Shown: one piece after another, positions 1 to 64,000 of the stretch
Layout: each line of letters begins with the position of its first letter
How positions within the stretch are numbered: the first letter of the stretch is position 1
Source: Arthrobacter sp. CAN_C5
GTDB lineage: Bacteria; Actinomycetota; Actinomycetes; Actinomycetales; Micrococcaceae
DNA: 64,000 bases
Reading direction: 5' to 3'
NCBI RefSeq assembly: GCF_017875735.1
Contig: NZ_JAGGMZ010000001.1
Location: 1,426,001-1,490,000 of the forward strand
Translations under genes and position numbers: made by a program
The notes under the pieces: generated by a model
What the model saw: only the letters and a program-made list of their open reading frames with translations
Database searches by the model: none
Told to the model about the DNA's origin: nothing

Positions 1-869
1 CCATTGAGCATCCCGCTGTCCTGGAAGCCCTTGACTACCTGCACCGCCTCCATGGCTTCCGGATCACGGTGCTCCCGGTCTCCTCCACCGGACTCGTCGA
101 CGCCGACAGCCTGAGCGACGCACTGACACCCGGCACCACCTGCTGCTCCATCATGTACGCGAACAACGAGGTGGGCACGGTCCAGAACATCAGAGCGCTC
201 GCCGACCGGTGCGCGGCGGCCGGCGTGCCGTTCCACACGGACGCGGTCCAGGCCGGAAGCTGGCTGGCGCTCAGCGTCGCGGACCTGGGCGTCGACGCGC
301 TCACGCTGTCCGGTCACAAGCTGGGAGCACCCAAGGGGACCGGCCTGCTGTATGTCAGGTCCCGGATTCCGTTGGAACCTCTGATTCACGGTGGCGGGCA
401 GGAGCGCGGACGCCGGTCCGGGACCGAGAATGTCGCCGGAGCCGTGGGGTTCGCCATCGCGCTCGGCCAGGCGCAGGGGGAACGGAACGCGGCCGTCGCT
501 GCCGCCACGACACAGCGGGACTACCTGATCAATCACGTGCTGGACACGGTGCCGGGAGCACTCCTGACGGGGGACCCGGGCCAGCGCCTGCCCAACCTCG
601 CATCGTTCTGCTTCCCCGGGACCAGCGGGGAGTCGGTGCTCCTGGAATTGGAACGTCGAGGCGTCGTGTGTTCCAGCGGGTCGGCCTGCGCGGCGGGCAG
701 CGACGAACCGTCGTCGGTCCTGCTGGCGCTGGGTATTGACCGGGAAACCGCCCAGACGGCGGTGCGCTTCTCCTGGACGTCCGCCACCACCGAACGCGAC
801 ATCGCCCTCACTGCGCGGGCCGTGACCGCGGCCGTGACGACGGTCAGGGGCTTGGGGCGCCCGGCGTAA
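1..869 (+). CDS. Cysteine desulfurase, NifS/IscS class V aminotransferase (5' end outside window)
   Basis: PLP-dependent enzyme that takes sulfur from cysteine for Fe-S clusters and tRNA thiolation. The reading frame is open from base 3 with no start codon that fits, so the N-terminus lies upstream of the window. The PLP-binding lysine sits in SGHKLGAP (about base 319) and the persulfide cysteine in the loop SSGSACAAG (about base 687), both intact. The PLP-contact stretch NNEVGT is also present near base 163. In related actinobacteria this gene is usually followed by the tRNA thiolase mnmA; here a DUF368 gene follows after about 40 bases instead, so the usual partner must be elsewhere. Role as general IscS versus tRNA-specific enzyme cannot be decided from this fragment. 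Confidence 0.93.
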   Translation, partial: IEHPAVLEALDYLHRLHGFRITVLPVSSTGLVDADSLSDALTPGTTCCSIMYANNEVGTVQNIRALADRCAAAGVPFHTDAVQAGSWLALSVADLGVDALTLSGHKLGAPKGTGLLYVRSRIPLEPLIHGGGQERGRRSGTENVAGAVGFAIALGQAQGERNAAVAAATTQRDYLINHVLDTVPGALLTGDPGQRLPNLASFCFPGTSGESVLLELERRGVVCSSGSACAAGSDEPSSVLLALGIDRETAQTAVRFSWTSATTERDIALTARAVTAAVTTVRGLGRPA

Positions 870-898
870 TCTGGCACGGCCCATCAGCGCCGGCACAC

Positions 899-904
899 TA
901 CAGT
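899..904 (+). promoter_or_regulatory. Putative -10 box (TACAGT) for a leaderless DUF368 transcript
   Basis: TACAGT ends 7 nt before the GTG start at 912, which puts the predicted transcription start on the start codon. No Shine-Dalgarno is visible. Inference from spacing only. Confidence 0.4.
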
Positions 905-911
905 TAAAAGG

Positions 912-1886
912 GTGACTTCCCCATCCCCCACCCCAGTGAAGCCCGCACCCACCGTCCGATCCAGCCTTGCCCACGTGATCCGTGGCGCGCTGATCGGGAT
1001 CGTCGAACTTGTGCCGGGAGTCTCCGGCGGCACCGTCGCACTGGTCCTGGGCATCTTTGACCGGCTGATTTCCTCGGCCAACCACCTGATCAGAGGCGTC
1101 GTCCGATTCACCGTCAAACGTCAGGGTCGCAGCGTCTCCCGTCACCTCACCGGTGTGGAATGGGCGCTCGTGGTGCCGTTGGTGATCGGCATGTTCCTCG
1201 CCCTGTTTACCCTCTCCGGCCCGCTGCACGCCTTCGTCGAGGGCCAGCCGACCATTTCGAGCGCCCTGTTCCTCGGGATGGTCACGGCCAGCCTGCTGGT
1301 GCCCATTTCGATGGCCCTTGAGGCGGGACCGGTCACCCGGTCCACCCTGGTGGGCGGGCCCGTGGTGGTGCTGCTCGTGGCCGGTGCCGCGTTCCTGCTG
1401 CTGGGTCTGCCCGCCCTGCAGGTACAGGATCCCGCCTGGTGGGTGCTGGTGCTGAGCGGTGCGGCCGCGGTATGTGCCCTGGCCCTGCCGGGTCTTTCCG
1501 GCTCCTTCATCCTGCTGACCTTTGGCATGTACGAACCCACCCTGGAGGCAGTGAGCGAGCGGGACTTCGGGTACCTGGCGCTTTTCGCCGGTGGTGCCGT
1601 CCTGGGACTGGCCTCCATCGTCCAGCTCCTTGCGTACCTCCTGCGGGTGCACCGCCGGGCTGTCCTGCTGGTGGCCACCGGCCTGATCCTCGGCTCGCTC
1701 CGGGCGCTGTGGCCCTGGCAGGAGAACAGTGCACTCCTGGCGCCCGACGGCGACTGGCTGGCTCCACTGCTGGCCGCCCTCGGTGGCGCAGCGGTGGTCC
1801 TGCTCCTCTGGTCACGGGAACGCCGTGGGAACGCTGTCGCCGCGTCCCTTCAGGGACCGCGCCCCTCCAAGGGGGAGATCTTCTAG
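912..1886 (+). CDS. DUF368 family polyprenyl-phosphate transporter (PopT-like)
   Basis: Polytopic membrane protein of 324 residues with roughly eight to nine hydrophobic segments. Two PG(V/L)SG motifs, PGVSGGT at residues 35-41 and LPGLSGSF at about 192-199, mark the inverted-repeat architecture of DUF368. Members of this family were recently shown to recycle undecaprenyl phosphate across the membrane (PopT/UptA work, 2023), so the likely job is returning the lipid carrier for peptidoglycan and wall polymers to the cytoplasmic face. The GTG start at 912 has a TACAGT box just upstream and no ribosome site, suggesting a leaderless message. The stop overlaps the convergent hydrolase gene by 4 bases. 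Family assignment is firm; the substrate is taken from other family members. Confidence 0.88.
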   Translation: MTSPSPTPVKPAPTVRSSLAHVIRGALIGIVELVPGVSGGTVALVLGIFDRLISSANHLIRGVVRFTVKRQGRSVSRHLTGVEWALVVPLVIGMFLALFTLSGPLHAFVEGQPTISSALFLGMVTASLLVPISMALEAGPVTRSTLVGGPVVVLLVAGAAFLLLGLPALQVQDPAWWVLVLSGAAAVCALALPGLSGSFILLTFGMYEPTLEAVSERDFGYLALFAGGAVLGLASIVQLLAYLLRVHRRAVLLVATGLILGSLRALWPWQENSALLAPDGDWLAPLLAALGGAAVVLLLWSRERRGNAVAASLQGPRPSKGEIF

Positions 1887-2791
1887 TCCCCGACACGGGG
1901 GTCCGCGGCGCCTGACGTGTCAGCCAGGATCCGCGCCACGGCTTCCGGATCCTCGATGTGGGCGAAATGTCCGGTACCCGCCAGCACGTGGGCCTGCACG
2001 TGGGGGAGCAGCGCCGCGAGTTCGGCCAGCTCCGCGGCCGGGGTGAAAACATCCCGTTCACCCCGCAGCAGCACCTGGATTCCTCCGGCCGCCTTCCAAT
2101 GGGAGAAGTCGAAGTGCTTCAAAGCGTCCGCCGCGAGCGCAAACGCGGCCGGTCGGGCGTCGACGGCGAGGGCGGTGACCACCGGCTCGGTCAGGGCTGC
2201 GGGCCTGACCACGAACGGCCGCAGCACGAGCCTGAACAGTCGAAGCCGGCGCGCCACAGCCACCAGACGCGGCCCCAGCACTCCGGTGAGGTCAAGAAAC
2301 CCCATGATGGTCTTCATTCCGAGCAGCGGAAACATTCGGTGAAGGTTCCGCCAGGGGTGGCGGAAGGCTTGTGCGGCGACCACCGCGGTGGGGGAGAGCA
2401 CCACCACCGCGAGTGTCCTCTCCGGCTCAACGGTCGCGATCTCCAGCGCCGGAACAGCGCCCATTGAGTGCCCGAAGAGCCGCCACTGCCGGTATCCCGC
2501 CTGGACCAGGACCTCCACCACTGCGGCGGCTTGCGCCTCGATGGTGAATCCTCCGATGCCCGGAGAGTCGCCCCACCCGGGAAGGTCGATCACCACGGTG
2601 TCGACGTCGGTGGGGAAATGATGGGCTGCCTGTAGCTCCCTGAACGTCCGCCAGGAACCTGCCGCGCCGTGCAGCAGAACCCACGGCGCCGCGCCCACGC
2701 CGGCAGACCTCGAGATTCGGACCCACACGGGACCCAGCGCGGTAGGGAAAGCTACCGAGGTAACCATGGTGTGGGACAGGTCAGGGGTCAT
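1883..2791 (-). CDS. Alpha/beta-fold hydrolase
   Basis: A 302-residue soluble hydrolase. From the chosen ATG at 2791 the oxyanion-hole motif HGAAGS lies at residues 41-46, the nucleophile elbow GHSMGA at 107-112 (Ser109), an acid candidate in GERDVF and the catalytic histidine in GTGHFAH near the C-terminus, so the triad looks complete. The frame is open for a further 36 codons upstream, but that extension is proline/arginine-rich and unlike the family, so I reject it. Substrate is unknown; the family covers esterases, haloperoxidase-like enzymes and C-C hydrolases. It is convergent with and overlaps the DUF368 gene, and is divergent from the lipoprotein gene at 2912. Confidence 0.85.
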   Translation of the reverse strand: MTPDLSHTMVTSVAFPTALGPVWVRISRSAGVGAAPWVLLHGAAGSWRTFRELQAAHHFPTDVDTVVIDLPGWGDSPGIGGFTIEAQAAAVVEVLVQAGYRQWRLFGHSMGAVPALEIATVEPERTLAVVVLSPTAVVAAQAFRHPWRNLHRMFPLLGMKTIMGFLDLTGVLGPRLVAVARRLRLFRLVLRPFVVRPAALTEPVVTALAVDARPAAFALAADALKHFDFSHWKAAGGIQVLLRGERDVFTPAAELAELAALLPHVQAHVLAGTGHFAHIEDPEAVARILADTSGAADPRVGD

Positions 2792-2863
2792 AGGGGTAAT
2801 TCTCCACGGCGGCCGGTGTGGATGACCCTGGGTGGGGTGCCTCACCCAAGTGGGACAACTGAG

Positions 2864-2869
2864 TAGACT
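2864..2869 (+). promoter_or_regulatory. Putative -10 box (TAGACT) of the lipoprotein gene
   Basis: TAGACT lies about 40 bases before the ATG at 2912; AAAGGA, 7 bases before that ATG, is a good ribosome site, so this gene would have an ordinary short leader. Confidence 0.35.
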
Positions 2870-2911
2870 CGGACCACAGGCCCTGACCTCCGACACCAAA
2901 GGACACCACAG

Positions 2912-3697
2912 ATGAGTCGATCACGGTCAACCACGCGGGTTGTGTCAGCGGGTGCATTGCTGTTGGCCGCCTCGCTGACGGTCTCCGGCTGCACCGGTGT
3001 CGAGATCGGGGACCGGCCCGTGCAGTCCGCGGCGCCGTCGTCGGACGCCAGCTCTGCCGCCCCGGAAGCGACCACTATGCAGGAGCCGGCGCCCACGGTC
3101 GCCGCCCGTCCCGCGCCCGACGACGACTGGCAGGTTTTCACCGACCCGGCAGCCCTCGTGAGCTTCGAACTACCGCCGGACTGGACCGTCGAGCCAATCG
3201 AGGATCCCGGTGACGGTTTTGAGCCTGAATCGATCCACTTCGCCGTCGAGAACGCCGACGGCGAATCGATGGCGGAGCTGCACACGGGAATCACCCCGGT
3301 GGAGCAGGACTGCGACCCGGACAACGCCAGTCCCTACACGGTAATCCTCAGCCAGCCGGTGGACTTGCCGTCCACCGCCGAGTCCGAGCAGTCCATCGAC
3401 CCGCGGCTGGTGGTCCGGCTGATCGAGGGCTACCGGTTCTTCAGCTCGTACGGGGTAACCGACGTGGTGGGAGGCGCCGACGGTGCAGCCTGCGAGTTGT
3501 ACAACACCCTCCAGGGCCCCGAGCACGTTGGGCTCTACTCCTTCGGGGACGCTATCTCCTTCACGGCGTTGACGCCCGAACAGGTGGGATCCCGGACGGC
3601 GTCGTTCGACACCATCGCGGACGCCGAGGAGTTCTTCGACTCCGACCAGTTCGGGGCGGTGCGCCGGATGGTTGCGTCTCTGCAGGTGGCCCGGTAG
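2912..3697 (+). CDS. Hypothetical lipoprotein
   Basis: A 261-residue protein with a lipoprotein signal peptide: basic start, hydrophobic core and lipobox TVSGC with Cys27. After it comes a Ser/Ala/Pro-rich linker to about residue 65, then a compact domain with two cysteines (in EQDCDPDN and GAACELY) that could pair outside the cell. The domain shape resembles the PsbP/LpqN-like single-domain lipoproteins of actinobacteria, but this is only an impression from the pattern and I would not name it. ATG at 2912 is preceded by AAAGGA. It is likely monocistronic: upstream gene divergent, downstream gene convergent. Confidence 0.8.
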   Translation: MSRSRSTTRVVSAGALLLAASLTVSGCTGVEIGDRPVQSAAPSSDASSAAPEATTMQEPAPTVAARPAPDDDWQVFTDPAALVSFELPPDWTVEPIEDPGDGFEPESIHFAVENADGESMAELHTGITPVEQDCDPDNASPYTVILSQPVDLPSTAESEQSIDPRLVVRLIEGYRFFSSYGVTDVVGGADGAACELYNTLQGPEHVGLYSFGDAISFTALTPEQVGSRTASFDTIADAEEFFDSDQFGAVRRMVASLQVAR

Positions 3698-3707
3698 CGC
3701 CGGGTTC

Positions 3708-4625
3708 TCAGGCCGCCGGCAGACGGGGGAACGTGACGCCGGTCATCGCGGCGCTCACCTCCCACAGCCTGCCCCCCACCTCGGGGTCAAGCACCTTGGG
3801 TTCCGGCGCCACGAGGACAGCGTTGCCCCTGGTTTCCCCGGGCCCATCCGGTCCCGAGTAGTCGCCGCCGCTGGCCAGTGGAGCGGTGGCTGCCCGGAGA
3901 ATCGGCAACGCACCAGCAACGTCGGACTGACCGAACAGCTTGAAGAAACCGCCCAGCACATCGAGCACCGGTGTGGTTCCCATGCCGGCGGTGAGGTTGG
4001 TGTTGGAGAGGCCGGGATGCGCGGCGACCGCCAGCAGTTGCTCCCCGGTTGCCCTTACCCGGCGGTCCAGCTCCATGGTGAAGTACAGGTTGGCGATCTT
4101 GCTCTGGCTGTAGGCTGTCCACCGGCGATACCTGATGGTCGAGTTCAAATCGTCGAAATTGATGGCGCCGCGCTTGTGGGCGAGGCTGGAGACCGACACC
4201 ACCCGCGGCGACTCGGCCGCCCGCAACCGCTCCAGCAGGAGCCCGGTGAGGGCAAAGTGACCCAGGTGGTTGATACCGAGTTGCTGCTCAAAGCCATCCT
4301 CGGTGACGGCCCGTGGTGTCGCCATCACTCCGGCGTTGTTGATCAGCAGATCCAGAGGCTCGGTCCAGTCCTCGGCGAAGCGGCGCACCGAGGCCAGCGA
4401 TGCCAGGTCAAGGATTCTCAGTTCGGCGGCCGCCCCGGGAACCCGGGAGCGTAGCGTCTCCAGTGCCAGCGAACCACGGGACTCGCTGCGGCAGGCCAGG
4501 GTGACCCGGGCGCCACGGCGGGCCAGGGCGATGGCGGTCTGCAGGCCGAGGCCACTGTTGGCTCCAGTGATCACCACCGTGCGACCGTCGAGGTCGTGGG
4601 TCTGGAGCTGGGGAGTGGAATTCAC
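3708..4625 (-). CDS. Short-chain dehydrogenase/reductase (retinol-dehydrogenase-like SDR)
   Basis: NAD(P)-dependent oxidoreductase of 305 residues, somewhat longer than the 250-residue classical SDR. The cofactor glycine motif TGANSGLG is at residues 20-27, NNAG at 96-99, the active-site Ser in VSVSSLA near 146, and YSQSK at 172-176 gives the catalytic Tyr/Lys pair. The insertion after the Ser strand and the NHLGHFALT stretch match the protochlorophyllide-reductase/retinol-dehydrogenase-like subgroup that is common in soil actinobacteria and whose substrates are mostly unknown. Stands alone, convergent with the lipoprotein gene and divergent from the transglutaminase gene. Confidence 0.88.
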   Translation of the reverse strand: MNSTPQLQTHDLDGRTVVITGANSGLGLQTAIALARRGARVTLACRSESRGSLALETLRSRVPGAAAELRILDLASLASVRRFAEDWTEPLDLLINNAGVMATPRAVTEDGFEQQLGINHLGHFALTGLLLERLRAAESPRVVSVSSLAHKRGAINFDDLNSTIRYRRWTAYSQSKIANLYFTMELDRRVRATGEQLLAVAAHPGLSNTNLTAGMGTTPVLDVLGGFFKLFGQSDVAGALPILRAATAPLASGGDYSGPDGPGETRGNAVLVAPEPKVLDPEVGGRLWEVSAAMTGVTFPRLPAA

Positions 4626-4728
4626 TAAGGGGCCTTCCTTGTTCTACGGTGGTGATAGCTTTCAGCATAGAGTCCGTATCCGGCCTTCCCATGCACTGGC
4701 ATCCCCACCCTTGATCAGGAGTACCCTC

Positions 4729-5532
4729 ATGCAGCGATCCGTGACTGCCCGTTTGACCGCCCAGACCCGCTCGGCGTCCTCCCTTGTCTTCGCCCTGGCT
4801 GCGGTCCGCAACGAGGGGTACACCAGCTTTGAGGAGGACCTGTCGATCACGGTCAATGACCAGTTGGTCATCCCCGGGGAGCTTGCGGACATTCATGGGG
4901 GCCGCCTGCACACCCTCACAGTGGAGGGCGAGGCGAATATCGTGCTGGAGTACCGTTTGGCGGTCACGGGGTTGGCCACACCCGAGGAGGTCTCGGAAGC
5001 TGACCTGATTCGCTATGTCCGCCCCAGCCGCTACTGCGAGTCTGACCGGTTGCTGCCGACGTCGTACGCCGAGTTCGGATCCCTGAGCGGCACCGACCTG
5101 CTGGAGGCCGTGCGGCAATGGGTGGGCAAGGAACTGGCGTACGTCTCCGGCTCCTCACGTCCCACCGACGGCGCAGTGGAAACGCTGCTGGGCCGGCGCG
5201 GCGTGTGCCGCGACTACGCTCACCTGGTGATCTCCCTGCTGCGCGCAAAGGACGTCCCAGCGCGCCTGGCCGCCGTGTACGCACCGGGGCTCAGTCCCAT
5301 GGATTTCCACGCCGTGGCGGAAGCGTGGGTGGACGGTGCGTGGCACGTGGTGGACGCGACCGGTCTGGCGCCTCGCGAATCGCTGCTGCGCATCGCCACC
5401 GGCCGGGACGCCTCGGACACGGCGTTCCTCTCCACAGTCGGCGGAAGCCTTCAACTCTCCTCGATGGAAGTGACCGCTGTGGTGGATTCCCTTCCGGTCG
5501 ATCAGCCGGAGAAGCTCGTCCGGCTTCAGTAG
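4729..5532 (+). CDS. Transglutaminase-like cysteine protease family protein
   Basis: A 267-residue protein with an N-terminal beta domain (residues 1-115) followed by a transglutaminase-like core. The papain-type triad is visible: Cys160 in RRGVCRDY, His194 in DFHAVAE and Asp209 in WHVVDATG. There is no signal peptide, so it acts in the cytoplasm; family members in bacteria are thought to be peptidases or amidases rather than cross-linking enzymes. ATG at 4729 is preceded by AGGAG at 4717-4721, which decides the start; the frame is open far upstream through the antisense of the SDR gene and that part is rejected. The stop overlaps the convergent MarR gene by 7 bases. Confidence 0.87.
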   Translation: MQRSVTARLTAQTRSASSLVFALAAVRNEGYTSFEEDLSITVNDQLVIPGELADIHGGRLHTLTVEGEANIVLEYRLAVTGLATPEEVSEADLIRYVRPSRYCESDRLLPTSYAEFGSLSGTDLLEAVRQWVGKELAYVSGSSRPTDGAVETLLGRRGVCRDYAHLVISLLRAKDVPARLAAVYAPGLSPMDFHAVAEAWVDGAWHVVDATGLAPRESLLRIATGRDASDTAFLSTVGGSLQLSSMEVTAVVDSLPVDQPEKLVRLQ

Positions 5533-6059
5533 TCGGCGCGCTCCGGATCGTCGACACCGTCGCGGATCCGCCGGGTCAGGGTCAGTAGCTGTTCCAGCTC
5601 CTCGGTCGCCAGAACCGGGCCGAGGAGCGAATAAATCACCCTGACATGAGCCGCACCGATTTCGCGCTGCAGTTCCCTGCCCGAATCCGTCAAACCCACC
5701 ATCACACCGCGCTGGTCATCGGGTGCCGGTTTCCGCTGGATCAGGCCCTTGGCCTCGAGCCGCTCCGCCATGCGGCTGAGGCTGGGCTGGGAGATGAGCA
5801 GATGGCGGTTGAGTTCGTTGAGCCGGGTCCAACCGGTGGGGCAGCGGCTGAGGTTGAACAGTACGTCATACTCACCGATGGCCAGCTTCTTGAACGACGG
5901 ATCATTGCGAAGCCTCCGCATCACGGCGACCTGGGCCCGGAACAGCGACTCCCAGGCTTCGGCCGTCAGCCGGATGGCAGGTCCGGGTGTCTCGGGCACT
6001 GTGGTTTCGGGAACTGTTGCTTCGGGCACTGTGCTTTCCGTCCCGGTTGACTCAGGCAC
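5526..6059 (-). CDS. MarR family transcriptional regulator
   Basis: Winged-helix regulator; the MarR domain runs from about residue 30 to 165, with the recognition helix around LLISQPSLSRMAERLEAKGL and the wing at RKPAPDDQRGVMVGLTDSGR. The first 28 residues are low complexity, built from repeated VPE(T/A)T units that come from a 15-bp tandem repeat at 5991-6065. Three units carry an in-frame GTG (6059, 6029, 5999), so the start is uncertain; I give the longest. The longest form overlaps the stop of the upstream oxidoreductase remnant by 8 bases, so the two are one transcript. MarR proteins next to flavin monooxygenases usually regulate their own operon. Confidence 0.85.
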   Translation of the reverse strand: MPESTGTESTVPEATVPETTVPETPGPAIRLTAEAWESLFRAQVAVMRRLRNDPSFKKLAIGEYDVLFNLSRCPTGWTRLNELNRHLLISQPSLSRMAERLEAKGLIQRKPAPDDQRGVMVGLTDSGRELQREIGAAHVRVIYSLLGPVLATEELEQLLTLTRRIRDGVDDPERADY

Positions 6060-6065
6060 TGTGGG
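5991..6065. repeat. Five 15-bp tandem units across the MarR start
   Basis: Units begin at 5991, 6006, 6021, 6036 and 6051. Units 1, 2, 3 and 5 are close variants of (C/T)TC(G/A)GG(C/A)ACTGTGG; unit 4 is diverged. The array keeps the reading frame and encodes the Val-Pro-Glu-rich N-terminus of the MarR protein. Confidence 0.8.
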
Positions 6066-6402
6066 CCTCCGACAGCGACTGGAGCCGGTTCTGGAAGGTC
6101 GGAGGGGCGGGGATGTTCCCGGGGGTGCGCTGGGCGAACTCCTGGCGAAGGACGGGGAGCACCTCTGAACCCAGCAGGTCCAGTTGCTCCAGCACGGTTT
6201 TCAGCGGCAGCCCGGCGTGGTCCACCAGGAACAGCTGTCGCTGGTAGTCGACGAAGAACTCCCTGAACGTGAGGGTCTTTTCGATGACTTCCTGGGGACT
6301 GCCGGTGGTCACCATCGCCTTGATTCGCTCGAGCTCGGCGGGTGCCGTCCCAGTCGTGGGGTCGAGAGTCACATCTCCAACCGAGAAAATACCGATCTGC
6401 AT
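6052..6402 (-). pseudogene. Internally deleted LLM-class flavin-dependent oxidoreductase (remnant)
   Basis: The 116-residue product joins the two ends of a luciferase-like monooxygenase of roughly 350-380 residues. Residues 1-31 (MQIGIFSVGDVT, then ERIKAMV) match the family N-terminus and residues 33-116 (TTGSPQEVIEKTLTFRE, DYQRQLFLVDHAG, LPLKTVLEQLDLLG) match its C-terminus, from my memory of the family. The TIM-barrel middle with the FMN and substrate sites, about 240-260 residues, is missing, with the junction near 6303-6312 and the frame preserved. The start is kept with a very strong ribosome site (GGAGGAGG). Enzyme activity cannot be expected; its remaining role may be to couple translation to the MarR gene it overlaps. 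Confidence 0.75.
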
Positions 6403-6486
6403 GGTTCCTCCTCCAAGTAGATGCATGTGCATCTACTATACCGTCAACCGGGGTATCCAACCGTTTGTTCCCTCACCCGTGCCTGG

Positions 6487-9400
6487 TTACTGGGGGAGTG
6501 CGTGCCGCCCGGTCCGGGGAGGCTCGCTGGGCTGCTCGGGCCGCCGCGAGTGCTCGCGCGCCTCCCGACGCCCTTCCACCAGCCGGTAGATTACCGGGAC
6601 CAGGATCAGCGTCAGCGCCGTTGACGAGACCAGACCGCCCACCACCACCACGGCCAGGGGCTGCGAAATGAACCCGCCCTCACCGGTGAAGCCGAGCGCC
6701 ATCGGGGTCAGCGCGAAGATCGTTGCCAACGCGGTCATCAGGATCGGGCGGAGCCGTTGCCGGGCTCCCTGGATGATCGCTTCCTCAACCCCCAGGCCGG
6801 GGGAGCCGTCGTGCGGGCGCCGGTACTGATTGATGAGGTCGATCAGCACGACGGCGTTGGTCACCACGATCCCCACCAGCATCAGCATGCCCACCAGGGA
6901 CGGCAGGCCCAGCGGAATCTGGGTGATCACGAGCAGTGCGATGGCCCCGGTGGCGGCGAACGGCACCGAGACCAGCAGGATCAGCGGCTGGATCAGAGAT
7001 TTGAAGGTAGCGACCATGATCACGTACACGATGGCGACAGCTGCCCAGAGCGCCAGGAACAGCTGGGCGAAGGACTCCGCCTGCTCGGCTGATGCGCCAC
7101 CCAGGGTTGCGGTGGTCCCGGCGGGTAGTTCCACGCCGTCCAGCCGCTCGGTGACGGCCGTGGTGAGGGCCCCGAGGTTCTGTTCCGACGGTGTAATGGA
7201 TACCTGGGCCGTCCGTTCGCCGTTGGCGCTGGTGATGGACAGCGGCACCTCGACCTCGACGGCGGAAGCCACCGAGGTGAGCGGGATTGGCCCCGCGGGG
7301 GTGGGCAAGACCAGATCCTGCAGCTGTTCAAGGCTGGTCACCTCGGTACCCTCGCCGATGAGAACCGGGTAGTCGGTGGTTTCCAGGCGTACCTGACCGC
7401 CGGGAATCGGGCTGATGCTCCCGCCCAGCAGTCCCGCGATCTGTCCCTCGCTGAGGCCGGCGGCGACTGCCTCAGCCCGGTCGACGCTGATCTGTACCTG
7501 CGGCTGTGCTGCGGCCAGGTTGCTGGTGACGTCCCGGGCGCCGTCGAGACCCTGCATGGCAGCCAGCACGGCGTCGCTGGCGGCCTGCAGCTCATCGGGC
7601 CCTGGAGCGGTGATGTCCACGTCAATCGTGCTGGAGGTGCCCAGGCCCCCCTGCTGTGCGGACAGGGCGAAGTCGCCGACGCCGGTCAGCGACTCCAGTT
7701 CCTCCCTGATGTCGTTCTGCAGCTGCTCCTGGTCGGCGTCCTCGGCGGTGATTACCGTGAAGGACGCCACCGAGGTGCCTCCGGACAGCCGGGCGGCGAA
7801 GCCGCTGGAGGCGTTGCCGACGGTCACCTGCACCTGTTCCACCCCGGGGAAGCCGGCCAGTACTTCCTCGGTCTGGCTAGCCGCTGCCACGGTGGTGTCG
7901 AGACTGGACCCCGGTTCGAGGGTCTGGTTGATGCTGAAGCTGTTCTGCCCGGTGTTTCCGAGCAGGTTGGTCTGCAGGAGGGGGATCATCGCGGCCGTGC
8001 CGGCCAGGACCAGCACTCCTGCCGAGAGCGTCCACACCGGGTGCCGCTGGGTGGTACCGAGGATCGGCAGATAGCCGCGCTGCAGCCAGGATTTGCGCTC
8101 CGCCTCGTGGGCGTCCTCCCGGACCTGGTCGGAGTCCACTCCGGGGGCCGCAGCGGGCAGGAACCAGTACGCCAGCACCGGCACAATGGTCAGCGAAACC
8201 GCCAGCGAGGCCAGCAGCGCGATCGTCGTGGTGAGTGCGAACGGCCTGAAGAGTTCACCGGCGAGGTCGCCGACAAACGCAATCGGCGCGAACACCGCGA
8301 CCGTGATCAGCGTCGATGCGGTGATGGCCCCGGCGACCTCCCGCACCGCGGTCAGGATGGCCTCGCGTTTATCCTCGCCGTAGCTGAGGTGCCGTTTGAT
8401 GTTCTCGATGACGACGATCGAGTCGTCCACCACCCGGCCAATGGCGATGGTCAGCGCGCCCAGGGTCAGAATGTTCAGGGAGTATCCGGTCACCCAAAGA
8501 CCGATGAACGTGATCAAGAGGGACAGGGGAATGCTGATCGCAGTCACCAGGGTGGACCGCACTGACAGGAGGAACACCAGGATGACGACGACGGCGAAAC
8601 CGAGACCGAGGATCCCCTCGGTGGTGAGGTCGCTGATCGAGCGTTCGATGAAGGGGGCCTGGTCGAAGATCACGGTGATCTCGGCGTTGTTCCCCAGCTC
8701 TGCCTCCAGCTGCGGCAGCAGTTCCTCCACGAGGTTGGAGATGGCGACGGTGTCGCCGTCGGGAATCTTCGTGACGGTCAGGGCCAGGGTCTCGGTGCCG
8801 TTGGTGCGGGTGACGCTGGTGACGCTGGTGGCGTCGTCGTCGGCGACGGCTACCTCAGCGACCGAGCCGATGGTCGGTGGGGTCTGGCCCGCTTCGGGGG
8901 TCCCGCCGTCGGGCAGGAGGGGGAGAGCACGGATGTCATCCAGCGAGGCAATCGGGCTGCCGGCCTGGATGGTGAGGGAACGGTCGCCGTCCTCGAGGGT
9001 GCCGACCGGGATGAGGTCGCCGTTGTTCTCGAGCGCCGTGGTGATGTCGGCGACCGTGAGGTCGTTGGCGGCGAGGTCTCGCTGGTCGGGCAGGATCGAG
9101 ATGTACTGGTTGGCACCGCCACTGACTTCCGCCGCCCGGACGCCCTCCAGCTGTTGTAGCCGGGGCACGGTGAGCCGGGTGAGGTCACCGTTAAGTTCGC
9201 TGAGCGGTGAGTCGGATGAGACTGCCATGAAGACGATCGGCAGGTCGGCGATGCTGCCGGCCAGCGATTGTGGGGTGACGTCCTCGGGCAGCAGCGGGCT
9301 GACCGTGGAGATTGCCCGGTCCACCTGGCCGCGGGCGCGGTCAAGGTCGGTCCCGTAGGCGAACATCAGGTTGATGGTCGACACCCCGGTCCGGGAGGTG

Positions 9401-9648
9401 GCCGACGACGATTCCAGTCCCTCCACACCGCTCAGAGCAGTCTCGAGCGGTTCGCTGACCTGGCGGTCGAGGTACTCCGGTGAGGCCCCCGGTACCGACG
9501 ACAGGACGGTGATCTGCGGGAACTCGAGCGACGGTATGAGTTCCTGTTTGAGGGAGCCCATCGTGATCACACCGAACACCGAGGCCAGGATGGTGATCAG
9601 TGCAATCAGCGCACGGTTTCGCAGGGAGAGCTGAGCCAGACGGAACAT
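6487..9648 (-). CDS. RND superfamily efflux permease (AcrB/HAE1 type)
   Basis: Proton-driven inner-membrane pump subunit of 1053 residues, full length for the family. The first helix is near residues 10-30; the large periplasmic-type loop starts with FPQITVLSSVPGASPEYLD; a second internal repeat begins around residue 540. The proton-relay aspartates are present in GRVVDDSIVVIEN (about residue 400-410), and the second half carries NAVVLIDLINQYRR. No membrane-fusion partner or outer-membrane channel gene lies nearby, as usual for RND pumps of Gram-positive bacteria such as Bacillus SwrC. It starts 47 bases after the mqo stop on the same strand, so read-through is possible. Substrates (lipids, surfactants or drugs) unknown. 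Confidence 0.92.
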   Translation of the reverse strand: MFRLAQLSLRNRALIALITILASVFGVITMGSLKQELIPSLEFPQITVLSSVPGASPEYLDRQVSEPLETALSGVEGLESSSATSRTGVSTINLMFAYGTDLDRARGQVDRAISTVSPLLPEDVTPQSLAGSIADLPIVFMAVSSDSPLSELNGDLTRLTVPRLQQLEGVRAAEVSGGANQYISILPDQRDLAANDLTVADITTALENNGDLIPVGTLEDGDRSLTIQAGSPIASLDDIRALPLLPDGGTPEAGQTPPTIGSVAEVAVADDDATSVTSVTRTNGTETLALTVTKIPDGDTVAISNLVEELLPQLEAELGNNAEITVIFDQAPFIERSISDLTTEGILGLGFAVVVILVFLLSVRSTLVTAISIPLSLLITFIGLWVTGYSLNILTLGALTIAIGRVVDDSIVVIENIKRHLSYGEDKREAILTAVREVAGAITASTLITVAVFAPIAFVGDLAGELFRPFALTTTIALLASLAVSLTIVPVLAYWFLPAAAPGVDSDQVREDAHEAERKSWLQRGYLPILGTTQRHPVWTLSAGVLVLAGTAAMIPLLQTNLLGNTGQNSFSINQTLEPGSSLDTTVAAASQTEEVLAGFPGVEQVQVTVGNASSGFAARLSGGTSVASFTVITAEDADQEQLQNDIREELESLTGVGDFALSAQQGGLGTSSTIDVDITAPGPDELQAASDAVLAAMQGLDGARDVTSNLAAAQPQVQISVDRAEAVAAGLSEGQIAGLLGGSISPIPGGQVRLETTDYPVLIGEGTEVTSLEQLQDLVLPTPAGPIPLTSVASAVEVEVPLSITSANGERTAQVSITPSEQNLGALTTAVTERLDGVELPAGTTATLGGASAEQAESFAQLFLALWAAVAIVYVIMVATFKSLIQPLILLVSVPFAATGAIALLVITQIPLGLPSLVGMLMLVGIVVTNAVVLIDLINQYRRPHDGSPGLGVEEAIIQGARQRLRPILMTALATIFALTPMALGFTGEGGFISQPLAVVVVGGLVSSTALTLILVPVIYRLVEGRREAREHSRRPEQPSEPPRTGRHALPQ

Positions 9649-9695
9649 GTGCCGTGCCTTCTACTGTTGCCGGCCGGTCAGGGCCCAGGCGGGGG

Positions 9696-11198
9696 TTACT
9701 GGAGCTTCAACACCCGGTCGGTGCGGGCCAGGATGTCTGCGGCGAGGGAGCTGTTCTCGTTGAGCTTCGCGCCGTAGCCGGGGACCATGTCCTTGAGCTT
9801 CGGTTCCCAGGCAGGCAGCTGCGCGGGGAAGCACCGCTTGAGGATTTCGAGCATGATCGGCGCCGCCGTCGAAGCCCCTGGGGAGGCCCCGAGCAGTGCG
9901 CCGACCGAACCGTCAGCCGCGGTGATGACCTCGGTGCCGAACTGCAGCACCCCGCCCTTGCCGGGTGCCTTCTTGATGATCTGCACGCGCTGCCCCGCCG
10001 TGATCAGGTCCCACTGGTCGCCGTCGGCGTCGGGAATGAACTCATTGAGGTAGGTGTTCTTCGCATCGCGGTTCTTCAGTACCTCGGAGATCAGGTACTT
10101 GGTCAGCGGCACGTTGTCCTTGGCGACCGCCAGCATGGGTACCAGGTTTGAGGACCGGATGGAACCCGGCAGATCGAAGAACGACCCGCGCTTGAGGAAC
10201 TTGGTGGAGAATCCGGCGTAGGGGCCGAACAACAGGGACCGCTCACCGTTGACGTACCGGGTGTCCAGGTGCGGCACGGACATGGGGGGTGCGCCGACCG
10301 ACGCCTGTCCGTACACCTTGGCGTTGTGCTGATTCACGATTTCGGGGTTGCCACACTTGAGGAACTGACCGGAGACGGGGAAGCCAGCGAAGCCCTTGCC
10401 CTCGGGGATGCCGGTCCGCTGCAGCAGGTGGAGGGCGCCGCCACCGGCGCCAATGAACACGAAGCGGGCGTTGACAGTCCGTGCCTGGCCGGTGGCCCGG
10501 TTGCGGACCTTGACTTCCCAGCGGCCGTGGGAGCCACGGGACAGGTCGGCGACGTCGTGGTTGTAGTTCAGGTCGACACCATTGGCGTCCAGGTAGCTGG
10601 TGAGTCCTCGGGTGAGGGAGCCGAAATCGACATCGGTTCCGCCAGCCACCCGTGAGGCGGCAACAGGCTGGCCTTCAGCCCGTCCGCTCATCAGCAGCGG
10701 AGCCCAGTCCGCGATGGCTGACGGGTCCTCGGCGTGCTCAATCGTTTCGAAGAGGGGCTGGGACCGCAGGGCTTCGTAGCGTTTGCGCAGGTAGGAAGTG
10801 TTCTTTTCGCCCCAGACAAAGCTCATGTGGGGCACGGGGTTGATGAATCCGGAAGGATCGCCCAGATGCCCGCTCTCCACCATGTGCGCCCAGAACTGCC
10901 GGGACACCTGGAACTGCTCGTTGATGGCGACAGCCTTGGCGGGGTCAACGGTACCGTCGGGGCCGGCAGGGGTGTAGTTCAGCTCGCACAGGGCCGCATG
11001 CCCGGTTCCCGCGTTGTTCCATGGGTCGGAGCTTTCAAGGCCGGCACGGTCGAGGCGCTCGAACAGGGAAATGCTCCAGTCGGGCTGGAGTTGTTTGAGG
11101 AATGCGCCCAGCGTGGCGCTCATGATCCCTCCGCCGATCAGGACGACGTCGGTGTTCTCTGCGGGCAATCCCGCCGGGCTCTTAGCAGTCAACTTCAT
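9696..11198 (-). CDS. mqo: Malate:quinone oxidoreductase
   Basis: Membrane-associated FAD enzyme of the TCA cycle that oxidises malate to oxaloacetate and passes electrons to the quinone pool. The 500-residue product starts its Rossmann fold with [16 protein letters not shown] and has the family stretches [31 protein letters not shown] (in part) and [17 protein letters not shown] near the C-terminus that closes the FAD site. Length equals that of known Mqo proteins. I take ATG 11198; a TTG four codons earlier (11210) is possible and neither has a good ribosome site. Most actinobacteria use Mqo instead of, or together with, soluble malate dehydrogenase. Confidence 0.95.
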
Positions 11199-11288
11199 CT
11201 CCAGTGGCAAGGGCGCTTAGCTTTGAAGCGTAGCGTCTGGTGGGTTCCTTGGGTAATTGGCACCGCCGGCAGGACGGGGTAGCGGTCA

Positions 11289-13013
11289 TCAGGTGCTCCC
11301 TGCGGGTTCCAGGTCGACGTCGGCCAGATCGATCAGGTTGAACGCCTCGTTCATCACGGGGCTGACCGGGTAGCTGGCGACCCGTTCCGACACTGCCAGG
11401 ACCGAGATGGGGAAAGCCAGTGGGACAGCGGGCAAGCGGCGGGCGATCTGATCGCTGATGTCCTGGTAGGCGGCCACCCGGTCCTCCCCGTTGGGCAGGG
11501 TGCGGGCCCGGTCGATCTTGCTGAACAGCTGGTTGTCCTCGAAGGCGAACTCGTTGGGGGCAGCCCCGAACAGCTGGCCGACAAAGTTGTCGGGGTCCTG
11601 GTAGGTTCCGCTCCAGCCCAGCAGATGGAAAGCGCGGTCGTCGTCGTTCTGCACTGTCTTGACGTACCCGTCGGCCCAGGCGGTGGGGACCGGATCGATG
11701 GTGAAACCGGCGTCCTCCAGCTGTTCCTGCAGGACAGCGAAGACGCCCTCGGGTGCAGGAAGGTAGGGCCGCGACACATCGGTGGGGTAGTGGAAGGGCA
11801 GTGGCTCGCCGTCGTAGCCTGACTCTTCGAGCAGTTCCCGGGCCAGTTCGACGTCGTAGTCGTAGGTGGTGATCTCGTCGTTAGTGACAGCCAGCTTGGG
11901 CGGCGTGAACTGGTCGGCGGGCGCGGTGCCGTCCAGGAACAGGCCGTCGATGACGGCCGGCTTGTCGATGGCGTGCGCAACTGCCTGGCGGAACAGGAGG
12001 CTGTCGACGCCGGGGAAGTCCTGGTTCATGCCGAGGTACAGGATGGAGTAGGGGTCGCGTTGCAGCAGTTGCTGACCCTCCCGGGCCAGGTCTCCGGCGT
12101 TGTCGACAGTGACAAAGTCGTAGCCGTCGATCTGCCCGGTGTTCAGCGCCTCGAGCCGATCATCGGCCAGGGGGAGTGTGGTGAACACCACCGTGCCGAT
12201 CTCGCCGCGGGCACCCCAGTACCCCCTGAAGGAGGTGAGGCGGACCTCACCCTCTTCCCAGCTTTCGAAGGTGTAGGGCCCGGTGCCCACCGGGTTCAGT
12301 GCATACTGCGACATGGCAGTCCCGTTGAATTGCTCGGACAGGTCGTCGGCGGAGAGTTCCTCCAGCGCCTTGGGCGAGGACATCGCGAAGGACGGCATGG
12401 CCAGGGCCGGGATGAACCCGGTGAGCCGACTGTTCAGCGAAATGAGGACCTCGTATTCGCCGAGCGGCTGGCATGACGAGTAGATGGATAGCTCAGGCTG
12501 GTCGGAATAGGCGTTGAACACCGAGCCGAAGGTGATGGTGCTGTCGAAGATCCGGGTCTCCGCTGGCAATGAATACCACCGTTCGAAGTTGGCACAGACC
12601 GCTTCGGCGTTGAACGGCTCACCGTCGTGGAACGTGACATCCTCCCGGAGGCTGAACGCATGGGCCCGGCCGTCGTCCCGCTCGTCCCAGGAGGTGGCGA
12701 GGAGGGGGACGGGTTCCGACGTGAGCGGGTCGATGCCGACCAGGCCTTCCAGTACCTGCCGGGTGACCCGGTAGGACTCGGTATCGGCTACCAGTGCCGG
12801 GTCCAGGCCGGTCGGGTCGGCGGCGGTGCCGAAGGTGAAGACTGCTTCGGGATCCTCGGCGGGGACCGTGGCTGGGGGAGTGGTGGTGGGCGAGCTGGTC
12901 GGCGATGGCAATGGGGTCGCCCCGGTGCACCCGGCGAGGGTGAGGGACAGAACCAGCGCAACTGCGGCGCGGACCGGGCGGGCCCGTCGGGCGGGTTGGC
13001 CAGCAGCGGTCAT
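11289..13013 (-). CDS. ABC transporter substrate-binding lipoprotein, peptide family 5
   Basis: Extracytoplasmic binding protein of 574 residues tethered by a lipid; lipobox LTLAGC with Cys29, followed by a Ser/Thr/Pro-rich spacer. The family 5 signature around residues 70-120 is clear (LVADTESYRVTRQVLEGLVG, then TFHDGEPFNAEAV). Such proteins bind peptides, nickel or sugars. No permease or ATPase genes adjoin it, so it is an orphan receptor that must borrow a translocator. ATG 13013 has AGGAG 9 bases upstream; a start ten codons earlier is less likely because it would place an acidic stretch before the signal peptide. Confidence 0.9.
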   Translation of the reverse strand: MTAAGQPARRARPVRAAVALVLSLTLAGCTGATPLPSPTSSPTTTPPATVPAEDPEAVFTFGTAADPTGLDPALVADTESYRVTRQVLEGLVGIDPLTSEPVPLLATSWDERDDGRAHAFSLREDVTFHDGEPFNAEAVCANFERWYSLPAETRIFDSTITFGSVFNAYSDQPELSIYSSCQPLGEYEVLISLNSRLTGFIPALAMPSFAMSSPKALEELSADDLSEQFNGTAMSQYALNPVGTGPYTFESWEEGEVRLTSFRGYWGARGEIGTVVFTTLPLADDRLEALNTGQIDGYDFVTVDNAGDLAREGQQLLQRDPYSILYLGMNQDFPGVDSLLFRQAVAHAIDKPAVIDGLFLDGTAPADQFTPPKLAVTNDEITTYDYDVELARELLEESGYDGEPLPFHYPTDVSRPYLPAPEGVFAVLQEQLEDAGFTIDPVPTAWADGYVKTVQNDDDRAFHLLGWSGTYQDPDNFVGQLFGAAPNEFAFEDNQLFSKIDRARTLPNGEDRVAAYQDISDQIARRLPAVPLAFPISVLAVSERVASYPVSPVMNEAFNLIDLADVDLEPAGST

Positions 13014-13119
13014 TGCCGTCGTCTCCTCACGCCGTAGCCGCACACGGCGGAAAGTTGATTAGGTTCCTCAGTCTAGGTGATGTTCCTGGGCCATCCGGTC
13101 CCGGGTCGCCACGACGAAA

Positions 13120-13162
13120 GGCTGGGACCCTGAGCACCGTCACGGTGTTCAGGATCCCAGCC
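13120..13162 (-). terminator. Rho-independent terminator of the fasciclin gene
   Basis: A 20-base arm (13120-13139) pairs with 13143-13162 with one mismatch and one G-U pair around a 3-base loop. On the minus strand it is followed by CTTTCG. It lies just after the fasciclin gene stop and before the next gene's start. Confidence 0.7.
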
Positions 13163-13207
13163 TATTTCGCCCTGAAGCGAGGTAGAGGATTCGCCCCAGG
13201 GAGTCGA

Positions 13208-13912
13208 TTACTCGCTAGGAGGCATCAGAACGGTGTCAACCATGTACACGGTTGCGTTCTGGGTCATGACTCCACCACAGACCACTGCTGATCCGTCTTC
13301 CCCGACAGTGATTTCGTCGCCCATGCCCTCAACGGTCAGTTCTGCACCGTTGACGGTCGTGTGGGTTCCGGCGACCTCATCCGGGGACAGCTGGCCGGGA
13401 ACCACGTGGTAGGTCAGGATGCCGCTGAGGAGGTCAGCGTCGGTTCCGAGGGTTTCGAGGGTGGCTTCGTCGATCTTGGCGAAGGCATCGTCGGTCGGAG
13501 CGAAGACGGTGAACTCGTCACCGTTCAGGGTGTCAACGAGGTCAACGTCCGGGTTCAGTTCACCGGAGACTGCCGCGGTGAGCGTGGTGAGGATCGGGTT
13601 GTTTGAGGCAGCGGTTGCTACGGGGTCCAGGGCCATGCCGGCAACTGAGCCGTCGCCTTCTGGGACCTGCTCGGCGTAGCCCTCGCAGCCTGGGCCAACC
13701 AGGTTGGCGGCTGGGTCCATGTCCTCGCCCATTTCCTCTTCCATTGCCGACTCAGTTGCTTCGGGAGCGGCTTCGGTGGTGGTCATTTCCTCGCTGGTCA
13801 TCTCACCGGTGGACTCGGATGCGGTGTCGCCGCCGCCGCATGCTGCGAGGCCGAACATGGCCACAGCAGCAACACCGAGGATGGAGAGCTTACGGCTCTT
13901 GATATTTCCCAT
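13208..13912 (-). CDS. Fasciclin (FAS1) domain lipoprotein, MPT83/MPB70-like
   Basis: Secreted adhesion-type protein of 234 residues. Lipobox FGLAAC with Cys25, then a very acidic and Thr/Glu-rich linker to about residue 75, then one FAS1 domain. The conserved FAS1 blocks are visible: [15 protein letters not shown], the central YHVVPGQL and the terminal [10 protein letters not shown]. Two further cysteines, GPGCEGY and VVCGGV, could form a disulfide as in MPB70-type proteins. ATG 13912 has AAGGAG 7 bases upstream. It has its own terminator (13120-13162) and appears to be monocistronic. FAS1 lipoproteins mediate cell-surface contacts; the ligand is unknown. Confidence 0.93.
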
Positions 13913-14166
13913 TGGATTTTCTCCTTCATTGGTGTGACCGGGCGAACTTTGCCGATCAGCTAACTAACTTGTCGAACACATCCTGTCGATGTCTCATAGG
14001 TACTTCGCTCGTGTTCGAACGGAGGATGGGTGGCAATTCCTGAAATCTTCAGATTGGTCGCAGATCAGCGTGAATCCGCGGATTTAGTGGGTCAAATGTG
14101 ACCTACAACGCACCCGCGGGGACCCCTATCCGGGTAACGAAATGGTCACGTCGATGCTGTTAAACA
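13913..14166. other. Intergenic region upstream of the fasciclin gene
   Basis: No gene is seen between the fasciclin start and the terminator at 14167. An inverted repeat TCGAACAC / GTGTTCGA (13972-13979 and 14011-14018, 31 bases apart) lies 60-106 bases upstream of the fasciclin ATG and may be a regulator site. Base composition here is lower in GC than the neighbours. Confidence 0.4.
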
Positions 14167-14198
14167 ACAACACCCCCAGCCGAAGCTGGGGGTGTTGT
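14167..14198 (-). terminator. Terminator downstream of tRNA-Leu
   Basis: Perfect 14-bp stem (14167-14180 with 14185-14198) around a CGAA tetraloop; on the minus strand it is followed by TTGTTT. It sits 48 bases after the tRNA 3' end. Confidence 0.85.
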
Positions 14199-14245
14199 CT
14201 ATCCCGCGACTCATATGTAGTTCATGTCGCGACCCATAACAAAGG

Positions 14246-14327
<82 letters not shown>

Positions 14328-14383
14328 GTTCGACGTTCAGGACAGCCGGGCTGCCAAAACGTCAGCCTCCAGTGTACGCGAAT

Positions 14384-14854
14384 CTATTCGACGCCCAGGT
14401 CCTTGCGGAGTTTGGCCACATGTCCTGTCGCCCGGACGTTGTACTGGGCCAACTGCACCAGACCATCGGGCCCGACGACGACGGTTGAGCGGATCAGCCC
14501 CTCATAGACCTTCCCGTAGTTCTTTTTCTCTCCCCAGGCACCCCACGCCTCGGCTACCGCGTGGTCTTCATCGGACAACAGCGGGAAGGTGAGCTCTTCG
14601 GCGTCGGCGAAGTTGCGGAGTTTGGATACGCCGTCGGGGGAAATCCCCAGTACCGTGTAGCCTGCCCCCGCAAGGGAGGCGAGGTTGTCCCGGAAATCGC
14701 AGGCCTGGGTGGTGCAGCCGGGTGTTGACGCCGCCGGGTAGAAGTACACCACTACGCTCGCATCGGCGTAATCCTTCAGGGAGACGGTGGAACCGTCAAC
14801 GGAGGGCAGAGTGAACCCCGGTGCAGTGTCGCCTGACAATAGTCGTTCAGCCAT
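14384..14854 (-). CDS. bcp: Thioredoxin-dependent peroxiredoxin, BCP/PrxQ type
   Basis: Reduces hydrogen peroxide and organic hydroperoxides in the cytoplasm using thioredoxin. 156 residues, the usual length. The motif ASTPGCTTQACDF carries the peroxidatic Cys47 and the resolving Cys52, spaced as in E. coli BCP, so it is an atypical 2-Cys enzyme working as a monomer. The catalytic-triad Thr (STPGC) and the later Arg (GLIRSTVVV) are present. It is divergent from the MarR-type gene at 15031 with a 176-base gap, so shared regulation is possible but no operator is obvious. Confidence 0.95.
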   Translation of the reverse strand: MAERLLSGDTAPGFTLPSVDGSTVSLKDYADASVVVYFYPAASTPGCTTQACDFRDNLASLAGAGYTVLGISPDGVSKLRNFADAEELTFPLLSDEDHAVAEAWGAWGEKKNYGKVYEGLIRSTVVVGPDGLVQLAQYNVRATGHVAKLRKDLGVE

Positions 14855-15030
14855 TTTCGGTATTCCTTCAGCTATTCATTTCAGTTGCCGTGCACGCGGT
14901 TGCGCTGACACTTTTTCCAAATCGGTAGCTATCATAAGCAAATAGGGTCGTTACGTTCGAAACTACACCCCGTCAGCGGGACCAAGATCAACGCTATGCT
15001 GCTGCATGGCGAGAGGAAGTGCTTTCTTTT

Positions 15031-15546
15031 ATGTCGGACCTGGAGCAATGGCCCACCGGTCGGCTGCTGACAACCGCGGCTCGCCTGGTTGAACATGCCT
15101 GGAATGAACGACTGGTAACGCTGGGCGTAACCCATGCCGGTGTGATCGCGCTGGGCGTCCTCGCCACACAGGGACCGATGACGCAAGCATCGCTCGCGCA
15201 GATCGTCAGGGTCCAGGCACAAACGATGGGCAAAACTTTGTCCCGGCTCGAGACGAGGGGCCACGTCTCACGTACGCGAAATGATCTGGACCGTCGCAGC
15301 CATATGGTTTCCATAACGGATGCTGGCCGCAGTGTCCTGGTTCAGGCAAAGGATATTGAACGCACGCTGGTGACAGGTGAGGGGCTGGTCTCGGACGAGC
15401 TGCGCGACCACCTGCAGGGCCTGATCCGTGAGCTGGGCGCACCCCGCTGGAACACCAGCCTCCCGGTGGCTCCCAACCCCGACGGCTCACTCCCCACCGT
15501 CGGTTTGTCCGACGGGCCGAACGTCGTGGTTGCGGGCGAGTTGTAG
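15031..15546 (+). CDS. MarR family transcriptional regulator
   Basis: A 171-residue winged-helix regulator. The helix-turn-helix covers MTQASLAQIVRVQAQTMGKT (about residues 55-75) and the wing follows at RTRNDLDRRSHMVSITDAG. The N-terminal helices start WPTGRLLTTAARLVEHAWN. The C-terminal 30 residues (after GAPRWN) are an unstructured Pro/Gly-rich tail not needed for the fold. ATG 15031 has AGGAAG upstream at a rather long spacing; an in-frame GTG at 15019 lacks a ribosome site. Close homologues are common in Micrococcaceae from memory; the regulon is not known to me. The divergent peroxiredoxin gene is an obvious candidate target, but many MarR proteins of this type act elsewhere. Confidence 0.88.
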   Translation: MSDLEQWPTGRLLTTAARLVEHAWNERLVTLGVTHAGVIALGVLATQGPMTQASLAQIVRVQAQTMGKTLSRLETRGHVSRTRNDLDRRSHMVSITDAGRSVLVQAKDIERTLVTGEGLVSDELRDHLQGLIRELGAPRWNTSLPVAPNPDGSLPTVGLSDGPNVVVAGEL

Positions 15547-15551
15547 GGCAG

Positions 15552-15589
15552 CTTCACCACACCAGATCCAGCTCACCACACCAGGTCCA
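15552..15589. repeat. 19-bp tandem duplication at the 3' end of the MbcA-like gene
   Basis: Positions 15552-15570 and 15571-15589 are near-identical (two to three differences) and both begin TTCACCACACCAG or its CTCACCACACCAG variant. The copies flank the stop codon and look like a slippage duplication of the last codons. Confidence 0.6.
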
Positions 15590-16001
15590 GGTCGCTGTGC
15601 GCTGCGTACGACAGGCGATCCGGATCATCAAGGACGTCGACGGGCCGGTCTCCGCCGAGATAGCCGTTCGGCGAGCAGAACCATTGCAGCAGGTGCCTGT
15701 CCTTCCATCCTCCAGCGAGGCCGATCGCGGCCACCCTCGCAACCATGGGACGGGCCTGACCAGTGACGGGATCGAACTGGAATCCCGGATAGAGGACGCG
15801 ACCTGCACGGGTGACCACCCCGAGGATCTGCCGTTTCGCTGCAAGGCACCCCGCAGGAGGGGAGCCCGGGCCAACCAACTGGTCTACCTCGGACCCGGTC
15901 AGCATTCCGAATTCGGAGGCAATCGACGCCCAGCGACCGCGGGCCACCCTCCGACTGATCTCACCGGTTCGTAGGTCCCGCAAGACAGGGATGCCCTCCA
16001 T
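15573..16001 (-). CDS. MbcA/ParS/Xre-type antitoxin toxin-binding domain protein (DUF2384-like)
   Basis: A 142-residue protein whose C-terminal half has the pattern of the MbcA/ParS toxin-binding domain: VLYPGFQFDP, a helix around ARPMVARVAAIGLAGG, then LLQWFCSPNGYLGGDRPVDVLDD. An N-terminal helical part (WASIASEFGMLTGSEVDQLVG) would hold the DNA-binding or dimerisation region. In MbcTA and RES-Xre systems this domain neutralises an adjacent NAD-phosphorylase (RES) toxin, but no RES gene is next to it here. Either it is an orphan antitoxin or it has another role. ATG 16001 has no ribosome site and an upstream start cannot be excluded. Reading direction is supported by the domain match on the minus strand only. 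Confidence 0.6.
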   Translation of the reverse strand: MEGIPVLRDLRTGEISRRVARGRWASIASEFGMLTGSEVDQLVGPGSPPAGCLAAKRQILGVVTRAGRVLYPGFQFDPVTGQARPMVARVAAIGLAGGWKDRHLLQWFCSPNGYLGGDRPVDVLDDPDRLSYAAHSDLDLVW

Positions 16002-16075
16002 GCGGCAAACGTACTGCGATTTACGGTTCCCGGGAAGGGCCGGAAGCAACTGCAACCAAACCGGTACCGGGGCAA

Positions 16076-16116
16076 AAAAACCGCCTGACCGATCATGCGA
16101 CGGTCAGGCGGTTTTT
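16076..16116 (-). terminator. Terminator downstream of tRNA-Lys (bidirectional)
   Basis: Perfect 16-bp stem (16076-16091 with 16101-16116) with A/T ends on both sides, so it can stop transcription from tRNA-Lys on the minus strand and from the plus strand. Confidence 0.85.
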
Positions 16117-16122
16117 GTTTGG

Positions 16123-16195
16123 TGCACCCCCCGGGACTTGAACCCGGAACCCTCTGATTAAGAGTCAGATGCTCTGCCAATTGAGCTAGAGGTGC
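16123..16195 (-). tRNA. tRNA-Lys (anticodon CTT)
   Basis: The minus strand gives acceptor GCACCTC / GGGGTGC with one T-G pair, D-loop AGCTCAATTGGCAGAGC, anticodon stem around CTCTTAA with anticodon CTT, and T-arm CCGGGTTCAAGTCCCGG. The sequence CCA follows the discriminator A (16120-16122), so CCA appears encoded. Confidence 0.97.
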
Positions 16196-16277
16196 GTGTT
16201 GTTTTCGGCCCATCGGGCCAACCGCAACAGCATGAGACTCTACCAGCACCTTTGCGGAAACCTGAAATTGGACCTGC

Positions 16278-17405
16278 CTACTCAGCAGCAACGCGGAGGA
16301 TTCGGGACCCCGAGCCCTCATTGGTTGCGATCCACAGCGCGCCATCCCCGCCGTCAATCACATCGCGCAGCCTCCCATGTTCGCCGTCGAAGTGGCTGAC
16401 GGGTGTGCCGGCCGTCCCGGAGTTCAGTGGCACCTGCCAAAGCCGCTCGCCGCGAAGACCGCCGAGGTAGGCGACGTCGTCGACGATCGCCATCCCGCTC
16501 GGTGAGGAGGATGCTGTGGAGGGCCACACCACCTGGGCATCGATGAAACCGTCCCTGCCCGGTGCGCCGGTGACCTCGGGCCACCCGTAGTTCCCGCCGG
16601 GAGTGATCAGGTTCAGCTCGTCGTCCACCTCCGGACCGAATTCAGTCGCCCAGAGCCGCCCGGCCGAATCCCAGGCGAGACCCTGCACGTTCCGGTGCCC
16701 CAGGCTGTAGACAGGTGTTCCCTCCACCGGATTGCCGGGGGCCGGATCGCCGCCCGCCGTGATGCGCAGGATCTTTCCCGCGAGGCTGCCTGGATCCTGA
16801 GCCAGGGGACCGTCGGCGGCGTCGCCGGTTCCCACATAGAGGTAACCGTCCGGCCCGAACTTGATGCGGCCTCCGTTATGGATGTTGGCCTTCGGGAGGC
16901 CCGTCAGCACGTCCTCGGGATCACCCAGTCCGTCGTCGTCGTAGCTGAGGCTGACGATCCGGTTATCGGTCGGGCTGGTCAAGTAGGCGAATACTTCCGG
17001 ATTGGTGGCGAAGTCCCGGCCGACCGCCAGGCCAAGCAACCCACCCTCGCCCGCAGCGGCAATCGAGCCAGCAAGGGAACCAACTTCCGAGACCTGGCCG
17101 TCGACCACACGTCTGATCTCCCCGGATTCCCGCTCCGAGACCAGCACCGATCCGTCGGGCAATGCAGCCATGCCCCAGGGCACCTCGAAACCCCCGGCAA
17201 GCGTGTCAGCGGCGGATAGCGCCGGCAACGCTGTCGCTGATGCGGAGGATGGCGGAGTGGAGCCGGGTCCTGCCGTCGATCCGGCGGAAGACGTCGGACT
17301 CCCGCCGACCAGCGGTGCGGGCTCGGGCGCGGCGCAGGCCGAGATCCCCGCCACCGTCAGCACCGTGACCACAGCAAGGCCCCAGCGCGGCGGGTTGAAA
17401 GACAA
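16278..17405 (-). CDS. PQQ-dependent sugar dehydrogenase (glucose/sorbosone dehydrogenase family) lipoprotein
   Basis: Six-bladed beta-propeller enzyme, 375 residues, exported as a lipoprotein (lipobox GISAC, Cys24, then a Ser/Pro/Ala-rich linker to about residue 60). Family marks are WGMAALPDGSVLVSER in the first blade, GEGGLLGLAVGRDF, the catalytic-type HNGGRIKFGPDGYLYVGTGD, SLGHRNVQGLAWD and FGPEVDDELNLI, which corresponds to the PQQ/metal side. Members oxidise aldoses and pass electrons to acceptors outside the cell; the exact sugar is unknown. Start is TTG 17405, weakly supported by GAGGA about 10 bases upstream that overlaps the stop of the preceding small gene, so translation is probably coupled. 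Confidence 0.9.
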   Translation of the reverse strand: MSFNPPRWGLAVVTVLTVAGISACAAPEPAPLVGGSPTSSAGSTAGPGSTPPSSASATALPALSAADTLAGGFEVPWGMAALPDGSVLVSERESGEIRRVVDGQVSEVGSLAGSIAAAGEGGLLGLAVGRDFATNPEVFAYLTSPTDNRIVSLSYDDDGLGDPEDVLTGLPKANIHNGGRIKFGPDGYLYVGTGDAADGPLAQDPGSLAGKILRITAGGDPAPGNPVEGTPVYSLGHRNVQGLAWDSAGRLWATEFGPEVDDELNLITPGGNYGWPEVTGAPGRDGFIDAQVVWPSTASSSPSGMAIVDDVAYLGGLRGERLWQVPLNSGTAGTPVSHFDGEHGRLRDVIDGGDGALWIATNEGSGSRILRVAAE

Positions 17406-17411
17406 AACGGG

Positions 17412-17711
17412 CTAGTCCTCGGTCCGGCGTGCCGGCGACTCGGGGCCATCGGCGGGCGGTGGGGTCCCGGCCGTCGGACCGTCGGTGGGATCGGGCTCGG
17501 CCGGTGGGCGGTTAGGTCCCGATTCCGGGGCTGAATTCATCACGAGCGGCGGCTGCGGCACGGCGTCGGTGAGGCCATGGGTCATGGTGGGGGCCTCGTG
17601 CTCAAACTCGCCACGCCCAGCGGTGTCGGATGCTCCCGACCGGCGCGCCCGGAACCACCAGAGAGCTCCGATGACGACGACGATCAGCAATACCCAGAGA
17701 GTTACATCCAT
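17412..17711 (-). CDS. Small single-pass membrane protein
   Basis: A 99-residue protein beginning MDVTLWVLLIVVVIGALWWF, one transmembrane helix, followed by a short basic stretch (RARRSG) and a long Pro/Glu/Gly-rich cytoplasmic tail. The basic residues after the helix predict the tail is inside. I do not recognise a named family; proteins of this layout often precede secreted or redox genes in Micrococcaceae without known role. It ends 6 bases before the sugar dehydrogenase start and is divergent from the dehydrogenase gene at 17830. The frame is open upstream to 17840 but overlaps the divergent promoter, so I use ATG 17711. Confidence 0.65.
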   Translation of the reverse strand: MDVTLWVLLIVVVIGALWWFRARRSGASDTAGRGEFEHEAPTMTHGLTDAVPQPPLVMNSAPESGPNRPPAEPDPTDGPTAGTPPPADGPESPARRTED

Positions 17712-17829
17712 GACACAAACCCGCTTCCTGCTGGACAACCGGACTCCTCGACCGTACGACCAACATTCCCAGGTGTCCACCAAACCCGCCGATGTTGTCC
17801 CGCATAGGCAGGACGCTAGGCTTTTGAGG

Positions 17830-18780
17830 ATGAACACCATCAGGACGGTCTCCGTGCCCAGCGAGGAAATGCTCGATGCGCTTCAACCTGCGCCGGAGGG
17901 GATCCAGCTGGTGCTGTGGGATTTCACCGGAGAGCCGGTCGGGGCGGCCCTGGCTGAGATTGATGCGGCGGTCCTGCCCTACCTGTCCTCGCCAGACCAG
18001 TTCGGCGAAGCGGTGAAGAGTGCGCCGAACCTGCGGCTGGTGCATACGCAGTCCACCGGGTACGAGGGCATTCCGGAGTTGGTGGGCGAGGACGTCGCCG
18101 TCGTCAGTGCCTCGGGTGTCCACGCCGCCGCCACTGCTGAACTCGCCCTCGGTCTCATGATCGCTTCCCTGCGCGGCATCGACGACGCTGTCCGCAGCCA
18201 GACCCTGGGACAGTGGCAGCCGGCACTCTATCCTGGCCTCGCGGACCGCAGGGTGCTCCTCGTGGGTGTCGGGGGCATCGGCGTCGAAATCGCCCGGCGG
18301 CTCGCTCCGTTTGAGGTCGAACTGACCCGGGTGGGGAGCTCGGCGCGCGACGACGAGTGGGGACACGTCTATGGGACCGATGAACTGGTGGGGTTGGCCG
18401 CGCAGGCAGAGGTGCTGGTGATCATCACTCCGCTGACGGACTCCACGCGTTCCCTGATCAACGCCGAGGTGCTGGCTGCCATGCCGGACGGCGCGCTGGT
18501 TGTCAACGTTGCCCGTGGTGCCGTGGTGGACAGCGAGGCGCTGACCTCCGAGGTGGTGTCCGGTCGCCTGAAAGCGGCCGTGGACGTGTTCGACCCCGAA
18601 CCCGTCCCCGAGGGCCATCCGCTGTGGTCGGCAACCGGTGCACTGGTCACCCCCCACAGCGGAGGCAACACCGGCGCGTTCTGGCCACGGATGATCAAGT
18701 TGCTGCAACGCCAGCTGGACAGCTTCGCGGCTGGCCGGGAGCCGGAGAACCTGGTGCAGCGCGGATCGCTCTTCAGCTGA
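17830..18780 (+). CDS. D-isomer-specific 2-hydroxyacid dehydrogenase
   Basis: NAD(P)-dependent dehydrogenase, 316 residues. The nucleotide motif GVGGIGVEIARRL lies at about 146-158; catalytic Arg is in VNVARGAVVD, the assisting Glu in DVFDPEPVPEGHPLW and the catalytic His in VTPHSGGNTGAFWPR. The N-terminal domain is short and the family closest in appearance is the phosphoglycerate/hydroxypyruvate-reductase-like group; substrate unknown. A TAGGCT box (17817-17822) ends 7 bases before ATG 17830, consistent with a leaderless message and with the absence of a usable ribosome site. The frame is open upstream to 17485 but that part is antisense to the small membrane protein gene. Confidence 0.88.
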   Translation: MNTIRTVSVPSEEMLDALQPAPEGIQLVLWDFTGEPVGAALAEIDAAVLPYLSSPDQFGEAVKSAPNLRLVHTQSTGYEGIPELVGEDVAVVSASGVHAAATAELALGLMIASLRGIDDAVRSQTLGQWQPALYPGLADRRVLLVGVGGIGVEIARRLAPFEVELTRVGSSARDDEWGHVYGTDELVGLAAQAEVLVIITPLTDSTRSLINAEVLAAMPDGALVVNVARGAVVDSEALTSEVVSGRLKAAVDVFDPEPVPEGHPLWSATGALVTPHSGGNTGAFWPRMIKLLQRQLDSFAAGREPENLVQRGSLFS

Positions 18781-18834
18781 GCCCACGGGCTCCGGGCTCT
18801 GGCTCCAGGCAGGGCCGCTCCAGGCAGGGCCGCG

Positions 18835-19326
18835 CTACGCCATGTCGACGAAGGCCGTCATGAACGCGTCAAAATCGGTGTGATCCTCCCGCTGGTCGAT
18901 GACCAGCCGGGCATGGGGTCCCGAGCTGAAGCGGGCCTCCGGCTGGACGCCGAAGCGGAAGGTCTTGCCGGTGCTGGTGCCCACCTCAAAGCGGCCATTG
19001 GCGAGGCGGTAGGCGTGCGACAGATTGGTCATGTTGATTTCCACCGGGATGCCGGTGGCGTTGAGCGTGTGCGGGTCCACGGGGGCGATCATGATTTCGG
19101 TGGGTTTCCACCGGTAGCCGACCACGTAGTACCTGGGCGTCACGACGCGGGCGCCGTCGGACTCCCGCTGCTGGAAGTGTTCGTTGGCCCCGAAGACCAG
19201 GTTGTAGTCGCCGTAGTTGGGGATCTGTGAATCGAAGACACGGCGGAGGTCGTCTTTGAGCTGGTTGCTGTCGGGTGCCTTCTCAGGCGGGTCCGGCTGG
19301 GAAGTGTCCGATGGAGGCGTCGACAT
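18835..19326 (-). CDS. Conserved hypothetical protein
   Basis: A 163-residue cytoplasmic protein. After a disordered Pro/Asp-rich start (residues 1-22) it forms a mainly beta domain, with the distinctive stretches [16 protein letters not shown] and [21 protein letters not shown] know no function for it; homologues seem widespread in Arthrobacter-like genomes. ATG 19326 is chosen since upstream codons run into the ilvD promoter region. It is convergent with the dehydrogenase gene; the 54-base gap between them holds a 15-base tandem duplication (GCTCCAGGCAGGGCC twice, 18802-18832). Confidence 0.75.
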
Positions 19327-19417
19327 ACCGCCAAGTTTACGTGCCGGTCGTCCTCCGGCAGGGTGAGGTTCCCGTAACAGGCCGGTCATATGGCGAACAG
19401 GTGAAACCGCTTACGCC

Positions 19418-19423
19418 TAGACT
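19418..19423 (+). promoter_or_regulatory. Putative -10 box (TAGACT) for leaderless ilvD
   Basis: TAGACT ends 7 bases before ATG 19431 and there is no Shine-Dalgarno (the intervening bases are pyrimidine-rich), so the transcript probably starts at the ATG. Confidence 0.5.
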
Positions 19424-19430
19424 TTCACCC

Positions 19431-21134
19431 ATGAGCGTGGAAAATACCCCTGATATCAAGCCGCGAAGCCGGGCCGTCACCGATGGATTTGAGCGGGCTC
19501 CGGCCCGCGGAATGCTTCGTGCCGTCGGGATGGGCGACGACGATTTTGCCAAGCCGCAGATCGGCGTCGCGAGTTCGTGGAACGAAATTACCCCCTGCAA
19601 CCTGTCCCTGAACCGCCTCGCGCAGAGCGCCAAGGAAGGTGTGCACGCGGGTGGCGGATTTCCCATGCAGTTCGGCACCATCTCCGTCTCCGATGGCATC
19701 TCCATGGGGCACTCCGGGATGCATTTCTCGCTGGTTTCGCGTGAAGTGATCGCCGATTCGGTGGAAACGGTCATGGAGGCCGAACGGATCGACGGGTCAG
19801 TGCTGCTCGCAGGGTGCGATAAGTCGCTGCCCGGCATGCTGATGGCCGCGGCACGTTTGAACCTCGCGAGTGTCTTCCTCTACGGCGGCTCGACCATGCC
19901 GGGCTGGGTGAAGCTTGAGGATGGCACCGAACGGGAAGTCACCCTGATTGACGCCTTCGAGGCGGTGGGCGCCTGCGCCGCCGGCAAGATGAGCGAGGAA
20001 GACCTCACCCGCATCGAGAAAGCTATCTGCCCGGGTGAAGGCGCCTGCGGTGGCATGTACACGGCCAACACGATGGCCTGCATCGGCGAAGCGCTCGGCA
20101 TGTCACTGCCCGGCTCTGCCGCACCGCCGTCGGCCGACCGCCGCCGCGACGAGTTCGCCCGCAAATCCGGTGAGGCGGTCGTCAACCTGCTGCGCCTGGG
20201 CATCACCGCGCGGGACATCATGACCCGCAAGGCGTTCGAGAACGCGATCGCCGTCACCATGGCCTTCGGGGGCTCGACCAACGCCGTGCTACACCTGCTG
20301 GCGATCGCCCGCGAAGCCGAGGTGGACCTGACCCTCGACGATTTCAACCGCATTGGCGACAAGATCCCGCACCTCGGGGACCTGAAGCCCTTCGGTCGCT
20401 ACGTCATGACCGACGTCGACAAGGTCGGCGGCGTGCCGGTCATCATGCGTGCACTGCTCGACGCCGGCCTGCTGCACGGCGATGTCCTGACGGTCACGGG
20501 TAAAACCCTCGCCGAGAACCTGGCCTCGATCAACCCGCCGGATCTTGACGGCAAAATCCTGCGGGCGCTGGACAACCCCATCCACGCCAGCGGCGGCATC
20601 ACCATCGTCAAGGGCTCGCTGGCCCCTGAGGGCGCCGTCGTCAAGACCGCCGGCTTCGACGCCGAGGTGTTCGAAGGAACCGCCCGCGTGTTCGAGCGGG
20701 AGCAGGGAGCCCTGAAGGCGCTCGCCGACGGTGAGGTCAAGGCCGGCGACGTCGTCGTCATCCGTTACGAAGGTCCCAAGGGTGGCCCGGGGATGCGCGA
20801 GATGCTCGCCATCACGGGTGCGATCAAGGGTGCGGGCCTTGGCAGGGATGTGCTGCTGCTGACCGATGGCCGCTTCTCCGGCGGCACCACCGGCCTGTGT
20901 ATTGGGCACGTGGCACCTGAAGCCGTCGACGGCGGACCGATCGCCTTCGTGAAGAACGGCGACCGGATCCGGGTCGACATCCCTAACAAGAGCTTCGACC
21001 TGCTGGTCGACGAGTCCGAGATGGAAAGCCGCAAGGTGGGTTGGGAGCCCCTGCCAGCGATCTACACCAAGGGCGTGCTGGCCAAGTACGCGAAGCTGGT
21101 GCACTCGGCCTCCGAGGGCGCGTACTGCGGCTAA
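19431..21134 (+). CDS. ilvD: Dihydroxy-acid dehydratase
   Basis: Fe-S enzyme of valine, isoleucine and pantothenate synthesis, converting dihydroxyisovalerate and dihydroxymethylvalerate to the 2-oxo acids. 567 residues, normal length. The cluster cysteines lie in [16 protein letters not shown] and [12 protein letters not shown], and the catalytic serine region is GRFSGGTTG near residue 485. It is read first in the ilvD-ilvBNC cluster but has its own terminator (21150-21186), so ilvB is transcribed separately. The start is set by the TAGACT box and by the conserved N-terminus ([19 protein letters not shown]); the longer open frame upstream is antisense to the preceding gene. Confidence 0.97.
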
Positions 21135-21149
21135 CCCACCGAACCATGA

Positions 21150-21186
21150 CCTCTGGTGGGTTCAGGACCCCCGAACCCGCCAGAGG
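21150..21186 (+). terminator. Terminator of ilvD
   Basis: 14-bp stem, 21150-21163 with 21173-21186, one G-U pair, 9-base loop, followed by CCACTTTT. A second GC-rich hairpin (21198-21217, loop ATCC) follows immediately. Confidence 0.75.
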
Positions 21187-21235
21187 CCACTTTTCGCCGG
21201 GGCCCATCCGGGCCCCGAAGGTCCACCGCCAACAT

Positions 21236-21279
21236 CAGTTAGTGTCCACTAACTGGACGGTGTGTCCAGATAGTGAGAC
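21236..21279. promoter_or_regulatory. Palindromic operator region upstream of ilvB
   Basis: A near-perfect palindrome CAGTTAGTG-TC-CACTAACTG occupies 21236-21255. Overlapping it are two units with a 20-base period: TGTCCA-N5-TGGACG (21243-21259) and TGTCCA-N5-TGAGAC (21263-21279). The right half TGAGAC and 5-base spacer equal those in the leuB and ndgR-leuC sites. It ends 15 bases before the -35 box. The binding protein (NdgR?) is inferred. Confidence 0.5.
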
Positions 21280-21294
21280 GGTGGTGGGTGTCGT

Positions 21295-21323
21295 TTGACA
21301 CCCCCTGAGGGTGAGGGGAAACT
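21295..21323 (+). promoter_or_regulatory. ilvB leader promoter
   Basis: A consensus -35 TTGACA (21295-21300) is followed after 17 bases by GAAACT (21318-21323), a weak TANNNT-type -10. The predicted start is close to base 21330, the A of the leader peptide ATG. Confidence 0.6.
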
Positions 21324-21329
21324 ACAGAT

Positions 21330-21377
21330 ATGCATCTCGATTCCGTAGTAGTCCTTCTTACCAAGCGCGTGGCCTAA
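21330..21377 (+). CDS. ilvBNC attenuator leader peptide
   Basis: A 15-codon frame encodes MHLDSVVVLLTKRVA; seven of 15 residues are Val or Leu, with five in a row (codons 6-10). It lies between a good promoter and a Rho-independent terminator upstream of ilvB, as in the attenuated ilvBNC operon of Corynebacterium glutamicum. No ribosome site precedes it and the promoter predicts a leaderless start at its ATG. Ribosome stalling at the Val/Leu codons would change pairing of the downstream RNA. Too short for similarity alone; position and composition carry the call. Confidence 0.85.
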   Translation: MHLDSVVVLLTKRVA

Positions 21378-21444
21378 AGCCCGACTGGTAGTACTACGTC
21401 ACGCGCAACCCCTCACGGAGCCAACCAGGCTGAGGGGTTTTTTT
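21344..21444 (+). terminator. ilvBNC transcription attenuator
   Basis: The terminator stem is AACCCCTC (21407-21414) with GAGGGGTT (21432-21439), extended by AGCC/GGCT inside, and ends in a T7 run (21438-21444). Upstream, CGTAGTA within the Val codons (21344-21350) can pair with TACTACG (21392-21398), and CGCGTG (21366-21371) with CACGCG (21400-21405). These two pairings cross each other, so they are alternatives, which is what an attenuator needs. Confidence 0.8.
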
Positions 21445-21515
21445 GTTCCCACCGGACACAAGGCGCACGACACCCGAAGTACACGAGCAGTACCGATTCA
21501 TCAAGGAAGTCACCA

Positions 21516-23405
21516 ATGTCCAAGGGATCGCCCTATAGCCCCTCGCTGATGGCCAAACCAACCGCTCCGGCGGCCCCGGCGCGCAGCCAGCCCCGTGACG
21601 CAGTGCAGGGCGTCCAGCCGACTGCCGTCCGTGGCCCCAACACTGTTGTTCCACCCACTGAAATGCTCGGATCCGCTGCGATCGTGCGTTCACTCGAGGA
21701 ACTCGGCGTCGACGACATCTTCGGTCTTCCAGGCGGTGCCATCCTCCCGACCTACGATCCGCTGCTGGCCTCCAAGAAGCTCAGGCATATTCTGGTGCGG
21801 CACGAACAGGGCGCGGGACACGCAGCTCAGGGGTACGCCATGGTGACCGGCCGGCCGGGTGTCTGCATCGTCACCTCCGGCCCCGGAGCGACCAACCTCG
21901 TGACGGCGATCGCCGACGCACACATGGACTCCGTCCCGATGGTGGTCATCACCGGTCAGGTCAACAGTGCAGTGATCGGATCGGATGCCTTCCAGGAGGC
22001 GGACATCGTGGGCATCACCATGCCCATCACCAAGCACTCCTACCTGGTCACCAAGGCAGCCGATATCCCCCGGGTCATCGCCGAGGCATTCCACATTGCG
22101 TCCACCGGCCGGCCCGGTCCGGTCCTGGTGGATATCTCCAAGGACGCCCAGCAGGCCACCACCATGTTCTCCTGGCCTCCCCGGATCGACCTTCCCGGCT
22201 ACAAGACGGTGGTCCGTGGACACTCCAAGCAGGTCCGCGAAGCCGCACGGCTGATCGGCGAGTCCCAGCGGCCCGTGCTGTACGTCGGTGGCGGAGTCAT
22301 CAAGGCCCACGCGGCCGCGGAGCTGAAGGAACTGGCCGAACTGGTGGGAGCGCCGGTGGTCACCACCCTGATGGCGCGCGGTGTGTTCCCCGACTCGCAT
22401 GAACAGCACGTGGGCATGCCCGGAATGCACGGCTCGGTGTCAGCGGTGACGGCACTGCAGCAGTCCGACCTGCTCATCACCCTTGGCGCCCGGTTCGACG
22501 ACCGCGTCACCGGTGTCCTGTCCACCTTCGCCCCCGGCGCCAAGGTGATCCACGCGGACATCGATCCGGCTGAAATCTCCAAGAACCGCACCGCCGATGT
22601 CCCCATCGTGGGGTCAGTCAAAGAAATCATGCCAGAGCTCACCAACGCCCTGCGGGAACAGTTCGCGGCCACCGGCGCCCCGAACCTCGAGGCGTGGTGG
22701 ACCATGATCAACCGGCTCCGTGAGACCTACCCGATGGGCTACACCCAGCCCGACGACGGCCTCTCGGCACCGCAGCACGTGATCAAGCGGATCGGCGAGA
22801 TGACCGGACCCGAAGGCGTCTACGCCGCTGGCGTCGGCCAGCACCAGATGTGGGCGGCCCAGTTCATCAAGTATGAGCGCCCCCACGCCTGGCTGAACTC
22901 CGGGGGACTGGGCACCATGGGGTACGCGGTCCCCGCCGCCATGGGCGCCAAGGTGGGCAACCCTGACCGGGTGGTCTGGGCGATCGACGGCGACGGCTGC
23001 TTCCAGATGACCAACCAGGAACTGGCCACCTGCGTGATCAACAACATCCCAATCAAGGTGGCAGTCATCAACAACTCCTCCCTCGGGATGGTCCGCCAGT
23101 GGCAGACCCTGTTCTACGAGGGCAGGTATTCCAACACCGACCTGAACACCGGGCACGACACCGCCAGGGTGCCCGATTTCGTGAAGCTCGCCGACGCCTA
23201 TGGGTGTGCCGGCCTGCGGTGCGAACGCGACGAGGACATCGACTCGACCATCGCGCAGGCGCTGGAGATCAACGACCGCCCCGTCGTCATCGACTTCGTG
23301 GTCAGCCGCGACTCGATGGTGTGGCCGATGGTTCCCTCAGGGGTCAGCAACGACCTCATCCAGATTGCCCGCAACATGACCCCGGACTGGGAGCAGGAGG
23401 ATTAA
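21516..23405 (+). CDS. ilvB: Acetolactate synthase large subunit
   Basis: Thiamine-diphosphate enzyme making 2-acetolactate and 2-aceto-2-hydroxybutyrate, first common step to branched-chain amino acids. 629 residues including a 45-residue Pro/Ala-rich N-terminal extension typical of actinobacteria. The catalytic Glu is in [16 protein letters not shown], the FAD region around RFDDRVTG, and the ThDP/Mg motif [19 protein letters not shown] near residue 490-510. ATG 21516 has AAGGAAG upstream. ilvN follows after 1 base, so the two subunits are translationally coupled. Controlled by the attenuator and probably by the upstream palindromes. Confidence 0.97.
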
Positions 23406-23406
23406 C

Positions 23407-25027
<1,621 letters not shown>

Positions 25028-25052
25028 GCCAGCCCCGCTGGAGACCCGGCAT

Positions 25053-25094
25053 CAGCACTCGGCCAGGGCGCTCACGCGTCCTGGCCGAGTGCTG
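25053..25094 (+). terminator. Terminator of ilvBNC
   Basis: Perfect 15-bp stem (25053-25067 with 25080-25094) with a 12-base loop, just after ilvC. The tail is GTCCGGG without a T-run, so efficiency is uncertain. Confidence 0.65.
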
Positions 25095-25205
25095 TCCGGG
25101 CCGAGCCGGTAACAAAAGCGGCCCAGAGGCAGCGCCCATTTAGACTTGCCACACCGCCACGAATTCCCTCATTCACACACAGCACAGCAGCGAAGGATCA
25201 CACCC

Positions 25206-26798
25206 GTGACCAGCAAACCCGTAGTTCTCCTCGCCGAGGAGCTTTCTCCTGCCACAATCGAGGCCCTCGGCCCCGATTTTGAGATCCGGCAGACCGACGG
25301 CTCGGACCGTGGCCAGCTGCTCGCCGCGATTGCCGACGTCGACGCCATCCTGGTGCGTTCCGCCACCCAGGTCGACGCCGAGGCGATCGCCGCCGCACCG
25401 CAGCTGAAGGTCATTGCCCGCGCCGGCGTGGGCCTGGACAACGTGGACATTAAGGCCGCCACCCAGGCTGGCGTCATGGTGGTCAATGCTCCGACCTCCA
25501 ACATCATCTCGGCCGCCGAACTGACCGTCGGCCACATCCTCAGCCTCGCCCGCCACATCCCGCAGGCCAGCGCCGCACTCAAGGGCGGCGAATGGAAGCG
25601 TTCCAAGTACTCGGGCATCGAACTGTACGAAAAGAAGGTCGGCATCATCGGCCTCGGCCGGATCGGAGCCCTCGTCGCCGCCCGCCTGCAGGGCTTCGAC
25701 ACCGAAATCCTCGCCTACGACCCGTACATCACCTCGGCACGCGCCGCCCAGCTGGGAGTCCAGCTGGTCACCCTTGATGAACTGCTCGAACAGTCTGACT
25801 TCATCACCATCCACATGCCCAAGACCCCCGAAACGCTCGGCATGCTCGGCGAGGCGGCCTTCAGGAAGATGAAACCCTCTGCCTACGTGGTCAACGTGGC
25901 ACGCGGGGGACTGGTCGATGAGGCGGCGCTGTTCGCAGCCCTCCAGGCGAACGAGATCGCGGGCGCCGGCGTCGACGTGTTCGTCACCGAGCCCAGCACC
26001 GATCTCCCGTTCTTCACCCTCGACAACGTGGTGGTCACCCCCCACCTCGGGGCTTCAACCGATGAGGCCCAGGAAAAGGCAGGCGTATCCGTCGCCAAAT
26101 CGGTGCGCCTTGCCCTCGCCGGTGAGCTGGTGCCCGACGCCGTCAACGTCGCTGGCGGCGTCATCGATCCCCAGGTGCGCCCCGGCATCCCGCTGATCGA
26201 GAAGCTGGGTCGGATCTTCACCGCGCTGACCCACGATTCACTGACCCAGATCGAGGTGGAAGTGGCTGGCGAGATCGCGTCCCTCGACGTGAAGGCGCTG
26301 GAGCTTGCCGCTCTCAAGGGGGTCTTCACCGACATTGTCTCCGAGCAGGTGTCCTACGTGAACGCACCGGTCCTCGCCGAACAGCGCGGCATCAACACCC
26401 GGCTGGTCACCACCCCCGAATCGGAGGAGTACCGCAATGTGCTCACCATCCGCGGCGCGCTCTCGGACGGATCGCAGATCTCCGTCGCCGGTACCCTGAC
26501 CGGGCCGAAGCAGATCGAAAAGCTGGTAGGCGTCAACGGGTATGACCTCGAGATCCCGATCAGCGAACACCTGCTGGTGCTGCTGTACCAGGACCGTCCC
26601 GGTGTCATTGGCACGCTGGGCCGGTTGCTCGGCGAGCGGGACATCAACATCGCGGGAATGCAGGTGGCCCGCAACACCGAGGGCGGCCAGGCCCTGTCCC
26701 TGTTGACGGTCGACAGTTCGGTGCCGCAGGAGGTCCTAGACGCCGTGAAGGAAGCGATCGGCGCCACGGTGGCCCGCGAAGTGGACCTGCAGAGCTAA
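25206..26798 (+). CDS. serA: D-3-phosphoglycerate dehydrogenase
   Basis: First enzyme of serine synthesis. 530 residues, the long type found in actinobacteria: substrate and NAD domains in residues 1-310 (IGLGRIGALVAARLQGF for NAD, catalytic Arg in VNVARGGLVDEAAL, Glu in FVTEPSTD, His in TPHLGASTDEAQ), an intervening allosteric-substrate-binding domain, and a C-terminal ACT domain from about 455 (LVLLYQDRPGVIGTLGRLLGE) that senses serine. GTG 25206 is preceded by AAGGA. A TAGACT box at 25142-25147 may be its promoter, giving a leader of about 50 bases. Confidence 0.97.
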   Translation: MTSKPVVLLAEELSPATIEALGPDFEIRQTDGSDRGQLLAAIADVDAILVRSATQVDAEAIAAAPQLKVIARAGVGLDNVDIKAATQAGVMVVNAPTSNIISAAELTVGHILSLARHIPQASAALKGGEWKRSKYSGIELYEKKVGIIGLGRIGALVAARLQGFDTEILAYDPYITSARAAQLGVQLVTLDELLEQSDFITIHMPKTPETLGMLGEAAFRKMKPSAYVVNVARGGLVDEAALFAALQANEIAGAGVDVFVTEPSTDLPFFTLDNVVVTPHLGASTDEAQEKAGVSVAKSVRLALAGELVPDAVNVAGGVIDPQVRPGIPLIEKLGRIFTALTHDSLTQIEVEVAGEIASLDVKALELAALKGVFTDIVSEQVSYVNAPVLAEQRGINTRLVTTPESEEYRNVLTIRGALSDGSQISVAGTLTGPKQIEKLVGVNGYDLEIPISEHLLVLLYQDRPGVIGTLGRLLGERDINIAGMQVARNTEGGQALSLLTVDSSVPQEVLDAVKEAIGATVAREVDLQS

Positions 26799-26813
26799 CC
26801 ACCCAGGTGTTTC

Positions 26814-26847
26814 AGGGCCTCTCGCCGCGACAGCGGTGGGAGGCCCT
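26814..26847 (+). terminator. Hairpin downstream of serA
   Basis: AGGGCCTC (26814-26821) pairs with GAGGCCCT (26840-26847) and an inner CCGC/GCGG extends the stem. The tail has few T residues. It lies 16 bases after the serA stop. Confidence 0.6.
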
Positions 26848-26939
26848 TGTCGTTGCGCTGGCCCCTGGGCAGGGGCCAGGCCAGGGACGCTACCGGTGGG
26901 CGGCCCGGTCACGAAGCGACAAGCGGGCCGGAAACAGGG

Positions 26940-26945
26940 TAATTT
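26940..26945 (+). promoter_or_regulatory. Putative -10 box (TAATTT) for leaderless metG
   Basis: TAATTT ends 7 bases before GTG 26952 and the bases between (CTTTAG) hold no ribosome site. Confidence 0.45.
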
Positions 26946-26951
26946 CTTTAG

Positions 26952-28523
26952 GTGACATCCACAGAGCAGCTGCCCGCGTATTACCTCACCACAGCCATCT
27001 CGTACCCCAACGGGACCCCGCACATCGGCCATGCCTATGAGGCGATCGCCACCGACGCGCTGGCCCGGTTCAAGCGGCTCGATGGCTACGACGTCATGTT
27101 CCTGACCGGAACGGACGAGCACGGACTGAAGATGCAGCAGACCGCCGACAAGGAGGGCATCCCCGTCCGCGACCTGGCCACCCGCAACGCGCAGGCGTTC
27201 CAGGCCATGAACGACGACGTCGGCAGCTCCTACAACCGGTTCATCCGCACCACAGACGCGGACCACTACGAGGCTGCCTCCGCCATCTGGAAGCTGATGG
27301 AAGCCCGTGGCGACATCTACCTGGATAAGTACGCCGGCTGGTACTCGGTGCGGGACGAGGCGTTCCACAGCGAGGACGACACCGACGTCCGCGAGGACGG
27401 CATCCGCTACGCCACGGAGACTGACACCGAGGTGACCTGGACCGAGGAGGAGAGCTACTTCTTCCGGCTCTCCGCCTACCAGGACAAACTCCTCGCCCTG
27501 TACTCCGACCAGCCCGAGTTTGGCGCGCCCCAGTCACGGTTCAACGAGGTGATCAGCTTCGTCAAGCGCGGCCTCGAGGACCTGTCGATCAGCCGGACCA
27601 CCTTCGACTGGGGAGTGCCCGTCCCCGGCAACAAGGACCACGTGATGTATGTGTGGGTGGATGCCCTCACCAACTACCTCACCGGCGTCGGCTTCCCCGA
27701 TGTTCAGTCGGAGCGCTTCAAAAAGTTCTGGCCAGCCGACGTCCATGTCATCGGCAAGGACATCTCACGGTTCCACGCCATCTACTGGCCCGCGTTCCTG
27801 ATGTCAGCCGGACTCGAACTGCCACAGCGGATCATGATTCACGGTTTCCTGTTCAACAAGGGCGTCAAGATGTCCAAGTCGTTGGGCAACACGGTGGCGC
27901 CCAAGGACTGGGTGAACCAGTACGGCCTCGACCAGATCCGGTTCTTCCTGCTGCGCGAAGTGCCGTTCGGAGCCGACGGATCCTACAGCCACGAGGCAAT
28001 CGTGGGCCGGATGAACTCCGACCTAGCCAACAACCTGGGCAACCTCGCCCAGCGGTCGCTGTCAATGGTGGCCAAGAACTGTGACGCGCAGGTGCCAGCG
28101 CCGTCGTCGCTCGCGCCAGCCGACGAGGCCATCCTGGCGCAGGCCAACGGACTCCTTGAGGCGTCCCGGGCCGCGTTTGACCGCCAGGAGTTCTCCCGGG
28201 CACTCGAACTCATCTGGGGCGTACTGGGCGACACCAACGCCTACTTCGCCGACCAGCAGCCCTGGGTGCTCCGGAAAACCGATACCGAGCGCATGAACAC
28301 GGTGCTGTACGTGACGCTGGAGGTGCTCCGGATCGTCTCGATCCTGGCGCAGCCGGTGATGCCTGAGGGCGCCGGACGGCTGCTCACCGCGCTGGGGCAG
28401 GGCACCGGGCCCGACGACGTCGAGCGGCAGTTCAGCGCCATCGAGACTCCGCTGGTCGCTGGGACGGCACTGCCGGCGCCGTCGCCCATCTTCCCGAAGT
28501 ACGAAGAGCCAGCCGAGGGCTAG
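26952..28523 (+). CDS. metG: Methionyl-tRNA synthetase
   Basis: Class I synthetase charging tRNA-Met. 523 residues, the short form without the C-terminal tRNA-binding extension. HIGH motif is at PHIGHAYEAIATD (about residues 23-35) and KMSKS at GVKMSKSLGN (about 305). The connective domain has YSVRDEAFHSEDDTD where zinc-knuckle forms carry paired cysteines, so this enzyme is predicted to lack the bound zinc, as in mycobacterial-type MetRS. The start is a GTG with a TAATTT box just before it, suggesting leaderless expression. Confidence 0.96.
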   Translation: MTSTEQLPAYYLTTAISYPNGTPHIGHAYEAIATDALARFKRLDGYDVMFLTGTDEHGLKMQQTADKEGIPVRDLATRNAQAFQAMNDDVGSSYNRFIRTTDADHYEAASAIWKLMEARGDIYLDKYAGWYSVRDEAFHSEDDTDVREDGIRYATETDTEVTWTEEESYFFRLSAYQDKLLALYSDQPEFGAPQSRFNEVISFVKRGLEDLSISRTTFDWGVPVPGNKDHVMYVWVDALTNYLTGVGFPDVQSERFKKFWPADVHVIGKDISRFHAIYWPAFLMSAGLELPQRIMIHGFLFNKGVKMSKSLGNTVAPKDWVNQYGLDQIRFFLLREVPFGADGSYSHEAIVGRMNSDLANNLGNLAQRSLSMVAKNCDAQVPAPSSLAPADEAILAQANGLLEASRAAFDRQEFSRALELIWGVLGDTNAYFADQQPWVLRKTDTERMNTVLYVTLEVLRIVSILAQPVMPEGAGRLLTALGQGTGPDDVERQFSAIETPLVAGTALPAPSPIFPKYEEPAEG

Positions 28524-28537
28524 CGGTCCGCCCGGTG

Positions 28538-29071
28538 CTAGTGGTCGCCCGAGAGGAACCGCTCGGGTGCTGTCTGACGCATGATGTGCGTCAACTGCTC
28601 CTGCTGTTTGCGGGCCCGGTCGGTGAGGCGCCGGAGCTGTTCGGAGTCCAGCGCGGTCGACCCTGCCTCGGTTAGTGCGTTAAGGGTCTCCCACATGCAT
28701 TCCTTGCCACGGACCGCGCTTTGCAGGGCCTCCAGTTCCAGCTGGGCACCGCTGCCCTTGTCTGAACGGCGGAGGTTGAGCGGGTTGACCTTGCTGAGCT
28801 GCGCGCCGATCTGGGCAATGACCATTTTGACCTTGCTCGGGGTGTAGCCGAGGGAACTGATGATCTGAGCCAGTTCTTTCCGGTCGGCGGCGATCTCCTC
28901 GGTGAGTGTTGCGAAGGTTTGCTCGTGCTTGGTGCCGCGCCACGCCTCCTGGGCGGTGGAGAAGAGTTTTACTCCCGACGCGGCGGCCACCAGGTGGTCA
29001 TCCAGGTACGCCGAAAGTCTGCTGGAATCCGTCGGGTTTGAGTTGCTGCGCGGCGTCGGTGGATGTTCCAT
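28538..29071 (-). CDS. Hypothetical helical protein
   Basis: A 177-residue soluble protein, almost entirely helical, with segments LSAYLDDHLVAAASGVKLF, a kinase-free helix pair TLTEEIAADRKELAQIISSLG, and ELEALQSAVRGKECMWETLNAL. The four-helix pattern resembles ferritin-like or DUF892-like bundles, but the metal-ligand EXXH motifs are not evident, so I do not assign a function. AAAGG 7 bases upstream supports ATG 29071. A nested hairpin (29087-29129) lies between it and the upstream ABC permease gene on the same strand. Confidence 0.75.
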   Translation of the reverse strand: MEHPPTPRSNSNPTDSSRLSAYLDDHLVAAASGVKLFSTAQEAWRGTKHEQTFATLTEEIAADRKELAQIISSLGYTPSKVKMVIAQIGAQLSKVNPLNLRRSDKGSGAQLELEALQSAVRGKECMWETLNALTEAGSTALDSEQLRRLTDRARKQQEQLTHIMRQTAPERFLSGDH

Positions 29072-29086
29072 TGATAAACCTTTCGA

Positions 29087-29129
29087 GCGGAACCTGCGAG
29101 TTGGAAAATTCCATCTTCGCAGGTTCCGC
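29087..29129 (-). terminator. Nested stem-loop between the ABC permease and the hypothetical gene
   Basis: 13-bp perfect stem (29087-29099 with 29117-29129), loop containing a further GGAA/TTCC pair. No T-run follows on the minus strand, and AAAGG for the next gene lies right behind it, so it may be a partial terminator or an RNA processing/stability element. Confidence 0.5.
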
Positions 29130-29148
29130 GTCGATTGTGGTCGCTAGG

Positions 29149-31668
29149 TTACGCCGTGGCGAGCCCCTCCACCGGCGACAGCCGGGCCGCACGTCGGGCC
29201 GGCAGCACCGACGCCAACAGGGCGGCGATAACAGCCACCGCGAGCACACCCAGCAACTGGAGCCAGGGGATTGATGGGGTGACCGGCGCGATCGCTCCCA
29301 GGGCCGACTGCACGCCAAGCCACCCGTACACCACGCCCAGCAGGCACCCGAAGGCGGCGGCGACGCCGGCAATGAGCACCGCCTCCACGGCGAGCATCCC
29401 GCGCAGTTGCGCCCGGGTGAGCCCGAGGGCCCGCAGCAGGGACGACTCCCGGGTCCGTTCAAGCACCGACAGGGAGAGCGTATTGGCCACACCGATCAAC
29501 GCAATGAGCACGGCGACGGCGAGGAGAGCCGTCACCACCAGCAGGATGACGTCGATGATCTGGTTGAAGGACACCCGTTCAATGGCTGCGCCGTTGACCT
29601 GGTACTCCGAGACGCCGAGCGCCTCGACAATGTCTGACCGAAGCCCGGTCACCCCCGCAGCGTCGAGCGAATCATCGAGCTTCAGCCACAGGATCCCAGT
29701 CCCGTCGCCGAGTGCTGCGACACCCGGCAGGGGCGCCGTCCCCAGCTCCGCAGCTGTGGCAGCGGTGATCGTTGGTACGAAAATCTGGGTCTGCACCTCC
29801 TGAACCGGCAGGGTCACCGGACCGTCCGCACCCATCAGGGTCACCTCGGTGAGCCCGGAGTCCTGGGGCATAAACACCACGTCGTCGACCAACCCGGGGT
29901 CCTCACTGCGCAGGACCGCCTCGGCCTCGTCGGGTGAGATCGCGTAGACTGGCATGGCACCGGTTGCGTCGTCGGAGACAGCGCCGACTGACAGGGCCAG
30001 CGCTGCATCAACACCGTCCAGACGTTCAACCGTCGTCACAGCCGCGTCAGCCGCGGCTGCGCTTCCGACCTCCTGCACCGCCAGGTCCACCGGATAGTTG
30101 GCTCCCAGCTCGGCTTCGAACGCTGTCCGCGAGGTTTGGGCGCCGGCCATCATCATGGTGACCAGGGTGACTCCCACCAGCAGTGCGCTGGCAGTGGCAG
30201 TGGTTCTGGCGGGATTGCGGACTGCGTTGATCGCGGCGAGCCGTCCCGGCACACCCAAGGGGGTGGCAAGCTTCCCGACGGCGGTCACCAGCGCGGGGAG
30301 GAACAGTGACGCGCACAGGAGCACGCCCACGAAGGACAGCACTCCACCCGGCAGCGCGACCAGCAGCGCCGACGAGGCAGCACCCACCCCGAGCAGCCCC
30401 GCCCCCAGCAGAACCAGCACCAGTCCGAGGAACAGCCGCGCCTTGCCCCTGCGGGTTTCAGTCGTGGCATCCTCAGCCGGTCGCAGCGCCTCGAGCGGTG
30501 CGACGGCGGTGGCAGCACGGGCCGGCACAAACGCGGCCACCAAAGTCATCACGACGCCGACGATGAGCCCGGCCAGGACCGACGACGGTGGAATGGCCAG
30601 GGTGGCGAACTCGGTGCCATCCTGCGCGGCGGCAAGACTGACCAGTGCCCACATCACGCCAGCGGCCAACAGCACGCCGAGGACTGACGACACCAGGCCC
30701 ACAATGCCCGCCTCGATCAGGACCGAGCGACGAATCTGTGCCCGGGATGCACCGATGCAGCGCAGCAACGCCAGGTCACGGGTCCGCTGGGCCACGAGCA
30801 CCGAGAAGGTGTTGGCGATGACCAGCACGGTGACCAGGATGGCGACGACGGCGAACGCCAGCAGGATGACTGTCAGCTGGTCGGTGCCTCCCGAGAGGGC
30901 CGCGACGTCGGCCGTCACCTGTTCGGCGCTGGTGCGGACCTCGGCGGACACTCCCGATGCCGAAAGGGCTGACGCCGTAGCTGTGCGGACGTCCGCCACG
31001 GTGGCTGATCCGTCGAGGGCCAGCTGGGCAGTGGTGGCCTGGGGCGGAGCCTCACCGGGGGAGAAGATGCTGAGTGATTCCACCAGGTCCGGTGCGGCGT
31101 ACACCTGCGGCAACCCGGCGAGATAGGGATCGGCAGAATTCTCGGTGATCCCCGTCAGCGTGACAGTCAGGCTCTTCGGGGGCAGCGGCTCGCCGTCGGG
31201 GGAATACTGGGTCTGCTCCAGCGCGAAGCTGTCACCGACGCCCAGTCCCAGTTGGGAAGCCGCCGTCTTGTCGATGGTGATTCCAGTGCCATCGACTGGT
31301 AGGCGACCGTCAGCGAGGGTCGAGGACTGAAGCTCATCGGGGGCGGTGCTCAGGACAAAGACGTCCGCCGGCCCCGTCGGGAGACTCAGGGTAGAGATGG
31401 TTCGTTGTGCGGCATGTACGGCTGATACGCCGTCGATACCTGAGAGGAGTTGCTCGGTTTCCACCGCCGATCCGGCACCCTCCCCGAGGGAGACCACCAG
31501 GTCGGCTTTGGCGTAGGTGGCGCCGAGGCTTTGCTGAAGGGACGCCTGGGTGGTTCCTGAGACCATCAGGGTCGCTGAGAGGAATCCGACGCCGAGCATG
31601 ACGGCCAGCCCCACCGCGATGAAGCGTCGGCCGTACGCCCGGACCTGGGCGAGTGCAACCTGCAGCAC
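29149..31668 (-). CDS. ABC transporter permease, FtsX/MacB-like, two FtsX domains
   Basis: 839 residues with the layout TM1, large extracellular domain, three TM helices, a second TM-extracellular-TM repeat. The FtsX signature is visible twice: RDLALLRCIGASRAQIRRSVLIEA (about residues 290-315) and ESSLLRALGLTRAQLRGMLAVEA (near 750). Such permeases act with a LolD/MacB-type ATPase and couple ATP hydrolysis to mechanical work outside the membrane, for example export of peptides or lipoprotein release; they do not form a classical channel. The ATPase gene is 3 bases upstream and the two form an operon, with a two-component system gene pair upstream on the same strand. Confidence 0.92.
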   Translation of the reverse strand: MLQVALAQVRAYGRRFIAVGLAVMLGVGFLSATLMVSGTTQASLQQSLGATYAKADLVVSLGEGAGSAVETEQLLSGIDGVSAVHAAQRTISTLSLPTGPADVFVLSTAPDELQSSTLADGRLPVDGTGITIDKTAASQLGLGVGDSFALEQTQYSPDGEPLPPKSLTVTLTGITENSADPYLAGLPQVYAAPDLVESLSIFSPGEAPPQATTAQLALDGSATVADVRTATASALSASGVSAEVRTSAEQVTADVAALSGGTDQLTVILLAFAVVAILVTVLVIANTFSVLVAQRTRDLALLRCIGASRAQIRRSVLIEAGIVGLVSSVLGVLLAAGVMWALVSLAAAQDGTEFATLAIPPSSVLAGLIVGVVMTLVAAFVPARAATAVAPLEALRPAEDATTETRRGKARLFLGLVLVLLGAGLLGVGAASSALLVALPGGVLSFVGVLLCASLFLPALVTAVGKLATPLGVPGRLAAINAVRNPARTTATASALLVGVTLVTMMMAGAQTSRTAFEAELGANYPVDLAVQEVGSAAAADAAVTTVERLDGVDAALALSVGAVSDDATGAMPVYAISPDEAEAVLRSEDPGLVDDVVFMPQDSGLTEVTLMGADGPVTLPVQEVQTQIFVPTITAATAAELGTAPLPGVAALGDGTGILWLKLDDSLDAAGVTGLRSDIVEALGVSEYQVNGAAIERVSFNQIIDVILLVVTALLAVAVLIALIGVANTLSLSVLERTRESSLLRALGLTRAQLRGMLAVEAVLIAGVAAAFGCLLGVVYGWLGVQSALGAIAPVTPSIPWLQLLGVLAVAVIAALLASVLPARRAARLSPVEGLATA

Positions 31669-31671
31669 GGC

Positions 31672-32463
31672 TTACGCCCCCAGTCCGGCGAGAGCCTTGG
31701 AGATGACGTCAGGTGTGCTGCGGTCCAGCTGGCCCACCAGTTCGCCGTCGTTCATCAACAGGATACGGTCCGCATAGGACGCGGCGACGGGGTCGTGGGT
31801 CACCATGATGATGCTCTGACCCATTTCCCGGGTACTGCGCCGCAGCAGGGAAAGCACCTCCGCGCCGGAGCGCGAGTCGAGGTTACCGGTGGGCTCATCA
31901 CCGAAGAGGACATCTGGGCGGGTCAGCAGCGCACGGGCCACAGCCACGCGCTGCTGCTGGCCACCGGAAAGCTCATGTGGCCGGTGGGTGAGCCGGTCCG
32001 CCAGACCGAGGGTGGTGCAGATCTGTGACAGCCAGTCGGCGTCGACAGTACCGCCGGCGAGCGCCACCGGCAGGGTGATGTTCTGCTCGGCGGTGAGTGT
32101 GGGAATCAGGTTGTAGGCCTGGAAGACGAAACCGATCCGGTCGCGCCGCAGTCGGGTCAGCTCATTGTCCGATAATCCGGTGATCTCGGTCCCGCCGATC
32201 CAGACGCGGCCGGAGTCGGCGGTGTCCAGGCCTGCCAGGCAATGCATCAGGGTGGATTTGCCCGATCCGGACGGGCCCATGATGGCGGTGAACGTGGCCC
32301 GCTCGAAGGTGACGCTGACCTCCTTCAGCGCGCGCACTCGGGTATCCGCGCGCCCGTAGGTCTTGGAGAGTGAGTCGGCGGACGCCGCGGGTCCCGTTCC
32401 GGAGGGTTCAGGGATGGCGGACGACGTCGACAAATGGTCGGCAGTGTTTGCAGAAGTTCTCAT
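31672..32463 (-). CDS. ABC transporter ATP-binding protein, LolD/MacB type
   Basis: 263 residues. A 25-residue Ser/Pro/Ala-rich N-terminal tail precedes the ATPase: Walker A GPSGSGKST, Q-loop FVFQAYNLIPTLTAEQNI, signature LSGGQQQRVAVARALL, Walker B VLFGDEPTGNLDS and the switch HD in MVTHDPVAA. It powers the permease encoded 3 bases downstream. The response regulator gene ends 152 bases upstream on the same strand, so the two-component system probably controls, or is co-transcribed with, this exporter, as in BceRS/BceAB-like or NarL-type resistance modules; this link is inferred from position. Confidence 0.95.
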   Translation of the reverse strand: MRTSANTADHLSTSSAIPEPSGTGPAASADSLSKTYGRADTRVRALKEVSVTFERATFTAIMGPSGSGKSTLMHCLAGLDTADSGRVWIGGTEITGLSDNELTRLRRDRIGFVFQAYNLIPTLTAEQNITLPVALAGGTVDADWLSQICTTLGLADRLTHRPHELSGGQQQRVAVARALLTRPDVLFGDEPTGNLDSRSGAEVLSLLRRSTREMGQSIIMVTHDPVAASYADRILLMNDGELVGQLDRSTPDVISKALAGLGA

Positions 32464-32615
32464 GCTTCAACGCTAGGGAGGCGGGCTCCGCAGCGGATCA
32501 GCCTACGGGCCGGTCTTCCCGCGGGGCCTTCTCATCCCGCGGGATGAGGCAGCGGGAGCGGCGGGGGAGCGCTGCTAGATCGGGGCTAGCTAAACCAGGG
32601 CTGGCTGGACCAGGG

Positions 32616-33350
32616 CTAGGGCTGCACCACTGACGTTTCGTAGGCAATCAGGACCGCCTGCACTCGGTCCCTGGCGTGGAGCTTCGCAAGGATATGGCCC
32701 ACATGGGTCTTCACTGTCGCTTCCGAAAGGTAGAGGCTGCCCGCAATCTCCGGGTTGGACAGTCCCCGGGCGATCAGTTCAAAGACTTCCCGCTCCCGCG
32801 CGGTCAACGACTTCACCGCGTCGGCATTCGCCCCCGTCGCGGGGGAGGAACGGCGCAGCATCGGGGCGACATGGTCCAGCAACCTCCGGGTGGTGGACGG
32901 CGCGATGACGGCGTCCCCCCGATACACGGTGCGGATGGCCTCAAGCAGTTCCTCTGGTGGTGCGTCCTTGAGCAGAAACCCGCTGGCGCCGGCCTGGATG
33001 GCCGCCAGCGCATATTCATCCAGATCAAAGGTGGTCAGCACCACGATCTTCGGGCCGCTGCCTTCCCCGGGTCCGGGCGCGGCGGATGCCTGCGCGAGGA
33101 TGCGTCGGGTTGCTTCGATGCCGTCCATTCCCGGCATCCTGACGTCCATCAGTACGACGTCGGCACGGGTCGCCTGCAACGCGGCGACAGCCTCGGCGCC
33201 GTTGCCCGCCTCGCACACCACGTGCAGATCGGGCTGGGAGTTGATCAGCATGGTGAAGCCGCTGCGAACCAGCCGCTGATCATCCACGAGGGCCACCCGG
33301 ATGGTGGGGCTTTCGGGAGCGGGGTTGATGGGCGCGGGGTTGATGGGCAC
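32616..33350 (-). CDS. Two-component response regulator, NarL/LuxR type
   Basis: 244 residues: receiver domain with phospho-acceptor Asp in DVVLMDVRMPGMDG, Thr in VVLTTFDLDEYAL and Lys in GFLLKDAPPEELL, then a LuxR-type helix-turn-helix (LTAREREVFELIARGLSNPE, then SEATVKTHVGHILAKL). GTG 33350 lies 2 bases after the kinase stop with GGAAG upstream, so the two are coupled. The first residues repeat PINPAP twice, from a 14-bp tandem duplication at 33319-33346. Probable target is the adjacent ABC exporter operon. Confidence 0.93.
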   Translation of the reverse strand: MPINPAPINPAPESPTIRVALVDDQRLVRSGFTMLINSQPDLHVVCEAGNGAEAVAALQATRADVVLMDVRMPGMDGIEATRRILAQASAAPGPGEGSGPKIVVLTTFDLDEYALAAIQAGASGFLLKDAPPEELLEAIRTVYRGDAVIAPSTTRRLLDHVAPMLRRSSPATGANADAVKSLTAREREVFELIARGLSNPEIAGSLYLSEATVKTHVGHILAKLHARDRVQAVLIAYETSVVQP

Positions 33351-33352
33351 TG

Positions 33353-34552
33353 TCAGGCTTCCGTGTAGGGGATGAATGCTGTAATGCGGTACCCGCCGCC
33401 GGCTTGCGCTGCGGCGGCCAGGTCCCCATCGTAAAGTCTGAGTCTCTCGCGCATCCCCTTGATGCCCTGCTCCGCCCCGGTGGAGGAGGGGTCGGCACCA
33501 GCGCCGCGGCCGTCGTCGTCGATGGTCAGGCTCAGGCCGCGGGGCGTCCATACCAGCTCGACGACGGCGCAGGCGTCCGGGCCAGCATGCTTCAGCACGT
33601 TGGTGAGGGATTCCTGCACCACCCGGTAGGCGGTGAGCTCGGCACCGGCGGGAAGCTCCCGGCGGCCGGTGCCCTTGACCGTGTAGCCGGTGCTGAGCCC
33701 GGCGTGCTGAACGGTCTCAATCAGCGTGGGGATGTCGGCGAGTACCGGGAGCGGACGGGTGGAGGCTTCCTCATCCCCGCGCAGGACGCCCAGCAGGCGG
33801 CGCATTTCGCGCAGCGATGCCCTGCCGGTTTCAGCGATCGTGCCGAGCGTCGCGGGAGCCACCGCGGCGTCGTGGGCGCTCGCGTACCTGGCGCCGTCGG
33901 CCTGGGTGATGATGACCGACAGGGAGTGGGCCACGATGTCGTGCATTTCCCGGGCGATGTGGCTGCGTTCGTCAGCGGCTGCGAGATCCCTTTCCTGTTG
34001 GCGTTCCACCTCCAGGCGCCGGGTCCGGTCTTCAAGGGCCTGGAGGGTGAGCCGACGGTTGCGGGCCAGGTCGCCAAACGTCCAGCACAACAGGATCAGA
34101 GCCTGAACCAGGACAGCGATGACAACGAACAACGGCAGCGAGGCGTCCCGCATCTCGAGCGGACTGATGCCATATTCGCGGCTGTACCTCAGCAGGCCGG
34201 CGAAACACCCAACCGAAGCGACCGCAAGCCCGCCAAGACTGGCCCACCGGGGCGCATACGCAGCCAGGGCATACAGGGCAATCAGCACCGCCACCTGGCC
34301 GGGTAACGGCCACACATAGAAAATGATTTGTAGGACGGAGACGGTTGCGATCAGTCCCGCAGCGAGAACGGTCCGTGATCGCCGCCAGGCGAGCGGAAGA
34401 ATCAGCCCGACGGCCGCCAGCAGTTCAAGGGGGCCGACACCCGAGAGGGCCGTGGGGGTCACCAGCAGCAGAAACAGCACCACCATGATCACGAAGTCCA
34501 CGCGGCCCGGGTGGGCACGCAGCAATCGTGCGAGGCGATGATGGAGGTCCAT
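33353..34552 (-). CDS. Sensor histidine kinase, NarL-partner (HisKA_3) type
   Basis: 399 residues with about six membrane helices in residues 18-165 and no large extracellular loop, so it probably senses a signal within the membrane. The phosphorylated His is in REMHDIVAHSLSVI (about residue 210), followed by a C-terminal ATPase domain with AYRVVQESLTNVLKHAG (N box) and LTIDDDGRGAG (G1) and GIKGMRERL (G2). This is the DesK/NarX-like subfamily common next to FtsX-type exporters in actinobacteria. It is divergent from leuB; 146 bases separate the starts and contain the leuB operator. Confidence 0.92.
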   Translation of the reverse strand: MDLHHRLARLLRAHPGRVDFVIMVVLFLLLVTPTALSGVGPLELLAAVGLILPLAWRRSRTVLAAGLIATVSVLQIIFYVWPLPGQVAVLIALYALAAYAPRWASLGGLAVASVGCFAGLLRYSREYGISPLEMRDASLPLFVVIAVLVQALILLCWTFGDLARNRRLTLQALEDRTRRLEVERQQERDLAAADERSHIAREMHDIVAHSLSVIITQADGARYASAHDAAVAPATLGTIAETGRASLREMRRLLGVLRGDEEASTRPLPVLADIPTLIETVQHAGLSTGYTVKGTGRRELPAGAELTAYRVVQESLTNVLKHAGPDACAVVELVWTPRGLSLTIDDDGRGAGADPSSTGAEQGIKGMRERLRLYDGDLAAAAQAGGGYRITAFIPYTEA

Positions 34553-34641
34553 GAAACCCCACTCTAGGGCCGGAAAGCGGCAGGAACATCAACCCGCGGG
34601 TGGAGATCCGGGTCGGATGCAGACCACCCCATGTTGGCGTC

Positions 34642-34681
34642 GTCTCAAAAAGTGAGACACGTTGTCCATCATGTGGTCTCA
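34642..34681. promoter_or_regulatory. Putative NdgR/LtbR operator upstream of leuB
   Basis: Perfect inverted repeat GTCTCA-N5-TGAGAC at 34642-34658, with a third half-site GTCTCA at 34676-34681 close to the -10 box. Equivalent repeats occur at 53322-53338 and in part at 21263-21279. Assignment to the IclR regulator is inferred. Confidence 0.55.
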
Positions 34682-34686
34682 ATCCA

Positions 34687-34692
34687 TAGCCT
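34687..34692 (+). promoter_or_regulatory. Putative -10 box (TAGCCT) for leaderless leuB
   Basis: TAGCCT ends 6 bases before ATG 34699; no ribosome site is present. The operator half-site at 34676-34681 would block this promoter. Confidence 0.5.
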
Positions 34693-34698
34693 GTTCCT

Positions 34699-35760
34699 AT
34701 GAGCGAATTCTCTTCACCAATCCAGCTGGCAGTCATCCCCGGGGACGGAATCGGACCGGAGGTCATCGCCGAGGCGGTGAAGGTGCTTCGCAGCGTCACC
34801 GCCAACCTTGACACCTCCTTCGCCCTGACCGAATACCAGCTCGGAGCGGAGCACTGGCTGGCCACCGGAGAGACCCTTCCCGAAGAGACCCTCGAAAAGC
34901 TCAGGCAGCATGACGCGATCCTCTTCGGGGCCGTCGGCGCAGCTCCGGGAGACACGCGCATCCCCTCGGGGCTGATCGAGCGGGAAATGTTGCTGAAGCT
35001 CCGGTTCGCGCTGGACCACTTCGTGAACCTGCGACCCTCCCGGCTGTATCCCGGCATCGCGAGTCCGCTGGCAGCCCCCGGGGACATCGACTTCATTGTG
35101 GTCCGCGAAGGCACCGAGGGGCCCTACGTCGGCAACGGCGGATCGCTGCGCACGGGTACTGTCCACGAGATTGCCACCGAGGTTTCCCTGAACACGGCGC
35201 ACGGTGTGGAGCGGGTGGTTCGTGACGCTTTCCGGCGGGCCAACGACCGGCCGCGCCGGCACCTCACGCTGGTCCACAAACACAATGTACTGGTCTACGC
35301 GGGTCACCTCTGGAAGCGGACGGTCGAGGCCGTCGCCGCCGAGTTCCCCGAGGTCACCCACGACTACCTCCATGTGGACGCCGCGATGATCTTCCTGGTC
35401 ACTGATCCTGCCCGGTTCGACGTCATCGTCACCGATAACCTGTTCGGCGATATCATCACCGACCTCGCCGCGGCGGTCACGGGCGGGATTGGCCTCGCGG
35501 CGTCGGGCAACATCAACATGGACCGCACCGCACCCTCCATGTTCGAGCCGGTCCATGGGTCAGCCCCCGACATCGCCGGGAAGCAGGTGGCCGACCCGAC
35601 GGCTGCCATCCTCTCCGTTGCCTTGCTGCTGCATCACCTTGGGTTCGACGACGCAGCAGCCCGGGTGGAGCGTGCCGTGGACGACGACGTCGCCTCCCGC
35701 ACCGGTGGGGGCCGGACTACAGCCCAAATCGGCGATGCGATCGCCGCCTTGGTGTCCTAA
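34699..35760 (+). CDS. leuB: 3-isopropylmalate dehydrogenase
   Basis: NAD-dependent oxidative decarboxylase, third step of leucine synthesis. 353 residues. Family marks are [19 protein letters not shown] at the start, [16 protein letters not shown] for substrate binding, [30 protein letters not shown] with the catalytic Lys, and [26 protein letters not shown] with the metal aspartates. The message appears leaderless. ilvE follows after 11 bases. leuA is not in the window; leuCD are 18.6 kb downstream. Confidence 0.97.
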
Positions 35761-35763
35761 GCT
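35758..35763 (+). promoter_or_regulatory. Possible internal -10 box (TAAGCT) for ilvE
   Basis: TAAGCT includes the leuB stop codon and ends 8 bases before ATG 35772, which lacks a ribosome site. ilvE could therefore have its own leaderless transcript besides read-through from leuB. Confidence 0.3.
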
Positions 35764-35771
35764 GGTTAACC

Positions 35772-36878
35772 ATGACAGCCACCGACCTGGAATTTAGCCA
35801 GCACCCCTCCGCCAACCCCACCTCCGATCAGGAACGCGCCGAGATTCTCGCCGAGCCAGGGTTCGGAAACCACTTCACTGATCACACCGTTGTGGTCGAC
35901 TACAAGGCTGACAACACCGGTGCCGGCGGGTGGGGCAACGCCCGCCTCGAAGCCTACGGACCCATCGCGCTCGACCCGGCTGCAGCAGTACTGCACTACG
36001 GCCAGGAAATCTTCGAGGGCATGAAGGCCTACCGTCACGAGGACGGCTCGGTGTGGACGTTCCGTGCCGATCAGAACGCCGCCCGCCTGAACCGTTCAGC
36101 GGCACGCCTCGCGTTGCCGCAGCTGCCCGAGGCCATTTTCCTGGAGTCTCTCCGCCAGTTGGTGGCCGCGGACCAGAACTGGATCCCCACCCGCGAGGGC
36201 GAAAGCCTCTACCTGCGGCCGTTCATGATCGCCACCGAGGCGTTCCTCGGTGTGCGCCCGGCCCGCGAAGTGTCCTTCAGGGTCATCGCATCGCCAGCAG
36301 GTAACTACTTCGGTGGGGAACTGGCACCCGTGGACATCTGGGTATCCCGCAACTACGCCCGCGCCGGGCGTGGGGGTACCGGCAACGCAAAATGTGGAGG
36401 CAACTATGCCGCTTCCCTCGCCGCGCAGCTGGAGGCCGAGGCACAGGGCTGCAAGCAGGTCCTCTTCCTCGACCAGTTCAACGACAACGCCGTCGAGGAA
36501 CTCGGCGGAATGAACGTCTTCTTCGTCTTCAAGGACGGGTCACTGGTGACCCCCGCCCTCTCCGGCACCATCCTGGAGGGCGTTACCCGCTCATCGGTGA
36601 TTCAGCTGGGCAAGGACCGGGGCCTGACAGTCACCGAACGGAAGATCACCCTCGACGAGTGGCGTGACGGGGTGGCCTCCGGCGACATCACCGAGGTATT
36701 CGCCTGCGGCACCGCCGCGGTCATTACCCCGATCGGTCAGCTGAAGGATGGCTCCGAGGTCATCGGCGCCCCCGATTCCAAGGCGGGCGAGGTCACCATG
36801 TCCATCCGCGAACAGCTGCTCGGCATCCAGACCGGCACCTCGGAGGACACCCACGGTTGGCTGACCCGCCTGGTCTGA
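35772..36878 (+). CDS. ilvE: Branched-chain amino acid aminotransferase
   Basis: PLP fold-type IV transaminase for the last step of Leu, Ile and Val synthesis. 368 residues, the eukaryote/actinobacteria-like class II length. The N-terminal part has YGPIALDPAAAVLHYGQEIFEGMKAY (in parts), PLP Lys is in TGNAKCGGNYAASL (about residue 207) and the phosphate-binding loop in FACGTAAVITPIG. It is followed by a terminator hairpin (36898-36938) convergent with the GGDEF gene. In related genomes fah-gltX comes soon after; here a 7.5-kb insert intervenes. Confidence 0.96.
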   Translation: MTATDLEFSQHPSANPTSDQERAEILAEPGFGNHFTDHTVVVDYKADNTGAGGWGNARLEAYGPIALDPAAAVLHYGQEIFEGMKAYRHEDGSVWTFRADQNAARLNRSAARLALPQLPEAIFLESLRQLVAADQNWIPTREGESLYLRPFMIATEAFLGVRPAREVSFRVIASPAGNYFGGELAPVDIWVSRNYARAGRGGTGNAKCGGNYAASLAAQLEAEAQGCKQVLFLDQFNDNAVEELGGMNVFFVFKDGSLVTPALSGTILEGVTRSSVIQLGKDRGLTVTERKITLDEWRDGVASGDITEVFACGTAAVITPIGQLKDGSEVIGAPDSKAGEVTMSIREQLLGIQTGTSEDTHGWLTRLV

Positions 36879-36897
36879 TCAGGCGTCAACTTTCGAT

Positions 36898-36938
36898 GAC
36901 CGACGCGCCTGCAGAAATCTGTGGGCGCGCCGGTCTTT
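36898..36938 (+). terminator. Terminator of leuB-ilvE
   Basis: 11-bp stem with one mismatch (36898-36908 with 36925-36935) followed by TTT. It overlaps the end of the convergent GGDEF-EAL gene. Confidence 0.65.
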
Positions 36939-38475
36939 AAGAGGCGAGGGGCAGGGTGGCCGCGGAACGCAGCAGGGCCGTGGTTTCCTCGACCGGCAAG
37001 GGCCGGCTGAAGTAGTAGCCCTGGCCGCCGATGCAGCCCATCTCCTGCAGCTTCTGCACCTGGTCGTACGTTTCGATGCCTTCGAAGACGGCCTCCAGCC
37101 CCGCTGCGCGAATCAGCTGGAGGATTGCAGAAATGAAGTCGAACTGGATGGATCCGGTCGACAGTTCATTGAGTAGGGACCGGTCCACCTTCACCATGCT
37201 GACGGGTAGCTTTCGCAGGTAGCTGATGGAGGAGTACCCGGTGCCGAAATCGTCGATCTCGATGCACACGCCCAGCTGCTTCAGGCTCAGCAGCGAATAG
37301 GTTTCCACCTCGCCACCGGTCACCAGCGCGGTTTCGGTGATTTCCAGCACCAGCGCCGCCGGCGGGATATCGAACCTTCGCAGGAGTCCACGCACGTAGT
37401 CCACCAGGTCCAGCTGCTGCAGTTCCACGGCCGAGAGGTTAAGCCGAAGCTGGAAGTCGTCGTCGAGCTGCAGTTCAGTTCGCCACAGCGAATATTGGCG
37501 GATGGCTGCCGCCATTACCCATCGGTCGAGCTCAACCACTGCACCGATCTCCTCGGCCAGTGGGATGAACTCGTCGGGCATGATGAAACCCCGGGTGGGG
37601 TGATTCCAGCGGACCAGCACCTCAAGCCCGAGGACCCGCCCGTCGCGCAGGTCCACCACGGGCTGGTAGTTGAGGGAGAGCTGGTTCGTGGAGATGGCGT
37701 CCCGGAGCTCGGACGCGATCTGGCTCCGCAGCTGGCGCTGGTACAGCATGACCGGTTCGAAGACCTTGATGGTGCTGCGGCCCTCGCGTTTGGCGGCGTA
37801 CATGGCGGTATCGGCGTCCAGCAGGATGCTTTCGGCTTCCTGGCGCGGATCGGCCAACCGCACACCGATGCTGGCGCGGGAGAAGACGTGAAGCTCGGCG
37901 AGCGTGATCCGGTCTCCCAGGGCGGCGAGCGCCCGGTTGGCGATCCGGAGCGCGATCTCAAGGGTGGCCTCGGGAACCAGGATTGCGAACTCGTCGCCGC
38001 CGAGCCGCGCGACGGTATCGGTGTCGCGGACCGCCCCGAGCAGGCGGCGGGCTACCTCCTGGAGCACGCGGTCGCCGGCGTCGTGCCCGAAACTGTCGTT
38101 GACGTCCTTGAAGGAATCGAGGTCCAGCAGGATGATGGCGGGCGGGGGAGTGCCCTCTTCCGTTTCCAGCTGTTCCTGAAGTTTGCCCAGTAGTGCGCTC
38201 CGGTTGTCCAGACCGGTCAGTGCGTCGGTCATGGCCATCGTCCGCATGTCCAGGTGTGCCTGGTGGAGCATCGCTGTGCGGTTTTCCACCCGCTCTTCGA
38301 AGTCGCGGTGGACCAGTTCCAGCTCTTCAGCGAGGAGGTTGAAGCCGGTGATGACGGCGTCGACGTCGTCGCGTGCCGCTGAGGGTTCCATCCGGCTGCT
38401 GAGGTCACCGCGGGAGAGCCGGACGATCCCGTCGACCAGCATGGCCAGGCGCGGGTCTGCCTCTTTCCTAGGCAT
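36937..38475 (-). CDS. Bifunctional GGDEF-EAL protein with N-terminal HAMP-like segment
   Basis: Cyclic-di-GMP turnover protein of 512 residues with no membrane helix. Residues 12-75 resemble a cytosolic HAMP domain and coiled coil (VRLSRGDLSSRMEPSAARDD). The GGDEF domain (about 85-245) has the intact active site RLGGDEFAIL, so cyclase activity is expected. The EAL domain (about 255-505) has EVL in place of EAL but keeps the catalytic Glu (LGLEVLVRWNHP), Asn in RLNLSAVEL, Glu in LEITETAL, DDFGTGYSS, Lys in VKVDRSLL and EGIET, so phosphodiesterase activity is also plausible. It overlaps the upstream STAS-like gene by 8 bases; that gene would be the natural regulatory partner. Confidence 0.92.
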   Translation of the reverse strand: MPRKEADPRLAMLVDGIVRLSRGDLSSRMEPSAARDDVDAVITGFNLLAEELELVHRDFEERVENRTAMLHQAHLDMRTMAMTDALTGLDNRSALLGKLQEQLETEEGTPPPAIILLDLDSFKDVNDSFGHDAGDRVLQEVARRLLGAVRDTDTVARLGGDEFAILVPEATLEIALRIANRALAALGDRITLAELHVFSRASIGVRLADPRQEAESILLDADTAMYAAKREGRSTIKVFEPVMLYQRQLRSQIASELRDAISTNQLSLNYQPVVDLRDGRVLGLEVLVRWNHPTRGFIMPDEFIPLAEEIGAVVELDRWVMAAAIRQYSLWRTELQLDDDFQLRLNLSAVELQQLDLVDYVRGLLRRFDIPPAALVLEITETALVTGGEVETYSLLSLKQLGVCIEIDDFGTGYSSISYLRKLPVSMVKVDRSLLNELSTGSIQFDFISAILQLIRAAGLEAVFEGIETYDQVQKLQEMGCIGGQGYYFSRPLPVEETTALLRSAATLPLAS

Positions 38476-38845
38476 CCGGGCCGCTTCCCAACCAGGCCAT
38501 TGCCTCGGACTCGGTGGTGAAGAACCGGGTGGGGCACGGCGGCGGTTCGCCACCGAGCAAAAAGTTCGCGATCACGCGGTCCACCGGGGACTCGCCCAGG
38601 ACGGCGATCGCCGAGGAGGTGCGTGAGGAGGCGAGGACGGCGCGGGCTTCACGGCTGATCGCGCTGACGCCCGAAATTACCAGCAGGACCGGGCGCAGAT
38701 CGTCTCCAGCCAGGGCCCTCGCCCTCGCCGCGTGTGCCTCAGCAATTTCACCGGTGACCTCCACGCCCTGGGGCATGACCAGCCTGATTACCCAATCCGG
38801 CTGATCCTCCCGCACGCGATCATCTTGTGTAGTTATAGCCGACAT
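38468..38845 (-). CDS. Small STAS/SpoIIAA-like domain protein (DUF7793-like)
   Basis: 125-residue soluble protein with an alternating beta-alpha pattern: WVIRLVMPQGVEVTGEIAEAHA, PVLLVISGVSAISREARAVLAS, SAIAVLGESPVDRVIANFLLG, TRFFTTESEAMAWL. This is the STAS-like fold seen in anti-sigma-factor antagonists and in small proteins next to GGDEF genes in Arthrobacter-like bacteria; the Ser of VSAIS sits where antagonists are phosphorylated. Fold by pattern only. AAAGG 5 bases before ATG 38845 sets the start. It lies 51 bases after the glycosyltransferase stop on the same strand and overlaps the GGDEF-EAL gene by 8 bases, so the three form one operon. Confidence 0.65.
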   Translation of the reverse strand: MSAITTQDDRVREDQPDWVIRLVMPQGVEVTGEIAEAHAARARALAGDDLRPVLLVISGVSAISREARAVLASSRTSSAIAVLGESPVDRVIANFLLGGEPPPCPTRFFTTESEAMAWLGSGPDA

Positions 38846-38896
38846 GGTGCCTTTCACTCCGACTGCGTCTCTGCCCGGTTGTTGGCAAACCCATCC

Positions 38897-41221
38897 CTAC
38901 CGCGAGGAGATCCTGCGACGACGGTCGTTGGAGCCCCGGAGATCACGGTTGAGCCGACGGTCACCGTGGTACAGGATCGATGACCAGTCAGCTTCTTCGG
39001 GGGTTTTCTCAATCACCCGCGACTTTGCTTCAGGCTTCTTGCGGGGCGGCACGTAGAGCCAGTTTAGGACTCCAAGAACCATGTCCACAATTGAATTGTT
39101 AACCCCAATGTAGGCGCGGATTGCCCCCGCCGCCAGTATTGCATTGAATCCTGCGAACGCGGCGTTACCCCAGTTTCCCTGAGAGACATCGCGCCACAGG
39201 GTCAGGACCGAGAAGGCGACAATCGCATACGGGATAAAGACGTACAGGGCTGGTGCCGCCGTCCGGTCCTTGACCTTGGGGGTACGCACGAAGGGAATCT
39301 TCTCGCCGGTGAAGGCCTGCTGGATGGATTTCAGCACGCCCGCCAGGTTCACCGGTAGCAGCACGATGTTGAACCCGTAGATCCTGAAAATGTCGCTGAA
39401 CCGGTGTCCGCAGTCCCTCAGGTCGCTTCCCATGGCCAGGAAGTAGGGCAGCGCCGTCAGGAAGACCAGCGGACTCAGGAGCCGGCTGTCATACGGGTAC
39501 ATCAGCAGGAAGAGCAGCCCGAAGCTCGCCCAGGCGATCGAGGCCATGTAGTTGACCCGGAGCAGCACTTCCCGCATCAGGATCCGGTCCCGGCGGTGGC
39601 GTCGCTCGGACAGCTGGTTCCACAGCTTCGGCAGGATCAGCAGGCCACCGTTGGCCCACCGGCGGCGCTGCACCACGAGGGATCCGAAGTCAGGGGGAGT
39701 GGCGCTGTAGCTGAGCCGCTCGGGATAGTTGACCAGCGTCCACCCGTGGGCTCCGAGGTCCACGCTCGACTCGGTGTCCTCGATGACCGTCCGGTCCTGG
39801 ATGTAGGTGTGGATCTCGAACCCACCAACATCCTCGACCTCGAGGATGTCCATCAGGGCCTCTTTGCGGATGACCGCGTTGGCGCCCACCCAGAAGGTGG
39901 CCCCGTAATAGGACATGCCCTGGTGCAGAATGTGCTGGATGTCGGTCGTGGCTCCGGCCACCCGCTCAATCCGGGTGGGTGCCCCACGGAAGGAGGAGTA
40001 CGGCGTCTGGGTGACCGCCACCCGTTCATTGCCGGGGGATTCCAGAAGGTAGACCAGGCGAAGGCAGTAGTCGCGGAGCAGGAGCGAATCGGCGTCGAGC
40101 GTAAGCAAGTAGGTGGTGTCGGGCACATCGAGGTCCACCTGGGCTGGACCCTCGGCGGGACGCAGGATGGTGCCGTTGGGGGATTCTTCCCGGTGCCAGC
40201 GCTTCCCCATCAGGGAAATGTAAGAGTTCAGGTTCATCGCCTTGTTGGCTTCGTGTGACAGGGAAGCGAACATCTTGCGCTCGAACGTTTCCAGCCGCAC
40301 CGTGAAGATGCGGCAGAGCCGCAGGTACAGCTCGTCCAGGCGGTCCGCGGCCGGTTGTCGGCCCTGGGCGCGGGCCGCGGTGAGGCCCAGCACTGTGAGC
40401 CGGAGCTCCCGGGCCAATCCCATCAGCACCAGGTCAACGAAGAACTCGTCCACGTGATCCTCGATGCTTTCCGCGGCGGCCATGTCCTCGAGCCAGGTTG
40501 CGGCGGCGACGTATTCGGTGGTGAGCAGTTCCAGCTCGTCGATGCCGTCTTCGATGGGTGCCGTGAGACGTTCGCGGAAGGCGGTGAGGGAGTCGTTGAA
40601 CCGGGTGGAGGGTTCGAGCAGCTGTGCTTCGATGCCCTCCGTCAGTTCCCGGGTAATCCGGAGCCTCTCGGCTACTGCCGCGTCGGAAGGCGCGGGAGGG
40701 TCATCGAGGAGGAGAACCACTTTCAAGTCCGGGAACTCCTGAAGGGCTGCCGACCAGAGGGTGGCACGAACCACCTGGGGCTCCTCGGCGTAGGAGGGCA
40801 CCAGGACGGTGATGCCGTCTTCATAGTGCGCGAAGTGCCGGTCCAGCTCACCACGGGGTACCCGTTTGTGGTCCCTGAAGCGGTACAGGGCGCCCTGCCG
40901 CGCCACCAGATACAGCAGCGCCGAGAAGGTGAGGAACGTGACCACAATGAGGTAGGAGACAGCCTCGAACTGGAACCGGAAACCCGCAGTCGGGTTCTCG
41001 ATAAGCTGCCGAAGGATCGTGGTGACCACGTAGGAGGCCCAGCCGACCATGGTCGCCACGATAGCCAGCCGGCCAAGAGCAATCTTCCGGCGCGACGGCG
41101 TCGGGTGGACAATCGATAGAGGTTCGGAGCGCTTCTCGGCGCCCCATTGCCGCTTGCGGGCCGCCGGGGGTACATCCTTGTTTTTCCGGACGGGCGCTGC
41201 AGCCACTTTGTGATTCTTCAT
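38897..41221 (-). CDS. Cellulose-synthase-like family 2 glycosyltransferase
   Basis: Membrane processive glycosyltransferase of 774 residues. Two N-terminal helices (about 48-68 and 85-108), a cytosolic catalytic domain split by a 130-residue helical insert (about 165-300), and four or five C-terminal helices. Catalytic marks: ITVLVPSYAEEPQVV at the nucleotide site, DxD in TLDADSLLLRD, the acceptor motif in IQDRTVIEDTESS and QRRRWANGG for the Q(Q/R)xRW motif. It lacks a PilZ domain. The polymer is unknown; beta-linked glucan or amino-sugar chains are likely from the family. It starts the operon with the STAS-like and GGDEF-EAL genes and is divergent from a secreted GH18-like protein. Confidence 0.88.
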   Translation of the reverse strand: MKNHKVAAAPVRKNKDVPPAARKRQWGAEKRSEPLSIVHPTPSRRKIALGRLAIVATMVGWASYVVTTILRQLIENPTAGFRFQFEAVSYLIVVTFLTFSALLYLVARQGALYRFRDHKRVPRGELDRHFAHYEDGITVLVPSYAEEPQVVRATLWSAALQEFPDLKVVLLLDDPPAPSDAAVAERLRITRELTEGIEAQLLEPSTRFNDSLTAFRERLTAPIEDGIDELELLTTEYVAAATWLEDMAAAESIEDHVDEFFVDLVLMGLARELRLTVLGLTAARAQGRQPAADRLDELYLRLCRIFTVRLETFERKMFASLSHEANKAMNLNSYISLMGKRWHREESPNGTILRPAEGPAQVDLDVPDTTYLLTLDADSLLLRDYCLRLVYLLESPGNERVAVTQTPYSSFRGAPTRIERVAGATTDIQHILHQGMSYYGATFWVGANAVIRKEALMDILEVEDVGGFEIHTYIQDRTVIEDTESSVDLGAHGWTLVNYPERLSYSATPPDFGSLVVQRRRWANGGLLILPKLWNQLSERRHRRDRILMREVLLRVNYMASIAWASFGLLFLLMYPYDSRLLSPLVFLTALPYFLAMGSDLRDCGHRFSDIFRIYGFNIVLLPVNLAGVLKSIQQAFTGEKIPFVRTPKVKDRTAAPALYVFIPYAIVAFSVLTLWRDVSQGNWGNAAFAGFNAILAAGAIRAYIGVNNSIVDMVLGVLNWLYVPPRKKPEAKSRVIEKTPEEADWSSILYHGDRRLNRDLRGSNDRRRRISSR

Positions 41222-41478
41222 CTCGCTCCCCAGCGACTCGATTGCAGGATTAATTCCTGCCTATCCCTGCGCAGCCGGCACGCGCCGTACCACCGTGGGG
41301 GATGGATTTTATCTGCGATCACGTCCAACACTGAGACCTGGCACATGACCGTTACAGCGGTTCGATGACGCTGTAACGATAACACTTGCGGTCAAGACTT
41401 ATAGTGAGTACGTAACATTAAAGTTTAGTGTTCAAGTAACCCTGGCTCAGCAGGGGTGAATATTTCTTGGAGTACACA
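41222..41478. promoter_or_regulatory. Divergent promoter region with three palindromes
   Basis: Between the glycosyltransferase and GH18 genes. It contains GCAGGA-N5-TCCTGC (41244-41260), a perfect 10-bp repeat CGTTACAGCG-N9-CGCTGTAACG (41350-41378) and an imperfect palindrome around AACATTAAA (41414-41432). A TATAGT (41400-41405) is a possible -10. The region is AT-richer than its surroundings and probably holds operators for both directions. Confidence 0.5.
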
Positions 41479-43044
41479 GTGGCAAGACATTTTCCGGGCC
41501 GGAAACTCTCGTTTGTCCGGCTCGTTCTTGTGGTGGGGGTTCTTGCCGCAGTAGTCGGCGCTTCATTTACCGGGTGGAACCGTTTCGAGGACGCCAGGGC
41601 AGCGGAAGGCACCGGATCCTGGTTCACCGGGTACGTCGACGCCACCGCTACTCCGTTCTACGCGTTCGAGCGTCCGAGGACCGACGAGGGCAGCAGCGTC
41701 ATGCTGTCCTTCATCGTCGCGGACCCGGAGAATCCCTGCGAGCCGTCCTGGGGTGCGGCCTACAGCTTTGACGAAGCCGAGTCCACCATGGATCTGGATC
41801 GCCGGATCGCCAGGCTCGTTCAGGGCGGTGGCGAGGTGGCTGTGTCCTTTGGAGGTCTCCTCAACGACGAGCTCGCCACGTCCTGCGCTGACGTTGACGA
41901 CTTGAAGGATGCCTACGCCTCGGTCGTGGAGCGGTACAACCTCACCACCATCGATCTGGACGTCGAGGGCGAGAACCTCCTGGACACCGAGGCCGGCGAG
42001 CGCAGGGCCGAGGCCCTGTCGCTGCTGCAGGAAGAGCGGCTGGCAGCTGACGAACCGTTGAACATCTGGCTCACGCTCCCGGTGGCGCCCTCGGGCCTGA
42101 CCGAGCCGGGCACCACAGCCGTCACGCAGATGCTTGAGGGTGGGGTTGATCTTGCGGGAGTCAACATCATGACCATGGACTTTGGGGGTAGCAAGCCCCA
42201 GTCGATGAGCATGTTGGACGCGTCGATCGCCGCAGCAGAGGCCACCCATTCGCAGCTGTCCACTCTTTACAGCCGGGCCAACATGGCGCTTGGTCCGCAG
42301 GCGCTCTGGACGAAACTGGGGTTGACCCCGATGGTGGGGCAGAACGACGTCGTCAGCGAGGTCTTCTCCCTGGACGACGCCGCGGGCCTCAACGCCTTCG
42401 CCGTCGAGCACGGAGTCGGTCGGATGTCCATGTGGTCACTGAACCGGGATGTCACCTGCAGTGACAACTACGCCGATGTGTCGGTAGTCTCCGTGGGCTG
42501 CAGCGGAATTGACCAGAACGGGCTGAGCTTTGCCCAGCTTCTGGGGCAGGGGTTTGAGGGCAGCTCCGAGAGCATCCCGACGGCGTCAGCGACGCCCGAG
42601 CCCACCCCCGAGCTGGTCGAGGACAACCCCGAAACCAGCCCGTACCCCATCTGGTCGGAGGACGCCACCTACGTTGCTGAGCAGCGTGTGGTCTGGCATG
42701 GCAACGTCTATGTCGCCAAATGGTGGAACGAGGAGGCAACTCCCGACAACCCGGTACTGCAGGCCGACGAGACGCCGTGGACCCTGATCGGGCCGGTGCT
42801 GCCGGGCGAGAAACCAGTCAGCGCGCCCACCATTCCCGCTGGAGTCATCGACGAGTGGGATCCCGAAGAGGTCTACGAGAGCGGCGACCGGATCCGGCTC
42901 GATGACCACGTGTTCGTCGCCAAATGGTGGAGCCAGGGGGACAGCCCCGAGGCCGCACTTCAGGGATCGGCCGGATCGCCGTGGAACCGGCTCAGCAACG
43001 ACGACGTCGTCAAACTCCTTGAGGATCTGGAGAACGACGACTAG
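41479..43044 (+). CDS. Secreted GH18 chitinase-like protein with two C-terminal chitin-binding-type modules
   Basis: 521 residues. A signal or anchor helix lies at 14-34 (VLVVGVLAAVVGASF). The catalytic-type barrel spans about 45-370; the GH18 motif appears as TTIDLDVEGENL, keeping two Asp and the catalytic Glu but with Thr where the first Asp of DxxDxDxE stands. Then a Thr/Pro/Glu linker (about 375-395) and two modules of the ChiC/CBM5-12 kind, each ending VAKWW: YVAEQRVVWHGNVYVAKWW and the later EVYESGDRIRLDDHVFVAKWW (in part). Substrate would be chitin or another GlcNAc polymer. GGAG 6 bases before GTG 41479 sets the start. It overlaps the convergent TPR gene by 4 bases. Confidence 0.85.
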   Translation: MARHFPGRKLSFVRLVLVVGVLAAVVGASFTGWNRFEDARAAEGTGSWFTGYVDATATPFYAFERPRTDEGSSVMLSFIVADPENPCEPSWGAAYSFDEAESTMDLDRRIARLVQGGGEVAVSFGGLLNDELATSCADVDDLKDAYASVVERYNLTTIDLDVEGENLLDTEAGERRAEALSLLQEERLAADEPLNIWLTLPVAPSGLTEPGTTAVTQMLEGGVDLAGVNIMTMDFGGSKPQSMSMLDASIAAAEATHSQLSTLYSRANMALGPQALWTKLGLTPMVGQNDVVSEVFSLDDAAGLNAFAVEHGVGRMSMWSLNRDVTCSDNYADVSVVSVGCSGIDQNGLSFAQLLGQGFEGSSESIPTASATPEPTPELVEDNPETSPYPIWSEDATYVAEQRVVWHGNVYVAKWWNEEATPDNPVLQADETPWTLIGPVLPGEKPVSAPTIPAGVIDEWDPEEVYESGDRIRLDDHVFVAKWWSQGDSPEAALQGSAGSPWNRLSNDDVVKLLEDLENDD

Positions 43045-44087
43045 GAAGCATCTTCCTCGGGCTGTGTTAGCGAGTCGATAAGGACGGCCACATGCTCAGC
43101 ACGGTCGTGCGCTCCAGCTTGAACGAAAAGGATCCTGGACGTATCAAGGTAGTTCAGTGCTTCGATGTCGTCCCCTCGGCCCGCTAGTGCCCGCCCCAGG
43201 AGAAGATTCGCTTCACCAGCGGTTTGCGAGGCGAGAATCGTTCCCTCAGCGCAGATAGGCCTGAGCCGTTTCACCGCGGCGTTGAGCTGGCCGGTGAGGA
43301 CCAGCCAGTGGGCGCGGGTCAGTGAAAGCTCCAGCTGGTCGCGCTCGTTGCCTCCGACAATCGAACTCGCGGTCTCTGCTCGTTCGATGCACTCGAGGGT
43401 CTCGGCGTCGACAACACCTGCGGCCAGCCGGAGCGCCGCTGATGCACGGTTGAACCGGGCCCATAAATCCAGATCATTGTTGGGCGACAGATTGCGCGCC
43501 GCAAGGGAATGGAATCTGGTTCCATCAGCTACCTCATGACGCATGAAGGCAACGTTTCCTATTGCCCAGTACGCTTTACCGGCGGCCTGTGTGTGAACCT
43601 CGGGCGTGATGAAGGTCGAAAGGACGAGGCACTCATCCCAGGCTTCGTCTAATTTGTCGCTGTCTGCCAGGGCCGCAATGAGAGCAAGTTGTCCGCTGAT
43701 ATTCAGGTCAGTGGGGCTTCCATCGGTATTCGCGATTTTCACCGCAGCCGAAGCTTCTTCGACGGCGTCGCGGAGCTGACCAAGTCCATGAAGTCCTACG
43801 GATAGCAGTGTCCGAACGCGTGCAGCGAGTGCAGGAGAGTGCTTGGTCAAGGGGTGAACTTTCAGAGAATGAGCAAGCTTGACCGATTCCTCGACCAAGC
43901 CTTCCTCCCGCAGGCACTCAGCTTGCAGAAAAGTCATATTCCACCACGCGGCGTCGTTCTCTTCAGCAAGCGCGAGCTCAACTGCCTGCCCAGAAATTAT
44001 TCGTCCCTGGGTGTAGTCGCGTTGGCTCCATGCCTCCCTTGCCCGCAGCTCAAACAGTAGCTGGTCACCGGGCTGATTTGTTGCCAT
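43041..44087 (-). CDS. TPR-repeat protein (candidate peptide receptor)
   Basis: 348-residue soluble protein built entirely of helix pairs of TPR type, about eight to nine repeats, for example LLFELRAREAWSQRDYTQG, ALAARVRTLLSVGLHGLGQL, KAYWAIGNVAFMRHEV and ANLLLGRALAGRGDDIEAL. It has no helix-turn-helix, signal peptide or membrane helix. The size and all-TPR design resemble Rap proteins of the RRNPP family, although the N-terminal three-helix bundle of Rap is not evident. ATG 44087 has AAAGGG upstream. Facing away from it, 223 bases off, is a gene for a 47-residue exported peptide, the arrangement expected for a receptor and its signal. Other TPR proteins act as scaffolds, so the role is unproved. 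Confidence 0.7.
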   Translation of the reverse strand: MATNQPGDQLLFELRAREAWSQRDYTQGRIISGQAVELALAEENDAAWWNMTFLQAECLREEGLVEESVKLAHSLKVHPLTKHSPALAARVRTLLSVGLHGLGQLRDAVEEASAAVKIANTDGSPTDLNISGQLALIAALADSDKLDEAWDECLVLSTFITPEVHTQAAGKAYWAIGNVAFMRHEVADGTRFHSLAARNLSPNNDLDLWARFNRASAALRLAAGVVDAETLECIERAETASSIVGGNERDQLELSLTRAHWLVLTGQLNAAVKRLRPICAEGTILASQTAGEANLLLGRALAGRGDDIEALNYLDTSRILFVQAGAHDRAEHVAVLIDSLTQPEEDAS

Positions 44088-44240
44088 GGGTGGTAGCCCT
44101 TTCATGCAGATGGATGTGGACCTCGGGCAGTGCTCGCCAGGTTCTGCCAATTATCTACAGAAACCAGCACCTAGTACAGGGGGTCTTCGCACAGGGGTTC
44201 CTGAATGTTCATTCTTCCTACCGTATGGTTTTTCCAGTTT

Positions 44241-44282
44241 AGTTCGTATACTAATCGAACTCGTGAGGTTCGGTTCCTCACG
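44241..44282 (+). promoter_or_regulatory. Promoter and palindromes of the secreted peptide gene
   Basis: AGTTCG-N9-CGAACT (44241-44261) encloses a consensus-like -10, TATACT (44247-44252), as expected of a repressor site on a promoter; no good -35 is seen. Next to it, CGTGAGG-N7-CCTCACG (44262-44282) forms a hairpin in the predicted 5' leader. Confidence 0.5.
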
Positions 44283-44310
44283 TTTATCAAGCGATCAAAG
44301 GACTCTCGTA

Positions 44311-44454
44311 ATGAAAAAAATAGCTGCCTCTATGCTGCTCGCTGCAGTATTCGCAATCGGTGGGGTTACCACCGCCACCGCGGCCGACGCGTCAATCGGG
44401 TTTCAAAGCCCGACCGTTGACCGAATCCTCAAAATGGGTAACTGGCCACACTAG
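44311..44454 (+). CDS. Small secreted peptide (candidate signal pro-peptide)
   Basis: 47 codons: a textbook Sec signal peptide (MKKIAASMLLAAVFAIGG, then cleavage probably after TATA or AADA) and a mature part of about 20-23 residues ending RILKMGNWPH. ATG 44311 follows an AT-rich leader with only a weak ribosome site (AAAGGA, 10 bases upstream). No lipobox. The gene is isolated: its own promoter at 44241-44261, a terminator at 44469. With the divergent TPR gene it fits a Phr-like exported pro-peptide whose C-terminus would be the signal. It could also be a small toxin or cell-wall peptide. Composition is lower in GC than its neighbours. Confidence 0.65.
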   Translation: MKKIAASMLLAAVFAIGGVTTATAADASIGFQSPTVDRILKMGNWPH

Positions 44455-44468
44455 TCACTAACCAATCT

Positions 44469-44497
44469 CATTCAGCACTTATTCGTGCTGAATGTTT
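44469..44497 (+). terminator. Terminator of the secreted peptide gene
   Basis: Perfect 10-bp stem CATTCAGCAC / GTGCTGAATG (44469-44478, 44485-44494), 6-base loop, followed by TTT. Confidence 0.7.
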
Positions 44498-44500
44498 GCT

Positions 44501-44543
44501 GATGGTCGTGAACTTGCCCGCTGGGGACAGGTTCACGACCATC
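44501..44543. repeat. 13-bp perfect inverted repeat behind the peptide terminator
   Basis: GATGGTCGTGAAC (44501-44513) and GTTCACGACCATC (44531-44543) around a 17-base loop. It has no T-run on either side, so it is not an obvious terminator. It may be an operator, RNA element or mobile-element remnant. Confidence 0.6.
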
Positions 44544-44617
44544 TGCATGTTCGGGACCAAATAGATCGCCCAATTACCGGATCCTTCGAAATTACCGCGT
44601 AAGTTCGCAGGTCACGG

Positions 44618-44623
44618 TAACCT
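44618..44623 (+). promoter_or_regulatory. Putative -10 box (TAACCT) for leaderless fah
   Basis: TAACCT ends 7 bases before ATG 44631. Confidence 0.4.
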
Positions 44624-44630
44624 GAGGATC

Positions 44631-45404
44631 ATGCGTATAGCTCGATTTGTCGTTGACAGTGACCCAGCATTCGGAGTGGTAGAGGGCGAGGAAGGCCAGG
44701 AAGAGATAGCCGTTATGGCTGGCGACCCCTTCTACTCAGGGGTGCAATTGACCGGTGTCCGCCATCAGCTAGCCGATGTCAGGCTGCTCGCGCCGGTCAT
44801 TCCCCGGAGTAAGGTCGTCGGTATCGGGCGGAACTACGCCGAGCATGCCAAGGAACTTGGCAATGAGGTGCCTCCGGCACCACTGATGTTCTTCAAGCCC
44901 AACACTTCAGTCATCGGTCCTGGCGATCCGATTGTTCTTCCCGCGTTCTCCGACGAGATTTCCTTTGAGTCCGAGCTCGCCGTCGTCATCGGCCGGATCT
45001 GCAAGGACGTTCCGCTGGACCGCGTGGACGAGGTGGTCTTCGGCTACACCTGCGCGAATGACCTCACCGCCAGGGACGCCCAAAAAACCGATAACCAGTG
45101 GGCCCGGGCCAAAGGATTCGATACCTCCTGCCCCGTGGGGCCGTGGATCGAAACGGAGCTCGACACCGAGAATCTCAGCGTCAAGGGCCGGCTGGATGAT
45201 GAATTGAAGCAGGACGGGTCCACCAGCCAGATGATTTGGGGAGTGAGGGAACTCGTCTCGTACGTGTCGCAGGCGTTCACGCTGCTTCCGGGAGACCTCA
45301 TCCTCACCGGCACGCCGGCCGGCGTTGGGCTGATCAGCGAGGGCCAACGCTACGAAGTGGAAATTGAAGGCATCGGGCGGCTGTCCAACCCTGCGCGCCG
45401 CTAA
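44631..45404 (+). CDS. Fumarylacetoacetate hydrolase family protein
   Basis: 257 residues. The C-terminal FAH fold has the metal and substrate marks VVGIGRNYAEHAKE, PLMFFKPNTSVIGPGD, FESELAVVIG (metal Glu), CANDLTARDAQ, GFDTSCPVGPW and LTGTPAGVG. Members act as acylpyruvate hydrolases, hydratases or oxaloacetate decarboxylases; this single-domain type in front of gltX is conserved in actinobacteria, with oxaloacetate decarboxylase or fumarylpyruvate hydrolase activity most often proposed. The message looks leaderless. A small membrane protein gene follows 2 bases after its stop, then gltX. Confidence 0.93.
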   Translation: MRIARFVVDSDPAFGVVEGEEGQEEIAVMAGDPFYSGVQLTGVRHQLADVRLLAPVIPRSKVVGIGRNYAEHAKELGNEVPPAPLMFFKPNTSVIGPGDPIVLPAFSDEISFESELAVVIGRICKDVPLDRVDEVVFGYTCANDLTARDAQKTDNQWARAKGFDTSCPVGPWIETELDTENLSVKGRLDDELKQDGSTSQMIWGVRELVSYVSQAFTLLPGDLILTGTPAGVGLISEGQRYEVEIEGIGRLSNPARR

Positions 45405-45406
45405 TC

Positions 45407-45703
45407 ATGCGCAGGGTGCCCAGCGGACCGGTACGAAAGGGCAACCCGGGCGCTGAACGACGACGGCTCGGCCGGTTGATTGCCATTGCTGCGGTTGCGC
45501 TGCCGCTGGTGCTGGCACGGGCCGCCTCCCTGGGTGGGGCCGACCAGCTCTGGGTGTCACTTCTCGCGGCGCTGGGCTTTGGCGCTGCGGCGGTGCTGCC
45601 GGTGCGCTACTTCCGCCCGAAGACCGCCCTCGTGGCGCAGCTTGCCGTCGGAGTGGTGGTCGCGGGGCTGATTTTCGGCGCCTGGTGGCACTTCGCCGGG
45701 TAG
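45407..45703 (+). CDS. Small membrane protein
   Basis: 98 residues with a basic N-terminus (about 25 residues) and three hydrophobic stretches: LIAIAAVALPLVLARAASL, WVSLLAALGFGAAAVL and LAVGVVVAGLIFGAWW. No known family. The ATG is 2 bases after the fah stop, so it would be translated by coupling. Codon use is normal for the genome, supporting a real gene, but there is no independent evidence. Confidence 0.6.
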   Translation: MRRVPSGPVRKGNPGAERRRLGRLIAIAAVALPLVLARAASLGGADQLWVSLLAALGFGAAAVLPVRYFRPKTALVAQLAVGVVVAGLIFGAWWHFAG

Positions 45704-45820
45704 CTCCGCTCGTCTGCCTCTGCTGCGGGTCGGGGACCAAAGCCCCGTAGCGTCTCCGGGGCTCCCAAGCCCTCGCTTCGCTCGGGGTCGGGGCCCTCGC
45801 CCCGTAGACTTGGGGCCATC

Positions 45821-47329
45821 ATGACTATTTCTGCTGAGATACCCCTTGTCACCGCCGAGACCCCCGTCCGGGTGAGGTTCTGTCCCTCTCCCACCGGGAC
45901 GCCGCACGTCGGCCTGATCCGGACCGCCCTGTTCAACTGGGCCTATGCGCGCCACACCGGCGGCACCATGGTCTTCAGGATCGAGGACACCGACGCGGCC
46001 CGCGACAGCGAGGAAAGCTATCGCCAGCTGCTCGATGCCCTCATCTGGCTCGGCATCGGCTGGGACGAGGGAGTGGAAGTGGGAGGCCCCCACGCGCCCT
46101 ACCGCCAGTCGCAGCGCGGAGAGCTCTACCAGGACGTCATCGCGAAGCTCCGCGCTGCCGGCCACCTCTACGAGTCGTTTTCCACCCCCGAGGAGGTCGA
46201 GGAGCGTCACCGTGCCGCCGGCCGGGACATCAAACTGGGGTACGACAACCACGACCGGGACCTCACCGAGGACCAGCGGGAGACCTTCCGCAGCGAGGGA
46301 CGCGCGGCAGTGCTGCGGCTCCGGATGCCCGACGACGACATCACCTTCACCGACCTGGTGCGCGGCGAGATCACCTTCCGGGCCGGGAGCATTCCCGACT
46401 TCGCGGTGGTCCGCGCCAACGGCGCACCGCTCTACACGCTGGTCAACCCGGTCGACGACGCCCTGATGGGGATCACCCACGTGCTCCGCGGTGAGGACCT
46501 GTTGTCCTCCACGCCGCGCCAGATCGCGCTCTACCGGGCACTGATCGACATTGGGGTGGCCAGGTACATGCCACTGTTCGGCCACCTGCCCTACGTGATG
46601 GGCCAGGGAAACAAGAAGCTCTCCAAGCGTGATCCGGAGTCCAACCTCTTCCTCCACCGGGAACGCGGGTTCGTCCCCGAGGGCCTCCTCAATTACCTGT
46701 CGCTGCTGGGCTGGAGCCTTTCAGCCGACGAAGACATCTTCACCGTGGACACCCTCGTGGAGAAATTCGACATCCACGATGTGCTGGGCAACCCGGCCCG
46801 TTTCGACCTGAAAAAGGCCGAGGCAATCAACGGCACGCACGTGCGGTTGCTCGAGCCGGAGGACTTCCGCGAGCGGGTCATTCCCTACCTGCAGAGCGCA
46901 GGCCTGGTGGGAACCAGCCTGAGCGAGCGTGAAGCGCAGATCCTCACCGAGGCCGCTCCGCTGATCCAGGAGCGCATCACGCTGCTCGGTGAAGCCCCCG
47001 ATATGCTCGGGTTCCTGTTCACCGACGACGCCGGCATCGAGATCGCCGACGACGCCCGGAAAGGTCTGCCCGCCAACCTCGGCGAGGTCCTCGACGCCGC
47101 GCACGCAGCCTTGCTGCCGATCGCCGAGTGGACCACCGAGAACATCCAGGACGCCCTCCGCAAAGCACTCGTCGAGGACCTGGGAATGAAACCCCGCCTT
47201 GCATTCGGCCCCGTCCGCACCGCCGTCTCAGGGAAGAGGATCTCCCCACCCTTGTTCGAGTCGATGGTGATTCTGGGGAAGGAGTCCTCGCTGGCGAGGA
47301 TCAGCGCTTTCCGCAGCACGGCCAGCTGA
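45821..47329 (+). CDS. gltX: Glutamyl-tRNA synthetase (non-discriminating type likely)
   Basis: Class I synthetase, 502 residues. HIGH-type motif in [22 protein letters not shown] (about 19-40), KMSKS-type motif [11 protein letters not shown] (about 265). C-terminal helical anticodon-binding domain from about 340. Because actinobacteria make Gln-tRNA by amidating Glu-tRNA-Gln, this enzyme probably charges both tRNA-Glu and tRNA-Gln, whose genes follow at 48123 and 48330. TAGACT (45805-45810) lies 10 bases before ATG 45821, giving a leader of only a few bases. The HAD gene starts 2 bases after its stop. Confidence 0.97.
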
Positions 47330-47331
47330 CC

Positions 47332-48051
47332 GTGGGTGCGCTACCGGAAATCGCCGGGGTCCTGTTCGACATCGACGACACCCTGGTTGACCTGGAGACA
47401 GCGATGGGCCGGACCCTGCATCATGTGGGCGCCGATACCCTGGCGCACCTCAGCGAAGCCGACTGGACCGAGTACAAGCGGTTGTACGTTCATGATCCGC
47501 TGGGTTCCTATGACCGGTTCCTGGCGGGGGAGCTGACGTTCACCGAGCAAAGGCTGCACCGGGCCGGACACGCCCAGGCCGCCTTCGTCGAGGAACCGCT
47601 TGAGGGTGAGGCCGCCCACCGTTGGAACACGGCCTACGAGGCGACCCTGCCGTTGCATTTCGCGCCGTACGACGACGTCGTGCCCCTGCTCGACGCGCTC
47701 GATGCCGCAGGGGTGCCCTACGGGGCCGTGAGCAACAATGTGCATGATTATCAGCGTGCCAAACTCGACCGCTCAGGACTCTCCCGGTTTGGCGTGCTCG
47801 TCGGAATCGACACGGTCTCAGCGGCGAAACCGGACCCCGCCATCTACCGTGAGGGCGCGCGGCTGCTCGGCACCGATCCGGCGTGCACCCTCTATGTGGG
47901 GGACAACCGAATCATCGATGCCGAGGGTGCCGACGCAGCCGGACTGATCGGGGTGTGGCTGGATCGACGCAACGCCGGACCGGCGGACTTCCGGGGCCAT
48001 CGGATCACCTCCCTGGCGGGCGTTTTGCAGTTCCTGCCGAATGTCCGGTAA
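47332..48051 (+). CDS. HAD family hydrolase
   Basis: 239 residues, phosphatase of the haloacid dehalogenase superfamily with C1 cap. Motif I is FDIDDTLVDLE (nucleophile Asp and acid Asp), motif II in GAVSNN, motif III Lys in SAAKPDPAIYREG and motif IV in YVGDNRIIDAEGA. Substrate is unknown; the family removes phosphate from small metabolites. GTG 47332 follows the gltX stop by 2 bases; co-translation is likely. The frame is open into gltX but that part would be an overlap of 200 bases and is rejected. Confidence 0.9.
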   Translation: MGALPEIAGVLFDIDDTLVDLETAMGRTLHHVGADTLAHLSEADWTEYKRLYVHDPLGSYDRFLAGELTFTEQRLHRAGHAQAAFVEEPLEGEAAHRWNTAYEATLPLHFAPYDDVVPLLDALDAAGVPYGAVSNNVHDYQRAKLDRSGLSRFGVLVGIDTVSAAKPDPAIYREGARLLGTDPACTLYVGDNRIIDAEGADAAGLIGVWLDRRNAGPADFRGHRITSLAGVLQFLPNVR

Positions 48052-48122
48052 AGTGATCTCTCGGCGCAGAGCGGTTTGAAGCGGCCCGGAAGCTCTTTAC
48101 AGAGCGCTTCGGGATGTGCCAT

Positions 48123-48194
48123 TGGGGTATGGTGTAATTGGCAACACACTGGTTTCTGGTACCAACATTCTAGGTTCGAGTCCTGGTACCCCAG
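48123..48194 (+). tRNA. tRNA-Gln (anticodon CTG)
   Basis: Acceptor TGGGGTA / TACCCCA, discriminator G, D-arm GTGT/ACAC, anticodon loop TTCTGGT (CTG at 48156-48158), T-arm CTAGG-TTCGAGT-CCTGG. The outermost anticodon-stem pair (C48149, A48165) is a mismatch, which is unusual. CCA not encoded. Confidence 0.95.
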
Positions 48195-48329
48195 CGTTAG
48201 ATGCAGCCTTGATCAGGCGGTTTGGTTGAAGGACTTCGGTCCGGATGTGAGCCGACAGATTTGGTAGCAACTAGCAGATGTGAAACAATTATCTAGCTCG
48301 TTTGGTCCAACCAGACAGCACACAGTACT

Positions 48330-48402
48330 GGCCCCATCGTATAGCGGCCTAGTACGCTGCCCTCTCACGGCGGTAACGCGGGTTCGAATCCCGCTGGGGT
48401 CA
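48330..48402 (+). tRNA. tRNA-Glu (anticodon CTC)
   Basis: Acceptor GGCCCCA / TGGGGTC with a G-T second pair, D-stem GTAT/GTAC, anticodon stem CTGCC/GGCGG around CTCTCAC (anticodon CTC at 48364-48366), T-arm GCGGG-TTCGAAT-CCCGC. CCA not encoded. Confidence 0.96.
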
Positions 48403-48407
48403 CAACT

Positions 48408-48440
48408 GCCCCCGGAACCTTTCGGTTCCGGGGGCTTTTT
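48408..48440 (+). terminator. Terminator of tRNA-Glu
   Basis: Perfect 12-bp stem (48408-48419 with 48424-48435), loop TTTC, T5 run after it. Confidence 0.92.
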
Positions 48441-48528
48441 CTTGCCCTCAACCAGTCCACCACCGGCATTTCCTGCCGCGGCGGCACCCTTCCGGCCGGG
48501 ATCCGGGGGTGTACGGCACAATGGGGTG

Positions 48529-50322
48529 GTGACTGACACCCTTCCCACCGCCGGCGCGCAGCCGTTGCTCGCGACGCTGCACCACACCGGCGAAGCCCTG
48601 CGGGCCTTGACCTTCCCCCTGGCGGTGCATGGCGCCGAGGGCGCCCGAAGCAACGCCGCCACGGCCGCAGCCCAACTCGATGACTACGTGGTTCCCCGCG
48701 TCCGTAGCCTGGATGCGCCGCTGCTCGCCGTCGTCGGCGGATCCACCGGGGCCGGGAAGTCGACTCTGGTCAATGCGATTGTCGGGCACCCCGTGACCCG
48801 GTCGGGTGCCATCCGCCCCACCACCCGGCAACCGGTCCTGCTGCATCATCCCGCCGACGACCGGTGGTTCTCCGACCAACGGATCCTCCCCACCCTCAGC
48901 CGGGTACGCGCCGCCGACCCCGGCAGCCCGGTCCCCGCGGTGGACGCTTCTCACACCGCGGAGCCTGGTGCGGGCACGCTGTTGCTGCGCCCCGACCCGA
49001 TGATTCCCCTGGGCCTCGCCCTGCTTGATGCCCCCGACCTTGACTCGATCGCCGACGAGAACCGTCGCCTGTCCAACCAACTCCTCGCCGCCGCCGATCT
49101 CTGGGTCTTTGTCACAACAGCCAACCGGTACGCGGATGCGGTGCCCTGGAAACTCCTCGCGGACGCTGCGGCCCGGGACATCCTGCTCGCCGTCGTGCTG
49201 GACCGGGTTCCACCGGGCGTAGAGGAGGAGATCCGCGGGGACCTGCACACGCTGCTCGCCGCCGCCGAGCTGGGCCATGCGCCAATCTTCACCGTCCCCG
49301 AACTGCCGTTGGACCCGCAGGGGATGCTCCCCGCGGACACGGTGGACCCCATCCGGCGCTGGCTGCAGGCGCTGGCCGCCGACGCCGCCGGGCGGCAGGA
49401 AATCGCCCGTCGCACCCTGTACGGGGCGGTGAAGTCCCTGGCCGGACGGGTGCATGCCGCAGCCGACGCGCAGGATGATCAGCTGGCGGAGCAGCGGCGC
49501 CTCCAGGCAATGGCGACTGGGGCCTACGACGACGCTCTCACCGGCATCCTCGATTCCACGCAGGACGGCACCCTGCTCCGCGGCGAGGTCCTCGCCCGCT
49601 GGCAGGACTTCGTGGGGACGGGGGAGTTCATGAGGGGCCTCGAATCCCGGGTGGGCCGGGCCCGCGATGCCCTTGGTTCGTTCTTCACCGGCCGCCCCAC
49701 CCGGGCAGTCACGGTGGAGTCGGCCATCGAAACCGGTCTGCATGCCGTCATCGTGGAACAGGCGGCGCAGGCGGCCGAGAAAGCCGAGCGCGCCTGGCGG
49801 GACGCGGACGCCGGCCGGGACCTGCTGGCCGGGCTGCCGCCGCGTGAGGGCGACTTCTCCGCTGAGGTGGCCCGGGAAATCCGGGCCTGGCAGAAGGACC
49901 TCCTCGACCTGGTGAGTGCCGAGGGTGCCAACAAGCGGTTCACCGCCCGGATGCTGTCCTTCGGGGTGAACGGCGTGGCGGTGGCCCTGATGGTCGTGGT
50001 GTTCGCATCCACCGCTGGCCTCAGTGGACTGGAGATCGGTGTCGCCGGCGGGTCCGCCGTCGTCGGGCAGAAGCTGCTCGAAGCGGTATTCGGAGAAGAC
50101 GCGGTGCGGCGGCTGGCCAAAACGGCACGCGATAATCTGCGGCGCCGGTGTGTTGCACTCCTCCTCGCGGAGCAGCAGCGATACCTGGTTTTGTTGGAGC
50201 CGCTCACCCGGCAACCCGAGCCGGCAAGCCTGCGCACCCTTGCCAGCGAACTGGTGTCGCATCGGGCCGAACAGGACCACGCCGACGACGGCGCCCCCGC
50301 CGCAGGCCGGCAGGAGCGGTGA
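48529..50322 (+). CDS. Dynamin-like / YfjP-type membrane GTPase, first of a pair
   Basis: 597 residues. P-loop VVGGSTGAGKSTLVNAI at about 69-85, a switch-type DAPDLDSI for G3, and a degenerate G4 (VLDRVP rather than NKxD). A long helical region follows, then a hydrophobic hairpin of two helices (MLSFGVNGVAVALMVVVFA and LEIGVAGGSAVVG, about 485-520), then a C-terminal helix. This layout matches paired bacterial dynamin-like GTPases such as Streptomyces DynA/DynB and mycobacterial IniA/IniC, which remodel membranes at septa or under stress; the homology is judged by layout. GTG 48529 has CACAAT 7 bases upstream and no ribosome site. The stop overlaps the second gene's GTG by 3 bases. Confidence 0.8.
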   Translation: MTDTLPTAGAQPLLATLHHTGEALRALTFPLAVHGAEGARSNAATAAAQLDDYVVPRVRSLDAPLLAVVGGSTGAGKSTLVNAIVGHPVTRSGAIRPTTRQPVLLHHPADDRWFSDQRILPTLSRVRAADPGSPVPAVDASHTAEPGAGTLLLRPDPMIPLGLALLDAPDLDSIADENRRLSNQLLAAADLWVFVTTANRYADAVPWKLLADAAARDILLAVVLDRVPPGVEEEIRGDLHTLLAAAELGHAPIFTVPELPLDPQGMLPADTVDPIRRWLQALAADAAGRQEIARRTLYGAVKSLAGRVHAAADAQDDQLAEQRRLQAMATGAYDDALTGILDSTQDGTLLRGEVLARWQDFVGTGEFMRGLESRVGRARDALGSFFTGRPTRAVTVESAIETGLHAVIVEQAAQAAEKAERAWRDADAGRDLLAGLPPREGDFSAEVAREIRAWQKDLLDLVSAEGANKRFTARMLSFGVNGVAVALMVVVFASTAGLSGLEIGVAGGSAVVGQKLLEAVFGEDAVRRLAKTARDNLRRRCVALLLAEQQRYLVLLEPLTRQPEPASLRTLASELVSHRAEQDHADDGAPAAGRQER

Positions 50323-51962
50323 GCCGGCATCAGGGCAAGGCCGCCGATTCGGCCGTGCAGAACCAGCTCGTCGCCCTGGCCACCGCCCATGACCTGGCGT
50401 CCGGCCGCCTCCCCGACGAGGAGCTGCAGGCCGCCCACGACGTGCTCGACCGGGCCAGCACCCGCCGGTCCCTGTCCGCCGCCCACACGGTGGTGGGCAT
50501 CTTCGGTCCTACCGGCAGCGGTAAATCCTCGCTGCTGAATGCGCTTACCGGCACCGGGGTAGCGCGGGTCGCGGCCCGCCGCCCCACCACTTCCGAGCCG
50601 CTGGCGGTGCTCTGGAAGACCGAGGGCAGCGGGCCGCTGCTCGACTGGCTCCAGGTGGACCAGCGCCACGAACTGCCCGCCCACTCGCGGCTGGCCGCCG
50701 AGGGACGCACCTCCCAGGACGCCCTCGGCGGGCTAATCCTGCTGGATCTCCCGGACTTCGACTCGACGGCAGCCAGCCACCGCGCCGTCGTGGAGCGGCT
50801 GGCGGGGCAGGTCGATGTCCTGCTCTGGGTGGTCGACCCCCAGAAGTACGCCGACGCCGCCCTTCACCACGGCTTCCTCCAACGGATGTCTGCCCACGGC
50901 GCCGTCACCCTGGTGGCGCTCAACCAGATCGACCGGCTGGTGGGGGACGAACCCGCCCAGGTGGCAGCGTCGCTGCGTGGCATCCTGGCCAGCGACGGTC
51001 TCGGGTCGGTGGCGGTGCATCAGGTGTCGGCTGCGACCGGTGCCGGGCTGGACGGGCTGGTGAAGGACATCGGGGCGATCGTCAAGCGCCAGAGCGCCGT
51101 GACGGCGCGGCTGACCGCCGACGTCGCGGCGGCCGCTGCCCACCTCGCCGGGCATGCCGGGTCAACCGATGCCACCCCGCCCGCCAAGGCCGACCGGTCG
51201 CGGCTGGTGGACCGATTGGCCGGGGCAGCGGGCACCGAGACGGTGGTCGCCGCGGTGGTCGGGTCCTATCGGCGGGACGCCCACGCGGCCACCGGCTGGC
51301 CGGTGACCCGCTGGCTCGGGAAGCTCCGACCCGATCCGCTCCGTCGCCTGAACCTGCGCCGCCCCGACGTCGACGCCGCGGTCAACCGGACGTCGCTGCC
51401 CACCCCCGGGCCGGCACAACGTGCCGCCATGGACGGTGCCCTGCGGGAGTATGCCGACGCGGCCGCCACGTCGGTAGAGGGTCCATGGCGGGAGCAGCTC
51501 CGCAGCACCGCCCAGGCCACCGGGGGCCCGCTGGCTGACGGTCTCGACCAGGCCATCGCCCGGACGGACCTGCGGTGGGGCCGCCGGTCGTGGTGGTGGC
51601 CAGTGGTGGGAGTTCTCCAATGGCTCCTGTTCGCTGCCGCGGTGGCTGGCCTGGCCTGGTTGGGAGTACTCGCGGCGCTGGGCTTCCTGCAGATCCCGGC
51701 ACCGGCGACCCCGCTCATCGAGGGGTTCCCGCTCCCCACCCTGCTGGCACTCGGGGGAGCGGTCCTCGGCATTGCTGTGTCGATCCTCGCCGCGCTTGCC
51801 GCACGGATCTCGGCCGGATCGCGGGGCCGCCGCGCCCGACGACGCCTGCACGCGGCGGTCGCCGAGGTTGCGATGCGCGACGTCGTCGCGCCCGTTGATG
51901 CGGAGATCGACCGGTACAACGGGTTCAGGAAAGCCATCAAGGCAGCGCGTGGGGGTAGCTAG
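50319..51962 (+). CDS. Dynamin-like / YfjP-type membrane GTPase, second of a pair
   Basis: 547 residues. P-loop GIFGPTGSGKSSLLNAL at about 65-81, G2/G3 as ARRPTTSEP and LLDLPDFDS, and a good G4, LVALNQIDRL, so this subunit has a more complete GTPase site than its partner. Two membrane helices lie near the C-terminus (WWWPVVGVLQWLLFAAAVAG and LLALGGAVLGIAVSILAALA), with a basic tail. GTG overlaps the stop of the first GTPase gene (GTGA), so the two are made together, as in DynAB-like hetero-oligomers. They are placed between tRNA-Glu and ndgR, which in related genomes are usually neighbours. Confidence 0.82.
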   Translation: MSRHQGKAADSAVQNQLVALATAHDLASGRLPDEELQAAHDVLDRASTRRSLSAAHTVVGIFGPTGSGKSSLLNALTGTGVARVAARRPTTSEPLAVLWKTEGSGPLLDWLQVDQRHELPAHSRLAAEGRTSQDALGGLILLDLPDFDSTAASHRAVVERLAGQVDVLLWVVDPQKYADAALHHGFLQRMSAHGAVTLVALNQIDRLVGDEPAQVAASLRGILASDGLGSVAVHQVSAATGAGLDGLVKDIGAIVKRQSAVTARLTADVAAAAAHLAGHAGSTDATPPAKADRSRLVDRLAGAAGTETVVAAVVGSYRRDAHAATGWPVTRWLGKLRPDPLRRLNLRRPDVDAAVNRTSLPTPGPAQRAAMDGALREYADAAATSVEGPWREQLRSTAQATGGPLADGLDQAIARTDLRWGRRSWWWPVVGVLQWLLFAAAVAGLAWLGVLAALGFLQIPAPATPLIEGFPLPTLLALGGAVLGIAVSILAALAARISAGSRGRRARRRLHAAVAEVAMRDVVAPVDAEIDRYNGFRKAIKAARGGS

Positions 51963-51967
51963 GCAGG

Positions 51968-52561
51968 CTACTGTTCGAGCACTCCCAGCACCTTGTGCAG
52001 GGTTCGCAGATTCCGGGTGGTGCTCGAGTTCTTGAAGTGGGGCTTGCCCAAAATCTTGCTCAACGGTGAGTCAAGGGTGCCCCCACGTGGGGCCAACCAG
52101 GCTGCAGCGTCAGGTCCAAGTACGCGGAAGTCGCCGAGCGCTCCGGTGGATTCGCTGTCACTCGCCACCGCCTCGTTACTGGCCGCCGCCCTACTCGTCA
52201 CTGTCTTGTCGATCGCCTCGACCAGATCGGTGAGCGCTGCGGGGTTGGAAAACAGCGTGATGTAGGTGTGGGTGGTGGGATCATCTGCGGGAAACGGGCA
52301 GGCGTCCACCAGTTCGCGCAGCCGGCCCGCGTCGAGGATCACCACCCAGGCGTCATAGCCGAAGGCGGAACGCAGGAGCGCTTCCACTGCGTCCTTGAGG
52401 TCCTGGGTGGTCAGGTCCGAGCTGCACGTGAGGTTACCGGACGCCAGCTGGGTGGCCACCCGGGTGACGGGAAGGGTTCCGATGGCTGTCCGCAGCTCAG
52501 CCATCTTCAGGGTGATACCGCCGACGTTGACGCCCCGGAGGAACACCGCATAGTCAGTCAT
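51968..52561 (-). CDS. DUF1697 family protein
   Basis: 197-residue protein. Clear family start YAVFLRGVNVGG and end KNSSTTRNLRTLHKVLGVLE, with the central ASGNLTCSS region. The fold is ferredoxin-like; function unknown across the family. It sits convergent with the GTPase pair and 26 bases downstream of ndgR on the same strand, so it is probably co-transcribed with ndgR. Confidence 0.9.
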   Translation of the reverse strand: MTDYAVFLRGVNVGGITLKMAELRTAIGTLPVTRVATQLASGNLTCSSDLTTQDLKDAVEALLRSAFGYDAWVVILDAGRLRELVDACPFPADDPTTHTYITLFSNPAALTDLVEAIDKTVTSRAAASNEAVASDSESTGALGDFRVLGPDAAAWLAPRGGTLDSPLSKILGKPHFKNSSTTRNLRTLHKVLGVLEQ

Positions 52562-52587
52562 GGCGCCACCTTAGTCATGGCGCCACC

Positions 52588-53307
52588 CTAGTCCGTGCTC
52601 TTGCTGACCGCGAGAGTCAGCTGCTGGGCAGCGTTGAGCACCACTTCGGCGTGGATGCGTCCCGGCTGGCGGGTCAGCCGCTCCATCGGGCCGGAGATCG
52701 AGACCGCGGCAATCACGCGGCCGGACGGCCCCCGCACCGGCGCCGACACCGAGGCGACGCCCGCTTCCCGTTCGCCCAGGCTTTGGGCCCAGCCCCGGCG
52801 TCGGACCCCGGCGAGCACGGTCGGGGTGAAGCGTGCCTCCTGCAGGCCCTTCAGGAGGCGGTCGTGGTCCTCCCACGCCAGGAGGCACTGTGCCGCGGAC
52901 CCTGCTTTCATGGAGAGCTGGGTTCCGACGGGAATGGTGTCGCGCAACCCGATCGGGCGCTCCGCCGACGCCACGCAGACCCGCCACTCGCCTTGCCGGC
53001 GGAACAGCTGTGCGCTCTCCCCGGTGGCGTCCCGGAGATTCAGCAGGACCGGGGACGCCGAGGCGATCAACCGGTCTTCGCCAGCAGCCGCGGCCAGCTC
53101 CACCAGCCGGCTGCCCAGCACAAAGCGGCCCTGGATATCCTTGCTGACCAGGCGGTGGTGGACCAGCGCCTGCGCGAGGCGGTGCACGGTGGGACGGGCT
53201 AACCCGGTGGCAGCCACCAGCTGCGCCAGCGTGGTGGGGCCCGCCTCCAGCGCGTCCAGTACCGTCGCCGCTTTGTCTATGACCCCTACACCGCTAATAT
53301 TGTCCAT
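52588..53307 (-). CDS. ndgR: IclR family regulator of leucine/branched-chain synthesis (NdgR/LtbR type)
   Basis: 239 residues. The winged helix lies in residues 8-70 (TTLAQLVAATGLARPTVHRLAQAL); the C-terminal effector domain follows, with SMKAGSAAQCLLAW and the dimer/ligand strands GVASVSAPVRGPSGRVIAAVSISGP. An IclR gene divergent from leuCD is the diagnostic setting of NdgR (Streptomyces) and LtbR (Corynebacterium), which repress leu genes. ATG 53307 is chosen; an upstream start would run through the operator. Effector is probably a leucine-pathway metabolite or amino acid, from the family. Confidence 0.9.
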   Translation of the reverse strand: MDNISGVGVIDKAATVLDALEAGPTTLAQLVAATGLARPTVHRLAQALVHHRLVSKDIQGRFVLGSRLVELAAAAGEDRLIASASPVLLNLRDATGESAQLFRRQGEWRVCVASAERPIGLRDTIPVGTQLSMKAGSAAQCLLAWEDHDRLLKGLQEARFTPTVLAGVRRRGWAQSLGEREAGVASVSAPVRGPSGRVIAAVSISGPMERLTRQPGRIHAEVVLNAAQQLTLAVSKSTD

Positions 53308-53321
53308 AGGATGATATTGCC

Positions 53322-53353
53322 GTCTCAGCATTTGAGATGCAACTACTTGAGAT
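53322..53353. promoter_or_regulatory. Putative NdgR operator between ndgR and leuC
   Basis: Inverted repeat GTCTCA-N5-TGAGAT (53322-53338), one base off the leuB site, plus a second TTGAGATG half-site at 53347-53354. It lies 15 bases before the ndgR ATG, so it can control both directions. Confidence 0.55.
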
Positions 53354-53384
53354 GTACCACGAACAGCACCGAAGGGAACCGGTC

Positions 53385-54866
53385 ATGGGCAACACGCTCG
53401 CAGAGAAGGTCTGGGACGCACACGTTGTGCGCAAAGGGGAGGTCCAGGGTGCCGAATCGCAGCCCGATCTGCTCTACATCGACCTTCACCTGGTCCATGA
53501 AGTCACCTCACCGCAGGCCTTCGAGGGGCTCAGGCTGGCTGGCCGGCCGCTGCGCCGACCGGACCTCACCATCGCCACCGAGGACCACAACACCCCCACC
53601 TGGGACATCGACAAGCCGATCGCCGATCTCACCAGCCGCACCCAGATCGAGACCCTCCGCGCGAACTGCAAGGAGTTCGGCGTGCGGTTGCACTCGCTGG
53701 GGGACGCCGAACAGGGGATTGTCCACATCATCGGCCCACAGCTGGGTCTGACCCAGCCCGGGCTGACCGTGGTCTGTGGCGACTCGCACACGTCGACCCA
53801 TGGCGCGTTCGGCGCCCTCGCGCTCGGCATCGGGACCTCGGAGGTGGAGCACGTCATGGCCACCCAGACCCTCTCGCTGAAGCCCTTCAAGACCATGGCA
53901 ATCACCGTCGAGGGCACCCTCAAGCCCGGTGTGACGTCGAAGGACATCATCCTGGCGGTCATCGCCAAGATCGGCACCGGCGGTGGCCAGGGCTACGTGC
54001 TGGAATACCGCGGATCAGCGATCCGCGCCCTGTCGATGGAAGCGCGGATGACTATCTGCAACATGTCCATCGAGGCCGGCGCCCGTGCAGGGATGGTGGC
54101 ACCCGACGAGACCACCTTCGAGTATCTCAAGGACAAGCCCCACGCACCGCAGGGCGAGGACTGGGACGCCGCCGTCGAGAACTGGAAGACCCTCATCACC
54201 GACGACGACGCCGTCTTCGACGCCGAGGTCTTCCTGGACGCCAACGAGCTGGAGCCCTTCGTCACCTGGGGCACCAACCCTGGGCAGGGTGTCTCCCTGT
54301 CGCAGGCGGTGCCGTCTCCCGACGACTTCGCCGACGAGAATGACAAGGCTGCCTGCGAGCGGGCCCTGGAGTACATGGCCATCGACGCCGGGACTCCCAT
54401 GAAGGAGATCCGGGTGGACACCGTGTTCCTGGGCTCCTGCACGAACAGCCGGATCGAGGACCTGCGCATCGCCGCCGATATCATCCGCGGCCGGGTCAAG
54501 GATCCGGACATCCGCATGATGGTGGTTCCCGGCTCGGCGAGGGTCCGCCTCGAGGCGGAGGCGGAGGGCCTGGACCAGGTGTTCAAGGACTTCGGCGCGG
54601 AGTGGCGGTTCGCCGGCTGCTCGATGTGCCTGGGCATGAACCCGGACCAGTTGGCGCCGGGGGAGCGTTGCGCGTCCACTTCGAACCGTAACTTCGAGGG
54701 TCGCCAGGGCAAGGGTGGCCGCACCCACCTGGTATCGCCGGTGGTTGCCGCGGCGACCGCCGTCCGCGGGACGCTCAGTTCGCCGTCGGACCTTGAGCCC
54801 CTGCCGCCCGCCGCCACCGGCCAGCACGACGACGTCGTCGTCCCCTCCGCTTCGAACGCCGCCTAG
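53385..54866 (+). CDS. leuC: 3-isopropylmalate dehydratase large subunit
   Basis: Aconitase-family [4Fe-4S] enzyme, second step of leucine synthesis. 493 residues. Cluster cysteines are in [13 protein letters not shown] and [13 protein letters not shown]; other marks are [20 protein letters not shown] and [17 protein letters not shown] 30-residue Asp/Ala-rich tail follows the enzyme core. GAAGGG 8 bases before ATG 53385 sets the start; the upstream open frame is not used since the operator lies there. leuD follows after 9 bases. Confidence 0.97.
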
Positions 54867-54875
54867 GAGAACCTC

Positions 54876-55475
54876 ATGGAGAAGATCATCACGCACACCG
54901 GCATTGGAGTGCCGCTGCGCCAGAGCAACATCGACACCGACCAGATCATCCCGGCGGTGTTCCTGAAGCGCATCACCCGGACGGGATTCGAGGACGCCCT
55001 GTTTTCCGAGTGGCGCAAGGATCCGAACTTCATTCTGAACCAGTCGCCGTTCAACGCCGGCTCCGTTCTGGTGGCGGGTCCCGATTTCGGAACCGGGTCA
55101 TCCCGTGAACACGCGGTCTGGGCGCTGAAGGACTACGGGTTTAAGGCCGTGCTCGCGTCGCGGTTCGCGGATATTTTCCGCGGCAACTCCGGCAAGCAGG
55201 GCCTGGTCGCGGCACAGGTGGCGCAGGACGACATCGAGCTGATCTGGAAGGTGCTGGAGAACCACCCGGGCACCGAGGTGACTGTTGACCTCCTGGAGCG
55301 CACGGTGGTCTGCGGGAGCGTCACGGCGCCCTTCCAGATCGACGACTACACCCGCTGGCGTCTGCTGGAAGGGTTGGACGACATCGCGCTGACCCTCACC
55401 CACGAGGAGTCGATTACCGAGTATGAACGCTCCCGCCCCAGTTTCAAGCCGAAGACTCTTCCCGCCCGGACCTGA
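54876..55475 (+). CDS. leuD: 3-isopropylmalate dehydratase small subunit
   Basis: 199 residues, the swivel domain completing LeuC. Family marks: [52 protein letters not shown] before ATG 54876. The gap of about 220 bases to murA contains no terminator that I can defend. Confidence 0.97.
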
Positions 55476-55695
55476 GACGGCCACGCCGGGGGAAAACCCT
55501 GGGGTGGGCAAACTCATTCCGCCAGCGTCGTTTCCGCGCCCCAGCAGGGAATGAATCGGGGTTCACGGCAGTTTTCGCCAGTATCCCCGGGGAGCCTATT
55601 TCAGTCTTGTTGGACATGCTCCTATGCTTAGCGGGAGGCAAAAGCTGCTCTGGGGGCAATCTCTGTTGTGTGCAAATCGTAGAAAATAGGTGTTC

Positions 55696-57048
55696 ATGGG
55701 AAGCGTGCTGACCATTCGTGGTGGAGTCCCTCTGACCGGCAAGGTCTTCGTTCGCGGAGCCAAAAACTTGGTGCCCAAAGCGATGGTCGCCACACTGTTG
55801 GGCAATGCCCCCTCAATCCTGCGGAATGTCCCCGAGATCAAGGACGTCGAGGTTGTCACCAGCCTCCTGAAGCTCCACGGCGTAGAGGTGACCAAGGACC
55901 CCGTCACCGGGGACCTGAGCATGGACCCCAAGGGTGCAAAGATGGCCCAGTCCAAGGACATTGATGCGCACGCCGGTGATTCGCGGATTCCCATCCTCTT
56001 CTGCGGCCCCCTGATGCACAGCATCGGCGAAGCCTTCATCCCCGACCTCGGTGGCTGCAAGATCGGTGACCGGCCGATCGACTACCACATGCAGGTACTG
56101 CGCAACTTCGGCGCCGTCGTCGACAAGCGTCCCGGCGGAATCTCCATTTCCGCGCCCAAGGGACTGCACGGCGCGAAGCTGGAGCTGCCCTACCCTAGCG
56201 TCGGAGCCACCGAGCAGGTACTCCTGACTGCCACCCGGGCGGAGGGCATCACCGAGCTCAAGGGTGCCGCCGTCGAGCCCGAAATCATGGACCTGATCGC
56301 CGTCCTGCAGAAAATGGGCGCGATTATCGCGGTGCAGACCGACCGGACCATCCGGATCGAGGGCGTGCAGGAGCTCACGGGCTTCAACCACAAGGCCATC
56401 TCGGACCGCAACGAGACAGCATCCTGGGCGTCGGCCGCACTGGTCACCCAGGGGGACATCTACGTCGAGGGCGCACGCCAGCTGGACCTGACCGCCTTCC
56501 TGAACACGTACCGGAAGATCGGTGGTGCTTTCGACGTCGACGACGACGGCATCCGTTTCTATCACCCGGGCGGCAAGCTCTCCCCCCTGGTGCTCGAAAC
56601 CGATGTGCACCCCGGCTTCATGACCGACTGGCAGCAGCCCCTCGTCGTCGCGCTGACGCAGGCCGAGGGAGTGTCGATCGTGCACGAGACCGTGTACGAG
56701 AACCGGTTCGGCTTCACCGACGCCCTCATCCGGATGGGCGCCAACATCCAGGTTCACCGCGAATGCCTGGGCAGTGTCCCCTGCCGCTTCGGCCAGCGGA
56801 ACTTCCTGCACTCGGCAGTCATCTCGGGACCGGCGCAGCTGCACGGCGCCGATATCGACATCCCGGACCTGCGGGGCGGCTTCAGCCACCTGATCGCGGC
56901 CCTCGCCGCGAAGGGCACCTCCCGGGTGACCGGCATCGAGCTGATCAACCGCGGCTACGAGCGGTTCCAGGACAAGCTCGAGGGGCTCGGGGCGGACTTC
57001 GACGTCACCCCCGCTGCCGAGGCGACGCCCGAGGGGGTTAGCCGCTAG
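55696..57048 (+). CDS. murA: UDP-N-acetylglucosamine 1-carboxyvinyltransferase
   Basis: First committed step of peptidoglycan synthesis, adding enolpyruvate from PEP to UDP-GlcNAc. 450 residues. Start motif RGAKNLVPKAMVATLLG with the catalytic Lys; the catalytic loop FIPDLGGCKIGDRPIDYH carries the Cys that fosfomycin alkylates, so the enzyme is of the sensitive type. The C-terminus keeps the inside-out barrel repeat (DIPDLRGGFSHLIAALAAKG). ATG 55696 is preferred over a GTG two codons upstream. It heads a run with plsC, gpsA and ddl. Confidence 0.96.
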   Translation: MGSVLTIRGGVPLTGKVFVRGAKNLVPKAMVATLLGNAPSILRNVPEIKDVEVVTSLLKLHGVEVTKDPVTGDLSMDPKGAKMAQSKDIDAHAGDSRIPILFCGPLMHSIGEAFIPDLGGCKIGDRPIDYHMQVLRNFGAVVDKRPGGISISAPKGLHGAKLELPYPSVGATEQVLLTATRAEGITELKGAAVEPEIMDLIAVLQKMGAIIAVQTDRTIRIEGVQELTGFNHKAISDRNETASWASAALVTQGDIYVEGARQLDLTAFLNTYRKIGGAFDVDDDGIRFYHPGGKLSPLVLETDVHPGFMTDWQQPLVVALTQAEGVSIVHETVYENRFGFTDALIRMGANIQVHRECLGSVPCRFGQRNFLHSAVISGPAQLHGADIDIPDLRGGFSHLIAALAAKGTSRVTGIELINRGYERFQDKLEGLGADFDVTPAAEATPEGVSR

Positions 57049-57065
57049 CTCTGCGGCACTCACTG

Positions 57066-57824
57066 ATGGCTGATTCGAGGAGATCCCGGGTGACGTTTGG
57101 CGTGCTCGCCGTCACCGTGCGTCCGATCATGAACGCGCTGATGGCGAAGCGGTGGTCGGGGTCGGAGAAACTGCCGAAGGACACCGGCTTCATCGTCTGC
57201 CCCAACCACATCACCGAGATTGACCCCGTGGTGATCGGCCATTTCCTGTTCAACCACCAGGTGACACCGCATTTCCTCGCGAAGGCGTCTCTGTTCAACG
57301 TGCCCATCATGGGGTGGATCCTCAAGGCCACGGGCCAGGTGCCGGTGGACCGGACCACTGCTGGCGCCAACCGCTCCCTCGAGGCCGCCCGGGACGCGAT
57401 CAGCGCCGGTGGCGGCATCGTGGTGTACCCGGAGGGCACCCTGACCAGGGATCCCGATCTGTGGCCCATGAAGGGCCGCACGGGCGCCGCACGTCTGGCT
57501 CTCCAGACCGGTGCGCCCGTGGTTCCGATCGCGCACTGGGGTGCCCATGAGGTGTTTCCACGCTATGCCAAGCGGCTTTACCTCTTTCCCCGGAAAACCT
57601 CGAGGGTAGTGGTCGGTGACCCGATTGACTTCGCCGACCTCGCCGGGAAACCCATCACCAAAACCGTCCTGGACACGGCCACCGAACGGATCCTCGATGC
57701 GCTGACGGCGCTCGTGGCGGACCTGCGCCAGGAAACCCCACCCGCTGAACGCTGGAACCCGGCCGACAAACACCAGAAGAGCAGCGGCAGGGACTACGAC
57801 AACCCGCCGGAAGGAACCCCGTGA
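57066..57824 (+). CDS. plsC: 1-acyl-sn-glycerol-3-phosphate acyltransferase (PlsC family)
   Basis: Membrane-peripheral acyltransferase making phosphatidic acid. 252 residues. The catalytic NHxxxxD box is NHITEIDPV (about residues 47-55), block II GQVPVDRTT and block III YPEGTLTRDPDLWPMKGRTG. No strong membrane helix. ATG is 17 bases after murA; the stop overlaps gpsA by 4 bases (GTGA), so phospholipid and wall genes share a transcript. Confidence 0.92.
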   Translation: MADSRRSRVTFGVLAVTVRPIMNALMAKRWSGSEKLPKDTGFIVCPNHITEIDPVVIGHFLFNHQVTPHFLAKASLFNVPIMGWILKATGQVPVDRTTAGANRSLEAARDAISAGGGIVVYPEGTLTRDPDLWPMKGRTGAARLALQTGAPVVPIAHWGAHEVFPRYAKRLYLFPRKTSRVVVGDPIDFADLAGKPITKTVLDTATERILDALTALVADLRQETPPAERWNPADKHQKSSGRDYDNPPEGTP

Positions 57825-58852
57825 CGCGCACCCCACCCGCCGTGGTCGCCGTCCTGGGCGCGGGCAGCTGGGGAACCACGTTTGCGAAGATCCTCGCCGA
57901 TGCCGGCGCCGCCCACGGTACCCGGGTGAAACTGTGGGCCCGACGGGACGACGTGGCCACGGAGATCAACACCACCCGGCGTAACTGCAGGTACCTCCCG
58001 GACACGGTGCTGCCCGGGAACATTGAGTGTTCCAGCGACATAGCCGAGGTGCTCGACGGCGCCGAACTCGTCGCCGTCGCCGTCCCCGCGCAGTCCCTCC
58101 GGCCCCAGCTGGCTAGCTGGAAGCAGTTCCTCAGCGAGGACGCAGTGGTGGTCTCGCTCATGAAGGGCCTTGAGGTTGGCTCCGATGCGCGGATGAGCCA
58201 GGTGATCGCGGCCGAACTGGACCTCCCCGCGGATCGCATTGCGGTGGTGTCCGGGCCCAACCTGGCGCTTGAGATCGCCCGCCAGGAACCCACCGCCTCG
58301 GTGGTGGCGTGCCCGGACGAGGACGTGGCCGCGTGGATTGCCGCCGCCTGCACCGCGAAGTACTTCAGGCCCTATACCAACCCCGATGTGGTGGGCGTCG
58401 AAATCGGCGGGATCGTCAAGAACGTCATCGCCCTCGCCGTCGGGATCTGCGAGGGGAAGCAGATGGGCGACAACACCAAGGCCTCGGTCATTACCCGTGG
58501 CCTTGCGGAGACCACCCGGCTTGCCGTTGCCCTGGGCGGGGAAGCCGAAACCATGGCCGGCCTCGCGGGGATGGGCGACCTGATCGCCACCTGCTCGTCG
58601 GCGCTGTCCCGCAACCACACGGCAGGCAGGTTGCTGGGCCAGGGGCTGACACTTGACGAGGTCACCGGGAAGATGAACCAGACCGCCGAGGGCATCAAGT
58701 CTGCCCAGGCTGTCCTGGACCTGGCCGGACAATTGGGCGTTGATATGCCCATCACCGAGAACGTGGTGGCAGTGCTTCAGGGCACCGTCTCCGTCCATGA
58801 TCTGGGGCCGCGACTGTTGTCCCGCGACCTGAAATCCGAAGGCAAACTGTGA
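57821..58852 (+). CDS. gpsA: Glycerol-3-phosphate dehydrogenase [NAD(P)+]
   Basis: Makes sn-glycerol-3-phosphate from dihydroxyacetone phosphate for phospholipids. 343 residues. Rossmann motif VLGAGSWGTTFAKILADAG at residues 9-27; VSGPNLALEIA, catalytic-Lys segment in EIGGIVKNVIALAVGICEG and GLAGMGDLIATC are intact. GTG start overlaps plsC; the stop overlaps ddl by 4 bases. Confidence 0.97.
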   Translation: MTRTPPAVVAVLGAGSWGTTFAKILADAGAAHGTRVKLWARRDDVATEINTTRRNCRYLPDTVLPGNIECSSDIAEVLDGAELVAVAVPAQSLRPQLASWKQFLSEDAVVVSLMKGLEVGSDARMSQVIAAELDLPADRIAVVSGPNLALEIARQEPTASVVACPDEDVAAWIAAACTAKYFRPYTNPDVVGVEIGGIVKNVIALAVGICEGKQMGDNTKASVITRGLAETTRLAVALGGEAETMAGLAGMGDLIATCSSALSRNHTAGRLLGQGLTLDEVTGKMNQTAEGIKSAQAVLDLAGQLGVDMPITENVVAVLQGTVSVHDLGPRLLSRDLKSEGKL

Positions 58853-60012
58853 CTGTAGTTCCACCCGAGACGCCCGACCCAGACCGTACGCCCAAGCCGC
58901 GGGTGCTGGTCCTCTTCGGCGGACGGTCCAGCGAGCACGCGGTCAGCTGCATCACCGCGGCTGGCGTGCTTGAGGCAATCGACCGGGACAAGTACGAGGT
59001 CATCCCCGTCGGGATCGCGAAAAACGGCCAATGGGTGCAGGTCCCGGGGGATCCGTCCCAGTGGTCGCTGCGCTCCGCCACCCTTCCAGAGGTCCCGGCG
59101 TCGGACGAGTCGCTGGTCCTCGCCGCGGCCGGCGTAGGGATGGATCTCGCGGCCACCGAACTCATGGTGACAGCCGCGGAACAGATGCCGCGCAGCCTGG
59201 GCGGGGTCGACGTCGTCGTGCCGCTGCTGCACGGCCCGTTCGGCGAGGACGGCACGCTGCAGGGGTTGCTGGAGATGGCCGACATCCGGTACGTCGGCGC
59301 CGGGGTGCTGGCGTCGGCCGTGGGCATGGACAAGCACTACATGAAGGTGGTCTTTGCCGCCGCCGGTCTCACGGTGGGGCCGTACGAGGTCATTACCGAC
59401 CGCCAATGGGCCAACGACCGCGACGGGTGCCTTGCCCGCGCGGCCGCCCTGGGATTCCCCTCCTTCGTGAAGCCTGCCCGCGCCGGCTCGTCGATGGGGA
59501 TCACCCGGGTGGCGTCGCAGGCGGACCTGGCTGCCGCCGTCGAGGTGGCCCGGGAATTTGATCCAAAGGTGTTGGTCGAGGCGGGCATCGTTGGCCGGGA
59601 GATTGAGGTGGCCGTTCTGCAGGGCCGTGGCACCAACGAACCGCGGGCCTCTCTGCCCGGTGAGATCGCCGTTCAGCCGGGCGACCATGACTGGTACGAC
59701 TTCGAAGCCAAGTACGTCGACGGCGCCGCCGCCGAGCTGAGCTGCCCGGCCGACCTGCCGCCCACGGTCAGCGACCGGGTACGTGCCCTCGCGGCCGAGG
59801 CGTTCGACGCTGTTGGCGCCGAGGGCCTGTCCAGGGTCGACTTCTTCTACACCCCGGCGGGCGGGCTGATCATCAACGAGATCAACACCATGCCTGGGTT
59901 CACCCCGATCAGCATGTACCCGCAAATGTGGGCCAAGTCAGGACTCACCTATACGGAGCTCATCGATGAGCTGATCAGCCTGGCACTGAACCGGAAGACC
60001 GGCCTGCGCTAG
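58849..60012 (+). CDS. ddl: D-alanine--D-alanine ligase
   Basis: ATP-grasp ligase forming the D-Ala-D-Ala dipeptide of peptidoglycan. 387 residues, the longer actinobacterial kind. Motifs: LFGGRSSEHAVSCITA at the start, PLLHGPFGEDGTLQGLLE, PARAGSSMGITRV, catalytic Tyr region WYDFEAKYVDG and EINTMPGFTPISMYP. The Y-type specificity residue is consistent with D-Ala rather than D-Lac, from family knowledge. GTG overlaps gpsA (GTGA). Confidence 0.97.
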   Translation: MTVVPPETPDPDRTPKPRVLVLFGGRSSEHAVSCITAAGVLEAIDRDKYEVIPVGIAKNGQWVQVPGDPSQWSLRSATLPEVPASDESLVLAAAGVGMDLAATELMVTAAEQMPRSLGGVDVVVPLLHGPFGEDGTLQGLLEMADIRYVGAGVLASAVGMDKHYMKVVFAAAGLTVGPYEVITDRQWANDRDGCLARAAALGFPSFVKPARAGSSMGITRVASQADLAAAVEVAREFDPKVLVEAGIVGREIEVAVLQGRGTNEPRASLPGEIAVQPGDHDWYDFEAKYVDGAAAELSCPADLPPTVSDRVRALAAEAFDAVGAEGLSRVDFFYTPAGGLIINEINTMPGFTPISMYPQMWAKSGLTYTELIDELISLALNRKTGLR

Positions 60013-60040
60013 GTCGCATCGCTCTGGGTGGGCATGGCCC

Positions 60041-60138
60041 GTGCAGGTTTCCCCACCTTCAGGGCGCCGACCGCGTGTTGGACCGCGACACGCCGCCCAT
60101 TCACGACGGCGCCGGTCAGTACCAGGGGAAACCTGCAC
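60041..60138. repeat. Intergenic element with 14-bp perfect terminal inverted repeats
   Basis: GTGCAGGTTTCCCC (60041-60054) and its exact complement (60125-60138) are 70 bases apart; similarity extends imperfectly outward by about 8 bases (CATG). The core also has an internal GGCGCCG pair. Between ddl and the convergent yeiH-type gene, no gene is seen. It may be a MITE-like element or a large bidirectional terminator. Confidence 0.5.
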
Positions 60139-60182
60139 AGCATGGGTCCCGCGGCGACGCCAGACCGGGACGGGCCGGGGCG

Positions 60183-61199
60183 CTAGGCGGTGACCAGCAC
60201 CGCTCCGGCGAGGGTGATCCCGCCGAGGAACACCGTCGAGATACCGCCGAGCACCAGGTTCTTCCCACCGGTGCGGGCCAGATGCGGGATGTCGATCCCG
60301 GTACCCAGGCCAAACATCGCCGCAGCCAGCAGCAGCGTGGCGGTGAGGGAGGCGGCATCCAGGACGGGCTCGGGGACCACTCCGGTGGACCGGAGCAGCA
60401 CCAGTGCCAGGAAACCGACCACGAACAGCGGCACAATCGGCGCCACCCGCCCGGAAACGGACCGTTGGGCGCCCTCGGTGCGACGGATACCGACGGAGAC
60501 GAACGCCGCCACGGGGGCCAGAAGCACCACGCGGCCCAGTTTCACCACGGTCGCCACCGCGAGGGCGACGGCGCCAGCGGTACTTGCGGTCGCCACCACC
60601 TGCGCCACCTCGTGGACGGCAAGCCCGGACCAGATGCCAAAGGTTTCGGGGGAAAGCCCGAGCAGGTTCCCGATCAGCGGCAGCCCCAGAATCACCGCCG
60701 AACCGTACAGGGTCACCATGGCAATGGCGCTGGCGACCTCGTCGTCGTCGGCGTTGACGATGCTCTGCATGCCGGCGATGGCTGAGGCGCCGCAGATCGA
60801 GAACCCGGCAGCCATCAGGGTCGACGCCGCACGGCTGAGGCCCAGCCGCTCGCCGACGTAGCGGGTGAACAGGAAGCTGACGAAGACCGAGACGATGATC
60901 AGGGCCAGCACGGGGTAGCCGAGGCCGAGGATCTCGGGAAGGGAAAGCTGCAGGCCCAGGACGACGACGCCGAGCCGCAGGAAGCGTTTGGTGGCCCGCT
61001 GGATGCCGGGCCGGATGCGGGGGTGGAACAATCCCGTGTTACGGACCAGGAGGCCGAGAGCGAGTGCCACGACCAGGGCTCCGACAAATCCCTGGAGGCT
61101 GGCAACGAAGAGTGAGATGGCGACGGCGGCTGCCATGACCAGTACTCCGGGGAGCAGGTTGATGACTGCCGCGGTGGCGGCCGAGCGCTGTGTGGTCAC
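60183..61199 (-). CDS. YeiH family putative sulfate exporter
   Basis: Membrane protein of 338 residues with about ten helices. Family stretches: VGALVVALALGLLVRN, RLGVVVLGLQLSL, AAGFSICGASAIAGMQSIVNADDDEVASAIA (in parts), GIWSGLAVHEVAQVVATAS and MFGLGTGIDIPHL. The family (YeiH/Cons_hypoth698) is called a sulfate exporter on indirect evidence. I take GTG 61199, with GAAAG upstream; the longer start at 61262 lies inside the terminator of the upstream operon and would add a Pro-rich tail. It is separated from the osmoprotectant operon by that terminator. Confidence 0.9.
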   Translation of the reverse strand: MTTQRSAATAAVINLLPGVLVMAAAVAISLFVASLQGFVGALVVALALGLLVRNTGLFHPRIRPGIQRATKRFLRLGVVVLGLQLSLPEILGLGYPVLALIIVSVFVSFLFTRYVGERLGLSRAASTLMAAGFSICGASAIAGMQSIVNADDDEVASAIAMVTLYGSAVILGLPLIGNLLGLSPETFGIWSGLAVHEVAQVVATASTAGAVALAVATVVKLGRVVLLAPVAAFVSVGIRRTEGAQRSVSGRVAPIVPLFVVGFLALVLLRSTGVVPEPVLDAASLTATLLLAAAMFGLGTGIDIPHLARTGGKNLVLGGISTVFLGGITLAGAVLVTA

Positions 61200-61258
61200 T
61201 GGGTTTCTTTCAGGGCGCTCAGGTGAAACGGGTGCCGGGGTGGGGGAATGGGCGTTGT

Positions 61259-61286
61259 CCATCCCGACGGCGGACCGTCGGGATGG
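61259..61286 (-). terminator. Terminator of the osmoprotectant transporter operon
   Basis: Perfect 12-bp stem (61259-61270 with 61275-61286), loop CGGA, directly after the stop of the binding-protein gene at 61298. T-run is absent, so efficiency is uncertain. Confidence 0.65.
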
Positions 61287-61297
61287 GCAGGGTGCGC

Positions 61298-62233
61298 TTA
61301 GAGGAGGTCGTATTCCTCAAGGAACGCGGTGGCCACGGTGGCGCTGGACTCTTTGTCCACCTGCACGCGTGCGAGGTACTCGGTGAGGTTCTCGGTGGTC
61401 AGAGCCGCCGAGACTGCGTTGAGTGACTCGGTGACGGTGTCGTCCACCTTGGATTCGCGGATGATCGGCACGATGTTCTCCGACAGGAACAGGTTCTGGG
61501 TGTCCTCAAGGACCACCAGAGACTCGGTTTCAATCGTCGAGTCGGTGCTGAAGATGTTGGCAACATCGACCTCGCCGCTGAGCAGTGCTTCGCGGGTCAG
61601 CGGTCCGCCAGCGTCCAGGGGACGGAACTCGGAGAACACAATTCCGTACACCTCTTCGAGCCCGATCAGGCCCTGGAAACGCTCGACAAACTCGGGGCCC
61701 GCCGCCAGGGTGAGCTCACCGGCGATGTCGGTCAGGTCATCCATAGTTTCGAGGTTGTACTCTTCGGCTGTTTCAGGCAGGACGGCAAGCGTGTCCTTGT
61801 CTTCGGCCTCAGACTGCTCAAGGGCAACGATGCCCTCGGGGAGCACCTCGACCATTGCGTCATATACCTCGTCGGGTTCGGTGACGCCTTCAGGGGCACC
61901 ACCCTCCACGAGCGAGGAGTAGAGTGCTCCGTTGTATTCAGGCAGCAGGTCGATTGACCCGTCCTCGAGAGCCGCCAGGTACAGGTCGCGAGCGCCGATG
62001 TTGAAGTTGCGCTCCACGTCGATGCCCTCGGATTCCAGGACCTGCGCGTACATCTCGGCGAGCAGTTCGCTCTCCGGGAAGTTGGCTGAGCCAATCGCGA
62101 TGGTCTCGGCGGCGACTGACTCCCCACCGGCGTCGGATTCCAGCGGATCACCGCCGCATGCGGAAAGGGCCAGGGTGGCTGCTCCGAAGAGCGCAACACT
62201 GCTCATCAGTCTGGTTGAGCGTTTTCTTATCAT
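61298..62233 (-). CDS. Glycine betaine/choline/carnitine-type ABC substrate-binding lipoprotein (OpuAC/ProX family)
   Basis: 311 residues; lipobox LALSAC with Cys26. The two-lobed QAT-family binding fold is shown by IAIGSANFPESELLAEMYAQVLE, GSIDLLPEYNGALYSSL and GEVDVANIFSTDSTIE. The Tyr of LPEYNG belongs to the aromatic cage that holds quaternary ammonium groups. It is last in the operon; permeases precede it. The ligand (betaine, choline, carnitine or ergothioneine) is not decidable from sequence alone. Confidence 0.93.
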   Translation of the reverse strand: MIRKRSTRLMSSVALFGAATLALSACGGDPLESDAGGESVAAETIAIGSANFPESELLAEMYAQVLESEGIDVERNFNIGARDLYLAALEDGSIDLLPEYNGALYSSLVEGGAPEGVTEPDEVYDAMVEVLPEGIVALEQSEAEDKDTLAVLPETAEEYNLETMDDLTDIAGELTLAAGPEFVERFQGLIGLEEVYGIVFSEFRPLDAGGPLTREALLSGEVDVANIFSTDSTIETESLVVLEDTQNLFLSENIVPIIRESKVDDTVTESLNAVSAALTTENLTEYLARVQVDKESSATVATAFLEEYDLL

Positions 62234-62264
62234 GGGTCTTGCCTTTCGGTCAGGTTTCTCAAGC

Positions 62265-62990
62265 TTAGCCCGCGGCTGCCGGTGCTGCCTCGGGGGCGGA
62301 TCGTGCGGGCTTGTTGGATGTCCGGGTGAGTGCGCGCCCGGACACGCCGGGGGAGACCACCAACCGCTGCAGGCCGGAAGCGATCAGGTCCAGCACGATG
62401 GCCAGGAGGGCGACGACGACGGCCCCGGCGATCACCCGGTCGTACTGATTCAATGCGAGACCGTCGACGAGCAGCCTGCCCAGGCCGCCGAGGCCCACGT
62501 AGGAAGCCACGGTGGCGGTCGAGACGACCTGCAGGGTGGCACTGCGCAGACCGCTCAGGATCAACGGCAAAGCGATGGGAATTTCCACCCGGAACAGGAT
62601 CTGGAGGGGACGCATGCCCATCCCCTTCGCCGCATCGACGGATGCGGGATTGATTGCCCTGAGCCCTGCGTAGGTCGAGGTGAGGATGGGTGGAATGGCG
62701 AGGATCACCAGGGCGATCACGACAGGCAGCAGCCCAAATCCAATCACTGTCACTAGCAGGATGATCAGTCCCAGGGTCGGCAGCGACCGCCCGGCGTTGC
62801 CGGCGTTGATTGCCACAAAGGAAAACCGGCCGGTGTGGCCGATGTACAGCCCCACGGGGATGGCAATCAGCGAGGCGATGAGCAGGGTGATCACCGTGTA
62901 GTACAGGTGGTCGACGATGAGCGAGGGGATGTTGCCGTTCACGGCCAAATCCCAGTGCTCGGGGTCCAGAAGATACTCGAGATAGTCCAT
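62265..62990 (-). CDS. ABC permease, osmoprotectant (OpuCD/ProW) type
   Basis: 241 residues, about six helices in residues 25-205. The EAA-type loop is GLRAINPASVDAAKGMGMRPLQILFRVEIPIALPLILSGLR in parts (near 130-170). The ATG overlaps the stop of the first permease by 1 base. The C-terminal 30 residues (TRTSNKPARSAPEA) are a disordered tail. Confidence 0.94.
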   Translation of the reverse strand: MDYLEYLLDPEHWDLAVNGNIPSLIVDHLYYTVITLLIASLIAIPVGLYIGHTGRFSFVAINAGNAGRSLPTLGLIILLVTVIGFGLLPVVIALVILAIPPILTSTYAGLRAINPASVDAAKGMGMRPLQILFRVEIPIALPLILSGLRSATLQVVSTATVASYVGLGGLGRLLVDGLALNQYDRVIAGAVVVALLAIVLDLIASGLQRLVVSPGVSGRALTRTSNKPARSAPEAAPAAAG

Positions 62991-63637
62991 CAGGCCCGTC
63001 CTCCCGCACGCACCCAGGGCGTGAATCGTCGTTGAACAAGCACAATGATGATGTCGCAGGTCGCTGCCAGCAGGACCGACAGGATAATTCCCACAAGAAT
63101 CGGCGCCAGGTAATCAAGCTGCAGGCCCCTGAGGAAGAGGGCTCCCAGACCGCCGACGCCGATCAACGCCCCCACGCTCACGATGCTCACGTTGGCGACC
63201 GTGGCCACGCGCAGCCCAGCAAGCATGACCGGCAGGGCGATGGGCAGTTCCACCGAGAAAAGTCGCCGGACCCGCCGGTAGCCCATCGCAGTCGCCGCCT
63301 GGGTGATCGCGGGGTCAACCGAGTTCAAGCCGTCAGCTACCACCCTGACCATCAGTGCAACGCTGTAGACGGTCAGCGCGATGATGATGTTCAGGGGGGA
63401 TAGCACTCCGGTCCCAATGATCGGTGGCAGCAGCAGGAACAGCGCCAGGGACGGGATTGCGTAGAGGATGCTGCTGATGTTGACCAGCGGGTAGTAGAGC
63501 TTCTTGTAGCGGACCGCGATGTAGCCCAGCGGCAGGGAAATGATGATTGCCAGGATGACCGGAATCAACGCCAGATAGAGGTGCTCCTGGAACGCCCTCA
63601 GGATGATGTCGCGGTTGCCGTTGATGTAGTCGATCAT
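62990..63637 (-). CDS. ABC permease, osmoprotectant (OpuCB/ProW) type
   Basis: 215 residues with five to six helices. EAA loop: GLNSVDPAITQAATAMGYRRVRRLFSVELPIALPVMLAGLR in parts (about 105-145). With the second permease it forms the heterodimeric membrane channel. Its start overlaps the ATPase stop by 4 bases and its stop overlaps the second permease, so the genes are tightly coupled. Confidence 0.94.
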   Translation of the reverse strand: MIDYINGNRDIILRAFQEHLYLALIPVILAIIISLPLGYIAVRYKKLYYPLVNISSILYAIPSLALFLLLPPIIGTGVLSPLNIIIALTVYSVALMVRVVADGLNSVDPAITQAATAMGYRRVRRLFSVELPIALPVMLAGLRVATVANVSIVSVGALIGVGGLGALFLRGLQLDYLAPILVGIILSVLLAATCDIIIVLVQRRFTPWVRAGGRA

Positions 63638-64000
63638 GAGGGGTTCCCCGCGCGCTGCCGGCGTCGCTCATCCAGCTGGCGGACCAGGCTCGGGTGCCTG
63701 ATGATGCCGTCTGCAGCGCCGGTGTTGTTGACCCGGACGGCGATCCCGACGGGGGAGCTGATCGCGAGATCGGTAACCACCCGCAGGGAGTCCGAAGCGG
63801 TGAACGTGCCCGCCACCGAGAGCGGTGAGCGTTCGTCGGCAATCCCCGGTCCGGCCCAACCGAGCGGGCGGCCGGCGTCGTCGAGCATCAGGATCTCGCT
63901 GCCGGAACGCACCGACTCGACGGTGTCCAGGACCAGCACCTCGGAAGAATCGAAGGAAAGGCTGCGGAAGCCGCGGTCGCGGCCGACGAAGTCGGCGACG
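63634..64000 (-). CDS. ABC ATP-binding protein, osmoprotectant (OpuCA/ProV) type, C-terminal part
   Basis: Only the last 121 or so codons lie in the window; the frame is open to base 64000 and begins VADFVGRDRGFRSLSF, the segment joining the ATPase to its C-terminal CBS-like regulatory domain. Walker motifs are outside. The visible part (ILMLDDAGRPLGWAGPG, then SLRVVTDLAISSPVGIAVRV) is one degenerate CBS unit, which in OpuA-type ATPases senses ionic strength or c-di-AMP. It is first in the four-gene operon. Confidence 0.88.
   Translation of the reverse strand, partial: VADFVGRDRGFRSLSFDSSEVLVLDTVESVRSGSEILMLDDAGRPLGWAGPGIADERSPLSVAGTFTASDSLRVVTDLAISSPVGIAVRVNNTGAADGIIRHPSLVRQLDERRRQRAGNPS

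What the first reader, a model, noticed from the sequence alone, without database searches (positions are those of the whole stretch)
43041..44454. Divergent TPR-only protein and 47-residue exported peptide: candidate peptide signalling pair in an actinobacterium
The sequence shows a 348-residue all-TPR cytosolic protein and, 223 bases away on the other strand, a free-standing gene for a small pre-peptide with a clean Sec signal and a mature part of about 20 residues ending MGNWPH. This matches Rap-Phr, PlcR-PapR and AimR-AimP logic (RRNPP family), which is known from Firmicutes and their phages; I know of no established example in Micrococcaceae. The peptide has its own palindromic promoter and terminator and the segment is lower in GC. 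The TPR protein has no DNA-binding domain, so it would act by protein contact, like Rap.
Basis: partly seen in the sequence, partly recalled or inferred. Interest (0 to 1): 0.82.

Follow-up and report, generated by a model that had tools for sequence, protein, structure and literature searches.

The report
Actinobacterial peptide pheromone and its receptor
A soil actinobacterium appears to use a small secreted peptide, read by a partner protein inside the cell, to talk to its neighbours, and in relatives the partner gene sits with genes for an internal messenger that commonly controls biofilm; this kind of signalling is best known from Bacillus, Streptococcus and their relatives.

Summary
The window encodes a 348-residue protein made only of TPR repeats and, 223 bp away and divergent, a 47-residue Sec-type prepeptide ending MGNWPH. 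Relatives show the pair is real. Of 136 distinct receptors with at least 500 bp upstream, 116 have a divergent exported peptide carrying a W-P unit (consensus [V/I]-G-x-W-P-x): 78 of 79 TPR-only receptors and 38 of 57 with an XRE helix-turn-helix in front of the same TPR domain. Precursors carry up to six copies of the unit. The peptide frame is under purifying selection. TPR-only receptors form one clade that most simply lost the DNA-binding domain. That clade, and none of 40 HTH loci, is linked to a GGDEF-EAL (c-di-GMP) gene, often with a DUF7793/SpoIIAA-like gene. Best reading: an RRNPP-like peptide pheromone system of Micrococcaceae whose HTH-less receptors act by protein contact on a c-di-GMP module. 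Export, import, binding and that contact are inferred, not shown, and in the window itself the GGDEF-EAL gene lies 4.5 kb away beyond a convergent gene. Ten searches of open-licence papers found no described example in Actinobacteria.

The parts
43041..44087 (-). HTH-less TPR protein, 348 aa: proposed cytosolic pheromone receptor
44311..44454 (+). 47-aa exported pheromone precursor
44434..44451 (+). C-terminal unit MGNWPH, proposed core of the mature signal (family consensus [VI]-G-x-W-P-x; exact ends unknown)
   Evidence: the unit is repeated in relatives
   Evidence: 31 of 31 cells paired in 4 distinct sequences, 2 of 8 pairs changed on both sides; weak against shuffles
44297..44302 (+). likely ribosome-binding site AAAGGA of the peptide gene
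   Evidence: invariant in the 4 distinct sequences
44469..44494 (+). 10-bp hairpin after the peptide stop; possible terminator without a long T-run
   Evidence: z -3.4; not found
36937..38553 (-). GGDEF-EAL c-di-GMP protein (538 aa as the longest ORF; HAMP match below its cut-off), proposed output partner
38468..38857 (-). DUF7793 / SpoIIAA-like protein, 129 aa, proposed adaptor
38897..41221 (-). family-2 glycosyltransferase, 774 aa (polysaccharide synthase-like), between receptor and c-di-GMP genes in some relatives too
41467..43044 (+). protein with CBM5/12 modules (secreted and GH18-like by my reading only), goes with the glycosyltransferase

Best explanation
This is a peptide pheromone pair. 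The 47-residue precursor is exported by Sec. A short C-terminal peptide around M-G-N-W-P-H is released, re-enters through an oligopeptide permease and binds the groove of the TPR protein. The receptor descends from XRE-HTH+TPR peptide-linked regulators and has lost its DNA-binding domain. It therefore works by protein contact, most likely on the linked DUF7793/SpoIIAA-like and GGDEF-EAL proteins, setting c-di-GMP turnover and so, in the window, a family-2 polysaccharide synthase. Shown here: gene pairing and its conservation, selection on the frame, repeated signal units, HTH-less receptors as one clade, and linkage of that clade, not of the HTH loci examined, to GGDEF-EAL genes. Inferred: export, processing, import, binding, contact with the c-di-GMP module, and control of matrix.
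For: Pairing: 116 of 136 distinct receptors with at least 500 bp upstream; as labelled by my pattern 79 of 82 TPR-only and 37 of 54 HTH, after moving L170, L213 and L183 to the HTH side 78 of 79 and 38 of 57. This rule asks for W-P; one search did not and gave 42 of 45. The same lax rule on 482 other ORFs of at least 250 aa in the named loci gave 17 hits. Signal: at least two copies of W-P in 35 of 38 HTH-linked and 26 of 78 TPR-only-linked precursors, up to six. Selection: pN/pS 0.28 signal, 0.32 linker, 0.55 last six residues, 0.33 overall, against 1.21 and 2.19 in shifted frames, 18 peptides. Receptor: helices A5, A6 and A2 have the highest mean conservation; that A helices line the groove is recalled. 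Insulated tandem pairs: in five genomes with two receptors in tandem (L041-L045) one has an IDDWPH or IDNWPN peptide, the other (V/I/S)GNWP(D/G), and each type goes with its receptor clade. Tree: 81 TPR-only rows in one starred clade. Output: with at least 1.8 kb downstream, GGDEF-EAL follows on the same strand in 64 of 67 TPR-only rows and 0 of 40 HTH rows (the two copies of a tandem pair share one GGDEF-EAL gene). Of the 3 misses, L198 and L208 have it on the other side of the peptide gene and L194 has a DUF7793 gene 4.2 kb downstream, past the fetched flank. In L126 and L134 the TPR stop overlaps the DUF7793 start by one base. RxGGDEF in 69 of 70 and E(A/V)L in 70 of 70 distinct GGDEF-EAL sequences. 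Seven SBP_bac_5 matches in the genome.
Against: No binding, import or phenotype data. In the window the GGDEF-EAL gene lies about 4.5 kb away beyond a convergent gene, so it is not co-transcribed with the receptor. HTH-less receptors are one clade, so HTH loss and GGDEF-EAL linkage may be one event kept by descent, plus a change of gene order. Nineteen of 57 HTH-type receptors, including the paralogue in this genome, have no linked WP peptide by the rule (list; for one of them, L173, one search's looser rule does find a peptide ending DTWPA). The TPR-only L007 copy 1 has none either. DUF7793 was detected near only 42 of 67 TPR-labelled rows. The 50 best Foldseek hits of the TPR-only model hold no Rap or PlcR.
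Confidence: 0.66

Rival explanations
1. A peptide pheromone pair as above, but the HTH-less TPR protein acts on another target: for example as a titrator of the peptide, or by contacting the orphan XRE-TPR paralogue (34% identical) that this genome also carries. The GGDEF-EAL linkage is then incidental.
For: The genome carries an XRE-TPR paralogue with no linked WP peptide; in the window the GGDEF-EAL gene is not in the receptor's transcription unit.
Against: Linkage to GGDEF-EAL is kept among TPR-only receptors down to 36-40% identity to the window's and in two gene orders, and is absent from 40 of 40 HTH loci. Among the 45 largest neighbour clusters listed it is the only one found in most loci of both TPR-only subgroups, besides the one holding receptor and DUF7793.
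Confidence: 0.2
2. The peptide is a secreted effector (bacteriocin or surface peptide) and the TPR protein regulates or protects against it, without peptide re-import.
For: Sec-type signal and small size fit a secreted effector; no import step was shown.
Against: Short W-P units repeated up to six times inside one precursor and pairing with a TPR or HTH-TPR protein. The neighbours I did annotate are not immunity or export genes; most other neighbour clusters were not annotated.
Confidence: 0.08
3. The small ORF is not translated; the conserved element is a regulatory leader or RNA.
For: A leader hairpin with paired changes exists, though 25 of 500 shuffles reach its score.
Against: pN/pS 0.33 in frame against 1.21 and 2.19 in shifted frames; whole codon units vary in copy number; AAAGGA and ATG kept in 4 of 4 distinct sequences.
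Confidence: 0.02

Closest known systems
RRNPP(A) family: PlcR-PapR, NprR-NprX, Rgg-SHP, ComR-ComS, PrgX, AimR-AimP (Firmicutes and their phages)
   Same: HTH+TPR receptor next to a gene for a short exported propeptide (the HTH relatives here); Foldseek lists PlcR-PapR-DNA (3u3w, rank 14) and 2qfc (rank 25) among hits to the HTH model.
   Different: Actinobacteria; a W-P signal unit with up to 6 copies per precursor; the TPR parts are not recognisably homologous by sequence (PDB profile search: PlcR matches only in the HTH, E 7.5e-4); generic TPR folds score as high or higher.
Rap-Phr (Bacillus)
   Same: HTH-less TPR protein paired with an exported peptide, expected to act by protein contact; RapJ-CSF (4gyo, ranks 32-33) and phage phi3T Rap are among the 50 best Foldseek hits to the HTH relative.
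   Different: I read the whole 348 aa as TPR and see no N-terminal 3-helix bundle; RapF profile match E 0.27; the linked genes are c-di-GMP genes, not a phosphorelay.
RpfR-DSF of Proteobacteria (paper seen in a search listing only; its domain make-up PAS-GGDEF-EAL is recalled)
   Same: Cell-density signal coupled to a GGDEF-EAL protein.
   Different: There a fatty-acid signal binds the enzyme itself; here a peptide is proposed to act through a separate TPR receptor.

Membership tests
RRNPP(A) | Receptor with 5-9 TPRs in a superhelix | tested here: met
   AlphaFold pLDDT 92.8, pTM 0.85; I read 8 helix pairs; repeat number of the family from PMC9765709 (passages)
RRNPP(A) | Adjacent gene for a short propeptide with Sec signal | tested here: met
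   signal judged by a simple rule (charged start, hydrophobic core, small-x-small site), not by SignalP
RRNPP(A) | N-terminal XRE-type HTH (all but Rap; recalled) | tested here: not met
   none in the window protein; present in sister receptors (HTH_31 E 1.6e-11 in L144)
RRNPP(A) | Common descent with RRNPP receptors | tested here: inconclusive
   profile search of PDB: HTH part matches PlcR (7.5e-4), ComR (about 4e-3) and many other XRE proteins; TPR profile matches RapF only at 0.27
RRNPP(A) | Mature peptide re-imported by an oligopeptide permease and bound in the TPR groove | not testable with these tools
   importer candidates exist: 7 SBP_bac_5 matches
Rap phosphatases | N-terminal 3-helix bundle that dephosphorylates Spo0F (recalled) | tested here: not met
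   helix pairs that I read as TPRs begin at residue 6; activity not tested
AimR-AimP | Encoded by phages | tested here: not met
   window gene is chromosomal; no relative of the receptor in phages, plasmids or viral contigs

The most novel reading that the evidence does not exclude
A direct peptide-pheromone to c-di-GMP pathway in Actinobacteria. An XRE-TPR pheromone-responsive transcription factor lost its DNA-binding domain once in Micrococcaceae and was re-wired to control a DUF7793/GGDEF-EAL module by contact, so that cell density, read by a W-P peptide, sets the second messenger and matrix synthesis. Tandem paralogous pairs with different peptides would run insulated channels, and the wider W-P family would be a large, so far undescribed class of actinobacterial pheromones.
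Probability: 0.5. Interest if true: 0.93.

Novelty: new variant of a known kind. Interest (0 to 1): 0.86.

Why it matters
Intracellular peptide pheromone receptors are described as a Firmicutes trait; the two large surveys whose passages I saw looked at Firmicutes, one of them also at viruses. A receptor family present, in one form or the other, in 143 of 295 sampled genomes of the family, with precursors whose repeated units spell out the likely signal, makes actinobacterial peptide quorum sensing directly testable with synthetic 6-9-mers. The HTH-less clade also offers a natural case of a pheromone receptor moving from DNA to a second-messenger enzyme, parallel to what Rap did with a phosphorelay.

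Tried and rejected
Chance ORF: rejected. Mobile-element origin: no receptor hits in phages, plasmids or viral contigs. Lower GC as a sign of recent transfer: not favoured, since 38 of 38 genus genomes have the receptor and the genes on the peptide side (FAA hydrolase and further ones) recur in 27-30 of 48 genus-type loci, some genomes counted twice (clusters 3-6); position was not checked in each genome. Missed peptides: 10 of 31 loci showed none, of which 8 were found with a looser motif; six more (L130, L133, L141, L143, L151, L152), missed by a length limit, were found. Three rows were labelled TPR-only by my pattern and are moved in the corrected counts: L170 has a plain HTH; L213 has HTH-like remains out of frame; L183 is a broken frame that groups with HTH receptors in the tree. 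The wrong-frame label EPCWPAPV for L201 stands in the tree and in the and 97 copy counts; its likely peptide (GNWPD x3) is. L146 reads as one TPR-DUF7793 ORF of 497 aa, but differs from its relatives by one G in a G7/G8 run, so I do not count it as a fusion. Promoter and terminator scans were negative. Wider spread: the class search had matches in 8 of 394 genomes, 4 of this family, 2 of another family of the order and 2 of two further families; one shows GGSWPT x3 (L171) and one ALNWPKCC (L233); not followed further. Receptor-peptide residue covariation was not tested because motif and clade are confounded. No complex of peptide and receptor could be modelled.
Full report
WHAT IS THERE. The window lies at 1426001-1490000 of a 3.86 Mb one-contig genome. 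Its nearest named relatives by receptor are Arthrobacter species (Arthrobacter sp. Bz4, 76%); the named genera found include Pseudarthrobacter and Sinomonas, both Micrococcaceae, so I take the unnamed family of the whole-genome searches to be Micrococcaceae. The TPR gene runs 44087 to 43041 on the minus strand (348 aa), the peptide gene 44311-44454 on the plus strand (47 aa), with 223 bp between start codons. Pfam barely sees the TPRs. AlphaFold on an alignment of 64 sequences gives a confident all-helical model (pLDDT 92.8, pTM 0.85), which I read as eight TPR pairs and a capping helix. The segment is lower in GC than the window.

THE PAIR IS CONSERVED. 38 of 38 genomes of the genus have a TPR homologue. 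Of 45 receptor rows taken from them, 42 have a divergent ORF beginning M[KR][KR] that carries a W-P unit, W-P not being required by that filter; two of the other three have too little sequence upstream and one, L007 copy 1, lacks it. Twenty aligned peptides share the signal-sequence type and an invariant W-P (19 of them typed from earlier outputs). In the family, 143 of 295 sampled genomes in 17 of 32 genera have a receptor of either architecture at E 1e-20. A scan of named genomes kept the best 80 of 226 matches. After removing duplicates there are 138 distinct receptors, 136 with at least 500 bp upstream. By a rule that does require W-P, 116 of these have the peptide: as labelled, 37 of 54 HTH and 79 of 82 TPR-only. 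L170 (with peptide), L213 and L183 (both without) belong with the HTH type, so the figures become 38 of 57 and 78 of 79. The same rule applied to 482 other ORFs of at least 250 aa in the named loci, spurious frames included, hit 17; none of the 12 hits shown is of the [VI]GxWP type.

THE SIGNAL UNIT. Around W-P the commonest letters are [VI]-G-[NW]-W-P-[DNH], often followed by PM in HTH-linked precursors. Precursors carry 1 to 6 copies; 35 of 38 HTH-linked and 26 of 78 TPR-only-linked ones have at least two. Examples are five AIGNWPDPM units in Sinomonas atrocyanea (L130) and four VGNWPD units in L045. Repeats of one short unit in one precursor point to that unit as the product. Among 18 aligned 46-residue peptides, pN/pS is 0.33 overall, 0.55 in the last six residues, and 1.21 and 2.19 in the shifted frames. 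So the frame is under selection and the end is the freest to change. In five genomes with two tandem receptors (L041-L045) the two peptides differ (IDDWPH or IDNWPN against (V/I/S)GNWP(D/G)), and each type goes with its receptor clade.

ORIGIN OF THE RECEPTOR. Sister receptors have an XRE HTH before the same TPR domain (HTH_31 E 1.6e-11 in L144). In the tree (quick IQ-TREE, SH-aLRT support only) 81 TPR-only rows form one starred clade; the more distant rows L171-L173, L002, L182 and L184 carry the HTH, so loss in the TPR-only clade is the simpler reading, though the root is not inferred. Nineteen of 57 HTH-type receptors have no linked WP peptide by the rule; one of them, L173, has a peptide ending DTWPA by the looser rule. 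They include the paralogue in this genome (L002/L181) and those of two other genus members (L182, L184), where, which did not ask for W-P, found no ORF passing its signal rule in the divergent upstream place. In one search, 24 of 38 genus genomes show such a second, 29-37% identical match. The intergenic regions of 14 HTH-type loci share TTGACA and, in most, a TACAAT-like element downstream and an inverted TGTCAA (my reading).

WHAT THE HTH-LESS RECEPTOR MAY ACT ON. Among the 45 largest neighbour clusters, one found in most loci of both TPR-only subgroups, besides the cluster holding receptor and DUF7793, is a GGDEF-EAL protein (cluster 1, 42 of 48 genus-type and 19 of 23 WW-type loci, some genomes twice). 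In the window it is 36937-38553 (GGDEF E 3.4e-42, EAL E 4e-69), beside a DUF7793/SpoIIAA-like protein. With at least 1.8 kb downstream, it follows on the same strand in 64 of 68 rows labelled TPR-only and 0 of 39 labelled HTH, or 64 of 67 and 0 of 40 with corrected labels; the two copies of a tandem pair share one GGDEF-EAL gene. Of the misses, L198 and L208 have GGDEF-EAL on the other side of the peptide gene, as do L178 and L179 (L214-L217; DUF7793 seen in three of these four), and L194 has a DUF7793 gene 4.2 kb downstream, past the fetched flank. Within 7.5 kb either side and with at least 3 kb of flank the counts are 62 of 67 and 0 of 40 as labelled; the five misses are L194, L213, L170 and two tandem copies (L005, L011) whose GGDEF-EAL gene starts 6.1 kb downstream. 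DUF7793 was detected in only 42 of those 67, so it is less constant or too diverged. In L126 and L134 the TPR stop and the DUF7793 start overlap (TAATG), and L146 reads through by one extra G. Of 70 distinct GGDEF-EAL sequences, 69 have RxGGDEF (one GGNEF), 70 E(A/V)L and 70 DDFG(T/S)G. In the window, as in 14 other rows (tandem copies counted apart), a family-2 glycosyltransferase and a CBM5/12 protein sit between receptor and c-di-GMP genes. There the receptor faces a convergent gene, so in the window it is not co-transcribed with them.

COMPARISON WITH KNOWN SYSTEMS. It works like RRNPP signalling. Membership is not shown: the 50 best Foldseek hits of the TPR-only model are generic TPR proteins; the HTH model's 50 best include PlcR-PapR (ranks 14, 25), RapJ-CSF (32, 33) and phi3T Rap (36, 44, 49) among many generic TPR proteins; sequence profiles reach PlcR only through the HTH. 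Papers: PMC10075063 (passages) searched Firmicutes and viruses and says that actinobacterial signals typically are small molecules; PMC9765709 (passages) covers Firmicutes; [quoted passage not shown] PMC13220807 (passages) places RRNPP in Firmicutes; PMC9659744 (passages), on LuxR in Arthrobacter, has no occurrence of TPR or tetratricopeptide. Searches for actinobacterial or Arthrobacter peptide systems, for c-di-GMP with RRNPP, and for the motif strings listed nothing that describes this (listings only, open-licence papers). That is not proof that nothing is in print.

VERDICT. Pair and signalling role: likely (about 0.85 in my judgement). Contact with the c-di-GMP module: more likely than not, not shown.

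Noticed in passing
G000:C1:3286013-3287227 (L002, L181, L228): An XRE-HTH+TPR paralogue (34% identical in the TPR part) in the same genome with no linked WP peptide; 24 of 38 genus genomes show such a second match. A possible second receptor for the same peptide.
   Followed up: partly
HTH-type loci among L113-L176, mostly about 130 bp between the genes: Conserved TTGACA with a TACAAT-like element and an inverted TGTCAA in the divergent promoter (14 loci): a candidate operator of the HTH receptor.
   Followed up: partly
L146 about 7025-7050: A G8 run where relatives have G7 joins the TPR and DUF7793 reading frames; sequencing error or slippage site cannot be told apart.
   Followed up: partly
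L098 (record titled Vibrio cholerae strain 35D): Contig with an Arthrobacter-type receptor and peptide; the record title looks like a mislabelled or mixed assembly.
   Followed up: no
L171/L223/L230 (another family of the order) and L233/L239 (another family of the class): HTH-TPR genes with divergent exported peptides carrying GGSWPT x3 and ALNWPKCC: the system may reach beyond this family.
   Followed up: partly
window 11556-12716 (-): One of seven SBP_bac_5 (peptide-binding protein) matches of the genome lies in this window.
   Followed up: no
G018:C39, receptor copy 1 (L007, L084, L224 at 1086-2084): The one TPR-only receptor with at least 500 bp upstream and no WP peptide found; it stands in tandem with a peptide-linked copy.
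   Followed up: partly
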